The translations under genes were made by a program, and so were the position numbers. A stretch of DNA of 64,000 bases from Paludibacteraceae bacterium (lineage in GTDB: Bacteria; Bacteroidota; Bacteroidia; Bacteroidales; Paludibacteraceae), in assembly GCA_017556705.1 (NCBI GenBank), contig JAFYMG010000016.1, positions 186,001-250,000 on the forward strand, written 5' to 3'. The notes under the pieces are model-generated. The model was not told the origin of the DNA, searched no databases, and saw nothing but the letters and a program-made list of their open reading frames with translations. Below are positions 1 through 64,000 of this stretch, piece after piece (the first letter of the stretch is position 1; each line of letters starts with the position of its first letter).

Positions 1-221
1 TGTTCATTGTTCTTCGTGTCAGCGCCATCAGAGTTCAACGCTTCTACAACCACCTCATTAAGATCAGGTTCTACAATATTCTTCCCAAACTCGCCATTCG
101 GTATGATAACCATGCGATACTTGTCCCAATCGCTTTCATTACTGGTATATCCTACCATTTTGGCAGCGTCTTGATTGCCATAAAGTAGGAACTCAATGAT
201 ATATTGAATAATATTGCTCAT
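1..221 (-). CDS. Partial hypothetical protein (N-terminal 73 codons)
   Basis: An open frame starts at an ATG at 221 and runs off the left edge of the window without a stop, so only the N-terminus is visible. It reads MSNIIQYIIEFLLYG and continues with a YTSNESDWDKYRMVIIP segment. I do not recognise it with certainty. The opening vaguely resembles the N-terminus of Bacteroidota proteins annotated as polysaccharide deacetylase-like, but that is a weak impression. It is transcribed in the same direction as rlmN, with a spacer of about 80 bp. A CAAAGGTA (minus-strand TACCTTTG) lies just upstream at about 231-238, the expected place for a promoter. Confidence 0.5.
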   Translation of the reverse strand, partial: MSNIIQYIIEFLLYGNQDAAKMVGYTSNESDWDKYRMVIIPNGEFGKNIVEPDLNEVVVEALNSDGADTKNNE

Positions 222-300
222 TTGGGCGACAAAGGTACTAAAAAAAAAGCAGATATACAAATATATCTGCATTTTTCCTATATTTTCTGCATTTGATAAA

Positions 301-1329
301 TTATTTCTTCAGCGCATTCACTAGCATACCACAAGCTGCTAAAATGTCTTCGCCTCGACTACGACGGATAGTAGTAGTGATTCCATGGTCAGTTAAATAA
401 TCACGTAGCCATTCCATTTGTCGCTCGTCGGATGATGGTAAGGCTACTGTATCTTGTGCGTTGGATGTGGGCGATGCATGGAAACGAATCAAATTAATAC
501 GGCAATCCAACCCCTTCAACACACGTAATAATTCATTGGCATGTTTGATGGTATCATTCACACCATTCCAGCATATATATTCAAAGCTTACACGACGCTG
601 ATGCGACCAATCATACTCCTTCAGCAAACCAATTACATCACTCAAATGGTTTACTTTCTCAATTGGCATAACTGTTTGTCTTTCAATTGCGAATGGGTTG
701 TGTAGCGAAATGGCCAAATGGCAGTCGCACTCCTCGAGATATCGTTTCAATCCCTTGTTTATTCCCACCGATGATACGGTGATACGTTTGGGCGACCAAC
801 CGCAACCCCAGGCACTTGTCATGACCTCTAGCGAACGCAATACATTGTCCAAATTATCCAGTGGTTCACCTTCACCCATATACACGATATTGGTCAACTT
901 ATCCGCGTCGGGAATCGAGAATATCTGATTCAATATATCTACTGCCATGAGATGCCCATGGAAACCCAAGGTACCTGTCATACAGAATTTGCATCCCATT
1001 TTACAGCCTGCTTGTGTGCTCACACATAGTGTAGCGCGGTCGTTATCAGGAATATAAACGGACTCGATATATTGTTCGCCCACCTGAAACAGATACTTCT
1101 TTGTTCCATCTTGTGACACTGCTTCTGCTACAGCCTTATGACGACCAATAGTATAATTCGCCTTCAGTGCTTCGCGACCTTTCAACGAGATATTGGTCAT
1201 CTCGTCAAAACTAACTGCGCGACGCACATACAACCATTCTGCCAACTGCTTACCCGCAAAACGAGGCAAGCCCACTTCCTGGGCAATAGATTGCAATTCT
1301 TCTAATGTCTTTCCTAGTAATACTTTCAT
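301..1329 (-). CDS. rlmN: Dual-specificity RNA methyltransferase RlmN
   Basis: Radical-SAM enzyme that methylates C2 of A2503 in 23S rRNA and of A37 in some tRNAs. The 342-residue length is normal for the family. The radical-SAM cluster motif is seen as C109-x3-C113-x2-C116 (CKMGCKFC), followed by the GEGEPLDN region. The C-terminal methyl-carrying cysteine is in AACGM at about residue 333. Its start overlaps the stop of the upstream methyltransferase by 4 bp, indicating a translationally coupled pair of RNA-modification genes. Confidence 0.96.
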   Translation of the reverse strand: MKVLLGKTLEELQSIAQEVGLPRFAGKQLAEWLYVRRAVSFDEMTNISLKGREALKANYTIGRHKAVAEAVSQDGTKKYLFQVGEQYIESVYIPDNDRATLCVSTQAGCKMGCKFCMTGTLGFHGHLMAVDILNQIFSIPDADKLTNIVYMGEGEPLDNLDNVLRSLEVMTSAWGCGWSPKRITVSSVGINKGLKRYLEECDCHLAISLHNPFAIERQTVMPIEKVNHLSDVIGLLKEYDWSHQRRVSFEYICWNGVNDTIKHANELLRVLKGLDCRINLIRFHASPTSNAQDTVALPSSDERQMEWLRDYLTDHGITTTIRRSRGEDILAACGMLVNALKK

Positions 1330-2504
1330 ACTTTCTTACACAACAATAACGTGGGCTTATCTCCTAGACGAGCGCCAATAATCGTGTATGCATCGTTGTC
1401 TTTGATCTTTAATTTCTTACGCAACTGTTCTGGGGTCAATGGGTAGTTGCGTGTCATGATGTTAGCAGCTATATCTTTAGCGCTTTTTACATTCGTTTCT
1501 ACTATTTGCCACACCCGTCCTGGAAACCCCTCTACCAGATGATCTGCTATATACAGATGTGTATGTGGTGCCATTTTGCAGAGTCCATATCTGTTCGCCA
1601 CCAGTTTGTATGCTCCCGCTTTGATGATAGCTGCATTGGGCTCGTAAACATATCCCCCGATATTTGCTAAGTGCGCATTTTCATGGGAATACATTGCGCA
1701 ACATGCCAGCCGTTCCTCTTCTTGCGTAAACACAAAGTCCTGTTGCTCATATGCCACTGGCGAGGCTGTAGGCAACAGATTGGTGGCATGTATCTTTGTG
1801 CTATCGATGCTCTGCACTAGCAGCACCTCTTTCACCTCATTCTTTACCGCTACGATATGCACATCAAACTCCATCTGCAAACTGCGCAATGCAGCGGTGA
1901 TATCTAACATTGGACTCAACTTGAGGACTATTTGTCGTGCTTGGCGCAGAGTAGGGAGCAATGTCACTACATTCGGCTCGCAATCCTCCAAACGAAAAAC
2001 CTTCCCACCATTTTGATCACGGCGTGCAGGGTCAATGAACACAGTACAATTCTTGCCTATTGCCTTGTTTTCTAACAAAAACTTCTCTGCATGCGTATTG
2101 TGGACTTGAATATGTGGACGATATGTCGAAAAATTATGCCTCGCAATACGGCACAACTCTTCATTGCGATCCACATAATGTACTTCATCAAACAGCTTGC
2201 TAATGAAGTAGGTATCCACACCATAACCGCCTGTTAAATCAACAAACACCCTTTTGCCTCTCACCTGTGGCGGCTCTGCCGCGTTACCTATCAACTTTGC
2301 CTTATGTCGAGCGGTGAGTTCGCTGGAGCATTGTTCGCAAGATAATCGCACAGGATACCACCAATTCTCAATGGTAGCAAAAGTAGGTAACTTATCACGC
2401 GTGCGCGCACGTCCTTCTATTTGTTGCAACATAAAACGCCATTCCTCATCTGTCAAATGAGGATATCGTTTACGTTGTAATGCCAATTCTTCTACAACAC
2501 GCAT
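1326..2504 (-). CDS. Class I SAM-dependent methyltransferase, THUMP-like (PG_1098 type)
   Basis: A 392-residue Rossmann-fold methyltransferase. Motif I is FVDLTGGYGVDTYFISK, followed by the acidic VDRNEELC strand, and FIDPARRD looks like the catalytic-loop equivalent. The layout, an N-terminal helical part, a central methyltransferase and a small C-terminal domain ending in LLLCKK, matches the Bacteroidota family annotated as THUMP-like domain methyltransferase. The substrate is not known to me; RNA is likely given coupling to rlmN (stop and start overlap by 4 bp). Confidence 0.85.
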   Translation of the reverse strand: MRVVEELALQRKRYPHLTDEEWRFMLQQIEGRARTRDKLPTFATIENWWYPVRLSCEQCSSELTARHKAKLIGNAAEPPQVRGKRVFVDLTGGYGVDTYFISKLFDEVHYVDRNEELCRIARHNFSTYRPHIQVHNTHAEKFLLENKAIGKNCTVFIDPARRDQNGGKVFRLEDCEPNVVTLLPTLRQARQIVLKLSPMLDITAALRSLQMEFDVHIVAVKNEVKEVLLVQSIDSTKIHATNLLPTASPVAYEQQDFVFTQEEERLACCAMYSHENAHLANIGGYVYEPNAAIIKAGAYKLVANRYGLCKMAPHTHLYIADHLVEGFPGRVWQIVETNVKSAKDIAANIMTRNYPLTPEQLRKKLKIKDNDAYTIIGARLGDKPTLLLCKKV

Positions 2505-2528
2505 GACTTTTCACCTTTCGTCTTTCTC

Positions 2529-2822
2529 TTAACCCAACAAGCGTATATCCGTTAGTACTCTTGCATTTAATGCTTCATTTAGTCTCTTTACGATAGTATA
2601 GCGTTGCTCAAACAACTGCTGGCGCAATGCTGCAGAATGTATATGCACGTAGAGCACTCCGTTCTTTACTTCCATATCACCCGTAAACTGCGTCACAGCC
2701 TTTCCAAAAACGTCTTCCCACAACGCAGGGATCTTACGTTCAAGTAAGGTCGTTTCAGCCTCCGTCCCGCGGAAGTAGTCGGCTAAAAGAGTGCCGACTG
2801 ATTTTACTTTATGAATCGCCAT
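2529..2822 (-). CDS. DUF721 family protein
   Basis: A 97-residue protein with the DUF721 pattern: an N-terminal helix (VGTLLADYFRG), a central ALWEDVFGKAVTQFT and a C-terminal LYVHIHSAALRQQLFEQR. The family is small and widespread. In actinobacteria DUF721 homologues are linked to replication (DciA), but Bacteroidota members are uncharacterised. It lies 2 bp downstream of the glucosaminidase stop on the same strand and is probably cotranscribed with it. Confidence 0.8.
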   Translation of the reverse strand: MAIHKVKSVGTLLADYFRGTEAETTLLERKIPALWEDVFGKAVTQFTGDMEVKNGVLYVHIHSAALRQQLFEQRYTIVKRLNEALNARVLTDIRLLG

Positions 2823-2824
2823 TG

Positions 2825-3808
2825 TTAGCGCAATTGAAGGCGTTGCTGAGTTTTCAAAACCGTTCCATATGGAATACTATTGATTTTGTACAGACTCTTT
2901 AATTTGATTCCATACTTCTGAGCAATCTCCCATGCTGTATCACCAGGGCGAAAATAATAATAACTATATTTTCTTCCTGATTTGTTCTTCTTTGGATATA
3001 CATACACCATATCGCCAGGCTCTAATTCGCGAGTATCCAAAGCATCGTTATATTTGCGTAGTGTTTTCTCGCGCATATTTAGATAGTAAGCTAACGATGC
3101 GAAGGTTTCTCCTTCTTGTGCAATTATAAATCTCACTCCATTGCGGTAGCCTGATGGGTGATCGTTGTACAACTGCAAATCCTCCATTGGTGGATACACA
3201 TAATCGTTAATACCACCACTAGCTGCATGGGCAATCACATCCGATTCGTTATGCACCCATGCAGTGTCAGATGCACTTACAAATCCCGCGCCTAACAAAT
3301 CCTTATCAAATGTCAGTTCCTGCAGATTATACAATTCAATCAATCGAATCAACTTATCTGGATAATTAGAATCTGTTGCATATCCACATGTTTTTAATCC
3401 ATGAGCCCAAGCCTTGTAATCGCCTATAGGTAAGGCGAATAACGATTCATATCGAGGACGTAGTAGGAAGAGAGAATGATCTTCATATGAGTCGCTAACC
3501 TTTGCGTATCTGCGGAAGCATTCGTTTGCTTTGTCGTCATCAGCATTAACTGTTTTGCCCGTCCAATCGGATGTACATTTGATACCAAAGTGATTATTAG
3601 CTATAGTGGCTAATTCTGATGTTCCTGCACCTGATTCCAACAAGCCTTGTGCCATTGTGATAGCAGCAGGTACCTTATGCTTACGTTGCTGTTCTATTGC
3701 CAATTTTTTGTATTTAGCAATATAATGTACAAAAGTGGGGTTCTGTGATTGTGCGTGCAATCCCAGTGCAATAATCAAAAAACAAGTAGTCAAAAAATAT
3801 TTCTTCAT
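2825..3808 (-). CDS. Exported glucosaminidase with two LysM domains
   Basis: Predicted peptidoglycan hydrolase. A signal peptide (MKKYFLTTCFLIIALGLHAQ) is followed by a glucosaminidase/lysozyme-like domain with the catalytic-site signature QGLLESGAGTSELA and the NNHFGIKC segment. Two C-terminal LysM repeats follow, beginning FIIAQEGETFASLA and YYYFRPGDTAWEIA. I place the start at the ATG at 3808 because that gives a canonical signal peptide; upstream in-frame ATGs lie at or before the promoter box at 3828-3835. Length is 327 residues. Confidence 0.92.
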   Translation of the reverse strand: MKKYFLTTCFLIIALGLHAQSQNPTFVHYIAKYKKLAIEQQRKHKVPAAITMAQGLLESGAGTSELATIANNHFGIKCTSDWTGKTVNADDDKANECFRRYAKVSDSYEDHSLFLLRPRYESLFALPIGDYKAWAHGLKTCGYATDSNYPDKLIRLIELYNLQELTFDKDLLGAGFVSASDTAWVHNESDVIAHAASGGINDYVYPPMEDLQLYNDHPSGYRNGVRFIIAQEGETFASLAYYLNMREKTLRKYNDALDTRELEPGDMVYVYPKKNKSGRKYSYYYFRPGDTAWEIAQKYGIKLKSLYKINSIPYGTVLKTQQRLQLR

Positions 3809-3827
3809 AAAAACTTCAATTTGGCTG

Positions 3828-3835
3828 CAAAGATA
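3828..3835 (-). promoter_or_regulatory. -7 box of the glucosaminidase gene
   Basis: The minus strand reads TATCTTTG followed by CAG, matching the Bacteroidota -7 consensus TAnnTTTG, 20 bp upstream of the chosen ATG. The leader would be very short. Confidence 0.7.
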
Positions 3836-4007
3836 CATTTTTTTTCTGACATACACAATTTTTTTTTCTTTTTTTCTTTTTTCTTAGTACGTTTACAGTT
3901 CAATTATTAGTTAGTTATTAATTAGTGATTTAGTTTGTTTTGTATTGGTCTAAAAGCAAGAAATGTTAAACTTTAAACGATAATTTGCATATTTCGTAAA
4001 ATTTGTG

Positions 4008-4015
4008 TACCTTTG
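4008..4015 (+). promoter_or_regulatory. -7 box of the lipoprotein-mutS2 operon
   Basis: TACCTTTG, with a TTTG -33 element at 3984-3987 (20-bp spacing), fits the Bacteroidota sigma-ABfr consensus. It drives the small lipoprotein gene and probably mutS2. Confidence 0.75.
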
Positions 4016-4054
4016 TAGCGAAATTTATAGTTATATCGTATAAGGAGATGAATT

Positions 4055-4534
4055 ATGAAAAAGATTTTGTTGGTGTTTTCTATCGCATTAGTGGTGGTGG
4101 GGTGCAATCTTACTCATGTGGATCAAGATAGTGCGACTTTGAAAACGATTAAGATAAAGGTGCGTGCTAAAGAATGGTTATATACGCAGCAGGGAAATGA
4201 TGATCAATACAACAACAACTACTTTTATGCTGTTGTTAATATGCCAGAGATAACAGAAAATGTATTTGATTACGGTGAGGTAAAAGCATATGCCGTATTT
4301 AATCGTAATAGCCCTACCTACGCTCGCAAACACTTGCTGCCATATGTGCTACATGTAGAGGAACCTACAAATACTGGCGATTGGTTGTATTTTACTGAAA
4401 CATATGACTTTATCTATGGAATAGGTTGGGCTGAATTCAATTTCCGTACGAGTGATTTTGCGTACGAAGATAACGTCAATATCAATCCTCCTGCGATGGA
4501 GTTTGATGTCGTAATCATTGTCCCACAAGATTAA
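4055..4534 (+). CDS. Small lipoprotein, unknown function
   Basis: A 159-residue protein with a lipoprotein signal peptide (MKKILLVFSIALVVVGC) and the lipobox Cys at position 17, so it should be lipidated and kept in the envelope. The rest is rich in aromatic and polar residues with no motif I recognise. It starts 40 bp downstream of a strong -7 box and is only 3 bp upstream of the mutS2 start codon, so the two are cotranscribed. Confidence 0.82.
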   Translation: MKKILLVFSIALVVVGCNLTHVDQDSATLKTIKIKVRAKEWLYTQQGNDDQYNNNYFYAVVNMPEITENVFDYGEVKAYAVFNRNSPTYARKHLLPYVLHVEEPTNTGDWLYFTETYDFIYGIGWAEFNFRTSDFAYEDNVNINPPAMEFDVVIIVPQD

Positions 4535-4537
4535 CGC

Positions 4538-6925
4538 GTGATATATCCACAGAATATAGAGCAAAAAATCGACTTTCAAGTCATCCGCGATGGCTTGAAA
4601 GGTTGTTGTACCTCCTCTTTGGGCAAGGAGCGTGTGGATGCCATGCAATGGCTCACACGCTATAGTACGGTGCGCGACCTCCTGGCTCGTGTTCGTGAGA
4701 TGATGGGTGTGCTTACTGACCCATCGTTGGCATTCCCTTCTGGCGAAATATACGATCTGCGTGAGGCACTCTCTCGTATTCGTATAGAAGGTCTCTTTTT
4801 AGATGAAGCAGAGCTATTCTCTCTACGCAAGATGCTTGACTATGCGGGGCAACTAGAGCGATTCTTTGGTGCTCTTGACAGAGTCAAGTATCCGATATTA
4901 TCCGATAGCCTCATTGCCTCATCGCCTTTCGCATCTCGCTTGATAGAGGCGATTGATCGCATCCTCGACCGCTATGGCAAGATGCGCGACAATGCGTCAC
5001 CCGAACTGGCACGTATCCGCAAGGAGATATCCGCTTCACAGGGCTCTGTCAGCCGTGCGCTGAACGCAATTCTCCGTCAAGCACAAGCGGAGGGTATTCT
5101 TGATAAAGATGCTGCGCCTACTATGCGCGAGGGTAGGTTGGTGCTCCCCGTGCCACCTGGCTACAAACGCAAGATTGGCGGTATCGTACACGATGAATCG
5201 GCTACTGGTAAGACCATTTTCATCGAGCCACAACAGGTGGTAGAAGCCAATAACCGTATTCGCGAACTCGAAGGCGAAGAACGCCGCGAACGTATCCGTA
5301 TCTTATTGGAAATCACGGCACAACTGCATCCAGAAGTGCCACAAATCCTTGAAACCGAAACCTATCTCGGCGAGGTGGATTTTCTGCGTGCTAAAGCTCT
5401 GTTTGCGATAGACATGCACGCCATTGTGCCTGAACTCAGCAAGAAGCCGCTGATTGATTGGCGCGAGGCATATCACCCTGTTTTGCTACTCAATTTCCGT
5501 CGCTTGGGCAAGACCGTTGTGCCACTCACTATCCGCCTCACTGATAACCGTATATTGGTCATCAGCGGTCCAAACGCAGGCGGTAAGTCCGTGTGCCTCA
5601 AGACGGTAGCGATGTTGCAATACATGGTGCAATGCGGTTTGCCTGTGCCAATGAGTGAGGCAAGTACGATGGGCTTTTTCAAGCAACTCTTGATCGATAT
5701 AGGCGATGAGCAGTCGATTGAGGACGACCTCTCAACATACTCCTCTCACCTCCGTAATATGAAACACTTTGTGCGTTATGCCGACGCACAAACCCTGCTG
5801 CTGATTGACGAGTTTGGTACAGGTACCGAACCAATGATTGGTGGTGCGATAGCCGAAGCCGTTTTGACGCAACTCAACGAGCAAAAGGCCTTTGGTGTTA
5901 TCACTACCCACTATGGCAACCTCAAGCACTTGGCTGAACGCACCGAGGGTATCATTAATGGTGCGATGCTCTACGACCGAGGGCAACTCAAACCGCTTTT
6001 CCAACTCTCTATTGGTCAGGCAGGTAGTAGCTTCGCCGTGGAGATTGCTCGGCAGATTGGTCTGCCCGAAATGATTATCCAACGTGCTACGGACATCGTG
6101 GGCGAGGAGCATATCGACTACGATAAACACCTACAAGACATTGCCCGCGATAAACGCTATTGGGAGAACAAACGCCAGAATATCCGCCAGCGCGAGAAGC
6201 ACCTCGAGGAGAAGATTGCACACTATGAGGAACAATTGGCGGGTATCAAGGCCAAGAAACGTGCTATCATCGAGGAGGCAAACGCCGAAGCCGCTGATTT
6301 GCTCCGCAAGAGCAATGCCACCATTGAGCGTACTATTCGCGAGATCAAGGAGGCCAAGGCCGAGAAGAAAGCCACTCAAGCCGCACGTCAAAAAGTAGAG
6401 ACATTAAAGACTAAAGTCAATGCCAATAGTCTGACAGCGAAGCGGTCTGACAGCAAAGCAGTCCAACAGCAAAGCGGTCTAACAGCAAAGCGGTCTCAAA
6501 ACAAAGTTTTGCGCGACCTCAGCGACCTCAAGATTCTCACCAAGAATCCTGCGAAACTCATCCATGAGGTTCCTACGCCTTCTCGCCTTTCGCCTCTCGC
6601 CTCTTCGCCTAAAACAATTTCTAGCAATGTGGCAGACGAACTCCGCCAACGCAAACTCTCTTTCAAACGCGAATTGGATATCCGCGGTTTGCGTGTGGAT
6701 GAGGCATTGGAGATATTGATTGCCTATATCGATGATGCACTGATGGTGAATGCCGAGCAAGTATCTATCTTGCATGGCACGGGTACTGGTGCGTTGAAGC
6801 AGGTGGTTCGTGACTACCTGGCAGATCGCCAAAAGAGCATGCGCCGTATGAAGTCAGGCGACATCTCCTTCCACGACGGCGACCCCGACCGTGGTGGCGC
6901 AGGCATCACTGTAGTAGAATTGTAG
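4538..6925 (+). CDS. mutS2: Endonuclease/ATPase MutS2
   Basis: A 795-residue MutS2, an ABC-type ATPase linked to suppression of recombination and to ribosome rescue in other bacteria. The Walker A GPNAGGKS is near residue 346 and Walker B LLLIDEFGTGTEP near 425. A long coiled coil follows, then a low-complexity linker, then a C-terminal Smr nuclease domain (LDIRGLRVDEALEIL and ILHGTGTGALK). The start codon is GTG, 3 bp after the upstream stop. The linker between the coiled coil and Smr is encoded by tandem repeats (6430-6493 and 6574-6609) and is probably unstructured. Confidence 0.95.
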   Translation: MIYPQNIEQKIDFQVIRDGLKGCCTSSLGKERVDAMQWLTRYSTVRDLLARVREMMGVLTDPSLAFPSGEIYDLREALSRIRIEGLFLDEAELFSLRKMLDYAGQLERFFGALDRVKYPILSDSLIASSPFASRLIEAIDRILDRYGKMRDNASPELARIRKEISASQGSVSRALNAILRQAQAEGILDKDAAPTMREGRLVLPVPPGYKRKIGGIVHDESATGKTIFIEPQQVVEANNRIRELEGEERRERIRILLEITAQLHPEVPQILETETYLGEVDFLRAKALFAIDMHAIVPELSKKPLIDWREAYHPVLLLNFRRLGKTVVPLTIRLTDNRILVISGPNAGGKSVCLKTVAMLQYMVQCGLPVPMSEASTMGFFKQLLIDIGDEQSIEDDLSTYSSHLRNMKHFVRYADAQTLLLIDEFGTGTEPMIGGAIAEAVLTQLNEQKAFGVITTHYGNLKHLAERTEGIINGAMLYDRGQLKPLFQLSIGQAGSSFAVEIARQIGLPEMIIQRATDIVGEEHIDYDKHLQDIARDKRYWENKRQNIRQREKHLEEKIAHYEEQLAGIKAKKRAIIEEANAEAADLLRKSNATIERTIREIKEAKAEKKATQAARQKVETLKTKVNANSLTAKRSDSKAVQQQSGLTAKRSQNKVLRDLSDLKILTKNPAKLIHEVPTPSRLSPLASSPKTISSNVADELRQRKLSFKRELDIRGLRVDEALEILIAYIDDALMVNAEQVSILHGTGTGALKQVVRDYLADRQKSMRRMKSGDISFHDGDPDRGGAGITVVEL
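6430..6493 (+). repeat. Four 16-bp tandem repeats inside mutS2
   Basis: Four imperfect copies of a 16-bp unit (TCTGACAGCAAAGCGG type) and a decayed fifth. Because 16 is not a multiple of 3, each unit is read in a different frame, giving the linker peptide LTAKRSDSKAVQQQSGL. Confidence 0.85.
6574..6609 (+). repeat. Heptanucleotide repeat (TCTCGCC type) in the mutS2 linker
   Basis: Consecutive 7-bp units TCTCGCC, TTTCGCC, TCTCGCC followed by an 8-bp unit. It encodes the PSRLSPLASSP part of the linker before the Smr domain. Confidence 0.75.
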
Positions 6926-6948
6926 TGCATAATTTAAAGTAGAAATAT

Positions 6949-7665
6949 ATGAAAAAAATCTTTTTTATCGTTGCTCTTTGCTCCTTGCTCCTTGCTCCTG
7001 CTGCTATGGCGCAAGTGCAACCAAGCGATTCGCAGTATGCTGTTTCGCTGCATGTGGGCTATGCGCACAACCTGACATACGGCTCGTATGCTAACTTTGA
7101 TATAGATGCGTATATGCCTATCAATCCATATTTTGAGATGCAAGCGAATGTGCGTACTAGTACAGCAAACGTGCATACGTTTGGCGTGCAATTGCGACCA
7201 AATTTTGCGTTGCCTGTGGGTGAGTTGTATGTGGAAGATCGACTAATGCTACGCTTTGCTCAGCGAGATAGCTATCGCGACTTTGTTCATGCCATCTCTT
7301 TGGGATATATGATGCAGTATGTGAATGTGCAAGTGGGTATGAGTAATAGAATTATCACGCCACTACCATATACTAATCATAGCGAAGATGGAATGATTCT
7401 TGAGCCATTTGATGTCGTGTATCGTGTGGAGGCCTTTGTGCGTCCTCAGACTTCGTCATGGAACATTAGTTTGTGCTTCTCAAATATGGACAACTATCAA
7501 GTGGAGCGCATGTGGCAACCGATGTTCTATTTGGGTGGTTGGTACGATATGAATGAACATTGGCGCGTACGTCTATCAGGGAAAATGAAATTAGCAGGAA
7601 TGTTCCACCTCAATGCGCATTACTATGGAGCAGAACTGCGCGTGGGAGCGGAATATAGGTTTTAG
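6949..7665 (+). CDS. Exported outer-membrane beta-barrel-like protein
   Basis: A 238-residue protein with a Sec signal peptide (cleavage likely after AMA) followed by alternating hydrophobic/polar strands and a terminal aromatic (EYRF), as expected for a small outer-membrane barrel. No named family is recognised. It follows mutS2 by 23 bp. Its signal-peptide hydrophobic core is encoded by four heptanucleotide repeats at 6971-6998, so a change in copy number would shift the frame. Confidence 0.7.
   Translation: MKKIFFIVALCSLLLAPAAMAQVQPSDSQYAVSLHVGYAHNLTYGSYANFDIDAYMPINPYFEMQANVRTSTANVHTFGVQLRPNFALPVGELYVEDRLMLRFAQRDSYRDFVHAISLGYMMQYVNVQVGMSNRIITPLPYTNHSEDGMILEPFDVVYRVEAFVRPQTSSWNISLCFSNMDNYQVERMWQPMFYLGGWYDMNEHWRVRLSGKMKLAGMFHLNAHYYGAELRVGAEYRF
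6971..6998 (+). repeat. Heptanucleotide repeat TTGCTCC x4 in a signal-peptide coding region
   Basis: TTGCTCT, TTGCTCC, TTGCTCC, TTGCTCC in perfect 7-bp register. It encodes the ALCSLLLAP core of the signal peptide. Confidence 0.9.
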
Positions 7666-7703
7666 TTTAGAGTGTAAGGTTTAATGTTGAAAGGCTGGAA
7701 ATT

Positions 7704-8609
7704 ATGAAAAAGAATATACAAATTAGTCTTGGTTCCTTGTTCCTTGTTCTTGGTTCCATCTTCACCGCTTGCGGACCAGATGCGAGATTAGATATGGTGG
7801 GCATGTTTGCGGGGTCGTCTCCAATAATAGATAAACGATTTGAGCAGTCGATGGAGTATAACAAGCAAGCAGGATATGCCACGATTCAAGCCCTAACAGA
7901 TGATTATCACGTGTACGTATGTACCGATACTCATATCCACAAGACTCGCAAGCGTTGGGAGTATTTTATTGATGCATATCGTGCGGACCTACTCTGTCCT
8001 TTAGCTGTGCACTTGGGCGATATCATCGATGCTACAACTGATTTTGGATATATCGAGGAGGCATTAGCGCCACATCCTCTGGCTGCTATACTACCTAACA
8101 AAACCGATACGTTGATGGCTGTATGTGGTAACCATGATATCTATTTCAAACAGTGGGAGCAGTATATCAAGACTTTTAAGACAAGTAGCTATTATTTTGT
8201 AGTGAAGACACCGACGAGCAAGAAAGATTTGTTTGTCGTGTTTGACTCTGCAGACGGTACAGTAGGTAAGAAACAATTAACTTGGTTGCGCGAGACCTTG
8301 GCATGGGCTGAAAAACAAGATTTTCGCCATATAGTGGCATGTACTCATACCAACTTCTTTAAGCGCGACAATTCGCAAGGACACTCCTCTAACTTTACCC
8401 AAGAGGAGACCTATGCATTGTTGAACTTATTTACATCTAGTGGTGTAGATATGCTATGGTCGGGACACGATCACTCGCGTGAAATTACGCAAGTCAATGG
8501 AATGACTAGCATCGTCGTGGACTCGATGAAAGATGAGGACAAAGAGCCTTACTACATGCTTGTTACTATGGGTGAAAAGATTGATTATAAGTTTGTTGCA
8601 GTTCCATAA
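7704..8609 (+). CDS. Calcineurin-like metallophosphoesterase lipoprotein
   Basis: A 301-residue envelope phosphoesterase. The signal peptide ends in a lipobox (IFTAC). Metal-binding motifs occur in order: DTHIH, HLGDIID, GNHDIY, CTHTNF and GHDHS, typical of the metallophosphoesterase superfamily. The substrate is unknown. Part of the signal peptide is again encoded by heptamer repeats (7727-7754). It lies downstream of the barrel-like gene and 12 bp upstream of folK, so the run from 6949 to 9755 may be one transcription unit. Confidence 0.85.
   Translation: MKKNIQISLGSLFLVLGSIFTACGPDARLDMVGMFAGSSPIIDKRFEQSMEYNKQAGYATIQALTDDYHVYVCTDTHIHKTRKRWEYFIDAYRADLLCPLAVHLGDIIDATTDFGYIEEALAPHPLAAILPNKTDTLMAVCGNHDIYFKQWEQYIKTFKTSSYYFVVKTPTSKKDLFVVFDSADGTVGKKQLTWLRETLAWAEKQDFRHIVACTHTNFFKRDNSQGHSSNFTQEETYALLNLFTSSGVDMLWSGHDHSREITQVNGMTSIVVDSMKDEDKEPYYMLVTMGEKIDYKFVAVP
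7727..7754 (+). repeat. Heptanucleotide repeat (TCTTGGT/TCCTTGT) in a signal-peptide coding region
   Basis: TCTTGGT, TCCTTGT, TCCTTGT, TCTTGGT in 7-bp register. It lies in the lipoprotein signal sequence of the metallophosphoesterase gene. Confidence 0.8.
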
Positions 8610-8621
8610 TATTTCAACACC

Positions 8622-9056
8622 ATGTTCATCTATTTCGGCATAGGTAGCAATCTCGGTAATCGTGAGGAGAATTTGCGAACTGCTGTTCAAATGCTTCATG
8701 AGCGAGTAGGGGAGTGTCTCGCATGTTCTTCTATCTATAGGAGTGCACCGCAGGGGTTCGTGTCGGAAAACGAATTTGCTAATATAGTAGTCGTTTGTGA
8801 AACAAATTATCCGCCTGATGAGGTGCTAGCAATTACCCAACAAATAGAGTGTGAGATGGGACGAACTGAGAAATCTGTCAATGGAATCTACCATGACCGC
8901 GTAATTGATATTGATCTGCTCAAAGCCATGCATCACTCATCACTCATCACTCATCACTCTTCTACCCTTACACTTCCTCATCCACGAATGCAAGAACGAG
9001 ACTTCGTGATGATTCCCCTCCGTGAAGTAGAAAATGCTCTAAACACTAAACTCTAA
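8622..9056 (+). CDS. folK: 2-amino-4-hydroxy-6-hydroxymethyldihydropteridine pyrophosphokinase
   Basis: HPPK, which transfers pyrophosphate from ATP to the pterin in folate synthesis. Conserved elements: GIGSNLGNREENL at the N-terminus, YRSAPQG, EFANIVV, RVIDIDLL with the metal-binding Asp pair, and LPHPRMQERDF. At 144 residues it is slightly short. The loop between RVIDIDLL and LPHPRM is encoded by four CATCACT heptamers, giving the odd sequence MHHSSLITHHSS, and the C-terminus with its stop codon also lies in heptamers (9037-9057). The core fold appears intact. Confidence 0.93.
   Translation: MFIYFGIGSNLGNREENLRTAVQMLHERVGECLACSSIYRSAPQGFVSENEFANIVVVCETNYPPDEVLAITQQIECEMGRTEKSVNGIYHDRVIDIDLLKAMHHSSLITHHSSTLTLPHPRMQERDFVMIPLREVENALNTKL
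8931..8958 (+). repeat. Heptanucleotide repeat CATCACT x4 inside folK
   Basis: Four perfect tandem copies of CATCACT in a surface loop of FolK. The same heptamer, on the other strand as ATGAGTG, recurs at 21872-21906. Confidence 0.95.
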
Positions 9057-9057
9057 A
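9037..9057 (+). repeat. Heptanucleotide repeat CTCTAAA x3 at the folK stop codon
   Basis: CTCTAAA, CACTAAA, CTCTAAA. The folK stop codon lies inside the third unit. The same heptamer type recurs at 29450-29477. Confidence 0.85.
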
Positions 9058-9062
9058 CTAAT

Positions 9063-9755
9063 ATGCAGGTATTATACGAAGACAATCATATTATAGCGGT
9101 GAGCAAGACTTGTCACGAGATTGTGCAAGGCGATAAGACAGGCGATATTCCGCTCTCCGAGACTGTGAAAGCATATATCAAGGAGAAATACCAGAAACCT
9201 GGCGAAGTATTCCTAGGTGTTACACACCGTCTTGATCGTCCCACAACCGGTGTGGTACTCTTTGCGCGTACAAGCAAGGCACTCAGTCGCCTCAATGCCA
9301 TGTTCCAATCTCATGAGCAGATTCGCAAAACCTATTGGGCGATTGTATCTACGGATAATGGAAATCGGATAATGGATAACGGAGAGGTAAGGTTAGAAAA
9401 CTACTTATGGCGCAATGAAAAACAGAATAAGTCTTTCGTAGTGAAGCAAGGCACAAAAGATGCCAAGCGTGCTGTGCTGACATATAAGGTCATTGCTCAG
9501 AGTGACCGCTATACCCTTCTCGAAATTAATCTAGAGACGGGGCGTCATCATCAGATTCGTTGTCAGTTGGCGGCTATTGGTTGTCCCATCAAGGGCGATT
9601 TGAAATATGGCGCCAAGCGCAGTAATCCAGATGGTGGCATATCGTTGCATGCTAGCAAGATCGAGTTTATCCACCCTGTCAGCAAATTGCCTATATCCAT
9701 CACTGCCCCTGTGCCAGATGATCCCCTTTGGCACGCTTTAACATCCAATATGTAA
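9063..9755 (+). CDS. RluA-family pseudouridine synthase
   Basis: A 230-residue enzyme converting uridine to pseudouridine in rRNA or tRNA. The catalytic motif is HRLDRPTTGVVLFA, with the invariant Asp, and the family C-terminal signatures are ETGRHHQIRCQLA and LHASKIEFIHP. There is no S4 domain, as in the short members. The target site cannot be read from the sequence. The segment STDNGNRIMDNGEV, between the catalytic domain halves, is an insertion encoded by heptamers (9353-9387). Confidence 0.92.
   Translation: MQVLYEDNHIIAVSKTCHEIVQGDKTGDIPLSETVKAYIKEKYQKPGEVFLGVTHRLDRPTTGVVLFARTSKALSRLNAMFQSHEQIRKTYWAIVSTDNGNRIMDNGEVRLENYLWRNEKQNKSFVVKQGTKDAKRAVLTYKVIAQSDRYTLLEINLETGRHHQIRCQLAAIGCPIKGDLKYGAKRSNPDGGISLHASKIEFIHPVSKLPISITAPVPDDPLWHALTSNM
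9353..9387 (+). repeat. Heptanucleotide repeat (GGATAAT type) inside the RluA-family gene
   Basis: GGATAAT, GGAAATC, GGATAAT, GGATAAC, GGAGAGG: five units in 7-bp register, encoding the loop insertion DNGNRIMDNGE. Confidence 0.8.
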
Positions 9756-9774
9756 CCACACTACACACCACAAT

Positions 9775-10998
9775 ATGAAACAACTCCTCCTCATTCTTCT
9801 AGCCATCAGCGCTTCTGTCGCTGCTTTCCCTTGCACGTCGTTCATCATCAGCGGCAAGGCCACTCCTTCGGGAAAACCAATGATGTTCAAGCACCGTGAT
9901 ACGGGCGAACTCAACAACCGTATTGCGCATTTCCAGGGCGATAAATATGCCTTTATGGGCCTTGTTAATTCCCCTATGCTTGATGGCGAAGTGTGGGCGG
10001 GTATGAACGAAGCGGGCTTCTGCATTATGAATACCGCTTCTTACAATCTGCGTGAAGATAACCTTGATTGCCAGATGGATCGCGAGGGTGAACTCATGTA
10101 CCATGCCCTTGGCGCGTGTGCTACCTTGGAGGATTTCGAGGCATGGCTTACCACCTATCCGCAACCATGGGGCGTAGAGGCTAACTTTGGTGTAATTGAT
10201 GCACAGGGTGGGGCAGCATACTATGAGATGAACAACCATCGCTATATCAAATACGATGTCAATCAAGAGACGAAAGGCTACCGCGTAGTGACCAATTTTA
10301 GTTTCGCAGGCCGATACGAAGATTACGAAGGTTAGGAGCGATACCAAACGGCTTCGGCTATCATGCAAGAGAAATTCTCTCGTGAAATAGAAATGACAGC
10401 CATAGATGCTATCAACCTCTTCTCTCGTAAGTATAGACATGAGGTGCTAGGAGTGAATTACTACCAAGAAAATGCACCTAAATATATCATAGATCAAGAT
10501 TATATTCCTCGTCGTATCACATCAGCTGTAATTTGTTTTCAAGGTGTGAAGGCGGGCAGTGATCCTAAGTATAGTGTCATGTGGTCTGCATTGGGTTATC
10601 CTGCTTGTGCTGTAGCTATACCGCTATTAATGAATAGCAGTTCGTTACCTGCGTATATGCTAGCACACAATCCGAAGGCTAAGAAAGGTGAGGCACTTCA
10701 TTGCGAGATGTGCGATGCATCACTCCAAATAAAGGATCAATGGGCATTCCCTATGCATATTAGCAATGGAAAGCGTTATGTGGCTCTTCAGACTATTTTA
10801 GTTGGCAATGAGAACAGGCCTGCGCTTATGACATGTACCAATGATGTGGAGACAATGATCCTGTCTGATTTTCTACCACTTTACCAGCAATGGGTGGAAG
10901 GAAATCTGGATGATAAGACATTTTACAAGTGGTATCAACAATCTTCTAAAAATTGGATGAAATACTACTATTCCGCATTTGAACCATATTACCAATAA
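9775..10998 (+). pseudogene. C45/linear-amide C-N hydrolase, interrupted by an in-frame amber codon
   Basis: Two open frames, 9775-10335 and 10363-10998, are in the same reading frame and together form one exported hydrolase of the linear amide C-N hydrolase / acyl-CoA:6-APA acyltransferase-like group. After the signal peptide comes the nucleophile-cysteine segment FPCTSFIISGKATPSG. The first part ends at TAG (10333-10335) after RYEDYEG, and translation would resume directly with ERYQTASAIM. A single-base change would restore the frame, so this looks like a recent nonsense mutation, although a sequencing error or readthrough cannot be excluded. The downstream half alone would lack the catalytic Cys. 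Confidence 0.82.
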
Positions 10999-11001
10999 TA
11001 T

Positions 11002-11031
11002 AAGAATCGCACCTTACTGGGTGCGATTCTT
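11002..11031. terminator. Bidirectional terminator hairpin
   Basis: A 12-bp perfect inverted repeat (AAGAATCGCACC and its complement) with a 5-nt loop, between the convergent hydrolase pseudogene and the DUF1846 gene. Confidence 0.85.
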
Positions 11032-11046
11032 ATAGAGTAGTGTATT

Positions 11047-12507
11047 TTATTTCCGTACAGGGTCGCAAGTAAGGTCAATACCTAATTTGCGGAAAATCTT
11101 TCGATCTACTTCTGAGAGCATCACTGTGGAATGAACTTGACAACCAGCTAGTTGTGGTAGCGCTTCCAATGTCATTCGGCAGTTCTCATCATGCAACGAT
11201 AATACCGATAATGCTACCAATACCTCATCCGTATGCAAGCGTGGGTTGCGACCACGCAGGTAACTGATCTTAGTGTGTTGGATAGGCTCAATCATCTCTT
11301 GTGGGATAAGCTTGACATCATGGTCGATGCCAGCGAGGTATTTTGTGGCATTCAGCAAGAGGGCAGCGCTCGAACCTAGTAGGGGAGAGGCCTCCGCAGT
11401 GATAATCTGGCCGTCGTGTAATTCAATAGCGGCTACCGCTGTGCTGTTATCGCGTTGCTTGCGCTCCTTAGCTGCCACTGTGCATAAGCGATCAGCAGTG
11501 CTGATACCAACTTGCTTAAACAATCGACCAATGCGATTGACTACAGCCTCGCTAATATCACCATTAGCAAAATCATTCAGCGCATGGTAGTAGCGACGGA
11601 TAATCTCCTGCTTGCTCGCCTCTTGGCATGCCGTATCATCTTCTATACAAAAACCTACCATATTCACACCCATATCCGTTGGTGATTTGTATGGGTTGTG
11701 ACCGTAAATACCTGTAAATAAGGCATCTAATACAGGAAATATTTCTGAATCACGATTATAGCTAACAGCTGTCTTGCCGTATGCCTCCAAGTGATACGGG
11801 TCAATCATATTCACATCATTGAGATCGGCTGTAGCAGCTTCGTAAGCTTTATTGACTGGGTGCTTTAGTGGGAGGTTCCACACAGGGAAGGTCTCAAACT
11901 TAGCATATCCTGCTTGGTTGCCGCGTTGGTGCTCGTTGTAGAGCTGGCTCAAGCAAACTGCCATCTTGCCACTACCAGGACCAGGAGCGGTAACTACTAC
12001 TAAGGGGCGTGTAGTTTCAATATAATCATTCTTGCCAAAACCATCTGCGGAATCAATCAGTGCCACATTGTGAGGGTAACCCTCAATAGTGTAGTGGAAG
12101 TAGGTCTTGATACCTAGACGCTCGAGGCGTTGGCTGTAGTTTTGTGCTGATGCTTGACCGCTGTAGTGGGTGATTACCACCGAGTTAACGAGGAATCCTC
12201 GAGCCATAAACTCCTCTCTGAGGCGCAATACATCCACATCGTAAGTAATACCTAAGTCTTGACGCACCTTGTTCTTCTCTATGTCGGCAGCAGAGATGAC
12301 GATAACAATCTCCATGGTATCACGGAGTTGCGTGAGCATCGTGAGTTTGCTATCAGGCTGGAAACCAGGCAGTACACGACTAGCATGATAGTCATCAAAA
12401 AGTTTGCCACCGAGCTCAAGGTAAAGCTTATTACCAAACTGCGCAATGCGCTCTTTGATATGCTCCGACTGTATGCGGATGTATTTCTCGTTATTAAAAG
12501 GAGTCAT
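11047..12507 (-). CDS. DUF1846 family protein
   Basis: A 486-residue DUF1846 protein. Recognisable blocks are LYLELGGKLFDDYHASRVLPGF near the N-terminus, the TAPGPGSGKMAVCLSQLYNE loop, and NVNMIDPYHLEAYG-like acidic segments. The family is conserved in Firmicutes and Bacteroidota and resembles P-loop/ligase folds, but its biochemical role is not established. It starts 5 bp downstream of the PurF-like gene on the same strand, so the two form an operon. Confidence 0.88.
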   Translation of the reverse strand: MTPFNNEKYIRIQSEHIKERIAQFGNKLYLELGGKLFDDYHASRVLPGFQPDSKLTMLTQLRDTMEIVIVISAADIEKNKVRQDLGITYDVDVLRLREEFMARGFLVNSVVITHYSGQASAQNYSQRLERLGIKTYFHYTIEGYPHNVALIDSADGFGKNDYIETTRPLVVVTAPGPGSGKMAVCLSQLYNEHQRGNQAGYAKFETFPVWNLPLKHPVNKAYEAATADLNDVNMIDPYHLEAYGKTAVSYNRDSEIFPVLDALFTGIYGHNPYKSPTDMGVNMVGFCIEDDTACQEASKQEIIRRYYHALNDFANGDISEAVVNRIGRLFKQVGISTADRLCTVAAKERKQRDNSTAVAAIELHDGQIITAEASPLLGSSAALLLNATKYLAGIDHDVKLIPQEMIEPIQHTKISYLRGRNPRLHTDEVLVALSVLSLHDENCRMTLEALPQLAGCQVHSTVMLSEVDRKIFRKLGIDLTCDPVRK

Positions 12508-12512
12508 AATTC

Positions 12513-13979
12513 TTAATTATCACTTGGGTTGCAGCCATCAAAGCAGAATGTACAGACTTTGCACTTGGGTAGTCCAATGGCGGCGATGAGATCCTCTATC
12601 TTGGTGTATTTGAGAGACTTGAGCGCGAAGCGGTCACGCAAAGCACGGATCATGCGTTGGTACTCCAAGGAGTCCGACGTCGCATATGCCTTGATACGCT
12701 CTGGATTGTTGGCAGCCTCTTCGCCCTCCAAGTCCGCAATGATACGGCGGGTGATGAGTTCCATATCCGACTTCGAGGTGGTGAAGTTGGTAAATGGACA
12801 ACCATACATGATAGGTGGACATGCAATACGCATATGCACATCCTTGGCTCCTGCTTCTAATAGGCAACGGGTGTTGTCGCGCAATTGTGTACCACGCACG
12901 ATGGAGTCGTCGCAGAAGAGGATGCTCTTGCCACGCAGGATAGCGTAGTTATGGATGATCTTCATCTTAGCCACAAGGTCGCGTGTTGCTTGTTGTGATG
13001 GGGTGAAGGAACGTGGCCAAGTAGGCGTGTATTTGGTGATGGCGCGTTGGTATGGTACACCCGAAGTGTGGGAGTAACCAATTGCCATCGCAATACCTGA
13101 ATCAGGAATACCGCAGACAATATCTGCTTTTACATCATCACTCGCACCCATAGCATGACCGCACGCATAGCGCACTTGCTCCACATTGCGACCTTCGTAG
13201 TCGGAAGTAGGGAAGCCATAATATACCCAAAGAAAAGAACAAATCTGCATCTTTTCGTTAGGTTTGCGCAGTTGCTCTACGTGGTCCGCATACACGCGGA
13301 CAATCTCGCCAGGGCCGAGGAAATACTCGGTATGGAAACCGAGATTGAAGAAGGATGACGACTCGCTGGCAATCGCGTAGGCACTGGCACCCCACGAACC
13401 CTCGTGGTTCGTCGGGGACCCCGCACTTTCTCGCTTACCTAATATAATAGGTGTGCGTCCCCATGAGTCGCGGGCAGCGATGATACCGTCTTCGGTAAGG
13501 ATGAGGATAGAGCAAGAGCCTTTAATTTGCTTGTACACATTCTCAATGCCCTCTACGAAGTCTTTGCCTTGCACAATGAGCAAACCTACTAATTCTGTGG
13601 GATTTACGCGTCCGCTACTGAACTCGGTGAGGTGCATGTTTTGCTCCAGCAAGTGGGCTACCAACTCATCTTGGTTGTTGATTTTTCCAATGGTGCTGAT
13701 AGCAAAGCGTCCAAGGTGAGAGTTGATGAGCAGCGGCTGTGCGTCGGTATCGGAGATGATACCGATACCTGCGTTGCCTGCAAACTCGTCTAACTCGTGC
13801 TCAAACTTCGTGCGGAAGTATGAGTTGGATATATTGTGAATGCTTCTCTTGAAGCCTTTCTTCTTGTCATAGGTTGCCATACCCGCACGGCGTGTACCGA
13901 GGTGGCTATGGTAATCTGTTCCGTAGAATAGATCGTTTACGCAAGAAGTGGTTGATATAGTTCCGAAAAATCCAGCCAT
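12513..13979 (-). CDS. PurF-like amidophosphoribosyltransferase paralogue
   Basis: A class-II glutamine amidotransferase fold followed by a PRTase domain (ILFCDDSIVRGTQLRDN is the PRPP loop). I choose the ATG at 13979, giving MAGFFGTISTTSC. Genuine PurF exposes Cys at position 1 after processing, whereas here Ala follows Met and the nearest Cys is residue 13, so the glutaminase nucleophile appears absent. The C-terminus ends in a CKVCTFCFDGC cysteine cluster. A GC-rich palindrome-bearing insertion encodes SAGSPTNHEGSWG at about 13386-13430. The gene is probably a Bacteroidota PurF-like paralogue rather than the committed-step enzyme. Confidence 0.82.
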   Translation of the reverse strand: MAGFFGTISTTSCVNDLFYGTDYHSHLGTRRAGMATYDKKKGFKRSIHNISNSYFRTKFEHELDEFAGNAGIGIISDTDAQPLLINSHLGRFAISTIGKINNQDELVAHLLEQNMHLTEFSSGRVNPTELVGLLIVQGKDFVEGIENVYKQIKGSCSILILTEDGIIAARDSWGRTPIILGKRESAGSPTNHEGSWGASAYAIASESSSFFNLGFHTEYFLGPGEIVRVYADHVEQLRKPNEKMQICSFLWVYYGFPTSDYEGRNVEQVRYACGHAMGASDDVKADIVCGIPDSGIAMAIGYSHTSGVPYQRAITKYTPTWPRSFTPSQQATRDLVAKMKIIHNYAILRGKSILFCDDSIVRGTQLRDNTRCLLEAGAKDVHMRIACPPIMYGCPFTNFTTSKSDMELITRRIIADLEGEEAANNPERIKAYATSDSLEYQRMIRALRDRFALKSLKYTKIEDLIAAIGLPKCKVCTFCFDGCNPSDN

Positions 13980-14046
13980 ATCGTCAAAAGTGGCTTGCGA
14001 GAAGAAATGTGCCTTACACATTTGGCTCGCCGCACTTTTTCCTCTT

Positions 14047-14070
14047 CGCAAAAAAAGCAACTTTTTTGCG
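14047..14070 (-). terminator. Hairpin between purC and the PurF-like gene
   Basis: A CGCAAAAAA / TTTTTTGCG inverted repeat with a short loop, downstream of purC. It resembles an intrinsic terminator in both directions, so the PurF-like operon may have its own promoter or depend on readthrough. Confidence 0.55.
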
Positions 14071-14120
14071 AGTTTTCTAGGAAAATGCTCGGCTTACCTC
14101 GCAAGTTAAAAGATTGACTA

Positions 14121-15068
14121 TTACTTATTTAAATAATTATTTACGTTGTTCTCAATACGAGCGGTGAGGTCTTCGGCAGAAGCGTCGAGGATGAGTTTTT
14201 CGCCGGTGATACCCTCATAGAGTTCGATATAGCGAGCAGTAATACCAGCTACTACCTCATCGGTCATCTCTGGAACCTCTTGTCCTTCTTTGCCTTGGAA
14301 GCCGTTGTCCATCAACCACTCACGAACAAACTCCTTAGAGAGTTGCTTTTGTGGCAAACCTGCCTCAAAACGCTCCTTGTAGCCCTCTGCGTAGAAATAA
14401 CGGCTAGAGTCAGGGGTGTGAACCTCATCCATGAGAAGGATTTGGTCGCCTTTCTTACCAAACTCGTACTTGGTATCCACGAGGATAAGACCTTGCTTAG
14501 CGGCAATCTCTTGTCCACGGTTGAAGAGAGCGAGGGTGTATTTCTCCAATTGCTCGTACTCTGCCTCTGGGATAAGTCCTTGAGCGATAATCTCTTCGCG
14601 AGAGATATCCTCGTCATGTGCACCAATCTCTGCCTTGGTAGTAGGAGTGATGATTGGGGTAGGGAACTTCTCGTTCTCACGCATGCCTTCTGGGAGTTGT
14701 ACGCCGCAGATCTCGCGAACGCCACTCTTATACGCACGCCATGCTGAGCCGCAGAGGTAACCGCGAACGATCATCTCTACTGGATAGCCCTCGCAACGAA
14801 CACCTACGGTCACCATAGGGTCTGGAGTAGCTTGTTTCCAGTTTGGTACGATGTCGGCTGTTGCATCGAGGAACTTCGCCGCGATTTGGTTGAGGATTTG
14901 TCCTTTGAATGGAATACCCTTTGGCAGGATGACATCAAAAGCAGAAATACGGTCGGTGGCTACCATAGCGAGGCAGTCCTCACCGATGAAATATACATCA
15001 CGCACTTTGCCGTGGTACACATTGGTTTGACCTGGGAAGGTAAAGTTAGTTGCTGTTAAAGCTTGCAT
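14121..15068 (-). CDS. purC: Phosphoribosylaminoimidazole-succinocarboxamide synthase
   Basis: SAICAR synthase, the ATP-dependent condensation of CAIR with aspartate in purine synthesis. It is 315 residues, the longer type found in Bacteroidota. The N-terminal [10 protein letters not shown] nucleotide loop, [18 protein letters not shown], and [15 protein letters not shown] are diagnostic, and [14 protein letters not shown] forms the C-terminal active-site segment. Its -7 box lies about 155 bp upstream, so the mRNA has a leader containing the decayed carB-like tail. Confidence 0.95.
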
Positions 15069-15145
15069 AAAAACAAATATTTATTTGTGACAAAAATTAT
15101 TATTCGCTCCAAAAATTGTAGTATATTATAGAAAATTATCCAAAA

Positions 15146-15214
15146 TTATTTATACTCTTCCTACGATTGGATAGCTTGTCCAAAGTCTTCATAGCATTTG
15201 GATTCTTCCGTAAA
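15146..15214 (-). pseudogene. Decayed copy of the carB 3' end
   Basis: On the minus strand this reads, in one frame, Q-A-I-Q-S-amber-E-E-Y-K-stop, against the true CarB ending L-A-I-Q-S-W-D-E-Y-K-stop at 23842. The DNA agrees in 25 of 30 positions over the last 30 bases, and the W codon TGG has become TAG. It sits in the purC leader, with no remainder of carB beside it. Confidence 0.6.
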
Positions 15215-15222
15215 TACCGCTG

Positions 15223-15230
15223 CAAAGGTA
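15223..15230 (-). promoter_or_regulatory. -7 box of purC
   Basis: Minus strand TACCTTTG followed by CAGCGG. It places the transcript start about 150 nt upstream of the purC ATG. Confidence 0.65.
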
Positions 15231-15452
15231 CGAATTTTTGAGCATATTCGCAAGCAAATGTGCAAAAAGTTTTGCGAGAATCTATATTTTGCTAAATCGG
15301 GTATGAAATTCCCTGTGAGTTTCGGGACCACCATAGGAGATCTATGGGAGTTCTATGGGCTTTCGGTGGCTTTTTTGCTGCGAATAAATATGCTCCTACT
15401 CGCTTCGCACAGAAATCTTATAACATGTAGTGACCTAGAAATTGATAGTAAA

Positions 15453-15492
15453 GACAATTCATGACAATTAAAATCGACAATTAATGACAATT
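15453..15492 (+). repeat. Four GACAATT direct repeats
   Basis: GACAATT occurs at 15453, 15463, 15476 and 15486 (spacing 10, 13, 10). This is the only structure I see in the gene-free stretch 15231-15616. Confidence 0.5.
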
Positions 15493-15616
15493 CTATAATT
15501 ATTTTTTGTTTGCCCAAATGAATGCAATGACACTGCATTAGTGGACAAAACAAAAATTATATTGTCAATTTGGTGGGGGGCAATATGGACACGCTTCTAT
15601 AATAATGCTGCAAAAA

Positions 15617-15648
15617 TCTTCGGCACGGAAGGGGTTTTGTGCCGAAGA
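15617..15648. repeat. 10-bp inverted repeat TCTTCGGCAC / GTGCCGAAGA
   Basis: A perfect hairpin with a 12-nt loop. The GTGCCGAAGATT half is repeated nearby (about 15749 and 15761), and related GTGCCGAA sequences lie at about 16299, 17824 and 17882, marking a repeat family peculiar to this island. Confidence 0.6.
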
Positions 15649-15681
15649 TTGGAGAATTTTGTTATAACATGGTGCTTAAAG

Positions 15682-15735
15682 CAAGCGGAAGGTGTTGATT
15701 ACCAACGCCTCCCGCTTGAGTGATTTTTTTTGTTA
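15682..15735 (+). terminator. Intrinsic terminator
   Basis: An imperfect CAAGCGG...CCGCTTG hairpin followed by a T-rich run. It has no intact gene upstream on the plus strand, so it is probably a relic. Confidence 0.55.
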
Positions 15736-15788
15736 TTTTTTTCTTCGTGCCGAAGATTGTGCCGAAGGTTTATAGTTATCAATCCAAA

Positions 15789-16088
15789 TCAATACAAGAA
15801 GCCAAACAACCAAAGCGGAATTTTATTACCTAAAGCATATTCAATATCATCTGCTGCAATAAATGCGTTATCAGCATTAGCGATTTGTTTGCCATCTTTG
15901 CTAGCTCCTCCGACCTCAATCGTGTACTTGCGATCAATCACAAAATCACCTTGTTTAGCATATTCCACAGAGTGTGCATAAGACAATTGATTGACAAAAA
16001 AGGTCTCTCGCTCCGTACCAACCTCTACATTTGTCAGCGAAAGGGCATGCAACAAATTGCAGTTCTCCAAATAAATCTTATCTGGTTT
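15789..16088 (-). pseudogene. C-terminal fragment of an AAA/DUF4143 ATPase
   Basis: Translation on the minus strand gives KPDKIYLENCNLLHAL, then ERETFFVNQLSYAH, KQGDFVIDRKYTIEVGGASK and GNKIPLWLFGFLY. This matches the C-terminal quarter of the intact ATPase at 17921-19129 (KPDKIYLDNTNLMYAL ... GNRIPLWMFGLLY). The N-terminal ATPase part is missing and the upstream sequence joins out of frame, so this is a deletion remnant. Confidence 0.85.
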
Positions 16089-16252
16089 TTACATGCGATA
16101 AAAGTCGCACATGTTGTGCTTGAAGTTGTTCCATAATTCAGTCTTTTGTTGAAAATCGCTGCAAAGGTACAAAAAATGCTTAATCCAATAAGCATTTTTG
16201 TGATAATTTTGCTTATTTTATTAAGCATATGTTGTTTTTGTACCGAAACAAC

Positions 16253-16305
16253 GCTTGCGATTAATCGTTCGAGCCCATTGGACGAGATAAGACGATTGTG
16301 CCGAA
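16253..16305 (+). repeat. 53-bp dispersed repeat, copy 1
   Basis: Begins GCTTGCGATTAATCGTTCGA and ends TTGTGCCGAA. A nearly identical 53-bp copy is at 17837-17889. Both lie next to ATPase genes of the same family. Confidence 0.85.
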
Positions 16306-16347
16306 AGTTTGTCGTAATTATGTAAGAATATCCTCTAAATTACAGAT

Positions 16348-16393
16348 CAAAATACCTCAAAAACACCGAACAAAATACATCAAAAACACCGAA
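16348..16393 (+). repeat. Two 23-bp tandem repeats upstream of an ATPase promoter
   Basis: Two consecutive 23-bp units (16348-16370 and 16371-16393) differ at one position; each ends in CAAAAACACCGAA. They end just before the TTTG -33 element at 16397, the position of an operator. Confidence 0.75.
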
Positions 16394-16420
16394 TAGTTTG
16401 CATATGTCATTTATTTTTAG

Positions 16421-16428
16421 TACCTTTG
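16421..16428 (+). promoter_or_regulatory. -7 box of ATPase gene 1
   Basis: TACCTTTG, with TTTG at 16397-16400 (20-bp spacing). Confidence 0.75.
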
Positions 16429-16453
16429 CAGCCTCTAACAAAATAGAACTATT

Positions 16454-17743
16454 ATGGAGTATTTACAACGAACAGCAGATGAACATCTTCGCGAGCGTCT
16501 AAATGCTTTCGGAGCAGTCTTAATTGAAGGTCCTAAGTGGTGTGGTAAAACCACTACAGCCATGCAGCAGGCTAATAGTATAATCAAGTTGCAGGATACA
16601 GATATGCGTGCGCAATATCTCGCAACTGCAGCTGCTAAACCATCTCTTCTGCTACAAGGTGCAACACCTCGTTTGATTGATGAGTGGCAAGATGCCCCTG
16701 TTATTTGGGATGCTGTTCGTACAATGGTGGATGAGCGACAAGCGGAAGGACAATTCATCTTAACGGGTTCTAATTCAGTTGATAAAACTCAGATACTTCA
16801 TACAGGTAATGGACGCATTACTAAGATGCAAATGTTGCCTATGAGTTTGTGGGAATCAAAAGAGTCAAATGGTTCTGTTAGTTTAAAAGAACTATTTGAT
16901 AATCCCAATGAAGATATTGCAGCCATTTCTGATTTAGACTTGGTAGATTTGATTAAGGCTGCTTGTCGCGGAGGATGGCCAGCCTCGCTTCGCTTGAAAG
17001 ATGAGAAATCGCGTTTGATGGTAGCTAAAAATTATCTTCAAACAGTTTGCTCGGAAGATATTAGCCATGTAGATGGAGTGCGACGCGATGAGAAACTAGC
17101 ACGAACTATTCTTCGTTCTTATGCTCGCAACATCTCAACCTTGGCAAAGAAGACCACGATATTAGATGATGTGACCTCTGCTGAAAATATAACATGCTCT
17201 ATTGATACTTTTAACGCGTATGTTGCTGCATTGGAAAAATTGTTTGTTATCCAAGATATGGATGCTTGGTGCCCTGCTATTCGTAGCAAGTCTGTGATTC
17301 GCAGCACGCCAAAACGCTGTTTTTGTGACCCAAGTATTGCTGTAGCAGCGCTTCAACTCTCCCCTCAAGCACTAGAGTTGCAACTCAAAACATTTGGATT
17401 TATTTTTGAGCAGTTGTGTATCCGTGATTTGAAAGCATATACTTTTGATATTGACACTCATGTAAGCTATTATCATGATCGCTATGATTTAGAGGCAGAT
17501 GTGGTATTACATTTGTCGGATGGTAGATATGCATTGATTGAATGTAAGTTAGGTAGTAACGAAATTGAAGAGGGTGCAAAACATTTGTTGCAACTGAAGG
17601 AGCTTATTATTGAACATAATCGGACGGAAAAACAGAATCCTATTCGCGAACCAGATTTGTTAATGATTCTTACAGGCGGTAAATTTGCTACTCGTCGTGC
17701 AGACGGAGTGCATGTCGTGCCTATTGGCTGTCTGAGACCATAA
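16454..17743 (+). CDS. AAA ATPase with DUF4143 domain
   Basis: A 429-residue protein of the large AAA_14/DUF4143 group. The P-loop is EGPKWCGKTT (residues 25-34), the Walker B region is RLIDEWQDAP and the sensor-like segment is FILTGSN. The DUF4143 part carries a PD-(D/E)XK-like YALIECKLGSNEIEEGAKHLLQL, suggesting a nuclease-like fold. The function of the family is not established. It is one of three family members within 3.4 kb here. Confidence 0.9.
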   Translation: MEYLQRTADEHLRERLNAFGAVLIEGPKWCGKTTTAMQQANSIIKLQDTDMRAQYLATAAAKPSLLLQGATPRLIDEWQDAPVIWDAVRTMVDERQAEGQFILTGSNSVDKTQILHTGNGRITKMQMLPMSLWESKESNGSVSLKELFDNPNEDIAAISDLDLVDLIKAACRGGWPASLRLKDEKSRLMVAKNYLQTVCSEDISHVDGVRRDEKLARTILRSYARNISTLAKKTTILDDVTSAENITCSIDTFNAYVAALEKLFVIQDMDAWCPAIRSKSVIRSTPKRCFCDPSIAVAALQLSPQALELQLKTFGFIFEQLCIRDLKAYTFDIDTHVSYYHDRYDLEADVVLHLSDGRYALIECKLGSNEIEEGAKHLLQLKELIIEHNRTEKQNPIREPDLLMILTGGKFATRRADGVHVVPIGCLRP

Positions 17744-17757
17744 AACGATATATACAA

Positions 17758-17808
17758 CACGCGGGAAGTGTAGTGTTTACTATGCTTCCCGCGTGGGTGT
17801 ATTTTTTT
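17758..17808 (+). terminator. Intrinsic terminator of ATPase gene 1
   Basis: An 11-bp perfect stem CACGCGGGAAG / CTTCCCGCGTG followed by T7. A near-duplicate is at 19266-19316. Confidence 0.85.
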
Positions 17809-17836
17809 GAAAAAAGTTTTCGAGTGCCGAAAAATC

Positions 17837-17889
17837 GCTTGCGATTAATCGTTCGAGCCCATTGGGCGAGATAAGATGATTGTGCCGAA
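17837..17889 (+). repeat. 53-bp dispersed repeat, copy 2
   Basis: Matches copy 1 at 16253-16305 with very few differences. Confidence 0.85.
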
Positions 17890-17920
17890 GGTTGTGCTGA
17901 AGGTTGAGAATAAATACTCT

Positions 17921-19129
17921 TTAATACAACAAGCCAAACATCCAAAGCGGTATACGATTGCCCACTCCCATCTCTACATCATCCACAGCGAGAAAACTAT
18001 TTGGTTGGTCTTTTATTTGCTCAAATGTCTTACTTGCTCCACCTACCTCAAAGAGATATTGATTGTCCACCAAAAAATCCCCTTGTTTAGGCAAAAGTAT
18101 TTCATGCAGCACCTTTAATTGATTATAGAAAAATGTCTCACGCAGCGTTCCTTCATCTACATGTTGCGATAGTGCATACATCAAGTTTGTATTGTCCAAA
18201 TATATCTTATCTGGTTTTATCAATGATTTCAGACTGCGTATTTCGCTGCTATATAGAGCTAGCATAGATGCTCGCTCCAATAAATAAAGCATCTTCATTC
18301 CCGTATTACGATTGGTATCTAATACGCGGAATAATTCTGCCATTTTAGGCTGTAGTGGCACACGTTCTGCTAGTACGACTAGCATCTTTTGTACCTTTTG
18401 TAATGTACTAAAGTCCACATCTTCTACCATTGGCACATCCTCTTCTATCACTCGTTTGATAACTGTTTGAAGGCGTTCGCCAAAACCATCAGCTTCTGCT
18501 TGATAGAATGGATAATAACCATGTTTGAGGTAACGCTCAAAAAGAGGAAGTACTTTCACTTTTGTAAAAATATTCGTAGCAATGGTGGTATGATTGGTTA
18601 ATAACTCCTCTAATGCTACTGCTTCTCCGATATCGCACCCCTCCAACTGCATAAACTCACGAAAAGACATACCATAGAGTGTGTACGAGCGTACTCGACG
18701 TGATAAGTCACCTTCGTGTGCATGCATTTGCAACATGGATGAGCCAGTATAGACAACATACATGTCGGGATAGTTATCATAGATATTTTTTAGTAGGAAC
18801 TGCCAATCAGGATAGCATTGTATCTCATCAAAGAAGACATACGTGCCTCCATGTGTGTAGTGATATTGTACCAGTTCTGCAACATCGTGCGTTTTGAACC
18901 ATAGGTTATCCAGAGAAACATACAGCACTTGTGAACGATCTGCGAATGTTTCTTTGATATGCTGCAATAATAGTGTCGTTTTACCGACACCTCTACAACC
19001 TTTAATGCCAATTAGTCGGTTATTCCAATTGATTGTGTAATACAAATATCGGTGGAAATCAACACCTGTTTTGCTGATGCGATATTCCATCAGCGTGCGC
19101 AATTGAGCATAATCTTGTGCAGTAATCAT
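17921..19129 (-). CDS. AAA ATPase with DUF4143 domain
   Basis: A 402-residue protein of the same family as the 16454 gene but a different subfamily. P-loop GCRGVGKTTL (residues 44-53), YVFFDEIQCYPDWQ as Walker B, VYTGSSML as sensor, SFREFMQL, and the DUF4143 C-terminus DFLVDNQYLFEVGGASK. A -7 box (minus TACCTTTG at 19154-19161) lies 25 bp upstream. It is convergent with the 16454 gene, and the truncated copy at 15789 derives from this subfamily. Confidence 0.9.
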   Translation of the reverse strand: MITAQDYAQLRTLMEYRISKTGVDFHRYLYYTINWNNRLIGIKGCRGVGKTTLLLQHIKETFADRSQVLYVSLDNLWFKTHDVAELVQYHYTHGGTYVFFDEIQCYPDWQFLLKNIYDNYPDMYVVYTGSSMLQMHAHEGDLSRRVRSYTLYGMSFREFMQLEGCDIGEAVALEELLTNHTTIATNIFTKVKVLPLFERYLKHGYYPFYQAEADGFGERLQTVIKRVIEEDVPMVEDVDFSTLQKVQKMLVVLAERVPLQPKMAELFRVLDTNRNTGMKMLYLLERASMLALYSSEIRSLKSLIKPDKIYLDNTNLMYALSQHVDEGTLRETFFYNQLKVLHEILLPKQGDFLVDNQYLFEVGGASKTFEQIKDQPNSFLAVDDVEMGVGNRIPLWMFGLLY

Positions 19130-19265
19130 AGCATTATTTTGTTAAATTTGCTGCAAAGGTAATACTTTTATTTGAAATACACAAGAAAATAGTAAATAAA
19201 ATTACTACTTTTATAATAAAAATGATAAATACGATTATCTTATAAGGTGCTTATAGTATATACAA

Positions 19266-19316
19266 CACGCGGAAAGTGTTGTGTTTACTAAGCTTCCCGC
19301 GTGAGAGTATTTTTTT
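19266..19316 (+). terminator. Terminator-like hairpin, duplicate of 17758-17808
   Basis: CACGCGGAAAG / CTTCCCGCGTG stem followed by T7. There is no plus-strand gene immediately upstream, so it probably arose by duplication with the ATPase cassette. Confidence 0.75.
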
Positions 19317-19417
19317 GAAAAAAGTTTGAGAATGCCGAAAGTTGGGACGAAGAAATTAGCTGTCTTTTGTATACCCTTAGTATAGGTTTGGTATAGGATG
19401 AGTTCCTATAAATGAAA

Positions 19418-19441
19418 CGCTACCCTTGCGCAAGGGTAGCG
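19418..19441. repeat. 24-bp perfect palindrome
   Basis: CGCTACCCTTGC followed by its exact complement, then a further GCAAGGGTAGCG copy overlapping downstream. It is placed 3' of the glycosyltransferase gene and may act as a transcription end or a recombination site. Confidence 0.7.
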
Positions 19442-19481
19442 CAAGGGTAGCGAATATATTAAATACAGTAATGCCTATGAT

Positions 19482-20480
19482 TTATTTTATTAGTTTGTAG
19501 AGTTTGTAGGTAAAGATACAGATACTAGCGAGTGGGATAGCCACAAACTTCCAACGCAAACATAACTTTGTCCACCAATTCCAAAAATATGGGCTTTGAG
19601 TGTCTTGCAACAATGCTTTGCGATCGGTATAGAAATCAACACGTTCAAAAAACGCTAACACATCACGTGGCGATTGCAATTTGAAGAGTCGTCGGCAACC
19701 TTGCCAAACATTATAACACCCTCCTTCTTTTATACCGAGCGCATACGTGCTATTTTGCTCTTCTAAAGAATCATAGAAACGCAACATACGCGTGCCAAGT
19801 AGCAAATAATCAGCCATGTGTTTATAAGAGAGTGTATGAGTGGTGCTGGAAGAATTATAGTGTACGCGATAACTGCATGCTGAGTTGTACATCATTCGTC
19901 GTGCATGATAGAGGTGTACATTTACAAAATCAGAATCTTCAAAAAGGACATCTTCAGCAAACGGATAGTTCACTTTTTGCAAAAAAGCAGTGTTGTAGAG
20001 ATAAGGAACTGGACCTGAACACCAATATGAATGTTTGGTTTGCATTTCCATTCCTGTGAATATGCCGTTTAATGTAATAGCCTGTTTCTCAGTTCTATCA
20101 CCTTTTTCGTTGATATTAACATAGTGCATTGCGACCATATCCAGCTCGTTTGCTTCTGCCAAACGCCATGCTTCAAGAACGCCTTTATCAGTTTCGTCAT
20201 CGCTATCCACCAAGACAATATACTTACCCTTTGCAATAGCCACACCTTTGTTGCGTGCTGCCCCTTGGCGATGGTTCTCTGTTTGGCATAGGAGAGTGAT
20301 ATTGCTATGCAACTTGGCATATTCTTCGATGATAGCAATCGTGTTGTCTTTAGAGCAATCATCAATGCAAATCACCTCAAAGTATGACTCAGCAAGTGCC
20401 AAATTGTAAATACTATCCAAGCAACGAACAATTGTTGCGCTGGCGTTGTAGGCAGGAATAACGAAAGAAAGTTGGGGCAT
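19482..20480 (-). CDS. GT2-family glycosyltransferase
   Basis: A 332-residue GT-A fold glycosyltransferase: LSFVIPAYNASATIVRCLDSI at the start, the nucleotide-binding ICIDDCSKDNT, ARNKGVAIAKGKYIVLVDSDDE containing the DxD-like metal site, and a C-terminal basic/hydrophobic segment. It probably adds a sugar to a surface glycan. It lies 7 bp downstream of the pyruvyltransferase gene and is cotranscribed with it. Confidence 0.9.
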   Translation of the reverse strand: MPQLSFVIPAYNASATIVRCLDSIYNLALAESYFEVICIDDCSKDNTIAIIEEYAKLHSNITLLCQTENHRQGAARNKGVAIAKGKYIVLVDSDDETDKGVLEAWRLAEANELDMVAMHYVNINEKGDRTEKQAITLNGIFTGMEMQTKHSYWCSGPVPYLYNTAFLQKVNYPFAEDVLFEDSDFVNVHLYHARRMMYNSACSYRVHYNSSSTTHTLSYKHMADYLLLGTRMLRFYDSLEEQNSTYALGIKEGGCYNVWQGCRRLFKLQSPRDVLAFFERVDFYTDRKALLQDTQSPYFWNWWTKLCLRWKFVAIPLASICIFTYKLYKLIK

Positions 20481-20487
20481 AGTTTAT

Positions 20488-21408
20488 TTATATTAACGGA
20501 CAAACGCTTAACAATTTATCCAAATCAATGTCTGGTTTTTGCCAATGTTGTATATGGTCTTGTATCTGTTTAGCAGTTGTGGTCTCAAAATTTAATGGTT
20601 GTGATATATCCTTATTAACCGATAAATAATAGTCTTTGAATTTGAAATTATCATCAGGGTGGTTCTCATCTAATGAAATCCAAACATTAGGTGTTTCGTA
20701 GGCATCCGCTATGATTATTCCATGTAATGATGAAGATATAATTGCTTCGCAGGAACATATACTATCTATAAAAGAATGCCATTGAGAAAATTGTTTTGGA
20801 TTGATTATCAATACATTACCCCCCCCTAAAATGGTGTTTAACTTAGAATATATTGCCTCGTTGGTTGTTGTGCTTACATGAAGAATTACGCCATACTTAT
20901 AGCGTTTATCGACATTAGGAGTATAGTATCTTGGGAACAAGAGAGCAGGATCTCCATATACTTCGGGACAGTCTATACCTCTTGAAAGCAGTAATTGGCG
21001 CGTCAATGGTCCTCGAACTGCTCGTACAGACAATGGTTTTTCTATGGTATTCCAGAGAGGATCTTGGGAACTCAAGGTTCCGCTTCCCCATACAATAGTA
21101 TTTCTATCTATTGCCCATGGCAAGATAGAACCCATCATAGCGATAGTTTCTTTCTTGCAAGAAAATTTATAAGGAATGATAGTCTTACCCGAAATGAGCT
21201 CGGCTAATTTGATGTTAACAAAATCGCCCCAATTGTATGGTTTGATTTTGCTAGTCCAAGTGTAAATGTTAGAATTTATCCAATACTTGAGTGATATATG
21301 TTTGGGTTTGAGTAAAGCAGTAAGGGCATACCTAATTTTAAGAACCAATGGGTATCTCCAGAACTTGTATTTTGATGGTATTTTCATATTTTTGTGTATG
21401 ATGTTCAT
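20488..21408 (-). CDS. Polysaccharide pyruvyl transferase family protein
   Basis: A 306-residue protein with the PS_pyruv_trans pattern: NWGDFVNIKLAELISGK, VWGSGTL, VRAVRGPLTRQLLLSRGI, VYGDPALLFP and SSLHGIIIADAYETP. It would attach a ketal pyruvate to, or otherwise modify, a glycan. The start may be the ATG at 21408 or the one at 21387. It is preceded by a leader of about 340 nt that ends in a terminator-like hairpin 22 bp before the first ATG, so expression is probably controlled by attenuation. Confidence 0.88.
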   Translation of the reverse strand: MNIIHKNMKIPSKYKFWRYPLVLKIRYALTALLKPKHISLKYWINSNIYTWTSKIKPYNWGDFVNIKLAELISGKTIIPYKFSCKKETIAMMGSILPWAIDRNTIVWGSGTLSSQDPLWNTIEKPLSVRAVRGPLTRQLLLSRGIDCPEVYGDPALLFPRYYTPNVDKRYKYGVILHVSTTTNEAIYSKLNTILGGGNVLIINPKQFSQWHSFIDSICSCEAIISSSLHGIIIADAYETPNVWISLDENHPDDNFKFKDYYLSVNKDISQPLNFETTTAKQIQDHIQHWQKPDIDLDKLLSVCPLI

Positions 21409-21413
21409 TCATC

Positions 21414-21759
21414 GACACAAAAAAAGCGTGGAACTTGCTCTTGCCAGTTCCATCTTTTGAGGCTCTCGCATTGCCTTTGATACTAGAACTGGCAACGCGA
21501 AGCCCACGCCGAATATAAACACCATACCATATGGCATGCATTATTGTGCATATACACAAATAAAGCACCTGCCATAGGTACACAAGGATAGTCTATATCC
21601 CGTAGGACATCTATCGTTGCTACGTCCTGAGTATCAATGTGAAATTTGCGAGATTTCAAAAGATCAGAACAGAGCGTAATAAACGCCTTTTAATATGTCT
21701 GCTACCCTCCGCTGACGATGTACAGACATCCCCGGCGCAGGTTCACGGGTGCAAAGGTA
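21414..21759 (-). promoter_or_regulatory. Long structured leader with terminator, upstream of the glycan genes
   Basis: The minus strand has a -7 box (TACCTTTG, complement at 21752-21759). The transcript then runs about 330 nt without a gene and ends in a hairpin plus U7 at 21419-21451. Near the end at least two mutually exclusive stems can form: TTGCCAGTTC (21486-21495) with GAACTGGCAA (21441-21450), against CGCGTTGCC (21491-21499) with GGCAATGCG (21467-21475). The latter leaves GGAACT/AGTTCC (21430-21451) as a short terminator. GCGTGG/CCACGC can close the whole structure. This is typical of a transcription-attenuation leader. Confidence 0.6.
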
Positions 21760-21871
21760 GTACTTTTTTTTGGATTGTGCAAATAAAAATGCCATTTATG
21801 CGAATTTTGCATAAATGGCAGGGGGGATAACGCTATATTAAATATGTCGGGCAACGGTATCGTTGCGGATT

Positions 21872-21906
21872 AACTATGAACTATGAGTGATGAGTGATGA
21901 GTGATT
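21872..21906 (+). repeat. Heptanucleotide repeats AACTATG x2 and AGTGATG x2
   Basis: AACTATG, AACTATG, AGTGATG, AGTGATG, AGTGATT in 7-bp register, downstream of the BRO-N gene. The second heptamer is the complement of the CATCACT repeat in folK. Confidence 0.85.
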
Positions 21907-21928
21907 TTATGGGGTTAGTATTGTTGTA

Positions 21929-22786
21929 TTATTCCAATTCTTTTGTTTTGGTATCTTCTATGGGTTGGATGTAATCCAAAGCACGCTTCGATGATATGAC
22001 GGAGCGGCCTATTCGGCTTTCTATATCTGCACGCGCATTACGCGCCACCTCTCCGCCTTCTCGTGCCGTCTGACTACTCTGCGCCATTCCTTTCGGATTG
22101 CGTTGGCGGGATATTTCAGTAGCCGTTACTTCCGCAAGCGTATTCAATGCCAATTCTACATTCGTCATATTATCACGCAAGTTCTCTTTGGTAAGACCTT
22201 TATGGCGTTTGTATTCGCCTGTAGTCATTCCGCTCCATGCTTTAGTTAGAATATTAGTTAGAATTGCAAAATCTTTTTGCTCGTGTATTCCTGCGCGTTG
22301 CCACTCATCGGTCAGTTCTTTGCGCATTTCGATGGAACGCATGCGTTCGTTGATCCACTTTTCGGAATATCCTTGACGGCGGTAGTCTTCTACGGCCATT
22401 TGGAACGTCAGTTCGGGGTCAATGATTTGATCTATACGTTGCTCGCCTAATTGTGCTAACCATTGCTTAATAGGTTCGGCTTTCTTAGAAGGGACAGATT
22501 GAATCAAGCGGAAAATCCCTTGTAAATCAGCCATGTCTGTCTTATACTTCTTGCCGTCAGAGGATGGTAATTTCAGTTGGTAACAATTTGTTACCGACTC
22601 GTTTCCTTCCTTTTTAAGTCTGCCTTTTAGCACCTTCCAATACTTGCGAGCTGTTTGGTAGTCAGCGCTATCCGTTAGCACTTGTACTATATCTACCACG
22701 GAGAAATAGTATTTCTCCTGATCTGCATCCCAAACGATGCGGACACGTTTCCCTTCAAATAATTGTATGGCAAAATTATCGTCCAT
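21929..22786 (-). CDS. BRO-N domain protein (phage antirepressor-like)
   Basis: A 285-residue protein. The N-terminal Bro-N domain is visible as IQLFEGKRVRIVWDADQEKYYFSVVDIVQVLTDS and YWKVLKGRLKKEGNE, the pattern of phage antirepressors and related mobile-element proteins. The C-terminal half is helical and charged (RRQGYSEKWINERMRSIEMRKELTDEW) and is the usual partner domain in Bacteroidota chromosomal copies. Such proteins bind DNA, but their role outside phages is unclear. Confidence 0.85.
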   Translation of the reverse strand: MDDNFAIQLFEGKRVRIVWDADQEKYYFSVVDIVQVLTDSADYQTARKYWKVLKGRLKKEGNESVTNCYQLKLPSSDGKKYKTDMADLQGIFRLIQSVPSKKAEPIKQWLAQLGEQRIDQIIDPELTFQMAVEDYRRQGYSEKWINERMRSIEMRKELTDEWQRAGIHEQKDFAILTNILTKAWSGMTTGEYKRHKGLTKENLRDNMTNVELALNTLAEVTATEISRQRNPKGMAQSSQTAREGGEVARNARADIESRIGRSVISSKRALDYIQPIEDTKTKELE

Positions 22787-22909
22787 ATATCACGGTTGTA
22801 TGTGGTCTGTTGGGTTAAATCAAGTTCGTTTGAAAATTGATTCCGACCGCAAAGATACACTTTTTTTTTGAGATGTGCAAGAAAAATCGCATTTTAGTGC
22901 GATTTTTCT

Positions 22910-22937
22910 GGTGTAGGGTGTAAAGTGTAAGGTGTAG
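22910..22937 (+). repeat. Heptanucleotide repeat (GGTGTAG/GGTGTAA) x4
   Basis: GGTGTAG, GGTGTAA, AGTGTAA, GGTGTAG in 7-bp register in the leader region of the BRO-N gene. Confidence 0.85.
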
Positions 22938-23091
22938 AGGTGGGAGAATTTTGCGGGCGGAACCGCAAAGTACACCTCAAAATGAGTAAACTTTGTTAGG
23001 TATTGCGTCAACCTTTTTAGGTCTTTAGTTAACCTTTTCAGGAATGCAGACAACTTTTTTAGGAAGCAATATTCCAATACTTCATACAATT

Positions 23092-23240
23092 GGCGGTCGT
23101 GCCTACCCTGTACGGCACTACCCTTTAGCCATACGGCTGCGTACCCGCGAGGAGTACGCCATTCTATGTATTGCGCTCAATCCTCAAAGTGGGGACTTTT
23201 CGGGCGCAATACTCGAAGTGCCATTCAAGGCACTTCTTCA
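23092..23240 (+). ncRNA. Structured tandem element, copy 1
   Basis: A 149-bp unit with four hairpins: GTGCC/GGCAC (23099-23118), GCGTAC/GTACGC (23139-23159), TATTGCGC/GCGCAATA (23169-23211) and GAAGTGCC/GGCACTTC (23215-23236). A second 149-bp copy is at 23473. Where the copies differ inside stems the partner base changes too, which argues for a folded RNA. Which strand is transcribed is unknown. Confidence 0.6.
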
Positions 23241-23246
23241 CGCTGT

Positions 23247-23277
23247 TCTCTCGGTCGTCTCTCGGTGTTCTCTCGGT
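23247..23277 (+). repeat. 11-bp tandem repeats (TCTCTCGGTnn x3)
   Basis: Three units of an 11-bp repeat directly after structured copy 1. Related CCTTGGT units occur at 23357-23392 and 23622-23657. Confidence 0.7.
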
Positions 23278-23356
23278 AAAATCAAGCAAGGTATAAGAGA
23301 AGAAAAGAGAACGGACAATCTTAATAAAAAGCACATTTTCTATTTCGGCGTTCTTC

Positions 23357-23392
23357 GGTCGTTCCTTGGTTTGTCCTTGGTTCGTCCTAGGT
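23357..23392 (+). repeat. 11-bp tandem repeats (TCCTTGGTTnG x3)
   Basis: Three units in 11-bp register between structured copies 1 and 2. They are followed after about 50 bp by TCTTAATAAAAAG, a sequence that also closes the preceding unit. Confidence 0.65.
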
Positions 23393-23472
23393 TACTAACA
23401 CGGATGATAAAAGGAAGGTACAAGGGAAGGGATTCTTAATAAAAGTGCTTTTTACCAATACATCATACATTA

Positions 23473-23621
23473 GGCGGTCGTGCCTACCCTGTACGGCACT
23501 ACCCTGTAGCCATACGGCTGCGTGACCGCAAGGGTCGCGCCCTTCTATGTATTGCGCTTAATCCTCAAAGTGGGGACTTTTCGGGCGCAATACTCGGAGT
23601 GCGTTCCGTCGCACTCCTTCA
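23473..23621 (+). ncRNA. Structured tandem element, copy 2
   Basis: The same length (149 bp) and order of hairpins as copy 1: GCGTGACC/GGTCGCGC (23520-23540), TATTGCGC/GCGCAATA (23550-23592), GGAGTGCG/CGCACTCC (23596-23617). The last stem differs from copy 1 at two base pairs, both compensated. Confidence 0.6.
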
Positions 23622-23657
23622 CCTTGGTTCATCCTTGGTTCGTCCTTGGTCTTTAGC
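23622..23657 (+). repeat. 11-bp tandem repeats (CCTTGGTTCnT x3)
   Basis: Three 11-bp units directly after structured copy 2, as after copy 1. Confidence 0.7.
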
Positions 23658-23760
23658 CCGAGGGATATTGGGGAGTTACTACGGGATGAAATATTAAGAA
23701 AAAGCATTTTTTAAGGAAAAGTACCTGAATAGTATTCGGAGGCAATGGACAAAGAAAACA

Positions 23761-23786
23761 AATGCTCAGCAAATTTGCTGAGCATT
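23761..23786 (-). terminator. Terminator-like palindrome after carB
   Basis: AATGCTCAGCAAA followed by its complement, a perfect 26-bp palindrome 55 bp beyond the carB stop. Confidence 0.7.
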
Positions 23787-23790
23787 TAGT

Positions 23791-23841
23791 TTATTCACAA
23801 GGGCATGAGCCGTCGAAGCAGTAGGTACAGACACGGTCTTC
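23791..23841 (-). pseudogene. PurF-paralogue-like C-terminal tail, in frame after the carB stop
   Basis: Immediately after the carB TAG, in the same frame, the minus strand encodes EDRVCTYCFDGSCPCE and a TAA stop. The PurF-like protein at 12513 ends CKVCTFCFDGCNPSDN, so the cysteine cluster VCT[YF]CFDG is shared. Only this tail is present, consistent with a rearrangement scar. Confidence 0.6.
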
Positions 23842-26800
23842 CTACTTATACTCGTCCCATGATTGGATAGCGAGGTCGTTGACATCCACTGTGCAGAAGG
23901 CATTGATAAACGCTGCTGCGAGGCGTGCATTGGTAAGCAATGGCACATTGAGATCGATGGCTGCACGACGAACATGGTAGCATACATCGTTTTGTGGATC
24001 AGTCACAATATCCTTTGGTACGCTCACTACAAACTCAATCACGCCTTCGCGCATGAGGTCAATAGCTTGTGGAGTGCCCTCCTCAGATGGTTGGTAAACC
24101 GTTGTGTTAGGGATACCTGCTTCTGTGAGGAAGTGGCTTGTTCCAAGGGTAGCGTAGATATTGAAGCCCTTAGCGATCAATTGACGAGCAGAGTCGAGCA
24201 TCTGTGCTTTTTGTTTTGGCGAACCGATAGAGAAGAGTACGTTCTTCTTTGGTACGCGGAGACCTACAGAAAGCATAGAGGTCAAGAGGGCTGAGTTAGC
24301 GTCCTCGCCGAGGCAACCTACTTCACCCGTAGAGGTCATGTCCACACCGATGACAGGGTCAGCCTTTTGCAGACGGTTGAATGAGAACTGTGATGCCTTT
24401 ACACCCACATAGTCGAAGTCGAAGAAGTTCTTGCTTGGCTTCTCAACTGGGAGACCGAGCATGATACGAGTGGCTATGTCGATGAAGTTGATCTTCAATA
24501 CTTTAGAAACGAATGGGAACGAACGTGAAGCACGGAGGTTACATTCGATTACCTTGATCTCGTTCTCGCGAGCGAGGTATTGGATATTGAATGGACCAGA
24601 GATATTGAGCTCGCGTGCAATTTGACCAGATATCTTCTTGATACGACGAACGGTCTCTACATAGAGTTTTTGTGCAGGGAATTGGATCGTAGCGTCGCCA
24701 GAGTGCACACCTGCGAACTCTACGTGCTCGGAGATGGCGTATGCGATGATCTCGCCATCCTTAGCCACAGCGTCCATCTCAATCTCCTTGGTGTTGAGCA
24801 TGAACTTAGAGATTACCACAGGGTGTTTCTTGCTCACGGTAGCTGCCATCTTGAGGAAACGCTCGAGCTCCTCTTGGTTGAAGCAAACGTTCATCGCAGC
24901 ACCAGAGAGCACGTAAGAAGGACGAACGAGTACAGGGAAACCAACCTTGTCAATAAAGGTCTTCACATCCTCCATAGAGGTCAATGCACTCCATTCTGGT
25001 TGGTCTACGCCAATGCGGTCGAGCATAGCAGAGAACTTATCACGATCCTCGGCGTTGTCGATACTACGAGCGGTAGTACCGAGGATAGGCATATGTTGTG
25101 CGTCAAGCTTGAGAGCGAGGTTGTTAGGGATTTGTCCACCAGTTGATACAATCACGCCGTGTGGGTTCTCGAGTTCGAGAATATCCATCACACGCTCAAA
25201 GGTGAGCTCGTCAAAGTAGAGGCGGTCGCACATATCGTAGTCGGTAGAAACGGTCTCTGGGTTGTAGTTGATCATCACAGAGCGGTAACCGTTCTCGCGG
25301 ATAGTCTTGAGGGCTTGTACACCGCACCAGTCAAACTCTACAGACGAACCGATACGGTATGCACCAGAACCTAGTACTACGACAGACTTGCGGTCGTTGA
25401 GGTACTTTACGTCGTTTGCTACACCAGAGTAGGTGAGGTAGAGGTAGTTGGTTTGAGCAGGGAACTCAGCCGCAAGGGTATCGATTTGTTTCACTACTGG
25501 TTTCACACCGAGTGAAAGACGATGTTTGCGTGCGATGAGAGCAGCATATTCCATATCCATTTGTGCTCCCATACCCACTGCCTTGGCAATTTGGAAGTCA
25601 GAGAAACCTTGGATCTTTGCCTTACGCATGAGGTCCTCGTCGATAGCCTGGAGACTGCCAGCAGCTTTGAGTTCGTTGTCGGTCTTGACGATGTTTTGGA
25701 GTTTCTCAAGGAACCAACGGTCGATCTTTGTCAATTCATGCAAGCGGTCGATGGTGTACCCCTCGTGAAGCGCTTGAGAGAGGAAGAATATACGTTTGTC
25801 GGTTGGAGCAGAGAGTGCATGATCGAGATCATCTACATGGAGTGTCTTGTTCTCTGTAAAGCCGTGCATGCCTTGACCAATCATACGCAGACCCTTTTGG
25901 ATGGTATCTTCGAATGTTCGACCGATAGCCATTACCTCGCCCACTGACTTCATGCTGGAGCCAATCTCACGATCTACGCCGCGGAACTTTCCGAGGTCCC
26001 AGCGTGGGAACTTAGCCACGATATAGTCGAGTGTTGGTTCGAAGAAAGCAGGAGTGTCTTTGGTCACGGAGTTCTTGAGTTCGAACAAACCATAACCCAA
26101 AGCGATCTTAGCCGCTACGAAAGCGAGTGGATAACCTGTCGCTTTAGAAGCCAACGCAGAAGAACGTGAGAGACGAGCGTTCACCTCAATCACGCGGTAA
26201 TCCTCAGAATATGGATCGAGGGCGTACTGTACGTTACACTCACCCACGATACCCACGTGGCGAACGATCTTGATAGCCAATGCGCGGAGTTTCGCTGCCT
26301 CTGACTTGGTCAATGTTTGGGTAGGAGCAATCACGATAGACTCACCGGTGTGGATACCGAGTGGGTCAAGGTTCTCCATATTGCAGACTGTAATACAGTT
26401 GTCGTATTTATCGCGAACTACCTCATACTCAATCTCTTTCCAACCCTTGAGGGATTTCTCAACGAGTACTTGAGGAGAGAAAGAGAAGGCTTTTTCCGCG
26501 ATGACATTGAGTTCTTCTTCGTTGTCGCAGAATCCTGAACCGAGTCCACCGAGTGCATAAGCTGCACGGAGGATAACAGGGTAACCAAGTTCCTTGGCTG
26601 CTGCACGAGCAGCCTCGATGGTCTCGCAAGCCTCGCTTTGGATTGTCTTGACATTAATCTCGTCGAGTTTCTCTACGAAGAGCTCACGGTCCTCAGTATC
26701 CATGATAGCTTGTACTGGAGTACCGAGCACTTGTACATTATATTTCTCCAATACGCCACTCTTATAGAGTTCCACACCGCAGTTGAGCGCGGTTTGTCCA

Positions 26801-27069
26801 CCGAAGGCGAGCAGTACGCCATCTGGACGCTCTTTAGCAATCACTTTCTCCACGAAGAATGGGTTAACAGGCAAGAAGTAGATCTTATCTGCTACACCTT
26901 CGCTAGTTTGGACAGTAGCGATATTTGGGTTGATGAGTACGGTATAGATACCTTCTTCACGAAGGGCCTTGAGGGCTTGTGAACCAGAGTAATCGAACTC
27001 ACCTGCCTCACCGATCTTCAATGCTCCTGAACCGAGCACGAGTACTTTCTTAATATCTTTTTTCTCCAT
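23842..27069 (-). CDS. carB: Carbamoyl-phosphate synthase large subunit
   Basis: A full-length (1075-residue) CarB with two homologous ATP-grasp halves: the N-terminal half begins KVLVLGSGALKIGEAGEFDYSG and the second VVVLGSGAYRIGSSVEFDW. It includes the oligomerisation region and a C-terminal MGS-like allosteric domain (GFNIYATLGTSHFLTEAG). With CarA it makes carbamoyl phosphate from glutamine, bicarbonate and 2 ATP for arginine and pyrimidines. The start lies 5 bp after carA. The 3' end is the edge of the accessory island. Confidence 0.97.
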   Translation of the reverse strand: MEKKDIKKVLVLGSGALKIGEAGEFDYSGSQALKALREEGIYTVLINPNIATVQTSEGVADKIYFLPVNPFFVEKVIAKERPDGVLLAFGGQTALNCGVELYKSGVLEKYNVQVLGTPVQAIMDTEDRELFVEKLDEINVKTIQSEACETIEAARAAAKELGYPVILRAAYALGGLGSGFCDNEEELNVIAEKAFSFSPQVLVEKSLKGWKEIEYEVVRDKYDNCITVCNMENLDPLGIHTGESIVIAPTQTLTKSEAAKLRALAIKIVRHVGIVGECNVQYALDPYSEDYRVIEVNARLSRSSALASKATGYPLAFVAAKIALGYGLFELKNSVTKDTPAFFEPTLDYIVAKFPRWDLGKFRGVDREIGSSMKSVGEVMAIGRTFEDTIQKGLRMIGQGMHGFTENKTLHVDDLDHALSAPTDKRIFFLSQALHEGYTIDRLHELTKIDRWFLEKLQNIVKTDNELKAAGSLQAIDEDLMRKAKIQGFSDFQIAKAVGMGAQMDMEYAALIARKHRLSLGVKPVVKQIDTLAAEFPAQTNYLYLTYSGVANDVKYLNDRKSVVVLGSGAYRIGSSVEFDWCGVQALKTIRENGYRSVMINYNPETVSTDYDMCDRLYFDELTFERVMDILELENPHGVIVSTGGQIPNNLALKLDAQHMPILGTTARSIDNAEDRDKFSAMLDRIGVDQPEWSALTSMEDVKTFIDKVGFPVLVRPSYVLSGAAMNVCFNQEELERFLKMAATVSKKHPVVISKFMLNTKEIEMDAVAKDGEIIAYAISEHVEFAGVHSGDATIQFPAQKLYVETVRRIKKISGQIARELNISGPFNIQYLARENEIKVIECNLRASRSFPFVSKVLKINFIDIATRIMLGLPVEKPSKNFFDFDYVGVKASQFSFNRLQKADPVIGVDMTSTGEVGCLGEDANSALLTSMLSVGLRVPKKNVLFSIGSPKQKAQMLDSARQLIAKGFNIYATLGTSHFLTEAGIPNTTVYQPSEEGTPQAIDLMREGVIEFVVSVPKDIVTDPQNDVCYHVRRAAIDLNVPLLTNARLAAAFINAFCTVDVNDLAIQSWDEYK

Positions 27070-27074
27070 GGCCG

Positions 27075-28148
27075 TTATTTGTTTAGAAGTTGGAAGAAGT
27101 TATCAAATACAAATTCAGAGTCTTTTGGTCCGCAGTTCATTTCTGGAATAAACTGTACTGCCATCCATGGTTTCTCTGCGTGGCGGATACCCTCGTTGGT
27201 GCGGTCGTTCATGTTTACGAACCACTCTTTCCACTCCTCGGGTAGGGTAGTGCCGTCCACTACATAACCATGGTTTTGTGCGGTGATATAGCAACGCTCG
27301 CCACCTACTATTTGTACAGGTTGGGTAGCACCACGGTGACCATATTTATGTTTCAATACCTCTGCGCCTGCTGCGAGAGCTAGTAGTTGGTTGCCTAGTC
27401 CTAGGCCCAATAATGGTTTGTCTTCGCCTTTAGCGAGGAAGGTCTTGATATTTTCGATAGTCACAGCGCAATCCTCTGGATCGCCAGGGCCGTTGCTCAG
27501 CATCAATGCGTCAAACTCGAGGGTGTTGAAGTCGTAGTCCCATGGCACGCGTGTTACCTCTACGCCGCGAGCGAGCAGGTAGCGGATGATACCTTCTTTC
27601 ACGCCGCAATCCACGAGTACCACTTTCTTGCCTGCACCTGCATTGTAGGTCACTACCTCTTTGCACGATACTTGTGGCACGAGATTCTCGTCGTTCGCAA
27701 CAGGAGTAGTGTCGTCGCCTTCGAAGATGAGGGTAGCTTGCATGGTGCCGTTCTCGCGCAGATGCTTGGTGAGTTCACGGGTATCCACACCTGTGATAGC
27801 AGGTATCTGCTCACGAATCAGCCATGCTGCCAAATCCTCATTGGCATTCCAGTGGCTGTACTCTGGGCTGTACTCGGTCATGATCACTGCTGCAGGGTGG
27901 ATACGATGACTATCCATAAACTCGGACAAACCATTCTCCAAACTGCTGCATGCTGGCACGCCGTAGTTACCAATCAATGGATAGGTCATCACCACGAGTT
28001 GACCTTCGAAGTTCGCGTCGGTCAGCACCTCTGGATAACCAATCATGGTGGTATTGAATACGAGCTCTCCAGCTACATTCTTCTCGTAGCCAAATGATGT
28101 ACCCTTGAAGCAGGTGCCATCGGAGAGTTTCAATGTTACTTTTTTCAT
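27075..28148 (-). CDS. carA: Carbamoyl-phosphate synthase small subunit
   Basis: A 357-residue glutamine amidotransferase subunit of CarAB. The N-terminal CPSase domain contains GTSFGYEKNVAGELVFNTTMIGYPE. The class-I amidotransferase part shows MLSNGPGDPEDC and KPLLGLGLGNQLLALA. At the nucleophile elbow this reads GLGLGNQ, where most CarA have GxCLGHQ, so the catalytic Cys and adjacent His seem to be replaced; this is odd for a working glutaminase. Otherwise length and order are normal and it is cotranscribed with carB. Confidence 0.94.
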   Translation of the reverse strand: MKKVTLKLSDGTCFKGTSFGYEKNVAGELVFNTTMIGYPEVLTDANFEGQLVVMTYPLIGNYGVPACSSLENGLSEFMDSHRIHPAAVIMTEYSPEYSHWNANEDLAAWLIREQIPAITGVDTRELTKHLRENGTMQATLIFEGDDTTPVANDENLVPQVSCKEVVTYNAGAGKKVVLVDCGVKEGIIRYLLARGVEVTRVPWDYDFNTLEFDALMLSNGPGDPEDCAVTIENIKTFLAKGEDKPLLGLGLGNQLLALAAGAEVLKHKYGHRGATQPVQIVGGERCYITAQNHGYVVDGTTLPEEWKEWFVNMNDRTNEGIRHAEKPWMAVQFIPEMNCGPKDSEFVFDNFFQLLNK

Positions 28149-28156
28149 ATTCTTGC

Positions 28157-28184
28157 CTTTAACCTTTAATCTTTAACCTTTAAC
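28157..28184 (-). repeat. Heptanucleotide repeat CTTTAAC x4 between purA and carA
   Basis: CTTTAAC, CTTTAAT, CTTTAAC, CTTTAAC fill the 37-bp spacer between the purA stop and the carA start. Confidence 0.9.
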
Positions 28185-28185
28185 C

Positions 28186-29439
28186 TTAGCGAAGGATTGT
28201 CTCGCTACGATCTGGACCTACAGACACTACATCGATGCTTACGCCAGTCTCTTGCTCGATATAAGCGATATAATCTTTGAGCTCTTTAGGCAATTCCTCG
28301 TAGGTGCGGCACACAGATACATCGCACTTCCATCCTGGGAACTCCTTGTAGATTGGCTTGATATTGTCTGCATCTGCTTCAAATGGGAAGTAATCGATTG
28401 CTTCGCCATTGAGCTCGTAGCCCACGCATACCTTGATGGTGTCGAAGTCGTTGAGCACGTCAGACTTCATCATGATGAGTGATGTAGCGCCGTTCATCAT
28501 TACGGTATATTTGAGTGCTACGAGGTCGAGCCAACCGCAACGGCGTGGACGACCAGTGGTAGCGCCAAACTCATGACCGATCTTACGCAACTCCTCGCCT
28601 ACCTCGTCAAACAACTCGGTTGGGAATGGACCTTCACCTACGCGTGTGCAGTATGCCTTGAAGATACCATATACCTCGCCAATATGTTGAGGAGCTACAC
28701 CGAGTCCAGTGCAAGCACCTGCGCAGAGGGTGTTGCTTGAGGTTACGAATGGATAAGTACCGAAGTCGATGTCGAGCAATGAGCCTTGTGCACCTTCTGC
28801 CAAGATACCCTTGTCCTCACGGAGCATGTTGTTGACGATGATCTCGTTGTCCACGATAGGGAATTGCTTCATCTCCTCGATGGCGCTGAGCCATGCGCTG
28901 TCATCTGGCAACTCGATACCGCCGAGTTGCTCTTGGTGAGCCGCACGGAGATCGTTGTAGCGCTCCAAGAAATCAGGACGGAGGATATCACCTACGCGCA
29001 GACCATTGCGAGCAATCTTATCGGTATAAGTAGGACCGATACCTTTGCCAGTTGTACCTACTTTCTTATCGCCTTTTTTCTTCTCTGAAGCGGCGTCCAA
29101 CATGCGGTGGGTAGGCAGGATGAGGTTCGCGCGCTTTGCGATTTGCAAGCGGCTCTTTACATCTACCTCCATCGCCTCGATAGCGTGGATCTCCTCCATG
29201 AGGATGATAGGGTCAATCACTACACCATTACCAATGATATTGGTTGTGCCATCGCGGAAGATACCGGATGGTACGGTGTGGAGAACGAAGCTCTTGTCGC
29301 CGAAGTACAAACTGTGACCTGCGTTAGGTCCACCTTGGAAACGTGCAACTGCTTCATAACGAGGGGTCAATACATCGACGATCTTACCTTTGCCTTCATC
29401 GCCCCATTGCATGCCTAATACGACATCTACTTTTTTCAT
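28186..29439 (-). CDS. purA: Adenylosuccinate synthetase
   Basis: A 417-residue enzyme that joins IMP and aspartate using GTP on the way to AMP. Diagnostic: VLGMQWGDEGKGKIVD at the N-terminus, GGPNAGHSLYF, GTTGKGIGPTYTDK, EGAQGSLLDIDFGTYPFVTSSN and RPRRCGWLD. It lies between purB upstream and carA downstream on the same strand, with spacers made of heptamer repeats. Confidence 0.97.
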   Translation of the reverse strand: MKKVDVVLGMQWGDEGKGKIVDVLTPRYEAVARFQGGPNAGHSLYFGDKSFVLHTVPSGIFRDGTTNIIGNGVVIDPIILMEEIHAIEAMEVDVKSRLQIAKRANLILPTHRMLDAASEKKKGDKKVGTTGKGIGPTYTDKIARNGLRVGDILRPDFLERYNDLRAAHQEQLGGIELPDDSAWLSAIEEMKQFPIVDNEIIVNNMLREDKGILAEGAQGSLLDIDFGTYPFVTSSNTLCAGACTGLGVAPQHIGEVYGIFKAYCTRVGEGPFPTELFDEVGEELRKIGHEFGATTGRPRRCGWLDLVALKYTVMMNGATSLIMMKSDVLNDFDTIKVCVGYELNGEAIDYFPFEADADNIKPIYKEFPGWKCDVSVCRTYEELPKELKDYIAYIEQETGVSIDVVSVGPDRSETILR

Positions 29440-29449
29440 ATATTCTTGC

Positions 29450-29477
29450 CTTTAAACTCTAAACTTTAAACTCTAAA
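29450..29477 (-). repeat. Heptanucleotide repeat CTTTAAA/CTCTAAA x4 between purB and purA
   Basis: CTTTAAA, CTCTAAA, CTTTAAA, CTCTAAA, ending at the purB stop codon. Confidence 0.9.
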
Positions 29478-30770
29478 CTAAATTCCAACTTGTTGGAAGA
29501 TATAATCCACATTCTTCATGTAGTAATCCAAGCTGAAGCATGCGTCGATTTCCTCGTTGCTCAGGTGTGCGGTCACGCCCTCGGTGAGCTTGAGGTTCTC
29601 TTGCATCTCGCCGCCTTCCATCAGCGTTTTCATCGCTACGGGTTGCACGAGGTCGTATGCTTGCTCGCGCACAAAGCCCTTCTCGATGAGCGCGTTCATC
29701 ACGCGTTGCGCAAAGATGGCGCCGTGGGTTAGACCAATATTGTGGAGCATGTTCTCTGGATATACCACAAGGTTGTCGAGGATACCCTCAAAACGTGCCA
29801 ACATATAGTCCAAGAGCATGGTTGCATCTGGCAATACGATACGCTCGGTAGAGCTGTGGCTGATATCACGCTCGTGCCAGAGGGCGATGTTCTCACTCGC
29901 GGTGCACATATATCCGCGCATTACGCGCGCGCACCCGCATATATTTTCAGAGGAGATAGGATTGCGCTTGTGTGGCATAGCAGACGAACCTTTCTGACCC
30001 TTCTTGAATGCCTCTTCCACCTCGCGCACCTCTTGGCGTTGCATGTTACGCACCTCTAATGCCATTTGCTCCAAGGTACCTGCGATAACAGCCAAGGTAG
30101 CCAAGTAGAACGCATGACGGTCGCGACCTAACACTTGTGTAGCGATAGCCGCAGACTCAATGCCGAGGTGCTCACATACATAGGTTTGGATGGCTGGTGG
30201 AATGTTTGCGTAGTTACCTACCGCGCCAGAGAGTTTACCTGCCTCTACGCCTTTGGCTGCCATCTCAAAGCGCTCGATATTGCGGCGCATCTCCTCGTAC
30301 CACAATGCCCATTTCAATCCGAAGCTGCTCACATCGGCGTGCATACCGTGGGTACGACCAATCACTGGGGTGTACTTAAACTCGTTCGCACGGCGTTTCA
30401 ATACCTCGAGGAAAGAGTTCAAATCCTTGCGAAGGATCTCGTTGGCTTGTTTCAAGAGATAACCATTAGCAGTATCTACCACGTCGGTAGAGGTCAATCC
30501 ATAGTGTACCCATTTGCGCTCCTCACCCAAACTCTCGCTCACGGCGCGGGTAAATGCTACCACATCATGACGGGTGATCTCTTCAATCTCGTGGATGCGG
30601 TTTACATCAAAAGTGGCTTTTTCGCGAAGCAACTTCACATCCTCTGCTGGGACTACGCCCAAGGTGCTCCATGCTTCTGCAGCCAAAATCTCTACTTCGA
30701 GATAAGCGTTGAACTTATTCTCTTCTGTCCAAATGTTGCGCATGACTGCGCGGCTGTAACGTTCAATCAT
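29478..30770 (-). CDS. purB: Adenylosuccinate lyase
   Basis: A 430-residue fumarase-superfamily lyase that cleaves adenylosuccinate and SAICAR. Motifs: [27 protein letters not shown], and the signature loop [12 protein letters not shown] with its catalytic Ser. The start overlaps the purT stop by 3 bases (ATGA), so translation of purT and purB is coupled. Confidence 0.97.
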
Positions 30771-31963
30771 ATTGTATGTAAGTCTTTATTTTCTACTTTG
30801 ATTTTGTTGAAGGCCTCAATGGCTTTAGCCACGGCTTTGTCAGTATTTTCATCCGTAGCCAATACTACGCCATAACGACGGTGTCCATGTACCTCTGGTT
30901 TGCCAAAGAAGCGCACTTGCACGCCTGGCATTGCCAATGCTTCTTCCACACCGCTGAATACTACTTCTGTCGCATCACCTTCCACTACAATCGCCTTCGA
31001 TGCGCTTGCGCCGAAGAAACGCACCTCTGGGATTGGCAATCCTAATACGGCACGTGCGTGCAACGCAAACTCTGACAAGTCTTGCGAGATCATGGTTACC
31101 ATACCTGTGTCGTGTGGACGAGGACTCACCTCTGAGAAGATTACATGGTCGCCCTCTACAAACATCTCCACGCCGAAGATACCATATCCGCCCAAGGCGT
31201 CAGTCACTTTCTTTGCGATATCCTCTGCTTGCGCAATAGCTGTCTCGCTCATGGCTTGTGGTTGCCATGACTCGCGGTAGTCGCCATCTACTTGGTGGTG
31301 ACCAATTGGCTTGAGGAAGGTGGTGCCACCTGCGTGACGCACGGTCAGCAAGGTGATCTCATAATCGAAATGCACAAAGCCCTCTACAATCACGCGACCT
31401 GCACCTGCGCGACCGCCCATTTGCGATTCTGTCCATGCTGGCTCTACATCCGCTTCACTCTTCACAGTCGATTGACCATGACCAGAAGACGACATGATTG
31501 GCTTCACCACGCAAGGGATGCCAATCTCCTCGATGGCTGCGAGGTACTCCTCGTGGGTGTCAGCAAACTTATATCTTGCAGTAGGCAAACCCAACTCCTC
31601 GGCCGCCATGCGGCGGATAGCCTCACGGTTCATAGTTAAAAAAGCCGCGTTAGCCGTAGGGATAACGCGGTAACCTTCTTTTTCTAATTCGACGAGAGTA
31701 GGGGTAGCAATAGCTTCTACTTCAGGGATAATCATACTTGGTTGCTCAGTTTCAATCACTTGGCGGAGTTTAGCGCCGTCCAACATATTGAATACATGAG
31801 AGCGATGTGCCACTTGCATAGCCGGAGCATTCTCGTACTTATCGCACGCAATCACTTCCACGCCATAGCGCTGGAGCTCAAGGGCAACTTCTTTGCCCAA
31901 TTCGCCACTTCCGAGCAGTAATGCCTTCGTAGCCACAGAGGTAAGGGGAGTTCCGAAATTCAT
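30767..31963 (-). CDS. purT: Formate-dependent phosphoribosylglycinamide formyltransferase
   Basis: An ATP-grasp enzyme (398 residues from the chosen ATG at 31963) that formylates GAR using formate and ATP, bypassing Pur[21 protein letters not shown] begins the N-terminal domain, [12 protein letters not shown] is the ATP-grasp loop and [15 protein letters not shown] is the family signature. An upstream in-frame extension lies across the promoter and was rejected: the -7 box (minus TACCTTTG) is at 32002-32009. Confidence 0.96.
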
Positions 31964-32001
31964 ATAGAATGCAATAGTATTGTTATCTTTATTTCGGGGT
32001 G

Positions 32002-32009
32002 CAAAGGTA
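32002..32009 (-). promoter_or_regulatory. -7 box of the purT-purB-purA-carAB operon
   Basis: Minus strand TACCTTTG followed by CACC, 39 bp upstream of the purT ATG. The closely packed downstream genes probably share it. Confidence 0.7.
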
Positions 32010-32103
32010 GTGATTTTTTTTGATATATACAAACATTTTAAATGAAAAAAAGTATTTTTTTTATTTATGATATTTAGGTATGTCAATGAGTATGTTTTTG
32101 TAT

Positions 32104-32136
32104 AAAAAAGCCTTCTGTTTTGCAGAAGGCCTTTTG
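32104..32136 (-). terminator. Terminator of the glutamine synthetase gene
   Basis: GCCTTCTG/CAGAAGGC stem with a 5-nt loop and T/A runs on both sides, directly after the stop codon. Confidence 0.88.
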
Positions 32137-32137
32137 T

Positions 32138-34330
32138 TTAGCGAATAAACAATAATTCGCGATATTTTGGCAATGTCCATAACTGGTCATCTATCCACAT
32201 TTCCAATTCATCAACATGTTTGCGTATGTCTTCCATGATAGGTATTACGGTGTCATGAAAAGCAATAGCACGTTCGCGTTGGTTGGTGATATGATTGGCT
32301 GTTACGCGCAATTCGGTCATCTTATCCACGCCTGCGATAATGGCGCTTGCATGGCTTTCGATGCGACGAATAAGTAGGCAATCTTGCGTATTTAATGTGT
32401 TGGCTTCTTCGCTATCAAAAACCTGCTTGACATGTGCTACTTTCTCTAAGAGTGTTTTCTGATAGCGTTTGGCAGCGGGTAACACATGATTGATCACCAG
32501 GTCACCTAGCACGCGGCTCTCAATCTGTAGTTTGAGCGAGTAGTTTTCCCATTTTACTTCACAACGAGATTGCAATTCTGCAGGGGAAAGAACACCTGTG
32601 CTGCTAAACATCTGGATGGATTTGTCGGACAGATACTGATCTATGATAACGGGTACGCTGGTTTCGCAATCTAATCCACGACGCTGTGCTTCTTCTTTCC
32701 ATTCATCACTATAGCCATTGCCATCAAAGCGTATGTCGCGACATTCGCCGATGTATTTTTTGATCACAGTGAATAATGCGCGCTCCTTAGCCTCGCCTTG
32801 TTCTATGAGTGTATCTACCTCTTGCTTGAACAACGTTAATTGTTCGGCTACGGCAGCATTTAGGGCCAATACTGCTGCAGCGCAGTTGGCACTTGATCCA
32901 ACGGCACGAAACTCGAATCTATTACCAGTGAATGCAAATGGTGAAGTGCGGTTGCGATCGGTATTGTCTAGCAATATCTCGGGGATATTGCCGACACCTA
33001 ATTTCATCTCTTTCTTGGCATTGATGATGATACCTTTATCTACGTCGGCCTTTTCGATTTGATTGAGTGCTTCGGTAAGTTGGGTGCCAAGGAATACTGA
33101 TATGATAGCAGGTGGTGCTTCGTGTCCTCCTAGTCGGTGCGCATTGGTGGCAGATACGATGGAAGCTTTTAATAATCCATTGTGGCGATGTACAGCCTTT
33201 AGTACGTTGACCAAAAAGGTAACAAACTGTAGGTTCTGATATGGATTTTTACCAGGTGCTACGAGATTAATACCTGTGTTGGTGCCTAGAGACCAGTTGC
33301 AGTGTTTTCCGCTACCATTTATGCCACCATAAGGTTTCTCGTGGAGTAGTACACGGAAATGATGGTGGTGCGCCACTTGCTCCATCAGCGACATAAGCAA
33401 CTGATTATGGTCACTGCCTAGGTTGGCTTCTTCGTAGATAGGTGCCAACTCAAATTGATTCGGTGCAACCTCGTTGTGGCGTGTCTTCAGCGGAATACCT
33501 AATTTCTGCGCTTCTATTTCTAACTCGGTCATAAAGGCCAGTACGCGCTCAGGGATAATGCCGAAATAGTGGTCGTCCAATTGTTGGTTTTTGCTGGAAT
33601 AATGTCCCATCAGTGTGCGACCCGTCATTAGCAAATCCGGACGCGCTGCAAATAGTGCTTCATCTACAAGGAAGTATTCTTGTTCCCAGCCTAGGTAGGT
33701 GGTCACTTGTTTGACATTTCGATCGAAGTAATTGGCTACTGCTACCGCCGCTTTGTTGACGGCTGCGATAGAGCGGAGTAAAGGGGTCTTGTAGTCAAGA
33801 GCTTCGCCAGTGTATGCAACGAAGATAGTAGGGATACACAGCCTATCGCCAATTACAAATGCAGGAGAAGATGGATCCCAGGCGGAGTATCCGCGGGCTT
33901 CGAAGGTATTGCGAATACCTCCAGATGGAAACGAGGAGGCATCTGGCTCTTGCTGATATAATACAGAACCAGAGAATTTTTCTATGGGTTTGCCATTGTC
34001 ATCGAAGTCGAAAAAGGCATCGTGCTTTTCGGCAGTACCTCCGGTCAATGGTTGAAACCAGTGGGTATAATGGGTCGCTCCGAGTTCGGTGGCCCATTTT
34101 TTCATGCCGATAGCTACGCTATTAGCAATATCGCGACTAAGAGTCTTTTCGTTGTCCATGATGTCGAAAAGTTGATCAAGTATATTGCTCGCAATGTACT
34201 CTTTCATCTTCTCGCGTGTGAAGACATTTTGTGCAAAGATTACTTTCGCTTTTGCGTTTGTTTTGTCCACATTCATAGGTTTGTGGCTCCACGCTAATTT
34301 GAGCGCCTCGAATCGAATATTATTTGTCAT
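32138..34330 (-). CDS. glnN: Glutamine synthetase type III
   Basis: A 730-residue type III (GSIII) glutamine synthetase, the large form found in Bacteroidota. GSIII signature segments are HWFQPLTGGTAEKHDAF, GWEQEYFLVDEALF, KTRHNEVAPNQFELAP, NGSGKHCNWSLGTNTG and NRTSPFAFTGNRFEFRAVGSS. It assimilates ammonia into glutamine at the expense of ATP. I place the start at the ATG at 34330 (MTNNIRFEAL), with a TAATTTTG-type -7 box at 34379-34386. It is the last core gene before the integrated element. Confidence 0.95.
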   Translation of the reverse strand: MTNNIRFEALKLAWSHKPMNVDKTNAKAKVIFAQNVFTREKMKEYIASNILDQLFDIMDNEKTLSRDIANSVAIGMKKWATELGATHYTHWFQPLTGGTAEKHDAFFDFDDNGKPIEKFSGSVLYQQEPDASSFPSGGIRNTFEARGYSAWDPSSPAFVIGDRLCIPTIFVAYTGEALDYKTPLLRSIAAVNKAAVAVANYFDRNVKQVTTYLGWEQEYFLVDEALFAARPDLLMTGRTLMGHYSSKNQQLDDHYFGIIPERVLAFMTELEIEAQKLGIPLKTRHNEVAPNQFELAPIYEEANLGSDHNQLLMSLMEQVAHHHHFRVLLHEKPYGGINGSGKHCNWSLGTNTGINLVAPGKNPYQNLQFVTFLVNVLKAVHRHNGLLKASIVSATNAHRLGGHEAPPAIISVFLGTQLTEALNQIEKADVDKGIIINAKKEMKLGVGNIPEILLDNTDRNRTSPFAFTGNRFEFRAVGSSANCAAAVLALNAAVAEQLTLFKQEVDTLIEQGEAKERALFTVIKKYIGECRDIRFDGNGYSDEWKEEAQRRGLDCETSVPVIIDQYLSDKSIQMFSSTGVLSPAELQSRCEVKWENYSLKLQIESRVLGDLVINHVLPAAKRYQKTLLEKVAHVKQVFDSEEANTLNTQDCLLIRRIESHASAIIAGVDKMTELRVTANHITNQRERAIAFHDTVIPIMEDIRKHVDELEMWIDDQLWTLPKYRELLFIR

Positions 34331-34378
34331 TTTCTGTTGAATTTTGAAAATAATCGGATTGAAATTGAAAATCGACAG

Positions 34379-34386
34379 CAAAATTA
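34379..34386 (-). promoter_or_regulatory. -7 box of the GSIII gene
   Basis: Minus strand TAATTTTG followed by CTG, fitting TAnnTTTG, 48 bp before the ATG. Confidence 0.65.
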
Positions 34387-34477
34387 CTGCTTTTTTTGTA
34401 AATTACCAAATATTTTTGTTATTTCTTTGTTTTTTTTGTGATTGGGTAGTAAGAAATATGTATGGTATGAAAAAATA

Positions 34478-34502
34478 AAAGACACCCGAAATGGATGTCT
34501 TT
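34478..34502 (-). terminator. Terminator behind the tRNA 3' fragment
   Basis: AAAGACA/TGTCTTT stem followed on the minus strand by a U-rich run. It is positioned as the terminator of the former tRNA gene. Confidence 0.75.
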
Positions 34503-34511
34503 CTGATTTTG

Positions 34512-34537
34512 AGCCACTAGCCGGACTCGAACCGGCG
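34512..34537 (-). other. tRNA 3'-end fragment: probable attachment site (attL) of the integrated element
   Basis: On the minus strand GCCGG-TTCGAGT-CCGGC is a perfect T arm followed by the acceptor strand TAGTGGC and a discriminator base. The matching 5' acceptor strand (GCCACTA) and a D or anticodon arm are not found upstream, so only the 3' end of a tRNA is present. This is the typical scar where an element has integrated into a tRNA 3' end; the intact gene would lie at the far (right) end, outside the window. Confidence 0.65.
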
Positions 34538-34709
34538 ATTTACGTAAGAAAACCCCCGATTTACATCCGTAATGGTGTGACTCCCCACACCGAAAATCAA
34601 TATTCAAAGCTTGTAATCTGCTAAGTAATAGTCAAATACAAGTTAATATATGTTGCTCTTATGTCATCTTCATCGGAATCTTCCCTTTTTCGGCTCGCTT
34701 ATCGTGTAC

Positions 34710-34779
34710 CGATTTTAGGTCCGATTTCAGGTTCGATTTTGTACCGATTTGAGGTCCGATTTTGATGACGATTTTTCTG
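34710..34779 (+). repeat. Six 12-bp direct repeats (CGATTTnAGGTC type)
   Basis: CGATTT starts at 34710, 34722, 34734, 34745, 34757 and 34769 (spacing 12, 12, 11, 12, 12). It lies about 170 bp inside the presumed attL and immediately beside a minus-strand -7 box (34783-34790), a location suited to integrase arm-type sites or an operator. The rest of 34538-34709 shows only a GGTGTG/CACACC hairpin at 34567-34584. Confidence 0.8.
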
Positions 34780-34905
34780 CTGCAAAGGTACTATAAATTT
34801 CTGATATACACAAATAATTCGTCCAAAAAATTTACACTTTTTTTCCAAGCGCTTAAAAGTCCCTATGACGATTTGTGTATCCTTATAAAGTACTCTTATA
34901 TAAGA

Positions 34906-34931
34906 AAACCGCAGATGACTACTTGCGGTTT
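34906..34931 (-). terminator. Terminator of the XRE repressor gene
   Basis: AAACCGCA/TGCGGTTT stem with a 10-nt loop, followed on the minus strand by a U-rich run. Confidence 0.7.
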
Positions 34932-34988
34932 CCTTTCTCTAATTGTCCCTTTTTCTTGCGTGTGAGCGCACGAAATATAAAATGTGAG

Positions 34989-35357
34989 TTATCCCTCCAT
35001 CTTGCCGTGAATCGTTCTCATAAGAACTTCTACCTGCGCTTCGAGTTTTTTGATTTGTTCTTGCTGTTCTTTGACCTGCATTTTGAGTTTATCATTCTCT
35101 ACCTTGAAAGCTGCAAAATTGACCTGTTCCTCAGTGAGGAGCATTTCGCCTCTTCCGAAAAGTACCCACTCAATTGATAATTGTGGGTAGGTTTCTATGA
35201 TTTTCTCCAGAGTAGAGTAGGCTATGTTACGCTTGCCGAGCAGCTGAATGCCCAAGGTGCCTTCTTCCATGCCTATATGTTCGCTTAATACTCTCACAGT
35301 GATGTGCTGTGATTTGCGAAATTCAGTCAATCTTTTTGCTATTTCTTCGGATTTCAT
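34989..35357 (-). CDS. XRE-family repressor with C-terminal coiled coil
   Basis: A 122-residue phage-type repressor. The N-terminal helix-turn-helix (IAKRLTEFRKSQHITVRVLSEHIGMEEGTLGIQL) is followed by LSIEWVLFGRGEML, a stretch common after HTH domains of Bacteroidota phage repressors. A leucine/glutamine-rich coiled coil (residues 85-115) is probably for dimerisation. It is transcribed away from the early genes, the classic lysogeny switch arrangement, with a palindrome over the opposing promoter at 35408-35420. Confidence 0.85.
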   Translation of the reverse strand: MKSEEIAKRLTEFRKSQHITVRVLSEHIGMEEGTLGIQLLGKRNIAYSTLEKIIETYPQLSIEWVLFGRGEMLLTEEQVNFAAFKVENDKLKMQVKEQQEQIKKLEAQVEVLMRTIHGKMEG

Positions 35358-35407
35358 AAAAAAAGTGATAAAAATTCACACAAAAACTACAAAATACTTG
35401 TACAATC

Positions 35408-35428
35408 CGACAAAATGTCGTACCTTTG
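35408..35428 (+). promoter_or_regulatory. Early promoter with abutting palindrome
   Basis: The palindrome CGACAAAATGTCG (35408-35420) directly abuts the -7 box TACCTTTG (35421-35428). It lies between the divergent repressor and the first early gene and is the likely repressor operator. Confidence 0.65.
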
Positions 35429-35501
35429 CAAGCGAAAACGGTGCAAAATTACACCTTTTTTCCAACATATGCAAGAAAAAACCAAAAAAAATTGATTTTT
35501 T

Positions 35502-35762
35502 ATGAAAAAAAATGACAAAAGATTTCGGGATTTTCTATCACATGTTGATAAATCCCTCTATTTTGAGATTCGCCGGCAGATTATCGAGCGCTGTGAAATC
35601 TCTTTCTCCTGTTATTACAAGTGGCGTGATGGTGCGTCCACTCCAAACGCAAATCGTAAATCCTATATTAACGGTATTGCCGTCAAATTTGGATACGATG
35701 CTGTTTATCCCAATAGCCCGATTTTTGAACTTGAACCATCAATACTTGTAAACCATGCATAG
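35502..35762 (+). CDS. Small early protein, possibly Cro-like
   Basis: An 86-residue basic protein, first gene rightward of the repressor. ERCEISFSCYYKWRDGASTPNANRKSYINGIAVKFG has the look of a DNA-binding helix-turn-helix, and its position opposite the repressor suggests a Cro-like role, but no family is recognised. It overlaps the next gene by 8 bp. An alternative start is at 35512 in another frame, but the frame given is better supported by its charge pattern. Confidence 0.6.
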   Translation: MKKNDKRFRDFLSHVDKSLYFEIRRQIIERCEISFSCYYKWRDGASTPNANRKSYINGIAVKFGYDAVYPNSPIFELEPSILVNHA

Positions 35763-35961
35763 AATATCTGAAGTTAACGAGTTCTATCACCTCATGGATA
35801 GAGAGTTCAAGGCATTGTTCCTTGAAGATGTTTGTAAACGCACTGGATGGAAGCGATCTCGTTTCTATACGCGTATGGGTGGCAGAAGCCGCTGGACAGA
35901 GCTCGAGTTGAGCACTGTAATAGATGTATATAACAAGTATAAAAAAGCTTATATTGTATAA
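35755..35961 (+). CDS. Small helix-turn-helix-like early protein
   Basis: A 68-residue protein overlapping the previous gene by 8 bp and the next by 1 bp, so translationally coupled. CKRTGWKRSRFYTRMGGRSRWTELELSTVIDVYNKYKK resembles a short DNA-binding domain similar to the one encoded just upstream. Family unknown. Confidence 0.6.
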   Translation: MHRISEVNEFYHLMDREFKALFLEDVCKRTGWKRSRFYTRMGGRSRWTELELSTVIDVYNKYKKAYIV

Positions 35962-36269
35962 TGATGAAACCAAATACCCCACAATACGCCGTATTCTCTT
36001 CGACTGAAGAGGGCTGTTGCTATTTGCTTTGCTCGGATATCATCGGCTATGCCCCATTGATGGATGCTTTTCTTGGAAACGAGATGTTTGAGGCAGATGA
36101 AGTCACCTGCCATCATCAGTTTGTCCTAGGCAATGAACGTTTTGGCAAATGCAATGTGCTACATTTACGCTACATCCACTCAGATGAGTATCAAGATATC
36201 GAGGTGAAAGCCCTCGCAGAGTTCATTAGAATAGCCGAGGAGAAGTCATGGATGAAACTACTACAATAA
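35961..36269 (+). CDS. Hypothetical early protein
   Basis: A 102-residue acidic protein beginning MMKPNTPQYAVFSSTEEGCCYLL, with no recognised motif. It overlaps the downstream primase-helicase start by 22 bp in a different frame, so it belongs to the same early operon. It may assist replication, but nothing in its sequence shows that. Confidence 0.6.
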   Translation: MMKPNTPQYAVFSSTEEGCCYLLCSDIIGYAPLMDAFLGNEMFEADEVTCHHQFVLGNERFGKCNVLHLRYIHSDEYQDIEVKALAEFIRIAEEKSWMKLLQ

Positions 36270-38563
36270 CCCCCACTGAAGAACGTTCGTACTTCCAGAG
36301 GCGCGTTTTTGATGAAATGGGGCTCACACCCGAGCAGAACAAGATTCGTCTCAAGTGTGATACGGGTGATGATTATCGGTCGGCGCAAGGAGATTATGAA
36401 ATCTTCTCTGAAGATGAAAACGGGAATATACGGATTCTTGTATATACCCTAAATGGTTGGGCTGTCACATATCCAGATCCAAACCAGGGCAAAACCTATG
36501 ATCATAGTAGTATCACTAGATTGAAAACCTACTATGTTACGCGCCTACATCCTGATAATATCAAAGGAGATAGCGGAAAGTACCGTTTCCCAAAAGGACA
36601 AGCTACATATCCATTCTTCCCGCCCAACCTGCTTGAGAAGTTCAAAAAGCAAGAACAGATAAGAACGCTCATCCTAACTGAGGGTTATTTTAAGGCTATG
36701 ACCGCCTCTTTATATGGAATGGATGTAGTGGGGTTAGGTTCAATCACGCTGTTTGCTGATTCCAGTACACGCGATTTGTACCCTGATATAAAGTTGCTCA
36801 TCAATACGTGTAAGGTTGAGAAGGTCGTGCTTTTGTATGATGGCGACTGTCTTAACATATCTGAAAAAGCACTAGAAAGAAAAAATGATCTTGCTCGCCG
36901 CCCTAAAACTTTCTACAATGCGATAAAGAACACTCGCGACTTGCTCGTGGATTTCTCCAAGGTGCAAATTGAGTTCGCTTATATACGTTCTGATAGTCTT
37001 ATTGACAACCCCAAAGGGTTGGATGATTTGCTGCTAACACCCGCTTATCAGCCGCATATTCAAGACATCATTAAGGATATCACGGAAGATGAGATAAACT
37101 CAAAGTTTTTCTTCCGTATGAATATCCGCGATCAATTCAATCGCCTAAAGCGACAATTTGCTTTGGATTCGGTAGATAGTTTTTACAGGCGCTGGGAGGA
37201 GAAGATAGGTGAGGATGAGTTTGTCTTTAATCACATGCTGTATCAATACAACTCTGCTGAAGATAAAGTTATTCGTGCTATGCCTTTGGCAATTCGTGAT
37301 TTTGTTCGTGTGGGAGATGATTATTATGAGAAGATACAGGTGCCAAACATTCGAACAAACACGATAGAAACAAGATTGGTAAGTCGTAAGAAAGGAACAA
37401 TCGTGGACGATTTCGGTAAAGATCAGTTGCAAAACGTTAAGAAATATAAGGCGTTTATCAACAAACCAAGTCATGTGGATTATCAACCAGTTATAAATAA
37501 CTGCTACAATCAATATCACCCAATCAACTATGTAGCCGAACAAGGTCCATGGCCACATATCCAAAAAATGATGGAACATATTTTTGGGGAGCAGATTGAA
37601 CTTGGTTATGATTATATGAAACTGCTTTACCTCAAGCCTATGCAAATGTTACCAATCTTGTGTTTGGTTAGTTCGGAACGGAGTACGGGAAAGACTTCTT
37701 TCCTCGATCTCCTCCGAGAGATGTTTGGCGCCAATGCCGTTATCGTGGGTAACAATGAGATAACGTCAGAGTTTAACGCCTTGGTTGGCGGTAAACTGAT
37801 TGTTGGGGTTGATGAAACGTCCTTGGATGAAAATACCAAAGTAACTGAGCGTTTGAAGATGATGTCCACGGCAAAGAAAATGCCTGTACAACGCAAGGGC
37901 AAAGACCATGAAGAAGTAGAGAACTTCACAAAGTATGTTCTTTGCTCCAATAACGAAACGCGTTTCATCTATACGCAATCGAATGAAATCCGATTTTGGG
38001 TGCGAAAGGTCGCGCCTATTCCTGAGGAGGAGAAGATTGGAGATCTTCTGCAAATCTTTGGCGAAGAAATCCCTGGCTTCTTATCGTTCCTTTATTCAAG
38101 ACAGTATCATATTAAAGATACCAACTCGCGTATGTGGTTCCGGCCAGAGGATATTGAGACAGAAGCTTTGTTAGCACTCAAAGCCGCTCAGCAACCTCTT
38201 GCGGTACGCGAGATAAAAGAAGCGATATGTACACTCTTTATGGATTTCCCCGCAGAGGAATATATTATTTCAATAAAAATCCTCAAGCTAATGGTCGATG
38301 AAATTCAAAGAACTCCATCGGATGTCATTCGCAATTTCCTTAAAAACAACCTAGATATTAAACCAGCTCTGGATGAACATGGTTTAGCGAAAACTCGCTA
38401 TATCAAGATCCCTTATTTCTATGAGGATTATCATGGGCAAGAGATGAAAGGTTATCATAAGGATAAGGGAAAGGGGTATGTTTTTAAGGCGGAGGATTTT
38501 CTTGATGAGAATGAGTTAGCTCATATTCGCAAAATTCTTCGCAGCAATAGAGAGGGTGGTTAG
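36248..38563 (+). CDS. Phage/plasmid primase-helicase
   Basis: A 771-residue replication protein. The N-terminal half has a TOPRIM-like primase segment (RTLILTEGYFKAMTASLYGMDVVGLGS, then KVVLLYDGDCLN). The C-terminal half is an SF3-type helicase: Walker A SSERSTGKTSF (near residue 475), LIVGVDET as Walker B, and the motif C region KYVLCSNNETRFI. This resembles the P4-alpha group of primase-helicases that initiate from a nearby origin. A repeat array suited to that role starts about 125 bp downstream. Confidence 0.88.
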   Translation: MDETTTITPTEERSYFQRRVFDEMGLTPEQNKIRLKCDTGDDYRSAQGDYEIFSEDENGNIRILVYTLNGWAVTYPDPNQGKTYDHSSITRLKTYYVTRLHPDNIKGDSGKYRFPKGQATYPFFPPNLLEKFKKQEQIRTLILTEGYFKAMTASLYGMDVVGLGSITLFADSSTRDLYPDIKLLINTCKVEKVVLLYDGDCLNISEKALERKNDLARRPKTFYNAIKNTRDLLVDFSKVQIEFAYIRSDSLIDNPKGLDDLLLTPAYQPHIQDIIKDITEDEINSKFFFRMNIRDQFNRLKRQFALDSVDSFYRRWEEKIGEDEFVFNHMLYQYNSAEDKVIRAMPLAIRDFVRVGDDYYEKIQVPNIRTNTIETRLVSRKKGTIVDDFGKDQLQNVKKYKAFINKPSHVDYQPVINNCYNQYHPINYVAEQGPWPHIQKMMEHIFGEQIELGYDYMKLLYLKPMQMLPILCLVSSERSTGKTSFLDLLREMFGANAVIVGNNEITSEFNALVGGKLIVGVDETSLDENTKVTERLKMMSTAKKMPVQRKGKDHEEVENFTKYVLCSNNETRFIYTQSNEIRFWVRKVAPIPEEEKIGDLLQIFGEEIPGFLSFLYSRQYHIKDTNSRMWFRPEDIETEALLALKAAQQPLAVREIKEAICTLFMDFPAEEYIISIKILKLMVDEIQRTPSDVIRNFLKNNLDIKPALDEHGLAKTRYIKIPYFYEDYHGQEMKGYHKDKGKGYVFKAEDFLDENELAHIRKILRSNREGG

Positions 38564-38614
38564 TCCCCGAAGTGACGGTGACCTAAATCCTTAATATTTT
38601 TTTTCTTCGGGAGG

Positions 38615-38649
38615 GTGCGCTGGCTCGTGAGAGTAGGCGCACTTTTTTT
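38615..38649 (+). terminator. Terminator of the early operon
   Basis: GTGCGC/GCGCAC stem followed by T7, 50 bp after the primase-helicase stop. Confidence 0.82.
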
Positions 38650-38689
38650 GTGCCCAAAAGTAGGTGGAAAAATAATCTCCTTTTGCAAG

Positions 38690-38872
38690 GTCACTTTGTC
38701 ACCACATAAATTAACTTTGTGTAATTCAAAAGTTTAATAGGTGACGTGGTTATTTTTCTTGTCACCTTTTTGTCACTTTTTTGTCACTTTTTTGTAACCT
38801 ATTGTCACCTTTTGTAACTTTGTATATAACCTTTATAATCAATAACTTATAAAGTAAAGTGACAAGGTGACA
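38690..38872 (+). other. Candidate replication origin: GTCAC iteron cluster
   Basis: GTCAC occurs at 38690, 38698, 38761, 38772, 38783 and 38804, with variants GTAAC at 38794 and 38814; the central six from 38761 are spaced 11, 11, 11, 10 and 10 bp. Inverted copies GTGAC lie at 38741, 38859 and 38867. The region is AT-rich and directly follows the primase-helicase gene. Iterons flanked by inverted copies and AT-rich DNA are typical of phage and plasmid origins. Confidence 0.6.
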
Positions 38873-38982
38873 TAATTTTTATGTTTCGCAATTTTACGCA
38901 CAATCGGTATGGATTGGTTGAAAAGTCGTAATGAATGTTGTGTGAATTGAGTATGTAGAACATTGGCAAAGCGAGTGGCTCC

Positions 38983-39169
38983 GATATAATACACCTTTAC
39001 GCTGCAAAGTTAGTTACGCTCCATTACCCAGTACAAGGTTACACGGAGTTTTGAACCGCTGTACTCAAAAATCTCCATCCCACGGCTGACTCGCTGTGGG
39101 TAGTATTTTTGTCAAAAACCTTGTGCTGCTATTCCGCTACTCTGATAAAGCACCGTAAAGGTTATATCA
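38983..39169 (+). ncRNA. Structured leader RNA, copy 1
   Basis: Two nested long-range stems. The outer pairs the 38983-39005 strand (GATATAA, bulge, CCTTTACG) with 39150-39168 (CGTAAAGG, TTATATC). The inner pairs ACAAGGT (39033-39039) and TTTTG (39049-39053) with CAAAA and ACCTTGT (39113-39124), leaving the bulge TACACGGAG. An apical CCCAC/GTGGG hairpin is at 39079-39100. The same arrangement recurs at 47091-47279. It lies just upstream of a small gene whose first codons are also similar at the second site. Confidence 0.65.
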
Positions 39170-39220
39170 TACGCTCACTGCTTTATACGCAAATGTTCAA
39201 CAATTAAAACTCAATTCATT

Positions 39221-39724
39221 ATGTCACAACTTTCATTTTATCACGAGCTTTTTACTCCAACCACTCAGGTTACCGCTTCTGCTTCAAGCGAAAATGTAAA
39301 GGTTGATCACCGCTTCAGCATTACCGCAAATGTTCTAAAATTTATTGTTTCACAAGATTTTTATCGTGATTGCGATTGCGATGTGTTGGAGATTGAAATG
39401 CCCCGCGAGGAGTTCGAGGGTGTGGCTGTTAGTGCCTTGAGAGAGCGAGGTTTGGAATATACGCCTTATCTGTCACAAGGCGAGCGCATAGAGTACGATT
39501 ACCAATTAGAGGAAGAACTCCACCAATACGAGCAAGCGTTCAAAGCTTGGCTTGCAGCGATTGATAGCGAGCGCAGCCAATATGTCCACGCGTTTGATGT
39601 GGAGGAGTTTATAGAAGATGTTTTCTATCACTATAGCATAGAGAGCCGCTACTATGGTGTTCCTGTCTTGGCGCACTATGAGTACAAAGAAATTTGCAAA
39701 AACTATTTACAAGAAAATAAATAA
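39221..39724 (+). CDS. Leader-associated small protein (long form), unknown function
   Basis: A 167-residue acidic protein. Its N-terminal 43 residues resemble the short protein at 47330: MSQLSFYHELF..., NVKVDHRFSITAN against MAQLSISFGLEF..., NVKVSHRFSNTAN. The two share the structured leader. The remaining 120 residues contain repeated aromatic/acidic motifs (YRDCDCDVLEIEMPREEF, YYGVPVLAHYEYKEICKNYL) but no known domain. The start is supported by the conservation of MxQLS in both copies. Confidence 0.75.
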   Translation: MSQLSFYHELFTPTTQVTASASSENVKVDHRFSITANVLKFIVSQDFYRDCDCDVLEIEMPREEFEGVAVSALRERGLEYTPYLSQGERIEYDYQLEEELHQYEQAFKAWLAAIDSERSQYVHAFDVEEFIEDVFYHYSIESRYYGVPVLAHYEYKEICKNYLQENK

Positions 39725-39754
39725 TACGAACCCTAAAATTTGGAGGAAAAAATC

Positions 39755-39904
39755 ATGTCAGAGGCTAAGTCAAGAGAGATTTTGCACAATCTCAACAATC
39801 AAGTAAGTTTTGTAATCGATGAAATTGAAACGGGCGGTTTGCAATGTACATTGAAAACGCAAATGTTGCTCTATGATTTGATAAATGAAATTTGGAACTA
39901 CTAA
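39755..39904 (+). CDS. 49-residue small protein
   Basis: A short ORF (MSEAKSREILHNLNNQ ... INEIWNY) preceded by an unusually good ribosome-binding site, TGGAGG, 8 bp before the ATG, which is rare in this genome and supports real translation. Amphipathic helices are likely. It is followed by a CCGCCCA/TGGGCGG hairpin (39911-39936). No known family. Confidence 0.6.
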   Translation: MSEAKSREILHNLNNQVSFVIDEIETGGLQCTLKTQMLLYDLINEIWNY

Positions 39905-40078
39905 GCAGCTCCGCCCATCTCCAGCGAGGTGGGCGGAACCCGACTGAGGGTGCGAAAATTCGCGCTCGCTCCCTGACGGAAGCTCGCTATTTGATAGAAA
40001 AATCAACAAAAATGAAAAAAAGTGCATTTTTTTTGCATCTTTTTTGAGATACTGACAAGTTTTGACAGTTTGGTATAG

Positions 40079-40169
40079 TAATTTTGCAGCCGAAATCGAA
40101 AAAATCACACTTTTTTTCCATTTTTATGGAGTGGCGGACACAAAATGTCCGAGTGATGTATTAATTTTG
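40079..40169 (+). promoter_or_regulatory. Tandem promoters and palindromic operator upstream of the HIRAN operon
   Basis: The first -7 box, TAATTTTG at 40079-40086, lies in a block almost identical to the one upstream of the tRNA genes at 45105. The second -7 box is TAATTTTG at 40162-40169. Between them is the palindrome CGGACACAAAATGTCCG (40135-40151), centred 19 bp before the second -7 box. The same palindrome and spacing occur upstream of the WYL gene at 52140. From 39937 to 40078 I see no gene. Confidence 0.7.
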
Positions 40170-40241
40170 CAGTGAAAATAAAGCCGTGGGATTTTTTCGA
40201 CGAAGAAAAAAAGAATTATTAACTACTAAATCAGTTCTGTT

Positions 40242-40592
40242 ATGAAGATTAAAAAGACTAAGGAACTCTTCTTGAGTTGTAACGTGGCTGGCTTTAGCCA
40301 CTATGAGGGATGTATTGTTTTCGATCAATTGAAGATTGGTGCGCGATTGCAATTGGTTCGTGAGGATGAAAATGCTTATGACCACGATGCTGTAGCTATT
40401 TTCTTTGGTGATTCGCATTTGGGTTATGTGCCAAGTAGCAAGAACGAGCAGTTGGCAACTATGCTCGATCTTGGTCATGGTGATTTGTTTGAGGCATATG
40501 TGCAGCGTCTTGATCCGACTGCCCATCCTGAGCAACAAGTGCATGTTGCTATCTTTATGAAGGCAAATGATAGTGTTATTAACGAGCGTTAA
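40242..40592 (+). CDS. HIRAN-domain protein
   Basis: A 116-residue stand-alone HIRAN domain: FLSCNVAGFSHYEGC, KIGARLQLVREDENAYDHDAVAIFF and SHLGYVPSSKNEQLATMLDLG match the DNA-end or 3'-end-binding HIRAN fold found in helicases and as a small solo protein in mobile elements. It may recognise damaged or stalled DNA. It heads a run of five small genes. Confidence 0.85.
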   Translation: MKIKKTKELFLSCNVAGFSHYEGCIVFDQLKIGARLQLVREDENAYDHDAVAIFFGDSHLGYVPSSKNEQLATMLDLGHGDLFEAYVQRLDPTAHPEQQVHVAIFMKANDSVINER

Positions 40593-40602
40593 TTGTAGGG
40601 TT

Positions 40603-40797
40603 ATGGGACTATTTGATTTTCTTTTTGGCTCTGATGAGAGCAGTTTCAATACTGAGGATTACCGCAGTATGAGTGAAGATCGCCGTCATCGCGCTAGTGG
40701 TTCAGGCAACTGGACCTCTCGCGAAGACTGGGACTGTGGCGATTACGACAGCGATGGCATGTCGGGATTTGATTCGTATGAGGATAATGATTTTTGA
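40603..40797 (+). CDS. Small acidic protein (MGLFDFLFG family)
   Basis: A 64-residue protein starting MGLFDFLFGSDESSF, then a low-complexity Ser/Asp-rich tail (RASGSGNWTSREDWDCGDYDSD). The opening MGLFDFLFG is common to many small Bacteroidota and phage proteins of unknown role. It starts 10 bp after the HIRAN gene. Confidence 0.65.
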   Translation: MGLFDFLFGSDESSFNTEDYRSMSEDRRHRASGSGNWTSREDWDCGDYDSDGMSGFDSYEDNDF

Positions 40798-40826
40798 TTT
40801 GGTTGAACTCCTTAAATTTTGAAAAG

Positions 40827-40916
40827 ATGGATGATATTCTGGCATTATTGATTGCTCTCGCACAAATAGGATTAGGTGCATGGTGCTTGATTGAAATGTT
40901 TTGTTATTATTTTTGA
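40827..40916 (+). CDS. 29-residue single-span membrane peptide
   Basis: MDDILALLIALAQIGLGAWC and nine further residues form one hydrophobic helix. It is placed between two same-strand genes with short spacers. Its size makes the call tentative. Confidence 0.4.
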   Translation: MDDILALLIALAQIGLGAWCLIEMFCYYF

Positions 40917-40920
40917 TAAT

Positions 40921-41154
40921 ATGGTAAAGAAAGAGAATTGTGTTGCTCATGTTGAGAGCAATAGGAATGGTTATTATTCGGTTTATTGCGAGGAGCAATT
41001 TCCCTTTGGCTTCTTTGGTGAGGGATATTCCATTGAGGAAGCAAAGCAAGATTTCATTGCTGTGTTTGAGGCTTTTTGTGCTGACCACTTGAAGCGCACA
41101 GGTGAAGTAGTGGAAGCTACATTCACTTTTGTGCTGGATGAATCTGCCCTCTAA
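40921..41154 (+). CDS. HicB-like antitoxin-fold protein
   Basis: A 77-residue protein with the HicB N-terminal pattern (VESNRNGYYSVYCEEQFPFGFFGEGYSIEEAKQDFIAVFEAF), an RNase-H-like fold used by HicB antitoxins. No HicA toxin gene is adjacent, and the C-terminal DNA-binding domain of complete HicB is missing, so it may be an orphan or a phage anti-toxin decoy. The start was taken at 40921, 4 bp after the preceding stop. Confidence 0.65.
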   Translation: MVKKENCVAHVESNRNGYYSVYCEEQFPFGFFGEGYSIEEAKQDFIAVFEAFCADHLKRTGEVVEATFTFVLDESAL

Positions 41155-41172
41155 AAAAATGCAAGATAGGTT

Positions 41173-41409
41173 ATGAAAAAATATCAAGAAGTATCGCCTA
41201 AGAGGCTTGAGGAGTACAACTCCATTGTGGAGGAGGTAGATAAACGCGCCATGGAGCTTATGAGTGAGGAAATGGGCATGCCCGAGGACTGCTGCGTAAT
41301 GGGTGGCTGTCATGTGTTTTGGAAACACAAGAAGCGTATTCTTCGTACGGAATACCATATGGTATGGCGCAGCCCTCAGGATCTCAATCCTACTTGGCAT
41401 TTTGATTGA
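41173..41409 (+). CDS. Hypothetical small protein
   Basis: A 78-residue charged helical protein (KRLEEYNSIVEEVDKRAMELM) with a Cys/His cluster DCCVMGGCHVFWKHKK that could bind metal. No family recognised. Last gene of the HIRAN operon before a new promoter at 41445. Confidence 0.6.
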   Translation: MKKYQEVSPKRLEEYNSIVEEVDKRAMELMSEEMGMPEDCCVMGGCHVFWKHKKRILRTEYHMVWRSPQDLNPTWHFD

Positions 41410-41444
41410 GAATAGTAAAATTTGCATTTTGCAAAAAAATGTAG

Positions 41445-41452
41445 TATCTTTG
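41445..41452 (+). promoter_or_regulatory. -7 box of the phosphoesterase-amidohydrolase gene
   Basis: TATCTTTG, with TTTG at 41421-41424 (20-bp spacing), 36 bp before the ATG. Confidence 0.75.
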
Positions 41453-41487
41453 CAGCAAAATTTGAACTTTAACACGATCTTATACCT

Positions 41488-43035
41488 ATGCTTTACAATT
41501 TGATAGGCGACACACATGGTCGCGACGCATGGCGTCAATTAGTCCGCGAGGACGCGGTGAATGTTTTTCTCGGTGATTATCTTGATCCTTATGGTCCTGA
41601 AATTAGGAAATCTGGAGAAAGTGCACTCCAAAACCTACAAGCAATTGTAGCTTATAAAGAGCAGCACCCTGAGACAATCTTGTTGCTTGGCAATCACGAT
41701 TTGCATTATCTATGGCGTGAATGTTATTCTCGCTATAACTATCAATGTGCAAAACTTTTTGCTGAGTTCTTTCGCCAGAATTGGCACCATTTCAAGATGG
41801 CGTATGCCATCGGCAAACGCATCCTTGTTACCCATGCAGGAGTCACTAAACCATGGTGCAAATTGGTTGGTATACCAGAAGACTTATCAACCGAGCAATT
41901 GGCTGCCCAACTTAACCAAATGGCTAATGATGATGAGCAACTCCAATGCTTTACATCGCTCTTTTGCGGAATGGACAGTGCTGGATATTCAGCTTCGGCT
42001 TCGCCAGTATGGGTGCGCCCTGAGACATTGATGGAGAATGGTAAACTCATCAATGAGGATAGCAAACAAATTGTGCAAATCGTAGGTCACACCAAAACAG
42101 ATAACATTCAGCTCACACCGCCATTCTTCTTTGTAGATTGCCTTGCGACTGCTTGCCAATCCTTGTTGGTTAAATATGAGGATGGCGGGTATGATTTTGA
42201 TGTGTACAAACCCCATATCAAAACTACTATTGTGCCATATCGAGCTTTGGTGCTGAATATTCCGCACGCTTCAACCAATATCCCTGAGGAGTTTATGCCT
42301 CCGCAAATGTGGCACAATAGAGCTAACTCTATGCACAAATATCAAGAACATGCGCGTCCATTAGTAGATTATTATACCGATGAATTGTTCTCTGTGGATG
42401 ATGACAAGCGCATCAAACCGATAGTTTTTGACCTTTGTCGCACACTTTGCGATGTTGAGCGTATGGTTAATGACCCACTTGAAGATGAGGGTTATGGTAT
42501 TGTATGTAGCAAAGTGATGCGTCATGATCCTGGAGCAACAAAATGCTCAGTAGATTATAATCCTGCTCAATATAGGCAGAACCAGTCTTTGCTATTGCGT
42601 TATTTGGATTACCAACATTGTTTAGCCAAAACAATCATTAAAGCTTCGTATGATAAGCAACAGCTACGATCTAAGTCTGTTCTTCTAGTGGATTGCCATA
42701 GTTTCTCTTCTATGCCTACGGCATTGTGTGATCCAGGACCAGCAGAAGAGCAAGTGGACATTTGCATCGGGTATAATGATGATGCCACATTGCCATCTGC
42801 TGGAATGATTGATTTAGTAGTGAGTCATTTTGAAGGATTTGGCTATAAAGTCGGTCGAAATACGCCTTTCTCGCATAGCAAGACGGTGGAATGTCCTGTT
42901 CCATACCATTCGTTGATGATAGAAGTCAACAAGCGTTGCTATATGAATGAGCACACGCTTGAGAAAACGGAAGGTTTTAATCAATTGAAGGAGGTTATTC
43001 ATGGTTTATATGAAAAACTTCTTTATCGGTCTTAA
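41488..43035 (+). CDS. Fusion: calcineurin-like phosphoesterase + N-formylglutamate amidohydrolase domain
   Basis: A 515-residue two-domain enzyme. Residues 1-240 are a metallophosphoesterase with LIGDTHGRD, FLGDYLDP, LLGNHDLHY, VTHAG and VGHTKT. Residues 250-510 are an N-formylglutamate amidohydrolase (FGase)-like domain with LNIPHAS, FDLCRTLCDVERM, LLVDCHSFSS, YKVGRNTPFS and LMIEVNKRCYM, covering the zinc ligands and substrate loop of that family. Both sets of catalytic residues look intact. The combination suggests processing of a phosphorylated or nucleotide-linked N-acyl amino acid, but that is inference. Confidence 0.88.
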   Translation: MLYNLIGDTHGRDAWRQLVREDAVNVFLGDYLDPYGPEIRKSGESALQNLQAIVAYKEQHPETILLLGNHDLHYLWRECYSRYNYQCAKLFAEFFRQNWHHFKMAYAIGKRILVTHAGVTKPWCKLVGIPEDLSTEQLAAQLNQMANDDEQLQCFTSLFCGMDSAGYSASASPVWVRPETLMENGKLINEDSKQIVQIVGHTKTDNIQLTPPFFFVDCLATACQSLLVKYEDGGYDFDVYKPHIKTTIVPYRALVLNIPHASTNIPEEFMPPQMWHNRANSMHKYQEHARPLVDYYTDELFSVDDDKRIKPIVFDLCRTLCDVERMVNDPLEDEGYGIVCSKVMRHDPGATKCSVDYNPAQYRQNQSLLLRYLDYQHCLAKTIIKASYDKQQLRSKSVLLVDCHSFSSMPTALCDPGPAEEQVDICIGYNDDATLPSAGMIDLVVSHFEGFGYKVGRNTPFSHSKTVECPVPYHSLMIEVNKRCYMNEHTLEKTEGFNQLKEVIHGLYEKLLYRS

Positions 43036-43064
43036 AAAAAAATAACCTTTAAAGTTTGTTAACC

Positions 43065-43229
43065 ATGGCGGAATATATGGATTTATCAGAACCTCGTTCT
43101 CCAAAATTCTTTGTTTTTACCCTCCTCGCTTGGATAATATTTTGTGTTATACTAATGGTGGGTGCAAGCATTAGAGAGCTAAAAGACTCTCGTGCAGCTG
43201 AGAAGGCAAAAATTGAACAAAAAAAATGA
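43065..43229 (+). CDS. 54-residue single-span membrane protein
   Basis: A central hydrophobic segment (FFVFTLLAWIIFCVILMVGA) is flanked by a short N-terminus and a charged C-terminus (ELKDSRAAEKAKIEQKK). It starts 29 bp after the fusion gene and ends 4 bp before the next ATG, so it fits an operon. No family. Confidence 0.55.
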   Translation: MAEYMDLSEPRSPKFFVFTLLAWIIFCVILMVGASIRELKDSRAAEKAKIEQKK

Positions 43230-43233
43230 AACT

Positions 43234-44004
43234 ATGGAAAAATATAAATTTGATATTGATTTGTTTTTTGTTAGTCCAGAACCTGACAATTGGTTCGACA
43301 CCATAGAGGTGCCTTTATCTGACAGTGAGGTAGATATTTTGGTGAATGCTATTATTGACCAAAAGTTTATATTGCCTTCTCGCCCTAATGATGATCTTGA
43401 GGGTGATGATTATTTAATTATAGAACGTGCACCGGAAGTTCGTAAGCGTATTCTTAAACAGATGGAAGAAGAGGCAGATACAAGAGGTTGGAAGGAGTTT
43501 ATTCCTCAATTTGATAAAAATGCAAATATCTGTTTTGGGGAAGAATTATGGGAACTTGCAGAATCCTCACCTAGATGGAGATTATTAAGCGAGGCTAAGG
43601 AGAACAAGCAAGTAATTTTGAAAAGATATTTCTTAATTGATCGAGAAAAGTTAATCCAAGCTACAGAATCGCATTCTTGGAATATTATTGATAGCACCCC
43701 TCAATTTGGCGACGCATGGGATGGTGCAATAGAGGGGCATCAAGAGGCTTGGATTGTAGCATTTTTATTATGGCGTGGGCGGCATAAAATATCTTATAAA
43801 AAGTCTTATGTGGCTCAAAAATGGTCAGCAAAAATTTGTATATCATCAATGCTTGATATTTGTGACCTTTTGCAAGATATAGTAAACAAATGGAATGGAA
43901 CTTGCTCGTATAATGGAGATATAGAAATTAATTTTGTACCTAAAAATGACGGAACTGATTCCGAGTTATTGATAGAAATTATTGATAGAATAGTTCAGAG
44001 TTAA
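43234..44004 (+). CDS. Hypothetical protein
   Basis: A 256-residue acidic protein from the ATG at 43234 (MEKYKFDIDLFFVSPEPDNWF). It has Trp-rich stretches (WNIIDSTPQFGDAWDGAIEGH, WIVAFLLWRGRHKISY) and no motif that I can name. It converges with the WYL gene, their stop codons overlapping at 44001-44004. It is probably the last gene of the 41488 operon. Confidence 0.65.
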   Translation: MEKYKFDIDLFFVSPEPDNWFDTIEVPLSDSEVDILVNAIIDQKFILPSRPNDDLEGDDYLIIERAPEVRKRILKQMEEEADTRGWKEFIPQFDKNANICFGEELWELAESSPRWRLLSEAKENKQVILKRYFLIDREKLIQATESHSWNIIDSTPQFGDAWDGAIEGHQEAWIVAFLLWRGRHKISYKKSYVAQKWSAKICISSMLDICDLLQDIVNKWNGTCSYNGDIEINFVPKNDGTDSELLIEIIDRIVQS

Positions 44005-45029
44005 TCGTTCTCTTCGTTTCCTTGATACCTGCTCAATCCTAACACAAATTTCTTTTGCATTCTGCGCACTAACTGACGCGGAGCAAGCACTTGAATTCCT
44101 TCTGCATATGCCATCAGGTCGCGCTCTAATTCGGGATTGATTATCACACGAAGTTGGAAGACGACGCTACCATCCTCGTTTTGTTGCACAATCTCTTGGC
44201 TTTTGTGAATAGGTTTGGTTTGGATGTATGGTGCTTCGTCTGGAGATGCCCAAAAACGCACAATCTCTGCTGAATCACCAGTCTTGGTCACACCGACAAT
44301 ATTCTCAAAGTAAAGCTCAGGGTTGAATGATGGATCTTCACGGTAGGTTTCGTCATCTGCAATCTCTACGGATAGCATACGGTCAAGCGCAAAACTGAAT
44401 AGCATCCTTGCAGCAGTATGGCGACCGAAAAGGAACCATCTATTACGGAACTCCTTTAGCACATAAGGAGAGAATAAGTAAGTTCGTGGTTCAAAAGCAC
44501 GGAATGATTTATAGCAAATCTTCAGCACTTTTTTCTCTAATATGGCTTGATGGATGAGAGGGATATAGTGAAGTCCCTTCAAACGGTCGTTTCGCTCGAG
44601 GTAGATGACGGGGTGATGTTCGGTACGCATACTTGCTACATGATCTTCCAATCGGCTGACAATATCCTCCATACCCTCCATCATGGAGAAGCCAGCCATT
44701 TGCTTGAGCAGCCCGACTGCTTCGCTCAATTGACGCACATCCTCTTTGTTGATAGGTGCTTTGGTAATGGAGTATTCAGGATCTTCGTAGGTGTAGTACT
44801 TGCGCTCTACTACAATGATAGGAGCAGCATAGCCCGCTTCGCTACGCATGAACTGAAGGTCCATTTGGATGGTTCTACGGCTTGCCATACCGATACCACT
44901 TGCTCCATATTCATATAGGGCTTCCTCGCAAGCTTTCATCAAATCTTGGAGTGTCCATTTGCGTCTGCGGTTACGAAGGCAGTTGTCGATAGTTTTGTAC
45001 CTAAGAAGGCTATTTTTGGAGGTTGACAT
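44001..45029 (-). CDS. WYL-domain transcriptional regulator
   Basis: A 342-residue regulator from the ATG at 45029. An N-terminal winged helix (LRYKTIDNCLRNRRRKWTLQDLMKACEEALYE, RTIQMDLQFMRS) is followed by a WYL domain (LKICYKSFRAFEPRTYLFSPYVLKEFRNRWFLFGRH, FALDRMLSVE) and a C-terminal WCX part. WYL proteins sense nucleic acid or nucleotide ligands and regulate DNA-damage and defence genes. It is transcribed away from the tRNA-rtcB unit, with a shared palindrome in between. Confidence 0.9.
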   Translation of the reverse strand: MSTSKNSLLRYKTIDNCLRNRRRKWTLQDLMKACEEALYEYGASGIGMASRRTIQMDLQFMRSEAGYAAPIIVVERKYYTYEDPEYSITKAPINKEDVRQLSEAVGLLKQMAGFSMMEGMEDIVSRLEDHVASMRTEHHPVIYLERNDRLKGLHYIPLIHQAILEKKVLKICYKSFRAFEPRTYLFSPYVLKEFRNRWFLFGRHTAARMLFSFALDRMLSVEIADDETYREDPSFNPELYFENIVGVTKTGDSAEIVRFWASPDEAPYIQTKPIHKSQEIVQQNEDGSVVFQLRVIINPELERDLMAYAEGIQVLAPRQLVRRMQKKFVLGLSRYQGNEEND

Positions 45030-45076
45030 AGTAAAAAATGTAAAAAATCGTGCAAAATTAGTAATTTTTTTCGAAC

Positions 45077-45112
45077 TGCGCAATGTTTTTGCGCACTTGG
45101 GTAGTAATTTTG
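45077..45112 (+). promoter_or_regulatory. Divergent control region of the WYL gene and the tRNA-rtcB unit
   Basis: The palindrome TGCGCAATGTTTTTGCGCA (45077-45095) is centred 19 bp before the plus-strand -7 box TAATTTTG (45105-45112). On the minus strand, TAATTTTG (complement around 45053-45060) serves the WYL gene. Confidence 0.7.
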
Positions 45113-45136
45113 CAGTCGAAATTGAAAAATAGCATC

Positions 45137-45204
45137 GCGGATTGGTGTAATTGGCAACATGTGGGTCTCATAATCCCAAGTTTCAGTTCGAATCTGAGTC
45201 CGCC
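45137..45204 (+). tRNA. tRNA with anticodon CAU (Met or lysidine-Ile)
   Basis: Acceptor GCGGATT pairs with AGTCCGC. There is a short D arm, an anticodon loop CTCATAA giving CAU, and a T arm TTCAG-TTCGAAT-CTGAG. The tRNA is short (about 68 nt), with a weak D stem and a T-T mismatch closing the anticodon stem, so it is a divergent, phage-type tRNA. Confidence 0.75.
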
Positions 45205-45216
45205 ACAAAATTTACT

Positions 45217-45288
45217 GGAGCGCTAGTTCAATGGATAGAACGATACACTACGGATGTATAGATCGAGGTTCGATTCCTCGGCGCTCTA
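45217..45288 (+). tRNA. tRNA-Arg (anticodon ACG)
   Basis: A canonical cloverleaf: acceptor GGAGCGC/GCGCTCT, D arm GTTC/GAAC, anticodon stem ATACA/TGTAT with loop CTACGGA (ACG), T arm CGAGG-TTCGATT-CCTCG, discriminator A. Confidence 0.93.
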
Positions 45289-45292
45289 CGAT

Positions 45293-45398
45293 TAGCATCT
45301 TGGAGGGTTTCAGCTCCCGACGGAGCACATATAAAAAACCGTGAACTCTATTGTGAAGTGCCAAGCAATATCCGATTGCTGATAAGGACAAGATGCTA
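45293..45398 (+). ncRNA. Structured RNA between tRNA-Arg and rtcB
   Basis: A 9-bp closing stem TAGCATCTT (45293-45301) / AAGATGCTA (45390-45398) encloses at least two hairpins, GCTCC-CGAC-GGAGC (45313-45326) and AGCAAT-ATCCG-ATTGCT (45364-45380). It begins 5 nt after the tRNA and ends 31 nt before the rtcB ATG, so it would be cotranscribed with both. Confidence 0.55.
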
Positions 45399-45429
45399 TT
45401 ATTGAAATTATGAACTTAATGCTTATATT

Positions 45430-46593
45430 ATGAAAGTCATTACTGGTAACCGAGTTCCCATCAAGATGTGGCTCGAAGACATTGAAGATTCTGCAATGGC
45501 TCAAGCTTGCGATTTGGCAATGCTGCCATTTGCTTTCCACCATGTAGCATTGATGCCTGATGCCCATACAGGCTTGGGTATGCCAATAGGTGGTGTGTTA
45601 GCTACCAAAGGTGTAGTCATTCCTAATGCTGTAGGTGTGGATATTGGCTGTGGCATGTGTGCCATTCAAACCAATATAGATATCAATGTGTTTGATCGTC
45701 GTGAACTAGTCAGCATAGCGAATGATATCCGCCGTGCCATTCCTTTTGGTTTTGACCACCATAAGCAGCCAATGCCTGAAGAACTTATGCCGCAGGGATT
45801 TGACATAGAATCTATGCCTGAGGTTAGTTCGCTTTACCTCTCCGCACGGCATCAGTTAGGCACTTTGGGTGGTGGCAATCACTTTATAGAATTGCAGAAG
45901 GATAAGGACAACCACCTTTGGATTATGATTCACTCGGGTAGTCGTCATTTTGGCAAGGAGATAGCCGACCGCTATGCTAATAAGGCAAAGCGCCTTTGCG
46001 AGATGTTCTATGCCGACACTATTCCGGGCTTGGAGTTCTTGCCAATTCAAGTGCAAGAAGCCAAGGACTATTGGAATGCGATGAACTATTGTGTGGCTTT
46101 TGCTTTTGCTAATCGCCAATTGATGATGAATCAGATTTGCGAAATTATCCAAAAGCGCGTACCTGATGCCATCTTTGAACCGATGATCAATATCGCCCAT
46201 AATTATGCGGCTTGGGAGCATCATTTTAATTCAGATGTTATCGTACATCGCAAAGGCGCTACTCGTGCTCGCAAGGGAGAGATAGGTATTATTCCTGGTT
46301 CTATGGGTACTTGCTCGTATATTGTGGAGGGATTGGGCAATCCCGATTCGTTTGATAGCTGCTCACATGGTGCAGGTCGTCAGATGGGGCGCAAAGCTGC
46401 TCGCTTTAACCTAGACCTCAAAGAGCAGCAGCGCATCATGGATAGCCAAAATATTGTGCATTTTATGAAGTATCAAGAGCAATTGGATGAAGCCCCTGGT
46501 GCTTATAAGAACATCAAAACGGTTATGAATAACCAAGCTGACCTTGTTCGACCACTTCACCAGTTATGGCCGATCATGGTTTTGAAGGGATAA
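45430..46593 (+). CDS. rtcB: RNA-splicing ligase RtcB
   Basis: A 387-residue RtcB that joins RNA 2',3'-cyclic phosphate (or 3'-phosphate) ends to 5'-OH ends with GTP and manganese. Hallmarks: GVDIGCGMCA with metal-binding Asp and Cys, GGGNHFIE, MIHSGSRHFG, NIAHNYAAWEHH, GSMGTCSYIVEG and the guanylylated-His segment SCSHGAGRQMGR. All expected metal ligands and the nucleophilic His are present. The gene follows two tRNAs and a structured RNA, and a WYL regulator faces it, suggesting RNA (perhaps tRNA) repair. Confidence 0.95.
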   Translation: MKVITGNRVPIKMWLEDIEDSAMAQACDLAMLPFAFHHVALMPDAHTGLGMPIGGVLATKGVVIPNAVGVDIGCGMCAIQTNIDINVFDRRELVSIANDIRRAIPFGFDHHKQPMPEELMPQGFDIESMPEVSSLYLSARHQLGTLGGGNHFIELQKDKDNHLWIMIHSGSRHFGKEIADRYANKAKRLCEMFYADTIPGLEFLPIQVQEAKDYWNAMNYCVAFAFANRQLMMNQICEIIQKRVPDAIFEPMINIAHNYAAWEHHFNSDVIVHRKGATRARKGEIGIIPGSMGTCSYIVEGLGNPDSFDSCSHGAGRQMGRKAARFNLDLKEQQRIMDSQNIVHFMKYQEQLDEAPGAYKNIKTVMNNQADLVRPLHQLWPIMVLKG

Positions 46594-46599
46594 GAAAAT

Positions 46600-46880
46600 G
46601 TTTGGGAGGAGTTCCTGCTTTAACCTCAGTAGTTACCGGTGCTACTACTTAATGCGGGTAAGGTCCAAACATAACTGGTTCAGACGAATTGATACCGAGC
46701 CAGGCAAGCTGATTGCCAGTGGGAGTAAGCTTGTTCGAATCGTTAAGAGAATCTGGCTTCTCGATTTGCGTTGTCGGATGCAAACTGAACCTAAAAAGAG
46801 TGCACTCTTTTTTCCTGCCGATTGGATATTGAGCGAAATTGGGTCGCTTAAGAAGTGCCAATTGGCAGGAGTTTTTTTAT
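46600..46880 (+). ncRNA. Candidate structured non-coding RNA downstream of rtcB
   Basis: Several compatible stems: CCTGC/GCGGG enclosing AGTAG/CTACT (about 46620-46660), GGTTCA/TGATACC (46678-46698), AGCCAG/CTGGCT (about 46700-46757) enclosing GGCAA/TTGCC, and a strong terminal hairpin of two 12-nt arms (46814-46825 and 46858-46869) followed by T7. An open frame at 46598-46972 covers it, but the terminator lies inside that frame and its peptide shows no domain, so RNA is the better reading. Confidence 0.5.
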
Positions 46881-46890
46881 GTTTATTATT

Positions 46891-46927
46891 CGGGGAGCGG
46901 CGAGCGACTCCCCGTTTCTTTTTTTCT
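46891..46927 (+). terminator. Second tandem terminator
   Basis: CGGGGAG/CTCCCCG stem followed by a T-rich run. Confidence 0.85.
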
Positions 46928-46929
46928 TT

Positions 46930-46964
46930 GGTAGCATGGCTGGTGCTGTGCTACCATTTTTTTT
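46930..46964 (+). terminator. Third tandem terminator
   Basis: GGTAGCA/TGCTACC stem followed by T8. With those at about 46869 and 46914 it makes three terminators in about 150 bp. Confidence 0.85.
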
Positions 46965-47090
46965 GCACTTGATTGTTTTCATCCCTTGTATGTTGCCTAC
47001 CTCAAGAAGAAAATGCTTCGCTGCCGTTATGCCTATATTGATTGTTTGCTACCGTTACATCTGCTATTGTTCCCTGCCTTAGCGATTTGT

Positions 47091-47279
47091 TGATACATCC
47101 TTTCCGGTGCAAAGTTAGTTACGTTCTCCGTTAGCCTACAAGGTTACACGGAGTTTTGTCGTTACCTAAAAAATCTTCCTTTTTCTCCCTAACCGCCATC
47201 GAGAAAACGAGTATTGTTTTCCAAAAACCTTGTTGACACTCTGCCCGAACACTTATAAAGCACCGTAAAGGTTATATCA
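47091..47279 (+). ncRNA. Structured leader RNA, copy 2
   Basis: The same architecture as 38983-39169. The outer stem pairs 47091-47110 with 47260-47279 (17 of 20 positions). The inner stem pairs ACAAGGT (47138-47144) plus TTTTG (47154-47158) with CAAAA plus ACCTTGT (47222-47233), with the identical bulge TACACGGAG. The apical region differs completely from copy 1 while the stems are kept. Confidence 0.65.
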
Positions 47280-47329
47280 AACGCTAACGGCATTAAACGC
47301 AAATGTTAAACTACAAATCAATTACAATT

Positions 47330-47506
47330 ATGGCACAACTTAGTATTTCTTTCGGTCTTGAGTTCAGCAACCAAGTAATGAACAACCAAGTAAATGTAAA
47401 GGTTTCTCACCGCTTCAGCAATACCGCAAATGAAGAAGATTTGAATTGGGGCGACATTTACGAAGAGTATTTAGATTTTGAATACACGAGCCAATCATGG
47501 AAATAA
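47330..47506 (+). CDS. Leader-associated small protein (short form), unknown function
   Basis: A 58-residue protein (MAQLSISFGLEFSNQVMNNQ, then NVKVSHRFSNTANEE) similar over most of its length to the N-terminus of the 39221 protein. No domain recognised. The ATG was chosen by alignment with the paralogue. It is followed by anti-restriction genes, so it is likely an establishment-phase gene. Confidence 0.75.
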   Translation: MAQLSISFGLEFSNQVMNNQVNVKVSHRFSNTANEEDLNWGDIYEEYLDFEYTSQSWK

Positions 47507-47548
47507 TAACTAATAAATAAATCATTTAACTACTAAAATTTTACAACT

Positions 47549-47905
47549 ATGGCAACAAAGAAACAAACACAGAACCAAGCAACAGAGCAAACAACTGCCC
47601 AAGTATCAAGCAAAATGAGAGCGTACCGCGAACACCTCAAAGTCATAACTAAAGGGCTTGTAGAAATGGCAACGGCAGCAGGTCGCACCGAGTTTAAGCG
47701 TAACGATTTACTCCGTGAGTGCTACAATGTGGTAGGTCAAGAAATGGACACTTTCGAGGGATGGAAAGCCAAAGGCGCACAAGTCCGCAGAGGAGAGCAT
47801 GCCTATCTATTTTGGGGCGCACCCGTAACCACCGAGCAAGGTCACACCTATTACCCTGTAGAGTTCAAGTTTACACGCGAGCAAGTAATTATAAATAATA
47901 AGTAA
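47549..47905 (+). CDS. ArdC-like N-terminal domain protein
   Basis: A 118-residue protein whose core (FEGWKAKGAQVRRGEHAYLFWGAPV) resembles the ssDNA-binding N-terminal domain of ArdC-type anti-restriction proteins. The metalloprotease half of full ArdC is absent. A Gln/Thr-rich N-terminus precedes the domain. The neighbour is ArdA, supporting a role in protecting incoming element DNA. Confidence 0.7.
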   Translation: MATKKQTQNQATEQTTAQVSSKMRAYREHLKVITKGLVEMATAAGRTEFKRNDLLRECYNVVGQEMDTFEGWKAKGAQVRRGEHAYLFWGAPVTTEQGHTYYPVEFKFTREQVIINNK

Positions 47906-47955
47906 ACCCGCCAACGGGGAGAGCAATCTCCCCAACGGCACAAAACCACAAAAAC

Positions 47956-48519
47956 ATGGAAAAAAAACTCTATCGTGAGGAACTCACACAAATGGAAATC
48001 AATGCGCACCGCGCAAGTTTGAACGGAGAGCCAGCAGTTTATTGCGGCACATATGGAAAGTACAACAACGGCGATATTTCGGGCATGTGGGTAGATGTGG
48101 CAAGCTTTACCGATTACGAGGAATTTATGGAGTTTTGCGAGCGCGTGCATGCAGATGAGGTAGATGTGGAGCTCATGTTCCAAGATTACGAAGGCTTCCC
48201 ATATTCTTGGTATTGTGAGAGCGGCATGAGCGAAGAAACTTTTGACAGAATAAAAGAGTTTGCCGCCTTAGATAATGACAAGCGCGAGGCATACGAGGCG
48301 TATTTGGACAATTACGACAGCGAGGCGAGCGTGGAAGATTTCAACGATTGCTATCAAGGGCATTTTGATTGTCCCGAAGATTTCGCGGAGCAACTCTATT
48401 TTGAGCTTTACGAGATACCCGCACATCTTGAGAACTTCATAGATTGGCAAGCAGTATGGCGCAATTTGGACACGAGCGGAGATTATGCCGAATTTGATGG
48501 TCACATCTTCCGTACATAA
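47956..48519 (+). CDS. ardA: Anti-restriction protein ArdA
   Basis: A 187-residue, strongly acidic DNA-mimic protein that inhibits type I restriction-modification enzymes. The ArdA signature is clear: VYCGTYGKYNNGDISGMWVD, FCERVHADEVDVELMFQDYEGFP, DFNDCYQGHFDCPEDFAEQLYFE and a C-terminal DGHIFRT. It is placed behind the structured leader and the ArdC-like gene and is followed by two inverted-repeat terminators. Confidence 0.92.
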   Translation: MEKKLYREELTQMEINAHRASLNGEPAVYCGTYGKYNNGDISGMWVDVASFTDYEEFMEFCERVHADEVDVELMFQDYEGFPYSWYCESGMSEETFDRIKEFAALDNDKREAYEAYLDNYDSEASVEDFNDCYQGHFDCPEDFAEQLYFELYEIPAHLENFIDWQAVWRNLDTSGDYAEFDGHIFRT

Positions 48520-48522
48520 AAA

Positions 48523-48593
48523 AACTGCCCACCTCAATTTGGGTGGGCAGTTCCAGACTTGGGCGACCTCAAAAAGCCAAGACTTTTTGAGGT
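48523..48593. terminator. Two terminator hairpins between ardA and the fic gene
   Basis: AACTGCCCACC/GGTGGGCAGTT (48523-48552) and ACCTCAAAAAG/CTTTTTGAGGT (48566-48593) end the convergent ardA and fic transcripts. Confidence 0.85.
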
Positions 48594-48594
48594 G

Positions 48595-50103
48595 TTATTT
48601 GAGTAATGTTGCAATAAATTCGCAGAACTTGGTTATGTCATTTTCAACGCTGGCGATTTCTAATGCACGCATGTATTCTTCACGTCTTTCGGTAGGGATG
48701 ATTACCCAATCATATCCCCCCGTTACAAGCATGCTGTTCATTATAAATCGCGCTGTACGACCATTGCCGTCCATGTATGGGTGTATGTACACGAATACAA
48801 AATGACCTAAGATTGCACGAACAATAGCATTTTCTTCCTCTTTCATCAATTCGCACAAAGTACGCATGGCATCACGCACTGCCCTTTCAGGTAGAGGAGT
48901 GTGACGTGAGCCTCTAATATATACAGGGTGGTTTCTATATCCCATCAAATCAGCTGGTGCAATGATATTGGCTTGCACGCATGGTTCAAACAATTCAAAG
49001 TGCCAATCTTGGTGGTAGCGATCGAACGCAAGACCAGCAGGCAACCCCTCTAATATCTGTTTGATTGTTTCTTTTACCAACTGGTAGGATTGGTAATAAC
49101 CACGGGCAGCCAAAGCATTTCTGTACTCTTGATCTTTCGCATTCTCTTGTGGATTCCACTTGCCGTCCCTCACTCGTTCAAGCAATCCTTCAGTAATGCG
49201 ATAGCCTTCAATAGAGAGTGAGTGATAAGAATCTTTGACATACCTGTCATCAATCTGTTGCAGTATCAATTCTGTTGCCAACAATGGCTTTGCCTTAGGC
49301 ATGATACGCAATACATCCTTGCGCATACTTTCCCACATAAGGCGTATACGATTGCTATATGGATCTGCTTGTGGCAGCACTATTGCAGGGGCTTGCTCAA
49401 ATGGATTTTCAACGCGGACATCGTATCCCAATCTTTTCATTCGTCTTAGGATATCCTCTGCTATCGTTTCGCGTCCCATCTGACGAAAAGCACCAATCAA
49501 TCTACCAGCTCGTGCCGAATTACCATTCGTTGCCACGATTGACAATATCTCTGACGCATCTGCTATCTGCGATAGACATGTCTGCGCCTCCATGGCAGAG
49601 TCTTTGTAGAACGATGGTGAACAGTACACTAATGCTTCAGCAATAGGGTAGAGGTGTACTCCATAGTTCTCATCTTTGATTATTTGCGATGGTAAAGCAG
49701 CTGTGATATCCAATACGGAACATTCAAAGAGCAACTTGGTAATATTATTGCTGGCTTTTGGTGAACGAATGATTAGTTGTTTGGGTATGATGGTATTTCC
49801 TGCATGGAAACTCAAGGAAGCTTCAGGTGTCAAACACCACTCGTCACCAAAGCGAGATTGTGCATAAGATGAGATAAATGCCCAATAGGAAGCATACCAA
49901 ACGGTAGTGTCTCCTTCAGAACCTGGACGAGATGGAATATACCATCCGCGCAGTACTTCTTGCAAGAATCCACTATTCACTAATCGCTTGGTATGGGTAT
50001 CTCCTAATACATCGTTCCCCTTGATTACCAACTGATTGGTTTTGTCTTGTAATTCCTTTAGAGCCTCTAAAGAACTCGCTAATTTCTCTTGTGGTGTAGC
50101 CAT
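48595..50103 (-). CDS. Fic-domain protein with N-terminal AbiEi-like region
   Basis: A 502-residue protein. The Fic core motif HPYMDGNGRTAR is intact (catalytic His and the GNGR loop), so AMP- or NMP-transfer activity is possible; FVYIHPYMDGNG is near residue 440. The N-terminal 150 residues (VNSGFLQEVLRGWYIPSR, LSFHAGNTIIPKQLIIRSP) resemble AbiEi-type antitoxin/regulator folds, and ITEGLLERVRDG is the usual Fic inhibitory-helix-like region. Four 24-bp repeats upstream suggest that the protein regulates its own gene. Confidence 0.88.
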   Translation of the reverse strand: MATPQEKLASSLEALKELQDKTNQLVIKGNDVLGDTHTKRLVNSGFLQEVLRGWYIPSRPGSEGDTTVWYASYWAFISSYAQSRFGDEWCLTPEASLSFHAGNTIIPKQLIIRSPKASNNITKLLFECSVLDITAALPSQIIKDENYGVHLYPIAEALVYCSPSFYKDSAMEAQTCLSQIADASEILSIVATNGNSARAGRLIGAFRQMGRETIAEDILRRMKRLGYDVRVENPFEQAPAIVLPQADPYSNRIRLMWESMRKDVLRIMPKAKPLLATELILQQIDDRYVKDSYHSLSIEGYRITEGLLERVRDGKWNPQENAKDQEYRNALAARGYYQSYQLVKETIKQILEGLPAGLAFDRYHQDWHFELFEPCVQANIIAPADLMGYRNHPVYIRGSRHTPLPERAVRDAMRTLCELMKEEENAIVRAILGHFVFVYIHPYMDGNGRTARFIMNSMLVTGGYDWVIIPTERREEYMRALEIASVENDITKFCEFIATLLK

Positions 50104-50126
50104 ATTGATATGCGTTTTGTTAAAGC

Positions 50127-50222
50127 ATTAGTATTTTGCCGTGTGAGGTTATTAGTTTTTAACCTTGTGCGGTTATTAGTATTCTAACGCGTGGAGTTAT
50201 TAGTATTTCGGTGCAAAGGTAC
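50127..50222 (-). promoter_or_regulatory. Four 24-bp tandem operator-like repeats before fic
   Basis: ATTAGT begins at 50127, 50151, 50175 and 50199, exactly 24 bp apart. The first three units share the ending GTGnGGTT or close variants. The fourth runs into the minus-strand -7 box (TACCTTTG, complement at about 50214-50221). Confidence 0.85.
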
Positions 50223-50301
50223 TATAAAAATCACATATATGCAAGAAAAATAATAAAAAAAATGAATTTTGTTACATTTTTCTTACATAAAGGCTCGCAT
50301 A

Positions 50302-51561
50302 TCAGCATTTCAGCACAAGTATATCGCGCAGATTGGTCGTATAGCAGGGGGAGAGTTTCTCGCGTTTGGAAAGAGGTTTGTCCGTGTTGAGTACCTGTGT
50401 GGCTACTTTGACCGCCTTCTTTCCATACTGGTTATTGATACGATCGATGGCTTTTTGTAGGCGTTCGTCGCGCTCCTTGGGTCGCTCATCAAAGAGCATC
50501 TGCTGGGCATTATCTGCGCTGCTTAGGTTCATCAGTACTACGCCTGCTTTCTTATATGGATAGGCTTTCCATTGCTTGCGCAAGGCGGCCAGCATGTAGC
50601 CAATCAGTTCGGTGGTGATAGCCGTAGGGAAGGGTAGTGTTACTACCTGATGGATCACTTGCATATCTTCCTCGGCAAAGCGTGAGGTGTGCGCATATAC
50701 GATAAACTGGCGGCACAGACTGTGCTGCTTGCGTAGTTTCTCGGCGCAGTAGCTCATGAAGTCTGCCAGGGCTTTCTCCAAGGTCGCCCGATCGGTAATG
50801 CCTCGCTCAAAGGTTCGCGACTGCGATATGCTTTGTCGCTCGGCACGCTCCGAGATGTCGATGCAGTCGTAGCCGTTGAGTTCTTGCCAAGTCTGTAGTC
50901 CTGGTTTGTGTAGCAGGTTCTTGGCGAACTCAGGCAGCCGTTGGCTAAAGTCCCATGCGGTTACTACGCCTGCGGGTAGCAGTTTCTTCTGTGCTTGCCT
51001 ACCGATGCCCCATACATCTTCGATGGCAAACCCTTGCAGGGCTTTTTGGCGTTTCTCGTCGGTATCGATGATACACACGCCGTTGTAGGCAGGGTATTGC
51101 TTGGCGTATTTGCTGGCAATCTTGGCGAGTGTTTTCGTGGGTGCCAATCCGATAGATACGGGTATGCCCACCCATTTACGGATTTGTTTGACCACTTGCT
51201 CGTAATAGGGTTTGAGTTCGTGTATGGGCATGTGGTCACAATGCAAAAAGGCTTCGTCGATGGAGTACTGCTCCAGTCGTGGCGTGTGCTTTGCCAATAT
51301 GCTCATTACCCGACTACTCAGGTCTCCGTACAAACTAAAGTTTGAGGAGAACGCAGTTACTCCCTCTCTCTTGGCGAGGGCTTCCATTTGGAAGAATGGT
51401 GTGCCCATCTTAATGCCGAGCTTTTTGGCTTCGTTGCTACGCGATACTACGCAACCATCATTGCCCGATAGCACAACTACGGGCTTACCTTCCAAATCGG
51501 GGCGAAACACTCGCTCACACGATACGAAGAAATTGTTGCAATCGCATAGCGCGTACATCAT
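50302..51561 (-). CDS. umuC: DNA polymerase V catalytic subunit UmuC
   Basis: A 419-residue Y-family translesion polymerase. YALCDCNNFFVSCERVFRP carries the first metal Asp and steric gate region, VVVLSGNDGCVVSRSNEAK the finger residues, YSIDEAFL the second catalytic acidic pair, and KTLAKIASKYAK the helix-hairpin region. It overlaps the umuD stop by 4 bp. It gives error-prone bypass of lesions after SOS induction. Confidence 0.95.
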   Translation of the reverse strand: MMYALCDCNNFFVSCERVFRPDLEGKPVVVLSGNDGCVVSRSNEAKKLGIKMGTPFFQMEALAKREGVTAFSSNFSLYGDLSSRVMSILAKHTPRLEQYSIDEAFLHCDHMPIHELKPYYEQVVKQIRKWVGIPVSIGLAPTKTLAKIASKYAKQYPAYNGVCIIDTDEKRQKALQGFAIEDVWGIGRQAQKKLLPAGVVTAWDFSQRLPEFAKNLLHKPGLQTWQELNGYDCIDISERAERQSISQSRTFERGITDRATLEKALADFMSYCAEKLRKQHSLCRQFIVYAHTSRFAEEDMQVIHQVVTLPFPTAITTELIGYMLAALRKQWKAYPYKKAGVVLMNLSSADNAQQMLFDERPKERDERLQKAIDRINNQYGKKAVKVATQVLNTDKPLSKREKLSPCYTTNLRDILVLKC

Positions 51562-51983
51562 AATTTATGCACACAATGGGTGATGACCCCCCAAATGCAG
51601 AACTGGTTGTCTGCGGTTACTTTGATCTTCTGAAAATCCTTGTTGTGTGGTATGAGCCACGCACATTGATTTTTGGCGTCGAATTGATACTCTTTGATTG
51701 TAAATTCGCCGTCGATGCAGGCAGCCACATAATTGCCGTTCTGTGCTTCCAGCGCACGGTCAATCACTACGATGTCGCCATCGTGAATGCCTGCTTCTAT
51801 CATGCTATTGCCTGCTATGCGGGCATAGAAAGTGCTTTCAGGATGTCGCACCATCTCCCGAGCGAGATCAATAGTCTCTCCTGCATGGTCTTGCGCAGGG
51901 CTGGGGAAGCCAGCTTGCAAACCCTCAGCAATCTCCAATTCAATGCCCATATCCTGGGCGGTACTTATATCGGTCAGTTTCAT
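51558..51983 (-). CDS. umuD: LexA/UmuD-like autoproteolytic subunit
   Basis: A 141-residue S24 peptidase. The self-cleavage site is AG in LQAGFPSPAQDH, the nucleophile Ser is in IAGNSMIEAGI and the Lys general base in GEFTIKEY. I use the ATG at 51983; a longer frame would begin with TTG inside the -7 box (minus TACTTTTG at 52008-52015). Cleaved UmuD' pairs with UmuC to form polymerase V. Confidence 0.93.
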   Translation of the reverse strand: MKLTDISTAQDMGIELEIAEGLQAGFPSPAQDHAGETIDLAREMVRHPESTFYARIAGNSMIEAGIHDGDIVVIDRALEAQNGNYVAACIDGEFTIKEYQFDAKNQCAWLIPHNKDFQKIKVTADNQFCIWGVITHCVHKL

Positions 51984-52083
51984 ATACAGTAGTTTGTTTT
52001 GTGAGTGCAAAAGTACTGATTTTTTTGCAAATAATCAATAGCTAACAGAAAAATTACACTTTTTTTCCATTTTTCTTAAGCAC

Positions 52084-52118
52084 CGGACACGAAATGTCCG
52101 AAATTTTTACTATCTTTG
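52084..52118 (+). promoter_or_regulatory. Palindromic operator and -7 box of WYL gene 2
   Basis: CGGACACGAAATGTCCG (52084-52100), centred 19 bp before TATCTTTG (52111-52118). The palindrome and the T-rich block before it are nearly the same as at 40110-40151. Confidence 0.75.
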
Positions 52119-52139
52119 CACCGCAAAAAACTTTGTACC

Positions 52140-53051
52140 ATGGAGAAAGTCAATGTTTTTAATCGTTGTATGTGGCTAATCACCACCATCAATGCGGCTG
52201 GTATTATTACCAAAGAGCGCCTTGATTACCTATGGAGTAGGTCGAACCTTAACTCCAAAGGAGAGAAAGAATACCATGAACGTAGCTTCCGCCGTCATCG
52301 CGCTCATTGTGCTGAGATGTTTGGCATAGAAATTCAGTACAACAATAGTTCCCGTACTTATTCTATTTCCATGGAAAGTACCAGGAACAATTCTGAATTT
52401 CAAGAGTGGCTTCTCAACTCCTTTTCTGTGCAGCAGTTGCTGGAGGAAGTCAAACACATGAGCAAACGCATTGTGTTGGAGCATATCCCTTCGGGACACC
52501 GTTTCCTCACAACTATCCTAACTGCTATGTCCACCTCCTCGCGCCTTGAGGTGTCGTATCAACGATTCGACCGCCCAGAGCCGCATACCTTTTTGCTTAG
52601 TCCTTACTGTGTAAAGGTCTTTAAGCAGCGCTGGTATGTCGTTGGTCAAAGCAACATACACGACGAACTGCGTGTGTATTCCTTGGATCGTATGCTGCAC
52701 ATCAATGATACGGAGGAGCATTTTGAGATGCCACAGGATTTTGATACGAGTTTGTTTTTTGCGCCTTATTATGGTGTGATGTGTGGTACTGGTACCAAGT
52801 CAGAGTTCGTGCGGATCAAGGTAGAACCTTTGACCGCCAAGTATATCCGCTCTCTGCCATTACATCACACACAGACGGAGGAGGAGCAAACAGCTGATTA
52901 CTCTGTATTCAACTATTATATCGCTCCCACTTATGATTTTATTCAGGAGCTCCGTACTCAAGGAAGCACCCTTGAGGTTCTGGAGCCAAAGTGGTTGCGC
53001 GAGCAGTTTGCCGAGGAGGCGAAAAAACTAGTGGAGATGTATAGATTATAA
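52140..53051 (+). CDS. WYL-domain transcriptional regulator 2
   Basis: A 303-residue protein from the ATG at 52140. The N-terminal DNA-binding part is MWLITTINAAGIITKERLDYLWSR and SFRRHRAHCAEMFG. The WYL domain shows LEVSYQRFDRPEPHTFLLSPYCVKVFKQRWYVVGQS and VYSLDRMLHI. A C-terminal domain ends KLVEMYRL. The palindrome in its own promoter recurs upstream of the HIRAN operon, so autoregulation and control of both sites is likely. Confidence 0.9.
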   Translation: MEKVNVFNRCMWLITTINAAGIITKERLDYLWSRSNLNSKGEKEYHERSFRRHRAHCAEMFGIEIQYNNSSRTYSISMESTRNNSEFQEWLLNSFSVQQLLEEVKHMSKRIVLEHIPSGHRFLTTILTAMSTSSRLEVSYQRFDRPEPHTFLLSPYCVKVFKQRWYVVGQSNIHDELRVYSLDRMLHINDTEEHFEMPQDFDTSLFFAPYYGVMCGTGTKSEFVRIKVEPLTAKYIRSLPLHHTQTEEEQTADYSVFNYYIAPTYDFIQELRTQGSTLEVLEPKWLREQFAEEAKKLVEMYRL

Positions 53052-53057
53052 ATTCGT

Positions 53058-53294
53058 TTGACCAGATTTACAATCAATATTGCAAAAAAACATGCTGCAA
53101 AGACAGGTATGGATGTGGTGCGTCCTTGTGTAAAAGTAAGGGGATGGTCTTATTATCATCTGAATTATTCAGTTCGTCCTAGATATTTGGGATTACCTAT
53201 TATAATCAAAATTTCCAAAAAAGGAAAGATTGTTCGTGTTTTAGATATGGAGGAACGATTCTGGGCTTACAAGTTGGCAAAGGAAGCGTTGTAA
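53058..53294 (+). CDS. Small basic protein, unknown
   Basis: A 78-residue basic protein (MTRFTINIAKKHAAKTGMDV...IKISKKGKIVRVLDMEERFWAYKLAK). The frame opens directly after the WYL stop and has no ATG until 53109; a TTG at 53058 is the best full-length start. No family recognised. Confidence 0.5.
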   Translation: MTRFTINIAKKHAAKTGMDVVRPCVKVRGWSYYHLNYSVRPRYLGLPIIIKISKKGKIVRVLDMEERFWAYKLAKEAL

Positions 53295-53310
53295 TTATAT
53301 TATCAGTAAA

Positions 53311-53517
53311 ATGTACGATTTCTATAAGAATAAGAAATCCGATAAAGTCTATTGGGTGGACAATATAGATAGTGTAGGGCAGCACTTGTTCTCGTTTGAT
53401 AAACAAACCGTGTTCAATTTGTTTGCAGACTACCCGCACAACTTGACCACCGAACAACGCGAAATCTTTGATAAGGAAAATCCTTATTGGGCAGATTTCT
53501 TCAAGGATAGGGGATAA
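53311..53517 (+). CDS. Small hypothetical protein
   Basis: A 68-residue protein (MYDFYKNKKSDKVYWVDNID ... YWADFFKDRG) rich in aromatic and acidic residues. Similar small proteins are common in Bacteroidota, but I know no function. It is cotranscribed with the preceding small gene. Confidence 0.6.
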   Translation: MYDFYKNKKSDKVYWVDNIDSVGQHLFSFDKQTVFNLFADYPHNLTTEQREIFDKENPYWADFFKDRG

Positions 53518-53565
53518 AACTTTGCATTGTGATATTTTTTTCTTGCAAATCTCAAGAAAAAATAG

Positions 53566-53573
53566 TACCTTTG
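53566..53573 (+). promoter_or_regulatory. -7 box of the lemA operon
   Basis: TACCTTTG followed by CACTC, 41 bp before the lemA ATG. Confidence 0.75.
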
Positions 53574-53613
53574 CACTCAAAATTTGAAATATTAACATTA
53601 AAATTTTAAGCAT

Positions 53614-54345
53614 ATGGCAAACTTATTAGATGAATTGACAGGTCCTGTTAATGAACAGGGACAAGATGTGAACGTTATCAATCGCCAATTACCCGTTAAG
53701 ATTGGTTTTGGCTCAGTTCTCTTTGAGATAGCGCTGTGGATTACACTCCCTATCTTAGCGCTTATCTGTTGGTTTGTTTTGCGCGATCCACTCATTTTGA
53801 TTGGTTGCGCGGCAGGTGTGTTGCCTGGTGTGATTTTTCTATTTATGAAGGTTAGTGCCCGCACGTATTTCCAGCAGTTAGAGCAAGTTATTCAATCGGC
53901 TGCTTCGGAGATTGATAACTACCTTGAGCAACGCGTGCAAATCCTCAATAATGTAGTTGGGTTGGTGAACCGCGCAGTAGAACTAGACAAAGATGTTATG
54001 AAGTCCGTAGCTGCGCTGCGTAGCGGCAAGGTGAATGATGCTAATCGTAGTGATGTGGCTGACCAACTCAATGCCACTTTCAGCCGTTTCGCATTGCAGG
54101 TAGAGGCATATCCTGAGTTACAAGCGCACAATGCTATTGCAGATGCTATGCAACAAAATAGTTACCTTCAACGTGAGATTACTGCTGCGCGTACCGTCTA
54201 TAATAATCGCGTGGCTCAATGGAATACTGATATTTTTGAGTGGCCAACCAATATGATTGTTGCCGCTCGCCAAGGGTATACTACTCGTATTCCTTTCTCT
54301 GCTTCTAAAGCAACCAAAGAAGCAGCGCGCGCTACTTTCTTCTAA
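53614..54345 (+). CDS. LemA-family membrane protein
   Basis: A 243-residue protein. Two adjacent hydrophobic segments (IALWITLPILALICWFVL and LILIGCAAGVLPGVIFLF) are followed by the LemA helical domain (IDNYLEQRVQILNNVVGLVNRAVE, LQAHNAIADAMQQNSYLQREITAARTVYNNRVAQWN). LemA proteins are often paired with a second membrane protein, as here (3-bp spacer). Their function is unknown. Confidence 0.88.
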   Translation: MANLLDELTGPVNEQGQDVNVINRQLPVKIGFGSVLFEIALWITLPILALICWFVLRDPLILIGCAAGVLPGVIFLFMKVSARTYFQQLEQVIQSAASEIDNYLEQRVQILNNVVGLVNRAVELDKDVMKSVAALRSGKVNDANRSDVADQLNATFSRFALQVEAYPELQAHNAIADAMQQNSYLQREITAARTVYNNRVAQWNTDIFEWPTNMIVAARQGYTTRIPFSASKATKEAARATFF

Positions 54346-54348
54346 AGT

Positions 54349-56088
54349 ATGGCAGTTCGACCTGACATATACGACCCGTTAGAAGAATATGCTACTGTTT
54401 TTCGCGATAAGTTTAAGCAGATAGCAAGTGATACTTTTGAACAATTGGCAAAAGAGGCTAACGTGGATGTGGATGCTAACCGACAAACGTGTCGGTTGTA
54501 CTATCGTGCAAAGAATGATAAAGAAACACTTGAGGGTTCAATCTCTGGCTTGAAGTTCTTAATGGGTTTCTTGATTGTATTATCGATTGTAGGTATTATT
54601 TTGGTTGGCGCTAAACTTGAAGTATGGTTGCCAGCTGTGGTTGGCGCCATATTTGTAGCATCAATTGTCTCTTTGCTCGTAGCATGTACAGCAGTCTTCA
54701 CTAATATTCAAAAAAAGAAAGAGGAACTTGAACAAATAAGCGCTCGCGTAGTTGCTTTGCATAAGCAGGCTTGGGAACAGATGGCTGTGCTTAATAATCT
54801 TTATGATTGGGATATACTCACTCGCATGATGAGCCAAACTGTTCCGCGTTTAGAGTTTGATGATTATTTTACTACCCAACGCTTGGCAGATCTGGAGCAT
54901 ACTTATGGCTGGGATGGTTCGTTCAATACCGACCGCTCGGTGATCTATGCTCACTCGGGGCTTATAAATGGTAATCCGTTTGTCATCTGCCGAACCAAGA
55001 AAATGGAGATGGGTACCAAAACCTATACGGGAACTAAGGTTATTCATTGGACTACCCGCGAGCGTGGGGCGGATGGCAAGTATTATACGCGCTACCATAG
55101 CCAAACGCTCACTGCAACGGTAACGGCACCTTGTCCGTATTACTTTGAGAAAACGCGTGTTATCTATGGCAATGTGGCAGCGCCTGATCTTGTTTTCTCG
55201 CGTGTGGATAATGATTTGGCTGGTCGCGAAGATTCACTTTCGTATAAGTGGGAACGCCGCAAGTTGCGCAAGAAAGCGCGTGACCTCACAGGTAGTGACT
55301 ATGCAATGATGACCAACGAGGAGTTTGAGGTGCTATTTAATACCAGCGACCGCAACAACAATCAACAGTTTGCTTTGCTCTTTACACCTCTAGCACAAGA
55401 GAGTATGCTCAAATTGATGCGAGATGAGCAGCATGGCTATGGTGATGATTTTGATTTCTACAAGAATAAGATGATCAATACCATTGTGCCCCAACATGTG
55501 CAAGATATGACTCTCGATTGCAATCCAGAACAATACGAGCATTTTGATTTTGAGGTGGCAAAGGAGAATTTTGTGAAGATCAATGCTGAACATTTCCGTG
55601 CTGTATATTTCAGTTTAGCACCATTGCTGTGCGTGCCTATGTACCAGCAAATTCGCTCGCATGAGGATATATATGGTCGCAGAATGAAAAAGCGTAGTGC
55701 CTTTTGGGAGCACGAAGCCTTGGCTAATTTCTGGGGAAATATGTATTTCAAACATCCTTCTTGTGTGACAGATTGTATTCTCAAAACTACGAATAAGGTG
55801 GGTAGGGATAATAAGTCGGTTATTCAAGTTACAGCTTATGGCTACCGAACCAAACAACATGTTAAGTATGTCTCCACTTATGGCGGCGATGGTTGTTGGC
55901 ACAATGTGCCTGTGCATTGGGATGAGTATATTCCTGTCACTGGATCTGGTAGTTTGGATATTGAGGAGGATAATAATGCTCCTGAAAAGGTTAACACGCA
56001 GCGTGAGCGTATCCATCGAATCAATGAGATACTCAATCGTTCGCATTATCGCCTCTATCGCCGCCATATAGCTTCCGCATGTCGTTAA
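54349..56088 (+). CDS. Membrane partner of LemA (DUF3137-like)
   Basis: A 579-residue protein with two transmembrane segments near residues 75-120 (GFLIVLSIVGIILVG, VGAIFVASIVSLLVAC) followed by a coiled segment and a large soluble part. The gene order LemA then DUF3137-type protein, and the layout TM pair plus DWDILTRMM and DRSVIYAHSGLINGNPFVICRTK, support the call, but the domain identity is moderate. The C-terminal 200 residues are unlike typical DUF3137 proteins. Confidence 0.65.
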   Translation: MAVRPDIYDPLEEYATVFRDKFKQIASDTFEQLAKEANVDVDANRQTCRLYYRAKNDKETLEGSISGLKFLMGFLIVLSIVGIILVGAKLEVWLPAVVGAIFVASIVSLLVACTAVFTNIQKKKEELEQISARVVALHKQAWEQMAVLNNLYDWDILTRMMSQTVPRLEFDDYFTTQRLADLEHTYGWDGSFNTDRSVIYAHSGLINGNPFVICRTKKMEMGTKTYTGTKVIHWTTRERGADGKYYTRYHSQTLTATVTAPCPYYFEKTRVIYGNVAAPDLVFSRVDNDLAGREDSLSYKWERRKLRKKARDLTGSDYAMMTNEEFEVLFNTSDRNNNQQFALLFTPLAQESMLKLMRDEQHGYGDDFDFYKNKMINTIVPQHVQDMTLDCNPEQYEHFDFEVAKENFVKINAEHFRAVYFSLAPLLCVPMYQQIRSHEDIYGRRMKKRSAFWEHEALANFWGNMYFKHPSCVTDCILKTTNKVGRDNKSVIQVTAYGYRTKQHVKYVSTYGGDGCWHNVPVHWDEYIPVTGSGSLDIEEDNNAPEKVNTQRERIHRINEILNRSHYRLYRRHIASACR

Positions 56089-56110
56089 AATTAGAACTTT
56101 TTTCAAATAT

Positions 56111-56602
56111 ATGTCAAACGTTAAAAATGTAGTTCTCATGGATAGACGCCATGTAATGTCAGTTAAAAGGTCAATCAAATATGCTATTTGTGATTTGCTC
56201 GCATATTCACAGATAGAACGTGATGAAGATGGCTTTAAGATTATGATGGATGCCGTTCGTGATATTCTATATGACTATGCCATTTCTGAAGGATTGGAAG
56301 ATCCTCAAGAATATGTTCAAAGGACTCTAGCAAGTGCAGGTGAACGCTTGATGGTGGATTGCTCCTTGTTTGAAATATTTAAACGATCCATTACCGAAGT
56401 AGAGTTTACTATGCGCACACGAAATTGCTTGCGTGCATTAGAAATAGAAACGGTTGAAGAACTTGTGCAGTATAAGAAAGAAGAACTACTGAAGATGCGT
56501 AACTTTGGAAAGGTGTCGCTGATTGAGGTAGAACAATGGCTTTCAAAGCAGGGTTTACATCTTGGAATGACAGATAAAGAAATTATCAACTTTGGAAAAT
56601 AG
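56111..56602 (+). CDS. Orphan RNA polymerase alpha-CTD protein
   Basis: A 163-residue protein. Residues 95-160 match the alpha-subunit C-terminal domain: EFTMRTRNCLRALEIETVEELVQYKKEELLKMRNFGKVSLIEVEQWLSKQGLHLGM, including the NFGKVSL helix that contacts UP-element DNA and activators. The alpha N-terminal domain is replaced by about 95 residues of unknown helical sequence, so it cannot assemble core polymerase. It sits directly before the late promoter, as a late regulator would. Confidence 0.88.
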   Translation: MSNVKNVVLMDRRHVMSVKRSIKYAICDLLAYSQIERDEDGFKIMMDAVRDILYDYAISEGLEDPQEYVQRTLASAGERLMVDCSLFEIFKRSITEVEFTMRTRNCLRALEIETVEELVQYKKEELLKMRNFGKVSLIEVEQWLSKQGLHLGMTDKEIINFGK

Positions 56603-56651
56603 CACTTTTTTTCAAAAAAAATGCACTAAAAATACCCATATTCCACCCCTA

Positions 56652-56704
56652 TTCCAATAATTGGAAAAATCTATTGTACAGGTCAATAATTTTTAGTACC
56701 TTTG
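56652..56704 (+). promoter_or_regulatory. Late promoter with palindromic operator
   Basis: The palindrome TTCCAATAATTGGAA (56652-56666) lies 30 bp upstream of the -7 box TACCTTTG (56697-56704). It precedes the structural gene run. Confidence 0.7.
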
Positions 56705-56734
56705 CGCTCATAATGTAACTAATAATCTTACACT

Positions 56735-57283
56735 ATGAGCGCTTTTTGTATATACCTAAGCCTTCCGCCTTATTTAGCAGAATGGTACGCACACACTTGC
56801 CGTGAACATAAGTTTGCGACAACTGATTATTGCCCTACAGATCCTATCACACCATTAACCCCTGTAGAACCTATCCGTGGTTCTTATGAGAGTTTGGTGT
56901 TACAGCAGTGGCTAACCAAACAGCCAGCAGCTATTCCAGAACCTATTCCTGAAGATGCTAACCTTGCTATTGAGATACCATACTTCAAGGACAAAGATCC
57001 ACGTACATACAACTACCTCACCAAAACAGCCAAGACGCACTTGGCTAAAGCTATCGCTAATGCTTTCCGCATACAACTTTGGGAGGAGTTGCACCAGTTC
57101 GATGTAAAACTCAATCGTCAGGACGAAACGATTTACATCTTCATGGAGAATCATGGTATCTCCATCAATGACACCAATTGGAACGCAATTGCCAAGATCT
57201 ACCAACGTTGTCGTGCAGTCTACTGTGTGAAAAAATTTAGGAAAAACGCAACGACTTCAGCACGCAAAAATGACAATGTGTAA
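56735..57283 (+). CDS. Hypothetical phage protein, first gene of the late operon
   Basis: A 182-residue protein (MSAFCIYLSLPPYLAEWYAH ... CRAVYCVKKFRKNATTSARK). Pro-rich middle part (ITPLTPVEPI, IPEPIPEDANL) and a C-terminal part with basic residues. The order before the protease-scaffold and capsid genes suggests a virion or regulatory role, but no family is recognised. Confidence 0.65.
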   Translation: MSAFCIYLSLPPYLAEWYAHTCREHKFATTDYCPTDPITPLTPVEPIRGSYESLVLQQWLTKQPAAIPEPIPEDANLAIEIPYFKDKDPRTYNYLTKTAKTHLAKAIANAFRIQLWEELHQFDVKLNRQDETIYIFMENHGISINDTNWNAIAKIYQRCRAVYCVKKFRKNATTSARKNDNV

Positions 57284-57335
57284 TGAGTGTTAATGACTGT
57301 TAATGAGTGTTAATAAGTTTCGTGATGTTACAACT

Positions 57336-57764
57336 ATGAAATCCCATTCTTTCCTCCCTGGTATTAAGAGCATTTATTATGTACCATGTTCCTCCCTTCC
57401 AGCCTCTCTGATGTTAAAAGCCTTGTCTGACATGCCTATCACCTTAACTACAGGGCTCGAACCAATCCCTTTCGCAGGTGAGCCTACATGCGAGAGCGAG
57501 GGCGCGAATACAAATAATGGTCCCGCTGAACAGGTAACGCTGACCTTTCAGTCACTGATGGTTATCCCTGAAGACATTCCTATCGCTTTTGCGCTGACGG
57601 ATGTCAATGGTCAGAGCTATGTTATCGGGACGAAGGAGCAACCTTATCCGCTCATCACTTGCCGTCAGTCGTTTGGATCTCCATCAGGAGATGCGCACTC
57701 CCTCGGTGTTGAGGTTGCTTTTGTTGCTCCAAAAGCACTTATTGCGTGTGAAATAGTGCTTTAG
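57336..57764 (+). CDS. Hypothetical phage structural protein
   Basis: A 142-residue protein from the ATG at 57336 (MKSHSFLPGIKSIYYVPCSS); an upstream ATG at 57303 is possible. The opening LPGIKSIYYVPC resembles that of the 59962 protein (LPGIKRRIYYIAKS), so the two may share a fold used twice in the virion. Beta-rich; function unknown. Confidence 0.6.
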   Translation: MKSHSFLPGIKSIYYVPCSSLPASLMLKALSDMPITLTTGLEPIPFAGEPTCESEGANTNNGPAEQVTLTFQSLMVIPEDIPIAFALTDVNGQSYVIGTKEQPYPLITCRQSFGSPSGDAHSLGVEVAFVAPKALIACEIVL

Positions 57765-57793
57765 CAGTCTTTTCGCGCACGATATAAATAGTG

Positions 57794-57801
57794 TACCTTT
57801 G
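57794..57801 (+). promoter_or_regulatory. -7 box before the head protease gene
   Basis: TACCTTTG, 20 bp before the ATG at 57821. It suggests that the capsid genes have their own promoter. Confidence 0.7.
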
Positions 57802-57820
57802 CATTGTAATTCTTAAAACA

Positions 57821-58894
57821 ATGCAAAAGTACACACTTCAACTGAAAGGGTATGTAGGCGGCATGGACTTTGACAAGGGCTATGTCGATTACGTTCTTTC
57901 TAAGCATGCTGACGAACCTGTCACCGTGCTCATTGATTCTCTCGGTGGTTCTCTTGCCACCGCTCTCTCAATTGCTGCTTCATTTCGCAATCACGGCAAT
58001 GTGAGCGTTCATTTCGTCGGAATGAATGCTTCAGCTGCTACTATTGCTTCTTTGGGTGCTAAACACATCTCAATGGATGCGAATGCAATGTACCTTGCTC
58101 ACAAATGCTCTATCGCAGTATGCCAATGGGCTTCACTTAATGCCGACCAACTGTCCTCCGAGATTGCTTCGCTTGAGCAGATGAAATCTGACCTCGAAAA
58201 GATGGATGCCAATGTGGCTTCCATGTACGCGAAGAAATGCCGTAAAGAACAAGCCGACTTGCTTGATCTGATGAAAGTCGGTGGCTGGCTTTCTGCTCAA
58301 GAGGCGCTAGAGTGGGGATTTGTGGACGAACTTACCTCTATGAAGGAGGATAAGGCACCAGTTCTTACTGATGCAGTTGCTTCTGCTATGGCAGCTGTAG
58401 GCATGCCTATCCCTCAAATCCAAATCCAAGATGAGCAAGGCACGCAGTTCTCCAAGTTCCTTGCCGCAATTACGCAATTCTTCAAACCCCCAACTGCACA
58501 ACAACCCCAAACAAAACATGCTATGAATAAGATCTTACCTTTCCTTGTAGCCGCACTCGCTACGGATGCGCTACACTTTGAGGATGGTGTTTGCTCTCTT
58601 TCTGAAGCACAGTGCGATGCACTGGAAGCGATGTTTGCCAACCAAGACAAACAACTGAAAGATTTGCAAAACCAACTCCAACAGCAACAGGCATTGATTG
58701 ATGCTCGCGATAAGACTATCGCTGACCAACAGGAGCGTCTCGACACTCAAGCCAAGTTGCTTGCAAACCAACCGGGAGCAGCTACCTCCCAAGTCGTTAA
58801 CAATGGCAGGCCATCTGCTGAGCCAAAGGATGAAGTTACCCAATTTATGGAAACTTCAAAATCCGCTCGTGCTCTGTTTGATAGCCTTCCTTAA
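57821..58894 (+). CDS. ClpP-like head maturation protease with scaffold domain
   Basis: A 357-residue protein. Residues 1-180 are an S14 ClpP-like protease: DSLGGSLATALSIAASF, nucleophile Ser in GMNASAAT (about residue 71), His in YLAHKCS (about 94). Residues 235-330 form a Gln-rich coiled coil (QDKQLKDLQNQLQQQQALI) typical of a capsid scaffold that the protease removes. A fused protease-scaffold directly before the capsid gene is common in tailed phages. Confidence 0.9.
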   Translation: MQKYTLQLKGYVGGMDFDKGYVDYVLSKHADEPVTVLIDSLGGSLATALSIAASFRNHGNVSVHFVGMNASAATIASLGAKHISMDANAMYLAHKCSIAVCQWASLNADQLSSEIASLEQMKSDLEKMDANVASMYAKKCRKEQADLLDLMKVGGWLSAQEALEWGFVDELTSMKEDKAPVLTDAVASAMAAVGMPIPQIQIQDEQGTQFSKFLAAITQFFKPPTAQQPQTKHAMNKILPFLVAALATDALHFEDGVCSLSEAQCDALEAMFANQDKQLKDLQNQLQQQQALIDARDKTIADQQERLDTQAKLLANQPGAATSQVVNNGRPSAEPKDEVTQFMETSKSARALFDSLP

Positions 58895-58918
58895 GCCAAC
58901 CACAAATTTTTGACATAT

Positions 58919-59902
58919 ATGGGAAAAATTCAATTTGATTTGGCTGCTTATCAAGAGGCAGCTCACAAGTATCGCAAAGATTTGCTCCGCTTGCCAATTA
59001 TTGGTATTCAGGACACTTTGAAGTACATGACTGGTCGCCCAGGCATCCGCTACAAAGAGTCTGTGGCAGCCGTGTCCGGCGATGCGCAATTTGGTCCTTA
59101 CAAACCATCTCGTTCCACGGATTTCAATCTGAACCTCAATTTCCGCACCCTTGAAACATACTTTGGCTCGGTAGTTGCTAAGTTCGAACCGAACTCTGCT
59201 ATCTCTACCTTGCTTGGCGCTATTGGTGCCACTATGGGTGATGGTCAAGCGCAAACCCCAACTGCAAAAGAGGTGCTTGCCCTTATCGGTAAGTCACTTT
59301 CAGAGCATCTCAACGATGCTATTTGGTCGGGTGTGCGCAATCCATCTGGCGACACTACTGCTGACCTGTTCGATGGCTTTGATACCATCACCAGCAAGGA
59401 GATTGCCGCTGGCAATATCTCTGCGGATAAAGGCAACTACCTCAAGCTTACGGAGGAGATTACGCGTCAAAACGCTGTGGATGTCGCTAAGGATATCCTC
59501 TTCTCGCTTGATCCACGCCTCCGTGCGCAAGATGTGTACATGTTCTGCTCGCAAGACTTCGCAGACAAGTACAACGAGGCGTATGCCCTCACCCATGCGG
59601 GCTTGCCATACAACGACAAGTATGATCAAGTTTGCGTAGAGGGTTCAAACAACCGTCTGCACATTATTCCGCTTTACAACAAGTTGGATAGTAAGTTCAT
59701 CCACATCTGCCCTAAGAGCAACATGTTGGTGGGCTACGACCAAATGTCCGATGCGGAGACCGTTATGGTCAAGGAATTTGATCCATTCATCCTTTCGTAC
59801 ATTGCCACCATGTTCTTTGGCGTACAATTCGAGTCTATCGACAAACGTCGCTTCAAAGTGATTGAGTTGGCAAGCGAGGCAACCACTGCTGGTAAGGATT
59901 AA
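58919..59902 (+). CDS. Major capsid protein
   Basis: A 327-residue protein from the ATG at 58919 (MGKIQFDLAAYQEAAHKYRK), placed directly after the protease-scaffold and followed by a strong hairpin. VYMFCSQDFADKYNEAY, HTQ-free mixed alpha/beta content and a C-terminal beta region (FFGVQFESIDKRRFKVIELA) fit an HK97-type fold. Identity is inferred mainly from size and position. I cannot place it in a named capsid family. Confidence 0.8.
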   Translation: MGKIQFDLAAYQEAAHKYRKDLLRLPIIGIQDTLKYMTGRPGIRYKESVAAVSGDAQFGPYKPSRSTDFNLNLNFRTLETYFGSVVAKFEPNSAISTLLGAIGATMGDGQAQTPTAKEVLALIGKSLSEHLNDAIWSGVRNPSGDTTADLFDGFDTITSKEIAAGNISADKGNYLKLTEEITRQNAVDVAKDILFSLDPRLRAQDVYMFCSQDFADKYNEAYALTHAGLPYNDKYDQVCVEGSNNRLHIIPLYNKLDSKFIHICPKSNMLVGYDQMSDAETVMVKEFDPFILSYIATMFFGVQFESIDKRRFKVIELASEATTAGKD

Positions 59903-59908
59903 ACCACG

Positions 59909-59934
59909 CTCTGCCCCTTCGGGGGCGGAGTTTT
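59909..59934 (+). terminator. Hairpin with UUCG loop after the capsid gene
   Basis: CTCTGCCCC-TTCG-GGGGCGGAG followed by TTTT. It may partly terminate transcription, or stabilise the capsid mRNA end, so that capsid is made in excess over downstream products. Confidence 0.75.
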
Positions 59935-59961
59935 GTCACAACTTCCAAAACTTTATATACT

Positions 59962-60528
59962 ATGTCAACCTGTGTAAATCTTCAAAAATCCATTTCGTGG
60001 TGTCAAGGTACACCCGAATTGCCTGGTATTAAACGCCGCATTTACTACATCGCCAAGTCACAGATTGTGAAGTGGCCAACCCTCCCAAAAGATGAGTTGG
60101 GTCGAGCAACTTCTGCTGTTTATTCGGGCTCTTTCGTATTGGCGGCTGATGCCACTTGGAAGCACATTGATGTGCTGCCTGATAAGTGCCAAGTAACCTC
60201 TGAGGCGCAAGGTGAGGTACCAAGCCAAACCCAACTCAACAAACTTACTGCTGTTCACCCTGCTGTAGGTGAGGAGGCAACGGCTGCTGCTGCCTATATC
60301 AATAACACCGACAACGTGTTCTTGGTAGAGGATATGAAAGGCAAGTACCGCGTTATTGGCTCTGATATGTGGAATACCAAAGCCACTGTGGCACAAGATC
60401 TTGGTCAAGGTGCAACGGGTACAACCTCCACCACTATCAATGCAGAGGCAACCGATGTGGTTCCAGCACCTTTCTATGAGGGCGAGATTGTAACCGACGA
60501 GGGTACAATCAATGAGGCGGAAGCATGA
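59962..60528 (+). CDS. Hypothetical virion protein
   Basis: A 188-residue protein beginning MSTCVNLQKSISWCQGTPEL, then LPGIKRRIYYIAKSQIVKWP. Beta-rich, Ala/Thr-rich C-terminus. It lies in the position of a head-decoration or head-tail connector gene. It overlaps the PRTase start by 4 bp. Confidence 0.65.
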   Translation: MSTCVNLQKSISWCQGTPELPGIKRRIYYIAKSQIVKWPTLPKDELGRATSAVYSGSFVLAADATWKHIDVLPDKCQVTSEAQGEVPSQTQLNKLTAVHPAVGEEATAAAAYINNTDNVFLVEDMKGKYRVIGSDMWNTKATVAQDLGQGATGTTSTTINAEATDVVPAPFYEGEIVTDEGTINEAEA

Positions 60529-61145
60529 GTTTATTCACGCCATCGGATTTAGGAATTAGCGGGCAAGCAAAACTGCCCGCTGATTCTGCATCTAAATCGG
60601 ATATCTTTGCGGAGAATAAACGCAAGTCTTGGCATAAGGATGCAGACACAACAGCGCGTTGCGATCTGTCGGTAGAACGCATTGCGCTCACCTCTCATGT
60701 CGGAATACCCGTCATCTCGCTTTGGAAGAAGTCGGTCAAAGGTAAACTCCTAACCGACATTAAATCAGATGAGCGAATGGTAGAACTATTTGCCACGAAG
60801 ATGTCCGATGTCATCTCTCGTGTGCTGGGTAGTTACCTATCGCAAGGGCATTGGGCGATTTGTACAACGCCACGTCGCCGACACTTGGTGAATAACTTCG
60901 CGTGCTCCGTTACAGCCAAGATTGCTCAAAATCTATCTATCCCTTATTATGAGGATGTAGCACACGCAAAGTCAAAAGAGCGCGTGAACGCTGTCTATGA
61001 TTTGGGAGTGCTTCCTAAGGAACCCAACCTCATAGTCTTCGATGATTTTGTAACTACTGGTTCTACCATCAATTCGATGAGAAACCTCCTTCAACCACTC
61101 GGCAAAAACCTCGTGTTCTTTGTCGGTATCAATAACAATATGTAA
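60525..61145 (+). CDS. Phosphoribosyltransferase-domain protein
   Basis: A 206-residue protein with the PRPP-binding loop LIVFDDFVTTGSTINSM at residues 167-183 (acidic pair then TGST) and preceding strands WAICTTPRRRH, like ComF or amidophosphoribosyl-type PRTases. It overlaps both neighbours in a compact late operon. A PRTase among virion genes is unusual; it could modify a nucleotide, DNA or a host target. Confidence 0.82.
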   Translation: MSLFTPSDLGISGQAKLPADSASKSDIFAENKRKSWHKDADTTARCDLSVERIALTSHVGIPVISLWKKSVKGKLLTDIKSDERMVELFATKMSDVISRVLGSYLSQGHWAICTTPRRRHLVNNFACSVTAKIAQNLSIPYYEDVAHAKSKERVNAVYDLGVLPKEPNLIVFDDFVTTGSTINSMRNLLQPLGKNLVFFVGINNNM

Positions 61146-61146
61146 T

Positions 61147-61710
61147 ATGGATGAGAAACTAACTAAAGACATTCAGCAGTGGTTAGATACTCCTGCTGAT
61201 GAGCGCGACCTTGAGCAAGGTGCGCTATATCTGCTTAAACTATCGCGTAACGCGATTATGCACCGCAATATCTCAGCTAACCTCAAGCGTCACGCTGCTG
61301 ATATTGAGTACCAACTCCGTAAGTACCTTGGTTATCGCTTGCAATCGGTCACTCATGCTGAAGTTCTTGAGATGCAAGCTCAGGTGAATGCTATCGTGGA
61401 GAAGAATCACCTCGATATGCCTACCAAAACCAAGGCGGATAAGAAGAAAGCGAATGATGAGTTCAAGAAAGGTAAGCGAACTGACCACGACGCGTTGCCT
61501 CAGGAGATACAAGCCCTCTATGAGGAGAACTTGCCTCTCATACAGAAAATGCGAGCGCTACACGCTAAGCTCGTAGTTTTGAGCACCGCGAATACTACGT
61601 GCCCAGATTCTGAACGCTATCCTTTCCTCAAAGAACTCATCGAGTTGGATAAACGCTACCATGCTAATTGGAAAGCGTATGATTCCTACGGAAAAGAGGC
61701 TACTGAATGA
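61147..61710 (+). CDS. Hypothetical protein between PRTase and PLD-like genes
   Basis: A 187-residue helical, charged protein (MDEKLTKDIQQWLDTPADERDL ... LKRHAADIEYQLRKYLGYRL, KADKKKANDEFKKGKRTDHD). No domain recognised. It starts 2 bp after the PRTase stop and its TGA overlaps the next ATG, so it is tightly coupled to both. Confidence 0.65.
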   Translation: MDEKLTKDIQQWLDTPADERDLEQGALYLLKLSRNAIMHRNISANLKRHAADIEYQLRKYLGYRLQSVTHAEVLEMQAQVNAIVEKNHLDMPTKTKADKKKANDEFKKGKRTDHDALPQEIQALYEENLPLIQKMRALHAKLVVLSTANTTCPDSERYPFLKELIELDKRYHANWKAYDSYGKEATE

Positions 61711-62228
61711 GGCGGGGCGTTCAACTTGAAGACTACCTCAAGCCACTTGCAGAGCACCCGCTTCAAAGTTACCTAACGAATGTCCTTCAGGTAGCCGATG
61801 TCATAGAGTGGGTGCTCTCCCAGTTTGGTAAGAGCACCATTTGGCAGACATCGTTCTCCATTTCGGAGGAGTTTTTGCGTCGCCTGTATTTCATAGAGAA
61901 GTCGGGGAAAGTGAATACGATTCATCTTATCCTCGACTTCAAGGCGACCAACAAAACCCTCCGTCTATGGTCGTTCCTCACGCAGGTCATTGAGCATACT
62001 TACCTTGCTGACAACCATAGCAAGGTGATACTCATTCAGAGTGACGACGGCCGCGTGGCAACCATCATCACTTCGCAGAACCTTACGCGAGGTAATCGTA
62101 TGGAATCCGCTGTGGTAACTACATCGCCTCAAGTTTTCAGTACTCTGTTTGCCGATGTGCAAGACATTATTGAAAACCATTCTGTGCCGCTTTCCGAATT
62201 ATTCCAATCCAAAATTGAAAATGCCTAA
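61707..62228 (+). CDS. PLD-like (HKD-type) protein
   Basis: A 173-residue protein with one phospholipase-D-type half motif: NHSKVILIQSDDGRVATIITSQNLTRGNRMES, where His and Lys are followed by the SQN/LTRGNR block found in PLD-family nucleases. One motif per chain implies a dimer, as in Nuc or BfiI-type nucleases. The Asp spacing is longer than the classic HxKx4D. Possible roles are DNA-end processing or host DNA cleavage. Confidence 0.72.
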   Translation: MRRGVQLEDYLKPLAEHPLQSYLTNVLQVADVIEWVLSQFGKSTIWQTSFSISEEFLRRLYFIEKSGKVNTIHLILDFKATNKTLRLWSFLTQVIEHTYLADNHSKVILIQSDDGRVATIITSQNLTRGNRMESAVVTTSPQVFSTLFADVQDIIENHSVPLSELFQSKIENA

Positions 62229-62233
62229 CTGCT

Positions 62234-62464
62234 ATGCAAGCTATTCATTTATCAACTGCACAAGCCATGATGGCGCGTCCCGACGCCATTGATCTTGATG
62301 TTTGGAAGTCCGATGGTTCGATTATTCAACTCAGGAACTGTATTTCTTTGAAATACAACTTTTACGCGGGAACGCGTACGATCAAATTGCTCACCTCTAA
62401 TCAGCTACGAACGATACGCGACTGCTGTATCATCCGCATAAATGGCTTAGAGGTGTTCATGTAG
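62234..62464 (+). CDS. Hypothetical small late protein
   Basis: A 76-residue protein (MQAIHLSTAQAMMARPDAID ... IRINGLEVFM) starting 5 bp after the PLD-like gene. Its stop codon is followed directly by the first unit of the repeat array at 62471. No family recognised. Confidence 0.6.
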   Translation: MQAIHLSTAQAMMARPDAIDLDVWKSDGSIIQLRNCISLKYNFYAGTRTIKLLTSNQLRTIRDCCIIRINGLEVFM

Positions 62465-62470
62465 GTGTTT

Positions 62471-62860
62471 ACCTGCGGTGCTTGGGTGTATACCTGCGGT
62501 GCTATCGCCTCCACGGCGGGTGTGGGTTTGAGTTTACCTCCGGTGGCTCCTGCGGACGTGCCTGCATTATTCCGCCCAAGAGTAGGGGACATTTACCTCC
62601 GGTGGGGCAGAGATATTTACCTGCGGTGCTATAGGTTGTTTACCTACGGTCTTCCGTCCTCGTGGGGCGGTGTTTACCTGCGGTGCTTTTGGGATGTTTA
62701 CCTCCGGTGGGGCAGAGATATTTATGCCTGACGGCATGGGGTGTATACCTCCGGTGGTTTCGCCTACACTCGGCGGGAGTAAGTTTGAGTATACCTCCGG
62801 TGGCTCCTGCGGACGTGCCTGCAATGTACCGCCCATTGATTGAGACATCTACTTGCGGTG
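62471..62860 (+). repeat. Array of TACCTSCGGTG motifs, local period about 23-24 bp
   Basis: The 10-mer ACCTSCGGTG (or one-base variants) occurs at 62471, 62492, 62536, 62595, 62619, 62642, 62676, 62700, 62747, 62793 and 62851. Adjacent units are 21-24 bp apart. Larger duplications are visible: a 25-bp block at 62595 and 62700, and a block of about 110 bp at 62491-62596 against 62746-62848 containing 32 identical bases in a row. Plus-strand frames are short. On the minus strand the units read A-P-Q-V-N or P-P-E-V-N. Confidence 0.85.
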
Positions 62861-62912
62861 CAAAATATATCATATAGAGCCCGATACCGCCCGCTCGCCA
62901 AGAGTGAGCGCA

Positions 62913-63575
62913 AGGCGCAAGGGCGCAAAGGTCACACCAAGACCGCAAAGGTACACGGAGCAAATGGAGACTGATAGGCGCGCGTGATGTGGTGGGACTA
63001 TTGAGGTGGGCGCAATGTATGGAGACTGCAAGCGCAAAAGAGTAGGCAAAGACTTTTCCGCTTTTGTTCATACGAAGACTGCAAAGGCTTTCGGGAACTA
63101 TTAAGACTGCATAGGGTTGTGTGATATGGTGGAGACTTTTTAGGTTGGCGAGATTTATGGAGACTGCAAAGGTGGCAAAAGATAGGCAGAGACTCTCTCG
63201 CTTTGGATTGCATAGGGACTGCATAGGTGCGCAAACCATATAGAGACTCTATGAGGTTGCGCGTGATGTGTGGAGACTTTTAGAGGTTGCAGAGCAAACG
63301 AAGACTGAAAAGGTGCGCGAAGCATACCAAGACCACAAAGGGCGCAAAGAACATACAAAGACTATTTCGCCTTTTGGGCATAGTGGGACTGCATAGGCAC
63401 GCGGAGCAAATAAAGACTTTTCAAGGTTCGCGCCCATGTGCAAGACTGCAAAAGGTTTGAGGAGTAGGGCGAGACTATAGAGGGCAAAAGATATAGAAAG
63501 ACTTTTGAGGCTCTCGGTCAATAGATGGACTGAAAGGGCAAAAGTGACACAAATAGACTGCGTGCATATTCCGCT
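62913..63575 (+). repeat. 23-copy degenerate array, 28-nt period, anchored on RRGACT
   Basis: GACT (GACC in two units) begins at 62941, 62969, 62996, 63024, 63051, 63077, 63105, 63134, 63162, 63191, 63217, 63245, 63275, 63303, 63331, 63360, 63387, 63415, 63444, 63473, 63500, 63528 and 63556. Spacings run from 26 to 30 with a mean near 28. The unit consensus starts GACTGCAAAGGTGCGC and ends ATRGA, with much variation in the middle. A decayed earlier unit lies at 62913. Plus-strand frames are full of stops. Hairpins follow at 63636-63658 and 63669-63697. Confidence 0.9.
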
Positions 63576-63635
63576 AAAAAGGTGCGCGAGCGCGGAACAC
63601 GAAAGCAGGGCGGTTGGGGGGTCTTCTGACGGAAA

Positions 63636-63697
63636 GCAGGGGGATTTTGTCCCCCTGCACCCTCTAAATGCCTGATATTCAGGCAGCGTTTGTTTTT
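63636..63697 (+). terminator. Two hairpins closing the repeat region
   Basis: GCAGGGGGA/TCCCCCTGC (63636-63658), and TGCCTGA/TCAGGCA (63669-63685) followed by a T-rich stretch. They could terminate a transcript of the repeat arrays. From 63698 to 63854 I see only a weak TTACTTTG promoter-like box before the next gene. Confidence 0.65.
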
Positions 63698-63854
63698 TAG
63701 AGCGGAAAAACGCAATTTTTAGGAAAAATTTGACCCGCAAAAGCGGGTGTTTCTCCGTGATTTTACTGGCTTTTCCATAGCTTCGGAAATGCCGCAAAAT
63801 GTCTTTTAGTATTAGGGAGAATTTTTGTTACTTTGCACAAAAATTTTATACCCT

Positions 63855-64000
63855 ATGTCTGATTATTCAACAAACGCGTCTGTAAATCTAACCATCAACG
63901 GACAACAAGCAGAACAAACCTTAGTAAACCTAAAACAGGCAGCACTTAATCTTACGAACGAGATAGCCAAAGCAGCTGCCACTGGCGATAAGGTCACACT
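63855..64000 (+). CDS. Tape measure protein, N-terminal part (cut by window edge)
   Basis: An open frame from the ATG at 63855 to the end of the window: MSDYSTNASVNLTINGQQAE, then LVNLKQAALNLTNEIAKAAATGDK. Starts of this kind (a short beta segment, then INGQQAEQTLxxLK and Ala-rich helix) are typical of Bacteroidota phage tail tape measure proteins. The end lies outside the window. Confidence 0.7.
   Translation, partial: MSDYSTNASVNLTINGQQAEQTLVNLKQAALNLTNEIAKAAATGDKVT

Follow-up and report, generated by a model that had tools for sequence, protein, structure and literature searches.

Template-strand hairpins with Bacteroidota promoter boxes as probable single-stranded DNA promoters in a Paludibacteraceae mobile element

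Single-strand promoters have so far been demonstrated for enterobacterial plasmids. In plasmid F, Frpo1 and Frpo2 lie about 5 kb apart before the leading genes and are active only on single-stranded DNA (PMC9849209), and the ssi sequences of ColIb-P9 are described, in Nasim 2004 as relayed by PMC8708921, as secondary-structure promoters for leading genes such as ardA on entry. In the Bacteroidota, a hairpin tied to promoter recognition is known from Bacteroidales-1 (6S RNA, RF01693). Here we describe two hairpins in a 64,000-nucleotide stretch of a Paludibacteraceae genome (the window; contig JAFYMG010000016.1, positions 186,001 to 250,000) together with their relatives. From the strand, pairing, boxes, spacing, position, orientation and gene content, all determined computationally, we consider each to be a single-stranded DNA promoter of the Frpo/ssi kind with Bacteroidota sigma boxes, a reading to which we give a probability of about 0.82.

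Like Frpo, these are long imperfect hairpins on the template strand of leading genes, and they precede ssb and anti-restriction genes. Frpo has a paired -35 and a mismatched -10 in its 3' arm; here a -33 element is paired and the TA of the -7 box lies in a bubble. In the plasmid F hairpin that stands before an antirestriction gene (L270), used as a control, the template strand carries TTGCAT..TAAGAT in its 3' arm with a mismatch exactly at -10, the minus strand folds better and holds most of the G-containing mismatches, and the leading genes are oriented toward traM and oriT. The Bacteroidota hairpins differ in having TTG and TAnnTTTG with a 21-22 nt spacer, not sigma-70 boxes, and in their apex; the likeness to Frpo is one of geometry alone, with no evident sequence relationship, and none is claimed. 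The ssi promoters, which also have enterobacterial sigma-70 boxes, are likened by description, and Bacteroidales-1 is a host RNA, the window-type hairpins having no match to RF01693. The principle is known from Frpo; for Bacteroidota promoters of this kind no earlier report was found in the full text of open-licence PubMed Central papers, and the phylum is absent from the main text of a 2024 survey of Frpo promoters.

The coordinates of both hairpins and of the genes that follow them are given in Table 1. An earlier note on this DNA had described the two as leader RNAs with the same nested helices, divergent apical loops and paralogous MxQLS genes about 50 nt downstream. The helices were found in both copies, the apices differ, and the MxQLS genes start 50-52 nt past the leaders, with the homology of the two copies extending into them (NVKVxHRFSxTAN). 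In copy 2 the outer helix pairs about 47090-47110 with 47260-47280, and the inner helix 47138-47145 with 47226-47233. A 22-nt block, TACAAGGTTACACGGAGTTTTG, is identical in the two copies and, with as many as three mismatches allowed, has no third match in the genome; GCAAAGTTAGTTACG and AAGCACCGTAAAGGTTATATCA are also common to both, and in each copy the TTT of the -7 box stands opposite a TTT of the other arm. Under the promoter reading, the apical hairpin of copy 1 lies upstream of the -33 element.

Table 1. Features of the two hairpins and of the genes downstream of them (window positions).
Feature	Positions	Strand	Remarks
Hairpin copy 1	38983..39169	-	Proposed to act as single-stranded DNA, minus (template) strand
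Outer helix left arm, copy 1	38983..39005		Pairs with 39150-39168; 3' arm on the minus strand; proposed non-template strand downstream of the -7 box
-7 box TAACTTTG, copy 1	39005..39012	-	Plus strand shows CAAAGTTA
Inner helix left arm, copy 1	39030..39040		Pairs with 39117-39127
-33 TTG in CCTTG, copy 1	39034..39036	-	Paired in inner helix; 21-nt spacer to -7 box
Apical hairpin AAAAATCTCC...GGTAGTATTTTT, copy 1	39067..39110		Two bulges of one base each, a T on the plus strand and an A on the minus strand
Inner helix right arm, copy 1	39117..39127		Pairs with 39030-39040
Outer helix right arm (template arm), copy 1	39150..39168		Predicted transcription start near 39155
MSQLS gene, 167 aa	39221..39724	+	First gene after copy 1; no Pfam or NCBIfam match
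HIRAN-domain gene	40242..40592	+	PF08797, E 3.6e-15; further downstream of copy 1
Hairpin copy 2	47090..47280	-	Bounds in the earlier note 47091-47279
-7 box TAACTTTG, copy 2	47110..47117	-	Read from sequence
-33 TTG, copy 2	47139..47141	-	21-nt spacer; predicted start near 47265
MAQLS gene	47330..47506	+	Paralogue of the 39221 gene
Small ArdC-N-like gene	47549..47905	+	Label by inspection; no Pfam match of its own
ArdA anti-restriction gene	47956..48519	+	PF07275, E 1.8e-26

Against dinucleotide shuffles, copies 1 and 2 folded as RNA with z scores of -6.1 and -2.9, and the minus-strand DNA gave z scores of -3.4 and -2.1 against shuffles. The DNA fold of copy 2 is only modest, which counts against a single-stranded promoter. 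Between the outer helices of the two copies there is hardly any compensation (one repaired pair and one new mismatch). Since two copies alone do not decide which strand folds, relatives were required.

When 358 genomes of the family were searched with the DNA sequence, about 30 genomes of the same genus yielded clear relatives, and short weak matches occurred elsewhere. The alignment of the genus copies keeps GCAAAGTTAG, CAAGGT..ACCTTG and GCACCGTAAAGG, and much of the remainder drifts; the TACACGGAG bulge, which had been pointed out as identical in the two window copies, is not kept among the relatives. An apical ATCTCCA...GTAGTAT is present in most genus copies and missing from copy 2 and some others. 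Used as a gapped pattern, the apex had at least 119 matches among genome contigs and 60 among viral contigs, a part of which arose by chance. The genuine matches were from Bacteroidota, most being recorded as Bacteroidales, Flavobacteriales, Sphingobacteriales or Cytophagales, and two loci from other families (L010 and L030) retain the same hairpin plan. Twelve of 392 genomes drawn from the phylum, the window's own included, had an exact apex match, and all 12 belong to the class Bacteroidia; the reversed pattern had no match in the same draw. Comparing the window leader with phages and plasmids by BLAST gave no match. Next to one hairpin match, at a distance of less than 300 nt, lies a Bacteroidales-1 (6S) RNA (L121, 5501-5679), probably by coincidence.

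The relatives came from the genus genomes and from the gapped apical pattern, and conservation of the apex is circular in the loci fetched with it. A filter on stem and box removed pattern matches that had arisen by chance in coding DNA (L207, L214 and L279 among them), after which some loci lacking the box were put back by hand; this filter is circular for the exact letters of the box, and counts made before filtering and loci fetched later are the cleaner tests. For the strand tests, 82 sequences, reduced to at most 80% alike, were used. RNAalifold recovered only the apical hairpin from their alignment because the sequences are too divergent, and pairing was therefore measured in each sequence and at anchored columns. 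In the apical hairpin and its relatives, the single-base bulges are two pairs apart with the A on the minus strand, an arrangement reminiscent of the sites that proteins recognise in folded single-stranded DNA; in copy 2 this double-bulged apex is only partly retained.

The left and right arms of each sequence were aligned with all mismatches scored alike, and the mean stem score was 57, compared to 33 for shuffled arms. With the -7 box excluded, G-containing stem mismatches, which a fold tolerates better than others, were commoner on the minus strand in 63 of the 66 sequences that could be decided and rarer in three (p 1e-15), and minus-strand G-T (plus-strand A-C) numbered 141 against 63 plus-strand G-U (p 5e-8). 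The minus strand gave the better fold in 75 of 82 sequences (p 4e-14). In the anchored inner helix, the flanking pairs were Watson-Crick well above independence and of several pair types; at position 5 there were 36 Watson-Crick pairs against 15.8 expected, with 24 C-A and a single G-T. Homologues with compensatory changes do exist, with the covariation coming from relatives elsewhere and not from the window pair. The asymmetry of mismatches and of energy, along with pairing at the anchored columns, shows that the strand selected to fold is the minus strand, the template for the downstream genes. Among 13 loci that were fetched after the hypothesis had been fixed, with the window's own (L276) set aside, the minus strand folded better in 12.

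The conserved unpaired GCAAAGnTA of the hairpin is the reverse complement of TAnCTTTGC, which matches the Bacteroidota -7 promoter box TAnnTTTG (PMC7366714; PMC9723704), an element that occupies -12 to -5 (PMC9723704). In about 71 of the 82 loci the minus strand carried TAnnTTTG at a distance of 61-120 nt before the apex, and on the plus strand it was absent from -210 to -1 relative to the apex (that is, from the 240 nt before it, the outermost bins excepted). Prior to any filtering, CAAAnnTA was found in 106 of 162 raw pattern matches, as against 2-10 for control patterns. The minus-strand box was also present in 11 of the 13 later loci, with no plus-strand box in any; the two exceptions are a likely chance coding match (L279) and a one-base longer variant (L280). 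The spacing from TTG to box peaks at 21-22 nt among the relatives and is 21 in both window copies. Mean pairing probability was 0.85 near -33 and 0.8-0.9 just downstream of the -7 box, with a minimum of 0.36 at the A within that box. Some copies have a weak -33 element, which counts against the promoter reading. Placing TAnnTTTG at -12 to -5 predicts transcription starts 65-66 nt before the start codons in the window. These sequence features are best explained if the 3' arm of the hairpin, on the minus strand, carries a putative Bacteroidota sigma-A promoter directed at the downstream gene.

This evidence bears on what the earlier note had proposed, a structured 5' leader RNA made from the plus strand that regulates the downstream gene. 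Both copies do fold as RNA above shuffles and their pairing is conserved among relatives, yet the mismatches and energies favor the opposite strand, the conserved unpaired block is a -7 box in reverse complement, no plus-strand -7 box was found close upstream of the hairpin, and comparison with described RNA families gave no Rfam covariance-model match at E values up to 5. We regard a leader RNA as very improbable. The same boxes are intact in double-stranded DNA, where they read leftward, and could in principle form an ordinary minus-strand promoter for a small or antisense RNA. However, copy 1 has a plus-strand gene on its left in the window, and a leftward promoter would leave unexplained the conserved long pairing, the bubble at -7 and the link to downstream early genes, making it a most unlikely account of these hairpins.

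The hairpins were found upstream of establishment or anti-defence genes. The HIRAN gene reported after copy 1 and the anti-restriction gene reported after copy 2 were both borne out by Pfam matches (Table 1). The 110 genes that follow hairpins include DUF6943 (11), PcfK (7), SSB (5), ArdcN (3), RadC (3), DnaJ (2) and ArdA (1), and ssb, ardA and pcfK are typical entry genes; two of the later loci also stand before SSB-like genes. In four loci (L085, L107, L156 and L197) tandem hairpins lie about 365-390 bp apart, the first preceding a small gene (about 54 aa) and the second a larger, by inspection DUF6943-like, gene.

Another reading is a single-strand origin, at which RNA polymerase would make a short primer on the hairpin for second-strand synthesis and no mRNA. 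Such an origin would need the same strand and the same polymerase-dependent start, conjugative elements do move as single strands, and Frpo reportedly has both roles (Masai and Arai 1997). Against priming as the sole role, several elements have two or three hairpins, each ahead of its own gene or genes, and the start codon usually lies about 40-210 nt from the apical hairpin (median 98). We think it improbable that these are origins only; the primer and promoter roles are not mutually exclusive.

To relate the hairpins to transfer, we compared contigs on which a PF03432 relaxase lies no more than 45 kb from a hairpin. In all 22 conjugative elements, which are partly related and so not fully independent, the nearest hairpin was on the same strand as the relaxase, and in 19 of them it was on the 5' side of the relaxase. 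The distance between the two was mostly about 14-23 kb, with tra genes in between in the annotated cases, and the hairpins do not adjoin oriT. Opposite strands were seen in two of 27 pairs, both of them involving further hairpins of an element. Plasmid pMMCAT was considered as a counterexample and set aside, its opposite-strand hairpin sitting in an apparently nested, integrase-bearing element. Since the relaxase lies in the lagging region (PMC11541004) and the hairpin on the relaxase strand, we infer that the minus strand of the hairpin is the one transferred, by this literature rule on relaxase position and not from a mapped Bacteroidota nic site.

The element that holds the window's hairpins starts at about 34.9 kb (34989), continues beyond the end of the window and reaches an integrase (L065, 8455-9885). 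It contains a DUF5906 primase, both hairpins, ArdA, UmuDC-like genes (labelled by inspection), and genes for a head-maturation protease, a tape-measure protein and, by inspection, a capsid-like protein, and it looks phage-like. No PF03432 relaxase was found in its genome, neither that genome nor ten related viral records had a Terminase_6N (PF03237) match over the cut-off, and a search of the phage-like elements for a Mu portal, with a query that had no working control, was negative. Other genomes of the genus have elements laid out in the same way, with one to three hairpins, and portions of this arrangement turn up in viral contigs. The element also encodes a protein with an RNA polymerase alpha C-terminal domain (56111-56602; PF03118, E 4.7e-18); two tRNA genes and an RtcB RNA ligase gene lie between the hairpin copies (45136-46593), and a repetitive stretch at 62465-63240 encodes YLRWGRDIYLR-like repeats.

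A phage-like element in a genome that lacks a PF03432 relaxase counts against a single-stranded DNA promoter. For the single-stranded stage of this element, mobilisation in trans, extrusion from double-stranded DNA and inheritance from a conjugative ancestor are candidate explanations. As an alternative to transfer altogether, supercoiled double-stranded DNA might extrude an N4-like hairpin promoter that is used in donors, in prophages or while the DNA replicates, and the presence of hairpins in phage-like elements with no detected PF03432 relaxase agrees with this. Long imperfect arms, however, extrude poorly from double-stranded DNA, and extrusion leaves unexplained why the nearest hairpin and the relaxase share a strand in all 22 conjugative elements; we see only a slim chance that it accounts for the hairpins. 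A broader proposal, which we hold as tentative and on the whole unlikely, is that single-strand promoters found across the Bacteroidia also work in tailed-phage-like elements with no detected relaxase, which would either pass between cells as single strands through borrowed conjugation or fire their hairpin promoters from double-stranded DNA, and that the double-bulged apex docks a dedicated protein.

For a single-stranded DNA promoter of the Frpo/ssi kind, the proposed course of events would be as follows. Once single-stranded, chiefly as the strand passed on in conjugation, the minus (template) strand would form the long imperfect hairpin, whose 3' arm would serve as non-template strand, with the -33 TTG paired and TAnnTTTG about 21 nt further on in a bubble, and whose 5' arm would be the template that continues into the gene. 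Host RNA polymerase would begin at the base of the hairpin and read the downstream genes ahead of second-strand synthesis, switching on anti-restriction and other early genes as the mobile element enters a new cell. Because the boxes face away from the genes in double-stranded DNA, expression would be transient. Polymerase binding, transcription and timing are inferred here, and on these terms the earlier suggestion of early expression on entry gains support, with folded DNA and not RNA as the probable agent.

If Bacteroidota elements use their own sigma boxes in this manner, the principle would be far older than thought, or would have more than one origin. It would also explain, in a form that can be tested, how gut Bacteroides elements get ahead of restriction when they enter a cell, would place many small genes of unassigned role (DUF6943, MxQLS and others) in the establishment phase, and would provide a sequence handle for locating entry genes across a major gut phylum.
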